From Promethearchaeota archaeon (lineage in GTDB: Archaea; Asgardarchaeota; Lokiarchaeia; Sigynarchaeales; SOKP01), in NCBI GenBank assembly GCA_019058515.1, contig JAHPYY010000210.1:1-11733 (forward strand): 11,733 nucleotides of DNA, written 5' to 3'. Position 1 is the stretch's first letter, and each line of letters begins with the position of its first letter. This document shows positions 1-11,733 of this stretch, one piece after another. The notes beneath the pieces were generated by a model. The model searched no databases and was not told the DNA's origin. It saw only the letters and a program-made list of their open reading frames with translations. A program made the translations under genes and the position numbers.

Positions 1-338
1 GGCCTGTAGACATTACTGAAGCCATAACTCAAGGATATGCTGCCGCGTCAAGAGCAAGTACTATTTTATCTCACGATACAATTAGAGTAGAGGGTGCTAC
101 ATCAAGTTTACCAGAATATAATAAAAACTTATGTACCGGTTGCGAGGTTTGTATAAAAGTTTGTCCATATCATGCTATAAAGAAAACTGATGATGACGAA
201 ATTGAAATTATTGAAGCATTATGTAAAGGTTGTGGTGTTTGTGGGGCAACGTGTACTAATCAAGCTATTGTGATTAAACACTTTACAGATCCACAAATTT
301 TATCAGAAATTTTTGTTTTTGGAGGTAGAGAAATTTAA
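1..338 (+). CDS. hdrA: HdrA-family protein, C-terminal end only (5' cut by window edge)
   Basis: This is the 3' end of a gene that begins upstream of the window; the first full codon is at base 3. It encodes about 111 residues. The first part (PVDITEAITQ, then an Ala-rich AAASRAS) matches the end of the HdrA flavin domain, as in the double HdrA downstream (PKPIEDAISQ). It is followed by a two-cluster ferredoxin domain. The first cluster motif is CTGCEVCIKVCP (from base 132) and the second is CKGCGVCGATC (from about base 222). In the HdrA family this domain carries electrons to or from ferredoxin at the far end of the flavin-based electron-bifurcating subunit. The stop codon overlaps the next start (TAATG, 336-340), so it is co-translated with the following mvhD. 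Whether the full gene is a single or double HdrA cannot be seen. The family assignment is secure. Confidence 0.88.
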   Translation, partial: PVDITEAITQGYAAASRASTILSHDTIRVEGATSSLPEYNKNLCTGCEVCIKVCPYHAIKKTDDDEIEIIEALCKGCGVCGATCTNQAIVIKHFTDPQILSEIFVFGGREI

Positions 339-1099
339 TGAGTTTCGAACCAAAGATTTTAGGGTTTTTGTGTAATTGGTGTTCATACGCTGGGGCAGAT
401 CTAGCGGGGGTAAGCAGAGTTCAATACCCCCCGAACATAAGAGTAATTAGAGTTATGTGTAGTGGTCGAGTTGATCCAAAATTTATCTTTAAGGCACTCC
501 AAATTGGAATTGATGGCGTAATAGTTATGGGATGTCATCCTGGGGATTGTCATTATCTTGAGGGTAATTATGAAGCTGAAAAAAAGTTCGAGATGGTTGA
601 GAAGTTTCTTAAATATGTGGATTTACATAAAAGAGTAAGATTAGAATGGGTTTCAGCTTCTGAAGGTGTAAGATTTGGGGAAGTGGTTAAAGATTTTACG
701 GAAAAAATTCGAGAGCTTGGACCCTCTCCTCTCAGCGGAGATCAGACAGATGAAAAATTATTGGAAAAATTAGAAGCACTTGAAGAAGCTGCCACAGATA
801 AGAGGATGAGAGCTCTTGTCGGAAGGCAAAGAAAGATTACAGAGGAAGAGAATGTCTATGGTGAAAAATTCTCTGAAGAAAAATTAATCGAGTTATTGGA
901 TCAATCAATGAAAGAAGAATATGAACGTCATAGAATTTTAATCGCTTTGGAGAAAGAGTCAAAATCAGTAAAAGATTTAGCTATTGAAATAGACTTAGAT
1001 CCCAGTATAGTTTTAGAGCATATGTTAACTTTAAAATATCGTGGCCGAGTTGATTTTCAAGAGATTATAGGAAATACACCAATATATAGGAGATTATAG
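338..1099 (+). CDS. mvhD: MvhD/VhuD-type [2Fe-2S] electron-transfer subunit with winged-helix-like C-terminal extension
   Basis: MvhD relays electrons between an electron-input module and HdrA. Residues 1-130 are a complete MvhD domain with all five family cysteines: C12 and C15 (CNWCSYAGAD), C41 (CSGR), and C66 and C71 (CHPGDC), plus the conserved YPPNIR and SASEG stretches. Known MvhD proteins are about 140 residues; this one has 253. Residues 133-195 are highly charged and probably helical. Residues 197-253 look like a winged helix: a first helix (ILIALEKES), a helix-turn-helix with VKDLAIEIDLDPSIV, and a short beta wing ending IYRRL. The start is ATG 338, preceded by GGAGGT at 321-326 and overlapping the upstream hdrA stop. 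The extension is read from sequence pattern only, and its role (DNA binding, regulation or subunit docking) is unknown. The second mvhD in this operon lacks it. Confidence 0.9.
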   Translation: MSFEPKILGFLCNWCSYAGADLAGVSRVQYPPNIRVIRVMCSGRVDPKFIFKALQIGIDGVIVMGCHPGDCHYLEGNYEAEKKFEMVEKFLKYVDLHKRVRLEWVSASEGVRFGEVVKDFTEKIRELGPSPLSGDQTDEKLLEKLEALEEAATDKRMRALVGRQRKITEEENVYGEKFSEEKLIELLDQSMKEEYERHRILIALEKESKSVKDLAIEIDLDPSIVLEHMLTLKYRGRVDFQEIIGNTPIYRRL

Positions 1100-1106
1100 A
1101 GGTGAT
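1099..1106 (+). promoter_or_regulatory. Strong Shine-Dalgarno site implying an upstream non-AUG start for the double hdrA
   Basis: GAGGTGAT at 1099-1106 is an eight-base match to the SD consensus complementary to the archaeal 16S 3' end. It begins at the last base of the upstream mvhD stop codon. It lies 27 bases before ATG 1134, too far to serve that codon, but 3 and 6 bases before in-frame ATT codons at 1110 and 1113. This is the main sequence argument that translation of the double HdrA starts upstream of the first ATG. Confidence 0.6.
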
Positions 1107-1133
1107 TATATTATTAATAAAATTGGAGCAGTA

Positions 1134-4124
1134 ATGATCGTAGGTGCTGGAATTGGGGGCTCCCAGGCAGCGCTAGATCTAGCAGATTCAGGTTATAAAG
1201 TTTATTTGATTGAATCAACCACCAGTATTGGGGGAGTCATGGCACAACTTGATAAAACATTCCCTACAAACGATTGCGCTATGTGTATTGTAAGTCCAAA
1301 ACTAGTCGAGACAGGTCGACACCAAAATATAGATTTAAGTATAAACTGTGAAATTGAAGAAGTATCAGGAGAAGCTGGTGAATTTGCCGTAAGGGTTAAA
1401 AAAAGAACATTATATATTAATCCTGATAAATGTACTGGTTGTGGAGTGTGTGGACGCGAATGTCCTGTTGAAGCGATTGATGTTTTTAATGAAAGCTTAT
1501 CTAAATGTGCTGCAACATCAGTTAAGTATCCACAAGCAGTACCACTTTTGTATGCGATTGATAGGAATTATTGTATTGGTTGTGGTATATGCCAAGGTGT
1601 TTGTAAAGCAAAAGCCGTTGAATATGACAGAGAAGACGAAGTAGTTGAATTAAATGTAGGAGCAGTAATTTTAGCTCCTGGTTTTGATGAATTTATACCA
1701 GAAGCTGCTAATTCTTATGGTTATGGCAAGTTTAAGAATGTTGTCACTAGTATAGAGTTTGAACGAATTCTCAGCGCAAGTGGTCCTTATGCTGGAAGAA
1801 TTTTAAGACCTTCTGATGGAGATGTACCAGAGAAAATTGCATTTTTACAATGCATAGGATCAAGAGACTATAAAAAAGGACAACCATATTGTTCGTCTGT
1901 ATGTTGCATGTACACCGCTAAAGAGGCTGTTATAGCTAAGGAACATATGCACCAAGTAAATCCGACTATTTTTACCATGGATATTAGGGCGTATGGAAAG
2001 GATTTCGATAAGTATATAATTCACGCTCAAGAAGAATACGGTGTGCGTTATATTCGAAGTAGAATTTCTTCTTTAACAGAAATTCTAGATACTAAAAATT
2101 TAAAAATAGTGTATGAAGCCGAGGATGGCTCCATTGTCGAAGAGATTTTTAATATGGTAGTACTTTCGGTAGGATTAAATCCTCCACACGACGCTCAATA
2201 CTTAGCTGAGAAATTCGGTATTGAATTGAACGAGTACAATTTTGCGAAAACGGATGGGTTCAATCCCGTTATGACTACCAGACCAGGAATTTTCTCTTGC
2301 GGTGCGTTCACTTCTCCTAAAGACATTCCTGAAACGGTTACCCAGGCAAGTGCAGCTGCAGGATGCGTGAATCAGTTATTGTATAAAGAAAAGGGAACCT
2401 TAATTACCGAAAAATCGTTGCCACCAGAAATTTTCGTTGCTGGACAGCCACCAAGGATAGGAGTGTTTGTATGCCACTGTGGTATCAACATTGGAGGATA
2501 TGTGGACGTTCCCGAAGTTACGAGGTACGCCAAAACTTTACCAAATGTAGTGTTAACCGATCGGAATCTTTATACATGCTCAGCAGACACTCAAACCATA
2601 ATCAAAGACAAAATTTTAGAATATAATTTAAATCGAGTAATCGTAGCTTCTTGTACTCCGAGAACTCACGAACCATTGTTCCAAGAAACCATAAGAGAGG
2701 CGGGTTTAAACAGGTATTTGTTCCAAATGGCAAATATTCGGGATCAATGCAGTTGGGTTCACATGAATGTGCCCGAGGAAGCTACTCAAAAAGCCAAAGA
2801 TCTGGTAAGAATGGCGGTAAACAAAGCTCGGAAAATACAACCGTTAGAACGCATTAAATTACTCGTTACTCATAAAGCTCTTGTCATTGGAGGAGGTATA
2901 AGTGGTATGGTTGCCGCTTTAAATTTTGCTAGCCAAGAATATGAAACTTACTTAGTTGAAAAAGAAAAAGAGTTAGGAGGCCATTCTAAGTACATTTACA
3001 CTACTCTTGAAGGCGGTAACGTTCAAGAGTACTTAAGCAACCTAATAAACCAAGTAAAAAACAATAAGCACATCCACACCTACACCCAAGTTGAAATAAA
3101 GGATATAAATGGCTACATAGGGAACTTCAAAACTTCAATTATTCACGGAGAGCATCGAGAAGAAGTCGAGTTTGATCACGGAGTAGTGGTGGTTGCTACT
3201 GGAGCACAAGAGTACAAACCCACAGAATATCTCCACGGAAAAGATGTTAGGGTTATAACCCAATCTGAATTTGAGTATGTTCTAAATGAAACAAATGAGA
3301 TTATTGATAAAAAAACTATTGTTATGATTCAATGCGTGGGTTCAAGGAACGACGAGCATCCGTATTGTAGTAAAATGTGTTGTGCAGAAGCGATTAAAAA
3401 TGCGTTACATGCTAAAAAGCTAAATCCTGATGTAAACATAGTTATACTTTATCGAGATATAAGAACTTATGGTTTTAAAGAAGCGTATTACAGAAAGGCT
3501 AGGGAAGCAGGAATTATTTTTATAAGATACGATGAGAATTTTCCCCCCATCGTAGAGAAAAACAAAGAGCATCTTAATGTAGAAATATCCAACAAAAAAT
3601 TAGGGACCATTCTAATTCATCCTGATCTTCTTGTACTAAGCGTAGGTATTGTTCCTAATTTGGAAGAAAACGATGAATTAGCGAAAATGCTAAAAGTACC
3701 ACTAAACGAAGATAACTTTTACTTAGAAGCTCATGTAAAATTACGACCCGTTGATTTCGCAACTGAAGGCGTGTTTATCGCTGGCATGGCTCACGCTCCT
3801 AAGCCTATTGAGGATGCTATTTCTCAAGCAAACGCTGCAGTCTCTAGAGCGTGTACAATCTTATCAAAAGACGAGATTGAGGCTGAAGGAAAGATTGGAC
3901 TAGTGGATCCTTCTCGTTGCGCCGGTTGTGGAATGTGTGTAGAAAATTGCGCGTACAACGCCATAGAATTAATTGAAGACAGGAGGTTTGGACTAGTAGC
4001 TTCGATTAATCAAGCGCTATGTAAAGGTTGTGGTGCTTGTGCGGGAAATTGTAGGTGCTCTGCTATAGATATTTCTGGATTTTCCGCAGAACAAGTATAC
4101 GCAATGATAACTGGGAGGTTATAA
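1134..4124 (+). CDS. hdrA: Double-length HdrA: flavin- and Fe-S-containing electron-bifurcating subunit
   Basis: This is the expected bifurcation core, with two thioredoxin-reductase-like flavin units. Unit 1 (residues 1-425) has GAGIGG at 4-9, NDCAMC around 46-51, an inserted two-cluster ferredoxin (C100/103/106/110 and C147/150/153/157), and the CIGSR...CSSVCC segment (C240, C253, C257, C258). The HdrA N-terminal Fe-S domain follows (RIGVFVCHCG from 441, C482, ASCTPRTHE with C507, RDQCSWVH with C539). Unit 2 has GGGISG at 586-591 and CVGSR...CSKMCC (C734, C745, C749, C750) but no ferredoxin insert. A C-terminal two-cluster ferredoxin closes the protein (C929/932/935/939 and C963/966/969/973). 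The roughly 1000-residue architecture is known in anaerobic bacteria and archaea. The coordinate given is the first ATG, but that would leave only three residues before the glycine motif. In-frame upstream codons encode NKIGAV, matching the usual family N-terminus, so an ATT start at 1110 or 1113 is more likely. No in-frame UGA is seen at the cysteine sites. Confidence 0.95.
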   Translation: MIVGAGIGGSQAALDLADSGYKVYLIESTTSIGGVMAQLDKTFPTNDCAMCIVSPKLVETGRHQNIDLSINCEIEEVSGEAGEFAVRVKKRTLYINPDKCTGCGVCGRECPVEAIDVFNESLSKCAATSVKYPQAVPLLYAIDRNYCIGCGICQGVCKAKAVEYDREDEVVELNVGAVILAPGFDEFIPEAANSYGYGKFKNVVTSIEFERILSASGPYAGRILRPSDGDVPEKIAFLQCIGSRDYKKGQPYCSSVCCMYTAKEAVIAKEHMHQVNPTIFTMDIRAYGKDFDKYIIHAQEEYGVRYIRSRISSLTEILDTKNLKIVYEAEDGSIVEEIFNMVVLSVGLNPPHDAQYLAEKFGIELNEYNFAKTDGFNPVMTTRPGIFSCGAFTSPKDIPETVTQASAAAGCVNQLLYKEKGTLITEKSLPPEIFVAGQPPRIGVFVCHCGINIGGYVDVPEVTRYAKTLPNVVLTDRNLYTCSADTQTIIKDKILEYNLNRVIVASCTPRTHEPLFQETIREAGLNRYLFQMANIRDQCSWVHMNVPEEATQKAKDLVRMAVNKARKIQPLERIKLLVTHKALVIGGGISGMVAALNFASQEYETYLVEKEKELGGHSKYIYTTLEGGNVQEYLSNLINQVKNNKHIHTYTQVEIKDINGYIGNFKTSIIHGEHREEVEFDHGVVVVATGAQEYKPTEYLHGKDVRVITQSEFEYVLNETNEIIDKKTIVMIQCVGSRNDEHPYCSKMCCAEAIKNALHAKKLNPDVNIVILYRDIRTYGFKEAYYRKAREAGIIFIRYDENFPPIVEKNKEHLNVEISNKKLGTILIHPDLLVLSVGIVPNLEENDELAKMLKVPLNEDNFYLEAHVKLRPVDFATEGVFIAGMAHAPKPIEDAISQANAAVSRACTILSKDEIEAEGKIGLVDPSRCAGCGMCVENCAYNAIELIEDRRFGLVASINQALCKGCGACAGNCRCSAIDISGFSAEQVYAMITGRL

Positions 4125-4125
4125 A

Positions 4126-4575
4126 ATGACAGAAACAGTAATAGAATCAAAGGAAGAAAGCGAATGGACACCTAAGATTATTGCATTTTTGTGTAATTGG
4201 TGCTCTTACGCGGGAGCTGACTTGGCGGGGGTAAGTCGAATTCAATACCCTCCAAATATCCGAATAGTTAGGGTTCCATGCTCAGGGAGGGTTAATCCCT
4301 TTTTTTTAATTAAAAGTTTGGTTGACGGTTGGGATGGAGTATTAGTATCTGGATGTCACCCAGGAGATTGTCACTATATTAGCGGAAACTACGTCGCTCG
4401 ACGTCGATTTGCTATAATTAACGACCTGCTTGAGTTCTTCGGAATTAATCCTGACAGGATTCATTTCATGTGGGCTTCAGCAGCGGAGGGTGAAAGGTTT
4501 GCAGAATTGGTTACGAAAGCTACGAATTTAGTGAAGAAACTAGGTCCAAACAAACAATTCAAAAAGGATTGGTGA
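4126..4575 (+). CDS. mvhD: MvhD/FloxD-type [2Fe-2S] electron-transfer subunit
   Basis: This second MvhD is of normal family length (149 residues). All five conserved cysteines are present: C23 and C26 (CNWCSYAGAD), C52 (PCSGR) and C77 and C82 (CHPGDC). The conserved YPPNIR and ASAAEGERF stretches are also present. It resembles the first 130 residues of the longer MvhD upstream very closely but has a different N-terminus (about 14 extra residues) and no C-terminal extension. The ATG lies one base after the stop of the double hdrA and follows GGGAGGTTAT, so the two are almost certainly co-translated and form a pair. MvhD normally docks on HdrA and hands electrons from an input module (hydrogenase, formate dehydrogenase or Flox) to the HdrA flavin. 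Here the input module is most likely the three Flox-like genes that follow. Confidence 0.95.
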   Translation: MTETVIESKEESEWTPKIIAFLCNWCSYAGADLAGVSRIQYPPNIRIVRVPCSGRVNPFFLIKSLVDGWDGVLVSGCHPGDCHYISGNYVARRRFAIINDLLEFFGINPDRIHFMWASAAEGERFAELVTKATNLVKKLGPNKQFKKDW

Positions 4576-4581
4576 GAAAAA

Positions 4582-5607
4582 ATGGTGAAAATGAAAGAAG
4601 AGAATGATAAAATTGAAAGTATAATGCGAGAAAACGCGAGAGAGTTATTAAAAAATAAAGAGGTTGATGTCGTAATTGGATATTCAAAAGGAACGGTTCC
4701 TTTAAACTCAGCTCCAATTTTTGTTAGAAAAGAAGAAAATATAGATCATTTAATTTGGAATAATTTATGTTACGTTAATTTGGCAAAGTATTTGATCCCA
4801 GAGATGACCGAACGAAGAGAGGGACAGGATGTACCACTCAAGGTTGGGGTTATATCGAAAGGGTGTACTGCTCGTGCTGTTATTCATCAAATCGTCGAAA
4901 AGCAAGTTAATGTGGAGAACATTAAAATTATTGGAATTCCCTGTAATGGCATAATTAATCGAAGAAGAATTGAGAAAGAAATAGGGGAAAGAGAAATCCT
5001 TTCCGTTGATGTCCAAAACGAGGATGTCGTTGTTAAAGGAGAAGGATTTGAAGAAAGATTTCCATTTAGCGAGTATATGAACGAATTGTGTAAAACATGC
5101 AAGATTAAAGCGCCACCCATTTCAGAAAAGCTTTCAAATATCATTGTAGGGGAATCTCAATCGGTTATGAACATTGAGGACGAGTTTCAAGATCTTGAGG
5201 AATACGAAAACTCGACTCCAGAAGAAAAATGGGAACATATTAAGACCTTGCTAAAAGATTGTACTCGATGTTATTCTTGTCGTGAGGCGTGCCCACTTTG
5301 CTATTGTAGCTTGTGTTTTGTAGACCAAAACCTTCCTAACTGGTTCGGGAAAACGACCGATCTGTCTGATATTGTGGTGTTTCACATGATTCGCGCGCTT
5401 CATTTGGCGGGAAGGTGCGTGGAATGCGGAGCGTGTAGTACTGCGTGTCCAGTAGGAATAGATTTAGCATTAATTAATCGCAAATTAGGCAAAATCGTTA
5501 AAGAACGCTTTAATTTCACTACGGGACTAAGTGTCGACGCCCTGCCCCCTATGATGACTTACAATACTAACGATTCAGAAGAATTTATGTTAGGAGAAGA
5601 ACACTAA
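4582..5607 (+). CDS. 4Fe-4S dicluster protein with FrhB-like N-terminal region (Flox-type subunit)
   Basis: This is a soluble iron-sulfur electron carrier of the type found beside MvhD and HdrA in Flox (NADH-linked) gene sets. Residues 1-180 resemble the N-terminal part of F420-hydrogenase beta-type proteins (KVGVISKGCTARAV at 87-100 and IIGIPCNGIINRR at 116-128), ending with a CxxC pair at C170/C173. Residues 225-310 form a HdrC-like two-cluster domain with C227/C230/C233...C237 and C279/C282/C285...C289. Three more cysteines (C240, C242, C245 in PLCYCSLC) follow the first cluster and could bind a further cluster. The tail ending PPMMTYNTND is conserved in these proteins as I recall them. 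The ATG follows a GGTGAG site six bases after the mvhD stop; a second ATG at 4591 is possible. The exact subunit name (FloxB or FloxC) is uncertain, so no symbol is given. Confidence 0.8.
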   Translation: MVKMKEENDKIESIMRENARELLKNKEVDVVIGYSKGTVPLNSAPIFVRKEENIDHLIWNNLCYVNLAKYLIPEMTERREGQDVPLKVGVISKGCTARAVIHQIVEKQVNVENIKIIGIPCNGIINRRRIEKEIGEREILSVDVQNEDVVVKGEGFEERFPFSEYMNELCKTCKIKAPPISEKLSNIIVGESQSVMNIEDEFQDLEEYENSTPEEKWEHIKTLLKDCTRCYSCREACPLCYCSLCFVDQNLPNWFGKTTDLSDIVVFHMIRALHLAGRCVECGACSTACPVGIDLALINRKLGKIVKERFNFTTGLSVDALPPMMTYNTNDSEEFMLGEEH

Positions 5608-5620
5608 GAGGGATAAAAAA

Positions 5621-6688
5621 ATGAAAGAAAAAATACTGTACAAAAAGGATATTCCGAAATTTTACGAAGCGTTAGTAAACGATTATAATTTCTACGCTCC
5701 AACAAAATCTGACGGTAATATAGCGTTTAAGAAAATAGATGATCCTAAAAACATCGAACTAGAGTATTTTAACTCGAAAGTACCTCCCAAGGAAATATTG
5801 TTTCCTCAAATGGAAACAATTTTTGAGTACAAGTTGGAAGGTAAGGAAACGGAAATCATAGAACGCCCGCCTATAAACAAAAAGAATTTATTATTCGGCA
5901 TTCGACCTTGCGATGCTTATAGTTTTCAATTACTTAAGAATTTCTTTGATTTTGGCAAGTTTAAAGACGATTTATTCCTAGAAAAGAAAGAAAACACGGT
6001 TATAATTGGGATTGGATGCAACACACCAAGACAAACGTGTTTTTGCACCTCGGTTGAAGGCAACCCATTTAAAATGGATGATAGCGACATCTTTTTAGTT
6101 GATCTTGGGGATAAGTACCTTATTAAAAATTATAACGAGAAAGGAAAAGCCATCATAGACAATCTATCGTGGCTAGGACCTGCCGAAGAAAAAGACTTAG
6201 AAGAAGCTATGAAATTAGAAAACGACGCTCAATTGCATTTCCAAACCAAATTAGATGTGGAGAAAGCAATTAAGGTCTTAGACGGCAATTTTGAGAACCC
6301 TATCTGGAAAGAAATTAGTGAAACTTGTATGGGTTGCGGGTCATGCTCGTTCCTGTGCCCCACCTGTCATTGTTTTGATGTTATTGACGAAACCGATCAA
6401 TACACTGGAAAAGGGCGAAGAATTCGAGTATGGGATACCTGTCAATTTTGTCTTTATACATTGCATACAAGTGGACATAATCCTCGAAACGGTAGAATAG
6501 AACGATGTCGAAACCGCCTTTTACACAAGTTTAGCTACTATCCCGAGAACTACAATCTTATAGGGTGCGTAGGCTGCGGTAGGTGTATTGGAGCGTGTCC
6601 AGTCAATAATGATGTGAGAGAAATTATCACGAAAATAAATTGTATTGAAGAAAATCAAGAGGAGGAGGAGATAATTGCAAGTCAGTAG
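5621..6688 (+). CDS. Sulfhydrogenase beta / AsrA-like 4Fe-4S dicluster protein (Flox-type subunit)
   Basis: This 355-residue protein belongs to the family of the beta subunit of archaeal sulfhydrogenase (HydB) and anaerobic sulfite reductase subunit A. Family marks are FGIRPCDAYS (92-101, C97), TCFCTSVEGNPF (139-150, C140/C142), a first cluster CMGCGSCSFLCPTCHCFDV (C236/239/242/246 plus C249/C251), DTCQFC (C274/C277) with TSGHNPR, and a final cluster CVGCGRCIGACP (C316/319/322/326). It should pass electrons between the FAD/NAD(P) protein encoded next and the rest of the Hdr complex. The ATG is preceded by an AGAGGGA ribosome-binding site 13 bases after the previous stop. Its last 14 bases overlap the next gene. 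The acidic C-terminus (EENQEEEE) is encoded by the same purine-rich bases that form the next gene's ribosome-binding site. With its neighbour it forms the usual beta-gamma pair. Confidence 0.88.
   Translation: MKEKILYKKDIPKFYEALVNDYNFYAPTKSDGNIAFKKIDDPKNIELEYFNSKVPPKEILFPQMETIFEYKLEGKETEIIERPPINKKNLLFGIRPCDAYSFQLLKNFFDFGKFKDDLFLEKKENTVIIGIGCNTPRQTCFCTSVEGNPFKMDDSDIFLVDLGDKYLIKNYNEKGKAIIDNLSWLGPAEEKDLEEAMKLENDAQLHFQTKLDVEKAIKVLDGNFENPIWKEISETCMGCGSCSFLCPTCHCFDVIDETDQYTGKGRRIRVWDTCQFCLYTLHTSGHNPRNGRIERCRNRLLHKFSYYPENYNLIGCVGCGRCIGACPVNNDVREIITKINCIEENQEEEEIIASQ
6661..6670 (+). promoter_or_regulatory. Shine-Dalgarno site supporting a TTG start
   Basis: The purine run GGAGGAGGAG inside the end of the preceding gene lies four bases before TTG 6675. 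It fixes the start of the FAD/NAD(P) reductase at a TTG codon, since no ATG occurs in that frame until residue 81. Confidence 0.7.
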
Positions 6689-7520
6689 TCCTTACATTCC
6701 GATTCTGACCTATATAAAATCTATTGTATCGGAAAACAAGGTAAACGACATTAAAACCTTCGAACTTGTGTTTAAAAACGACGAAGATTTAAAGAAATTT
6801 GATTACATTCCAGGTCAATTTGCGGAGTTAAGTTTAATAGGCAAGGGAGAATGCCCGATTGGGATTGCTTCCTCACCAACGGAAGAAGAATCCATTCAAT
6901 TTACGATAAAGAAAATGGGAACTGTTACAACAGAATTTCACAATTCAGAAATCGGAGATGTAGTTGGCATAAGAGGTCCTTTAGGAAACGGGTGGCCGAT
7001 CGATGATATGAAAGGCAAAAACATTGTAGTTATCGGCGGTGGATTCGCATTTTCTACCCTTCGCTCCCTAGTAGTATACATGTTAAACGAGAAGAACAGG
7101 GCAAACTTTGGAAACATAACGGTGATATATGGTAACAGAGATTCAGGAGAAGTATTGTATCGTAATGTTTTAAGCGAATGGGAAAAACGAGACGATATAA
7201 AAGTTGTACTTACCATCGATAGAGAAGAAAAAGGATGGACTAAAGAAGTTGGATTTGTTGCCGCTATCGTTAAAAAAGTCGCACCTTCTCCCGAAAACGC
7301 GGTTGCTATCGTATGTGGACCGCCAATAATGATTAAAACCGCGGTAACTGAGCTCGTTGCGCTTGATTGGCAAGACGAGAACATTTTAAACTCTTTAGAA
7401 ATGAGGATGAAATGCGGAATTGGAAAATGTGGCAGATGCAACATAGGAAGTAAATTTGTTTGCGTTGATGGTCCAGTATTTTCGCTGGCTGAACTTAAGA
7501 AATTGCCAAATGAATATTAA
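6675..7520 (+). CDS. FAD/NAD(P)H-binding oxidoreductase with [2Fe-2S] tail (sulfhydrogenase gamma / AsrB / FloxA-like)
   Basis: A ferredoxin-NADP reductase-fold protein that should oxidise or reduce NAD(P)H and exchange electrons with the dicluster protein encoded just upstream. Residues 5-100 form the FAD-binding barrel (PGQFAEL at 46-52 and CPIGIASSP at 60-68). Residues 115-235 form the nucleotide domain, with a glycine-rich loop GGGFAFSTLRSL at 121-132 and the family motif VCGPPIMIKTA at 213-223. The C-terminus binds a [2Fe-2S] cluster through C247, C252, C255 and C263, the arrangement seen in dihydroorotate dehydrogenase PyrK, HydG and AsrB. The 281-residue length is typical. Translation starts at TTG 6675, overlapping the previous gene by 14 bases. 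The loop AFSTLR differs from the more familiar G(I/L)APLR of related enzymes, so NADH versus NADPH preference cannot be read from it. This is the likely electron-input end of the Flox-like module. Confidence 0.9.
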   Translation: MQVSSPYIPILTYIKSIVSENKVNDIKTFELVFKNDEDLKKFDYIPGQFAELSLIGKGECPIGIASSPTEEESIQFTIKKMGTVTTEFHNSEIGDVVGIRGPLGNGWPIDDMKGKNIVVIGGGFAFSTLRSLVVYMLNEKNRANFGNITVIYGNRDSGEVLYRNVLSEWEKRDDIKVVLTIDREEKGWTKEVGFVAAIVKKVAPSPENAVAIVCGPPIMIKTAVTELVALDWQDENILNSLEMRMKCGIGKCGRCNIGSKFVCVDGPVFSLAELKKLPNEY

Positions 7521-7563
7521 AATTATATTATTGAAAATTAATTAAAATAAAGGTTAGAAAAAA

Positions 7564-8682
7564 GTGGTTGAAGAAGTAATCCCAAAATCGTTTGAAGATT
7601 TAATTAAAGATGTACACGAACCAGGGATATGTGGAGAATGTGGTGGATGTGTTAGTTTTTGTTCAGCACATGAGATAAAAGCAATTGAGATGTCTGAGTC
7701 TGGTCCTCCTAGATATTTTAATAAAGATAATTGTTTGCATTGCGGAATTTGCTATTTAATTTGCCCACAAACACATGTTTTGGATAATGAATTGAACGAA
7801 AAATATAAATACAAGGTTTCAATTGGAAAGTGGATTAAAATAGCCTCAAGTCAATCAACTTCAGAAGATATTAGAAATGAAGCTTCTGATGGAGGGGTGG
7901 TCACTGGAATATTAACGTATCTGCTTGATAGAAACTTAATAAACGGGGCAATCGTTTCCAAAAGAGAAGGCCCATTTAATAGAGTTCCCTTCTTTGCATC
8001 ATCAAAGGAAGAATTAATAGAAGCTGCAGGATCTCATTATGACTTATCTCAGGGTGTCGTAGGGTTAGAGAAATATAATTCATTTGTTCCAACAATTACA
8101 AAGCTCAAAAAATTGGTAAGTTCAGATGCAATGAATATTGCAGTTGTAGGAACTCCATGTCAAATCATGTCCATAAGAAAAATGCAGGAACTTAGTATAC
8201 TTCCTGCTCATATTATAAAGTATACTTTAGGATTGTTCTGCAATCTAAATTTCTCATTTCAAGCTGAAGCACGTAAAAAAATGGAAGAAAAATTCGACTT
8301 TTCTTTTGATGATGTAGAAAAACTAAACATCAAAGAAGATTTAATGATACACCTTAAAAATGGTCAAACCAAACATATAGGGTTTGAAGAAATTCATGAA
8401 TTTGCCCGTCATGCTTGTTTTGCGTGTAGAGATTTCTCTAATGTTTATGCCGATATCTCTTTCGGAGGACTAGGCTCTAAGGATGGATTTACGACTACAG
8501 TCATTAGAACAGAATTAGGCGAACAAGTATACAACCGTGCGCTTAAAGAAGGTTATATACAAGAACCCTTTGATTTGAATACTTCTGTAAAAAAATCTGA
8601 AATGCTAGCAAAGATAATAAGTTTTGGTAAAAGAAAATTCGAGAGATATAAAAAGTCTTTAGAAGAAAGAATAAATGTCTAA
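7564..8682 (+). CDS. frhB: FrhB/FdhB-family coenzyme F420 oxidoreductase beta subunit (FAD, 4Fe-4S)
   Basis: This protein belongs to the family that binds FAD and exchanges hydride with coenzyme F420 in F420-reducing hydrogenase, F420-linked formate dehydrogenase and FpoF. Residues 20-70 carry two 4Fe-4S motifs: C23/C26/C29/C33 and C57/C60/C63/C67. Residues 95-370 hold the FrhB core, with EASDGGVVTGILTYLLD (106-122), VVGTPCQI (194-201, C199), GLFCNLNF (223-230), CFACRD (C285/C288) and ADISFGGLGSKDG (296-308). The start is GTG 7564; the same frame has a stop just upstream (7555) and a weak AGGT site precedes it. It lies 43 bases after the FAD/NAD(P) gene, so it is probably the last gene of the operon. 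It gives the cluster a second carrier besides NAD(P)H. F420 use is inferred from the family; some relatives act on other substrates such as sulfite or ferredoxin. Confidence 0.85.
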   Translation: MVEEVIPKSFEDLIKDVHEPGICGECGGCVSFCSAHEIKAIEMSESGPPRYFNKDNCLHCGICYLICPQTHVLDNELNEKYKYKVSIGKWIKIASSQSTSEDIRNEASDGGVVTGILTYLLDRNLINGAIVSKREGPFNRVPFFASSKEELIEAAGSHYDLSQGVVGLEKYNSFVPTITKLKKLVSSDAMNIAVVGTPCQIMSIRKMQELSILPAHIIKYTLGLFCNLNFSFQAEARKKMEEKFDFSFDDVEKLNIKEDLMIHLKNGQTKHIGFEEIHEFARHACFACRDFSNVYADISFGGLGSKDGFTTTVIRTELGEQVYNRALKEGYIQEPFDLNTSVKKSEMLAKIISFGKRKFERYKKSLEERINV

Positions 8683-8698
8683 GTAAATAAATTTTAAG

Positions 8699-8722
8699 AA
8701 TCTCTCTCTTTATTTTTATTTT
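8699..8722 (+). terminator. Pyrimidine/T-rich tract after the frhB-like gene, probable archaeal-type terminator
   Basis: About 16 bases past the frhB-like stop codon lies a CT-repeat followed by T runs (ATTTTTATTTT). Archaeal transcription commonly ends at such U-rich tracts without a stem-loop, and no clear hairpin precedes it. It would separate the two operons. Confidence 0.4.
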
Positions 8723-8942
8723 GAATCAAGACAATTTATTTAGTGAAAATTTCTGAATTATATATTTTGAATCTTAATATTTTGTTAATTTCAGATTTTG
8801 GGAATTGAAATTCTTCCGTGAAAGGTTACCGAGATTGATCATTATTGTTGTGGGATATTTTCGAGATTGATTAAAAAAATTCCGATAATGATGTGAGAAC
8901 TGCATTAATTTATTTCTATATTTGACAGATTTGTAAGTTATC

Positions 8943-8983
8943 AATTATCGAAATCGAAAATATTTTAAGGGAAATTTGTTCGG
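8943..8983 (+). repeat. Diverged 41-bp direct repeat, copy 1
   Basis: This copy begins AATTATCGAAATCGAAAATA and ends TTGTTCGG. It matches copy 2, located 145 bases downstream, at 35 of 41 positions without gaps by hand alignment. Each copy contains a tandem ATCGRA-ATCGAA half-site. The similarity extends weakly a few bases upstream. Confidence 0.75.
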
Positions 8984-9087
8984 TTTCGGTAATCTTGCCT
9001 CGGTTTTCGATCGGGCTCAGTATTTTCGATCCTTTTTGATCGCTATATTCCGACAAATTTTTCGGATACAATAACTTTTAACCTATA

Positions 9088-9128
9088 AATTATCGGAATC
9101 GAAAATAATTTTAAGGAAAAATGTTCGG
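9088..9128 (+). repeat. Diverged 41-bp direct repeat, copy 2
   Basis: This copy begins AATTATCGGAATCGAAAATA and ends AATGTTCGG. It pairs with the copy at 8943-8983. It lies just upstream of the TATA-like box at 9143, a position suitable for a regulator-binding site, though that role is inference. Confidence 0.75.
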
Positions 9129-9142
9129 GATCGATCATTGCA

Positions 9143-9150
9143 TTTAAATA
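9143..9150 (+). promoter_or_regulatory. Possible TATA box for the hdrD-hdrA operon
   Basis: TTTAAATA fits the archaeal TATA consensus. Transcription would begin about 25 bases downstream, near 9170-9180, giving a leader of roughly 105 bases before GTG 9284. No clear purine-rich BRE precedes it, so confidence is low in such AT-rich DNA. Confidence 0.3.
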
Positions 9151-9283
9151 CTGAAGATTCTTCTTAAATTATTTAGAGCACACAAAAAAAATATCATTAT
9201 AATTCAATTTTAAAAGTCATTTTTAAAAGAAAATATCAAAAGTAAGATGATGGATTATTTCCAGAAACAAATTACAAAATTCT

Positions 9284-10522
9284 GTGAAGAATTCTGATTT
9301 TGATTTAAATTTAATTAAAGACTTATCAAAAATCAAAGAAGCGCAGAGTATATCAGGGTGTTTTCAATGTGGAATATGTTCATCAAGTTGTCCTATTACA
9401 GAAACATTTCCCTTAAATCCACATGTAATGACTAAGTTAGCAGCTTTAGGAGCGAAAAATCAAATTGTAAAAGAAAGCGTTCTTAAATATTGTTTGACTT
9501 GCGGGACATGCCAAGAATATTGTCCACAAGAAATAAATTTTATTGAATTCATAAAATCCGCTAGAAGGTTATTAGTAAATAAGGTAATTAAATACGAAGA
9601 AACACATCATGGTATTTTAACTCTTTTATCTGAATTACAAGCGAATCAATCACCAGGTCTTAAATTATCAGATAGCATAATACCAAACGGATATCCAATT
9701 TCTAAAAAAGGAAATGTTGCATATTTCTTTGGATGTTTACCAATTTTAGATGTTGTCTTTAAGGATTTAAAATTAAATTTAGTGAAGATCGCGCAGAATG
9801 GGATAAAGATTTTAAACGAAATTCTCGAACAGCCGCCTGTTCTTATTGAAAACATGAAATGTTGTGGTCATGATGCCCTCTGGAAAGGATACTTTGAGGT
9901 TTTTAAAAAACTAGCGATCCATAATGTAAACGAAATTAACAAATTAGGCATAACTACTGTTGTGACTACATGCGCAGAATGTTATAGAACATTAAAAATA
10001 GACTATCCAAAGTATGTAAATGTTGATTTTGATGTTGTTCACCTTACAGAATTGATTGCTAATAAAATCAAAAATGATCAATTTAAATTTAAGGATACTC
10101 GTAATCAGGCTGTTACTTATCACGATCCTTGTAGATTAGGTAGACATATGAAAGTTTATTCTCCTCCTAGAGACATATTAAATTCGATGAAAAATCATGG
10201 AATCGTTTTTAACGAAATGCAAAGAACAATGGAAAATTCTGTTTGTTGCGGAGTAAGTTGTTTTATAAATTGTAATGATTTGTCAAAAGCTTTACAACTT
10301 GACAGAATAAATGAAGCAAAAAATGTTGCAGATTTGCTAGTTACTACATGTCCAAAATGCCAAATACATTATAAATGCTTGTTACAGGAGAAAAAAGAGC
10401 AAAAATCTGAAGAAATAGAATTAGAAATCTCTGATTTAACGAATTTGATAGCCAACATGATGGAAGTCTCAGCGGAAAAAATCTCAGAGGAAAAAAGGGA
10501 AGAAATATTATTAGCTCCATAA
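9284..10522 (+). CDS. hdrD: HdrD-like protein: 4Fe-4S (HdrC) plus two CCG domains (HdrB)
   Basis: The catalytic-type subunit of heterodisulfide reductase, with HdrC and HdrB parts fused in the HdrD order; its 412 residues match methanogen HdrD (about 408). Residues 24-82 hold two 4Fe-4S motifs (C26/29/32/36 and C70/73/76/80). The first CCG domain uses C151, C193-C194 (KCCGHD) and C230/C233 (TCAEC). The second uses C283 (HDPCRLGRH), C321-C322 (VCCGVSC) and C356/C359 (TCPKC). In HdrB these cysteines bind the two noncubane 4Fe-4S clusters that reduce a disulfide. The natural substrate here (CoM-S-S-CoB or another disulfide) is not shown by sequence. The start is GTG 9284; the same frame reaches a stop at 9248 without an ATG, and no strong ribosome-binding site is visible, so the start is less certain. 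The tail (370-412) is charged and helical. Its neighbour is hdrA, and no hdrE is in view. Confidence 0.9.
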   Translation: MKNSDFDLNLIKDLSKIKEAQSISGCFQCGICSSSCPITETFPLNPHVMTKLAALGAKNQIVKESVLKYCLTCGTCQEYCPQEINFIEFIKSARRLLVNKVIKYEETHHGILTLLSELQANQSPGLKLSDSIIPNGYPISKKGNVAYFFGCLPILDVVFKDLKLNLVKIAQNGIKILNEILEQPPVLIENMKCCGHDALWKGYFEVFKKLAIHNVNEINKLGITTVVTTCAECYRTLKIDYPKYVNVDFDVVHLTELIANKIKNDQFKFKDTRNQAVTYHDPCRLGRHMKVYSPPRDILNSMKNHGIVFNEMQRTMENSVCCGVSCFINCNDLSKALQLDRINEAKNVADLLVTTCPKCQIHYKCLLQEKKEQKSEEIELEISDLTNLIANMMEVSAEKISEEKREEILLAP

Positions 10523-10531
10523 AATCTTGTC

Positions 10532-10537
10532 GGAGGT
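10532..10537 (+). promoter_or_regulatory. Shine-Dalgarno site of the downstream hdrA
   Basis: GGAGGT lies ten bases before ATG 10548 in the short gap after the hdrD-like gene. It supports this start and tight coupling of the two genes. Confidence 0.65.
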
Positions 10538-10547
10538 TTAGGTTAAT

Positions 10548-11733
10548 ATGTTAAAAAAGGAAAAAGACGAAGAATCGATAAGAATAGGTGTTTTCATTTG
10601 TCATTGCGGTTCAATTATTGGAGATAAATTAGATTGCAAAGCACTTGCGGATTTTGCTAAATCGTTACCTAATGTTGAATATTCTGAAGATAATTTATAC
10701 GCATGTTCAGAACCAGGATTAACCAGTATTAAATACGCAATTAAAGAGTATAATTTAAATCGAATTGTATTGGCATCTTGTACTCCAAGAACCCATGAAA
10801 ATCTCTTCCAGAATACCTTTCGAGAGGCAGGAATAAACCCGTATTTATATAAGTTAATAAATCTTCGAGATCAGTGTTCTTTTGTCCATATGTCTGATCC
10901 TGAAAAGGCAATGGAAACGGCAAGAGATCTTTTATCCTTAAATGTTTCAAAAGTTAAACTTCTAGAGCCAATTTTTGAAACCACAGTTGAAATAACACAA
11001 TCGGGACTAATCATAGGTGGTGGAATCGCTGGATTAACCGTTGCTCTAAGTTTAGGTAGGCAGGGGTTTGAAACATATATTGTTGAAAGAGAAAGAGAAT
11101 TGGGAGGACTTGTTAGAAAAATTCAATATATTTTGGGAGAAGGGAATCCTCAAGAATACCTCGAGAATCTCATTGAAAAAATAGAAGATCACAAGAAAAT
11201 TAAGATTTTTACGGAAGCTGAAATAGAAGATATAAATGGATTCATAGGAAACTTCTCGACCATAGTAAAGCAACGAGGTAAGAAGAAGGAAATAGATACC
11301 GGGGTGATAATTGTCGCAACAGGTGGAATCGAATATAAACCAAGAGAACTAATGTATGGACTGGACGACCGGATTATGACTCAATTAGAATTAGAACAAA
11401 AAATTATGTCAAACGAAGTAAAAGCAAAAACAATTACGATGATACAATGTGTAGGATCAAGGACAAAAGAACGTCCAAATTGTAGTAGAATTTGCTGTTC
11501 CGAAGCGATTAAAAATGCATTGAAATTAAAAGAGGAGTATCCAAAAATTAATGTTTGTATTCTTTATAGAGACATTCAAGTATACGGTTTTAAGGAGGAT
11601 TATTACAAGGAAGCTAGAGAAAAAGGAGTTATTTTTATTCGATTCGATGAAGATTTCGAGCCAACAATAGATATTAAAGAAAAAGACTTAACAATATCGG
11701 TAAAAAGTGTTTCGTTAAATGAACTGATAAAGA
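10548..11733 (+). CDS. hdrA: HdrA-family flavoprotein, N-terminal 395 residues (3' cut by window edge)
   Basis: The reading frame is open from ATG 10548 to the end of the window. It begins with the HdrA N-terminal Fe-S domain (RIGVFICHCG with C18 and C20, YACS with C53, ASCTPRTHE with C78, RDQCSFVH with C110). A thioredoxin-reductase-like FAD domain follows (GGGIAG at 157-162, VERERELGG at 179-187, VIIVATGG at 253-260). Next comes CVGSR...CSRICC (C301, C312, C316, C317) and the RDIQVYGFKEDYY region. It aligns closely with the second half of the double HdrA upstream, including the absence of the ferredoxin insert that ordinary methanogen HdrA carries between the FAD motifs. The C-terminal ferredoxin domain, if present, lies beyond the window. 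It starts 25 bases after the hdrD-like gene and is probably its electron-transfer partner. Confidence 0.92.
   Translation, partial: MLKKEKDEESIRIGVFICHCGSIIGDKLDCKALADFAKSLPNVEYSEDNLYACSEPGLTSIKYAIKEYNLNRIVLASCTPRTHENLFQNTFREAGINPYLYKLINLRDQCSFVHMSDPEKAMETARDLLSLNVSKVKLLEPIFETTVEITQSGLIIGGGIAGLTVALSLGRQGFETYIVERERELGGLVRKIQYILGEGNPQEYLENLIEKIEDHKKIKIFTEAEIEDINGFIGNFSTIVKQRGKKKEIDTGVIIVATGGIEYKPRELMYGLDDRIMTQLELEQKIMSNEVKAKTITMIQCVGSRTKERPNCSRICCSEAIKNALKLKEEYPKINVCILYRDIQVYGFKEDYYKEAREKGVIFIRFDEDFEPTIDIKEKDLTISVKSVSLNELIK

Follow-up and report, generated by a model that had tools for sequence, protein, structure and literature searches.

A conserved archaeal operon links paired and fused HdrA proteins to a Flox-type NAD(P)H module and a divergent FrhB-like protein

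Results

Genes at the locus

The window, i.e. the whole stretch of 11,733 nucleotides that was analysed, carries a series of co-directional genes for Hdr-, Flox- and FrhB-type proteins, followed by a spacer:

3..338, + strand, 3' end of HdrA-b, comprising its C-terminal two-[4Fe-4S] ferredoxin domain (HdrA2 profile 539-637)
338..1099, + strand, MvhDx, an MvhD/FlpD protein with a C-terminal extension (FlpD 8.8e-54)
1134..4124, + strand, HdrAA, a fused double HdrA (profiles and half-by-half motif comparison)
4126..4575, + strand, FloxD, an MvhD/FlpD protein without the extension (FlpD 5.5e-53)
4582..5607, + strand, FloxC-like dicluster Fe-S protein (Fer4 models, residues 224-293; same position in relatives)
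5621..6688, + strand, FloxB, a HydB/AsrA-like Fe-S protein (Fer4_22 2.3e-30)
6675..7520, + strand, FloxA, a HydG/AsrB-like FAD/NAD(P)H reductase with a DHODB-type Fe-S domain
7564..8682, + strand, FrhB-family flavoprotein of a divergent subfamily with an N-terminal two-cluster ferredoxin part (Pfam/NCBIfam matches)
8683..9283, AT-rich spacer 3' of the operon

Pfam and NCBIfam matches bear out the gene identities, positions and common + strand given in a preliminary description of this DNA, and its intergenic gaps of -14 to 43 bases (ORF end to ORF end) were reproduced. The operon span that it proposed, 338..8682, holds as a one-strand grouping but not in its start, as bases 3-338 encode the end of a further HdrA, corresponding to the 560-aa-type HdrA ORF of relatives, the remainder of which lies upstream of the window. 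The true start of HdrAA may be located a few codons upstream of 1134.

In FloxA the models NAD_binding_1 (1.6e-15), DHODB_Fe-S_bind (2.9e-10) and FAD_binding_6 (8.8e-05) all score over cut-off, and the NCBIfam model for the cytochrome-c3 hydrogenase gamma subunit (1e-63) stays below it. The NCBIfam matches of FloxB to sulfhyd_HydB (1.4e-57) and AsrA (1.5e-41) are likewise below the curated cut-off, and the Flox name of the FloxC-like protein (4582..5607) is one that we presume to be appropriate. As described earlier, no model of a hydrogenase or formate dehydrogenase catalytic subunit exceeds its cut-off among the matches listed for the 10 window ORFs; [FeFe]-hydrogenase models match the ORFs of the double HdrA and of FrhB weakly at the ferredoxin parts, with scores far below cut-off. 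A sigma-70 scan yielded 46 promoter-like sites with 40.8 (sd 7.5) expected, a bacterial model that is uninformative for archaea.

Conservation of the operon

Upstream sequence was fetched for 13 Asgard regions, and 12 of them have the order hdrC-hdrB-hdrA-hdrA-mvhD-hdrA(double)-floxD-C-B-A-frhB, the contig of the 13th (L096) stopping at mvhD. Since the order in these 12 relatives runs on upstream of HdrA-b into hdrA-a, hdrB and hdrC, the operon lies partly outside the window, and hdrB and hdrC, like the F420 genes discussed below, were read from relatives' genomes only. A pattern check found two CCG-type motifs in HdrB and two 4Fe-4S motifs in HdrC in 10/10 loci. Between hdrC and frhB, both included, every ORF of at least 70 aa in these 12 complete operons is of Hdr, MvhD, Flox or FrhB type by BLAST. 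Thus, unlike in methanogen HdrABC-MvhADG, the hydrogenase subunits MvhA and MvhG are found neither among the matches listed for the window ORFs nor in these 12 operons.

Among 31 Flox-type loci, 29 have the frhB-like gene immediately 3' of floxA; the other two lie too near a contig start for the floxA-frhB order to be judged. The linkage to the Flox genes, which the preliminary description had noticed in one contig, is therefore found in many relatives, and as the same order recurs across their loci it is more than chance; a single-contig accident is rejected. Altogether, these data support a conserved, co-directional operon consisting of an Hdr core, a Flox-kind NAD(P)H module and a stably linked frhB-like gene.

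HdrA pairs and MvhDx

The two halves fused in HdrAA are not identical. The first contains the Cys197 equivalent and an inserted ferredoxin domain and lacks the N-terminal domain; the second shows the reverse arrangement and additionally has a C-terminal ferredoxin domain. The HdrAs of the operon are complementary pairs, with the bifurcation residues E356 and K409 kept. A Cys197 equivalent was seen in 42 of 83 HdrA rows (41 HdrA-a/N-half rows and one full-type protein, L047_A554) and is missing from the other 41, all of them HdrA-b or C-half. These counts include five HdrAA rows (L086, L096, L071, L079 and L080) in which the split motif was not found; they were cut at the midpoint, so that a stretch of the N-terminal domain is common to both halves. 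E356 is kept in 83/83 rows and K409 in 82/83. Like type II (fused) HdrA, HdrAA contains two thioredoxin-reductase domains and the equivalents of E356 and K409.

According to the available parts of the reports on tandem/fused HdrA of ANME (PMC9012536) and on type II HdrA (PMC12054007), the partners in those systems are also complementary in the loss of the N-terminal domain or of Cys197, and the window proteins resemble them in this loss and in keeping E356 and K409. In the same portions of these reports, some of the clusters contain FrhB/FdhB homologs, as the window does, and the half with the N-terminal domain comes first in HdrA3/4, whereas it is second in HdrAA; unlike the clusters described there, the window has Flox as its module, and an FdhA-like protein was not found in the cluster.

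Each gene set has two MvhD proteins and two C-terminal ferredoxin domains. MvhDx has about 125 additional C-terminal residues that terminate in a winged-helix-like fold in the predicted structure (mean pLDDT 81.7, residues 1-28 below 50), for which Foldseek retrieved MvhD chains with E 7e-09 to 7e-08 and winged-helix regulators only with E of at least 0.03.

The F420 site of the FrhB-like protein

The FrhB fold and its four Fe-S cysteines are present (CCCC in 81/81 window-type rows). In FrhB, as far as the consulted part of PMC3591093 describes it, Ser209 is located next to the F420 ring and a lysine turn, 163-IGKGK, is proposed to contact the F420 phosphate. Position 209 is Gly in 81/81 window-type FrhB rows, compared with Ser in 4/4 F420-enzyme references. 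The turn of the window-type proteins has one basic residue (Lys/Arg) followed by an acidic one; the basic residue is kept in 81/81, at position 164 in one alignment and 165 in another, and none is found at 167. The references are not uniform at this turn, as 8rja_E does not have the GKGK form either. Gly209 is small like Ser, and an F420 contact could survive the exchange. The window protein shares the FrhB core and the N-terminal ferredoxin part with the FrhB module of two enzymes of Ca. Ethanoperedens, the F420-reducing CODH and formylmethanofuran dehydrogenase (8riu, 8rja), from which the window subfamily differs by Gly for Ser209.

In a tree (L041 dropped as truncated; L003, L036 and L079 trimmed) the window-type clade splits off with 100/99 support, and use of the tree is limited to this split because the long branches of the references and of FrhB2 join each other. 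TIGR03289, the yardstick for FrhABG-type FrhB, gave a match over cut-off in 0/18 genomes; paralogs with canonical motifs, whose use of F420 is putative, and PDB chains served as yardstick instead. The 30 paralog loci were chosen as those matching the FrhB model best and hence lean canonical; one of them, L112, yielded no row.

None of the 13 bacterial/Thermoplasmatota genomes that carry the window FrhB subfamily has cofG, cofE or cofD over cut-off, an absence to which incomplete assemblies may contribute, and in five of them FloxA is found in the same locus as window-type FrhB. Among the Asgard hosts cofG exceeds the cut-off in 17/18, cofE in 16/17 and cofD in 5/5 tested. The preliminary description had assigned two modules to the operon; the NAD(P)H module is borne out by the FlxABCD/Flox-like domains, but the F420 assignment is unsupported because of Gly for Ser209 throughout the subfamily and the 13 genomes without cofG, cofE and cofD over cut-off. 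F420 use may nevertheless occur, as the turn may keep its basic residue and the Asgard hosts encode F420 synthesis. If the FrhB-like protein were a true F420 port, the complex would couple NAD(P)H and F420 with ferredoxin and a disulfide, and F420H2, at about -350 mV, could for example serve as a carrier of intermediate potential between NAD(H) and ferredoxin. Besides the exchange at 209 and the cof-negative carriers, the pairing with a second FrhB speaks against such a port, which we consider rather unlikely: in 7/80 loci window-type FrhB comes right behind an FrhB with canonical motifs. For the FrhB-like protein, the role of an Fe-S/FAD relay or of a port for a non-F420 carrier is more probable than that of an F420 site.

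Partners of the FrhB-like protein

HdrA-like ORFs are found at 65 of 80 window-type FrhB loci, a count based on BLAST against the window HdrA (E 1e-8) in which some labels are wrong. A NuoF-like 596-aa ORF in L067 is one such mislabelled HdrA. The HdrA-bearing loci span Asgard archaea, Bathyarchaeota, Thermoplasmatota and several bacterial phyla, with HdrA in varied gene positions. In 10 lokiarchaeal loci window-type FrhB is located beside MetV clusters of the order hdrA-hdrA-mvhD-hdrAA(long)-metV, with hdrB-hdrC in 6/10 and metF visible in 4/10. In lokiarchaeal loci frhB is the final operon gene, and in the MetV loci it is divergently transcribed (373-521 nt). Two Syntrophaceae loci, L057 and L065, have HydF and no HdrA-like ORF, and L057 also has an [FeFe] hydrogenase. 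The terminal or divergent position of frhB and its proximity to hydrogenase or maturase genes in these two loci would suit a passenger that is co-transcribed and has another partner, an explanation that we find improbable in view of the recurrence of HdrA-like ORFs across archaea and bacterial phyla in varied positions.

A reverse search from FloxA covered 119 genomes of the phylum of the L001 genome and gave matches in 50, from which 30 loci were kept, one per genome, with flanks of about 1.5 kb on each side. Within these flanks FrhB is adjacent to close FloxA (at least 60% identity) in 11/17 loci, several of which belong to genomes already included in the earlier counts, and not in 6/17, which may overstate its absence as genomes with two FloxA (e.g. 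G001) were scored on one copy; for distant FloxA it is adjacent in 0/13 loci. Flox and FrhB as an obligate pair are thus rejected. Lokiarchaeal sister clusters carry MetVF or a second FrhB with canonical motifs in place of Flox, and Flox occurs without FrhB; the partner to which FrhB is linked is thus the Hdr core and not Flox.

Some FrhB clusters have no Flox, and some Flox loci have no adjacent FrhB. Together with the duplicated MvhD and C-terminal ferredoxin domain of each gene set, this would also fit two alternative complexes, Hdr-Flox and Hdr-FrhB, in which each MvhD serves one input on its own HdrA pair. The one-operon order held in 12/13 upstream-extended Asgard regions argues against this arrangement, which we regard as doubtful.

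Discussion

Based on gene order, domain content, motifs and subfamily distribution, which were directly observed, we lean towards an operon of Lokiarchaeota-like archaea that encodes a soluble, bifurcating or confurcating complex of the FlxABCD(Flox)-HdrABC type, with FrhB as relay or non-F420 port rather than as F420 site. That a complex forms, as well as its electron path, direction and substrates, we infer; a joint complex with NAD(P)H:F420 exchange, as the preliminary description envisaged it, would be a further such step. NAD(P)H electrons may enter at the FAD of FloxA and pass via FloxB/FloxC and the MvhD-type FloxD to the C-terminal ferredoxin domain of HdrAA; bifurcating FADs would split them between HdrBC, whose genes lie upstream of the window, and ferredoxin, at the inserted ferredoxin domain. 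HdrA-a and HdrA-b constitute a second HdrA pair with its own MvhD, and as each gene set thus contains two asymmetric pairs, two stacked bifurcation steps are conceivable.

Ramos et al. are said to have described FlxABCD-HdrABC (Flox-Hdr) in 2015 as an NADH dehydrogenase/heterodisulfide reductase, which we take to comprise FlxA, HydB-like, Fe-S and MvhD subunits beside HdrABC. The window cluster resembles Flox-Hdr in its FlxA-type FAD/NAD(P)-binding reductase (FloxA domains over cut-off), in the HydB-like, Fe-S and MvhD subunits clustered with this reductase and in its Hdr subunits, HdrA being present in the window and HdrB and HdrC in the relatives only (12/13 Asgard upstream regions, the 13th cut by its contig end). 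Unlike Flox-Hdr, the window-type operon has two HdrA pairs, one of them fused, an extra MvhD with a winged-helix-like tail and a terminal window-type FrhB.

The Hdr-type methylene-THF reductase of Moorella/Sporomusa is, in the accessible part of PMC9430772, HdrCBA-MvhD-MetVF, and the 10 lokiarchaeal metV loci share the idea of a chassis with it; the window differs from this enzyme, as described there, by having Flox in place of MetVF plus the linked FrhB. In our reading the FrhB subfamily stays with a tandem-HdrA chassis of HdrBC, two asymmetric HdrA pairs and two MvhD while the input is swapped; the interchangeable modules would be Flox (NAD(P)H), MetVF (methyl branch) and a separate FrhB with canonical motifs (F420). 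We tentatively speculate, well short of holding it probable, that an F420-independent FrhB subfamily is the constant, shared port or relay for a non-F420 carrier in a modular tandem-HdrA supercomplex with two coupled bifurcations in Asgard archaea, Bathyarchaeota and several bacterial phyla. Were this so, modules exchanged on a common chassis would reveal a single complex family that serves NAD(P)H, methyl-branch and F420 inputs.

The many Hdr clusters of Asgard archaea in general are not known to have an assigned disulfide substrate. For soil Asgard lineages, PMC11291895 describes the heterodisulfide as unidentified. An operon joining NAD(P)H to tandem HdrA represents a testable enzyme for the NAD(P)H/ferredoxin balance in relatives of the eukaryotes. 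Many named homologs of the FrhB-like protein among the 120 matches listed are called 'coenzyme F420 hydrogenase subunit beta' or similar, and metabolic models that use this name may assign an F420 reaction that the FrhB subfamily may not have.

Gene run in the window and its extension

Thirteen ORFs of 80 aa or more lie in the window; ten are coding, all on the + strand, and the other three are antisense inside genes. Eight of the ten coding ORFs, from 3-338 to 7564-8682, form an operon run in which each gene ends -14 to 43 bases before the next one starts:

3-8682, + strand: HdrA end, MvhD with an extension, double HdrA (HdrAA), MvhD, FloxC-like, HydB/AsrA-like, HydG/AsrB-like and FrhB-like genes, in this order

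The preliminary description gave the content and coordinates of this operon correctly, but let it start one gene late, as the HdrA end at 3-338 belongs to it. The FrhB gene is followed by an AT-rich spacer of 601 bases; beyond it lie a fused HdrC-HdrB gene and the 5' end of a further HdrA gene. This second Hdr cluster (9284-11732) directly adjoins the spacer, a neighbourhood shared only by L001 among the related Flox-type loci, and the spacer itself carries a 63-nt direct repeat (8931-8993 and 9076-9138, 78% identical). Within the run, MvhD (338-1099) has a C-terminal winged-helix-like part common to Flox and MetV clusters. At the start of HdrAA (1100-1134) the proteins of relatives are about 8 residues longer at the N-terminus (MEKxGAV); as in-frame codons encode a similar stretch in the window, with no ATG, GTG or TTG among them, a non-standard codon near 1116 may be the start of HdrAA.

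This gene grouping is genuine and conserved, and the operon very probably extends 5' beyond the start of the window. In regions fetched from 13 Asgard genomes hdrC, hdrB, hdrA-a and hdrA-b precede mvhD in 12 (L083-L094), the contig of the 13th (L096, Sigynarchaeum) stopping at mvhD. Six of these 12 complete operons have a second FrhB-like gene (FrhB2, 33-35% identical) between hdrB and hdrA-a.

FrhB is linked to Hdr rather than to Flox

A protein search with FrhB gave 2412 matches at E <= 1e-20; the best 120 of these, the window's own protein aside, are 63-85% identical, and the organism-named entries among them are of Promethearchaeota or Asgard lineage. In a genome scan 256 stretches were confirmed and the best 80 retained as loci, 31 of which have a Flox-type FrhB (L001-L027, L030, L037, L041, L046; L018 and L041 by kinship only). 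FloxA, the FAD/NAD(P)H reductase, directly precedes FrhB on the same strand in 29 of the 31, L018 and L041 having too little upstream sequence to judge. In 28 of the 29 the two genes are 14-54 nt apart, and L003 has an overlap of 107 resulting from an over-long start. In the reverse test, i.e. searching from FloxA in genomes of the phylum of L001 with flanks of about 1.5 kb, FrhB adjoins close FloxA (at least 60% identity) in 11 of 17 loci and is absent next to it in six, and it is adjacent to distant FloxA in none of 13. A second Lokiarchaeal Flox arrangement (L128, L130, L135) has floxC-B-A without FrhB, directly followed by a convergent HdrA-like gene.

It is to Hdr, not to Flox, that FrhB is linked. 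ORFs labelled HdrA-like by BLAST are present in 65 of the best 80 loci, the remaining 15 including several short contigs. Ten MetV-type loci (L029, L031-L035, L038, L039, L042, L066) combine hdrA-hdrA-mvhD with a long HdrAA (1152-1154 aa) and metV; hdrB-hdrC is present in six of them, and metF can be seen in four. The frhB gene of these loci lies at a distance of 373-521 nt and is transcribed divergently. Pfam identified MetV and MetF in L035 and an HdrAA-MvhD fusion in L031, the other MetV-type loci being assigned by BLAST and length. In seven further loci (L055, L059, L064, L068, L069, L075, L078) a second FrhB lies 4-19 nt 5' of the window-type FrhB, and an HdrC-HdrB fusion follows the latter in all seven. 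A double HdrA and MvhD lie downstream in five, L068 and L075 stopping earlier; the second FrhB has the canonical motifs in six, the copy of L078 being a 159-aa fragment.

Other orders are found in a bathyarchaeon (L095: hdrC-hdrB, two opposite-strand genes, then frhB-hdrA-hdrA-mvhD-hdrAA-floxD-C-B-A) and on a Spirochaetales contig (L097: hdrC-frhB-hdrAA-floxD-C-B-A). As the linkage persists at differing positions in distant lineages, a functional tie of frhB is favoured.

The window grouping is a variant of known Hdr complexes and novel as such. FrhB has been proposed to form an F420-reducing complex with HdrA and MvhD in Korarchaeia (PMC10667645) and with HdrABC in Bathyarchaeia (PMC7886697). 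Among the open-licence PMC papers listed, none was seen, from its listing or selected passages, to describe a cluster that unites Flox with HdrABC and FrhB; as subscription papers are covered only to a small extent, the novelty of this combination is provisional.

F420-synthesis genes

CofG exceeds the cut-off in 17 of 37 genomes, namely in 17 of the 18 Asgard ones, cofE in 21 of 36 (16 of 17 Asgard, five of six Bathyarchaeal) and cofD in seven of 24 (five of five Asgard, two of six Bathyarchaeal). Two Bathyarchaeal genomes, G018 and G026, have CofD and CofE over cut-off and no CofG match. None of the three genes exceeds the cut-off in the 11 bacterial and two Thermoplasmatota genomes carrying window-type FrhB, which come without completeness figures, G022 and G023 being from records titled chromosome. 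Weak cofG matches occur in four of these 13 (G028, G033, G035, G036), the model also matching control genomes, e.g. E. coli, below cut-off. As FloxA shares a locus with window-type FrhB in five of the 13 (L047, L067, L076, L079, L080), the combination of Hdr, Flox and FrhB also occurs in organisms that probably make no F420. F420 use by the FrhB-like protein, as suggested in the preliminary description, is unsupported, though it may occur.

HdrA anatomy and proposed mechanism

In an alignment to the reference 5odc_A, the two halves of HdrAA complement each other. The N-terminal domain is missing from the first half, which carries the Cys197 equivalent together with the cysteines of the inserted ferredoxin domain. 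In the second half Cys197 and the inserted domain are missing, and the N-terminal domain and all eight cysteines of the C-terminal ferredoxin domain are in place. The features are divided likewise between HdrA-a and HdrA-b, which are separate ORFs. Among 83 HdrA rows Cys197 is present in 42, including one HdrA of the full type that has the two ferredoxin domains (L047_A554), and absent in 41; E356 is found in all 83 and K409 in 82, the remaining row having Arg. Since E356 and K409 are described as marks of a bifurcating FAD (PMC12054007) and complementary tandem HdrAs are known from ANME archaea (PMC9012536), the HdrA architecture is known in kind, the window operon differing in pair number and module set.

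The operon most likely encodes a bifurcating Flox-Hdr complex, of inferred direction and stoichiometry, that contains two asymmetric pairs of HdrA. The NAD(P)H part of the preliminary reading stands, the NAD(P)H module being the only hydride donor assigned with fair certainty. A disulfide-type acceptor site is predicted in HdrB/HdrC from the motifs of relatives, which are kept in 10 of 10 loci, and the FrhB-like protein would probably serve as FAD/Fe-S relay, or as port for another carrier.

Unusual relatives

Window-type FrhB is fused to histidine-kinase ATPase domains in L079 (9968-12004, WOR-3) and L050 (7896-9989, Anaerolineae). On the Spirochaetales contig L047 a NuoF-like protein gene precedes one for a fusion of [2Fe-2S] and HdrA parts (2619-7726), near Flox, HdrC and FrhB. 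The FloxC-like protein of L047 (8396-9493) has a partial FrhB_FdhB_C match, suggesting that FloxC may be a relative of FrhB.
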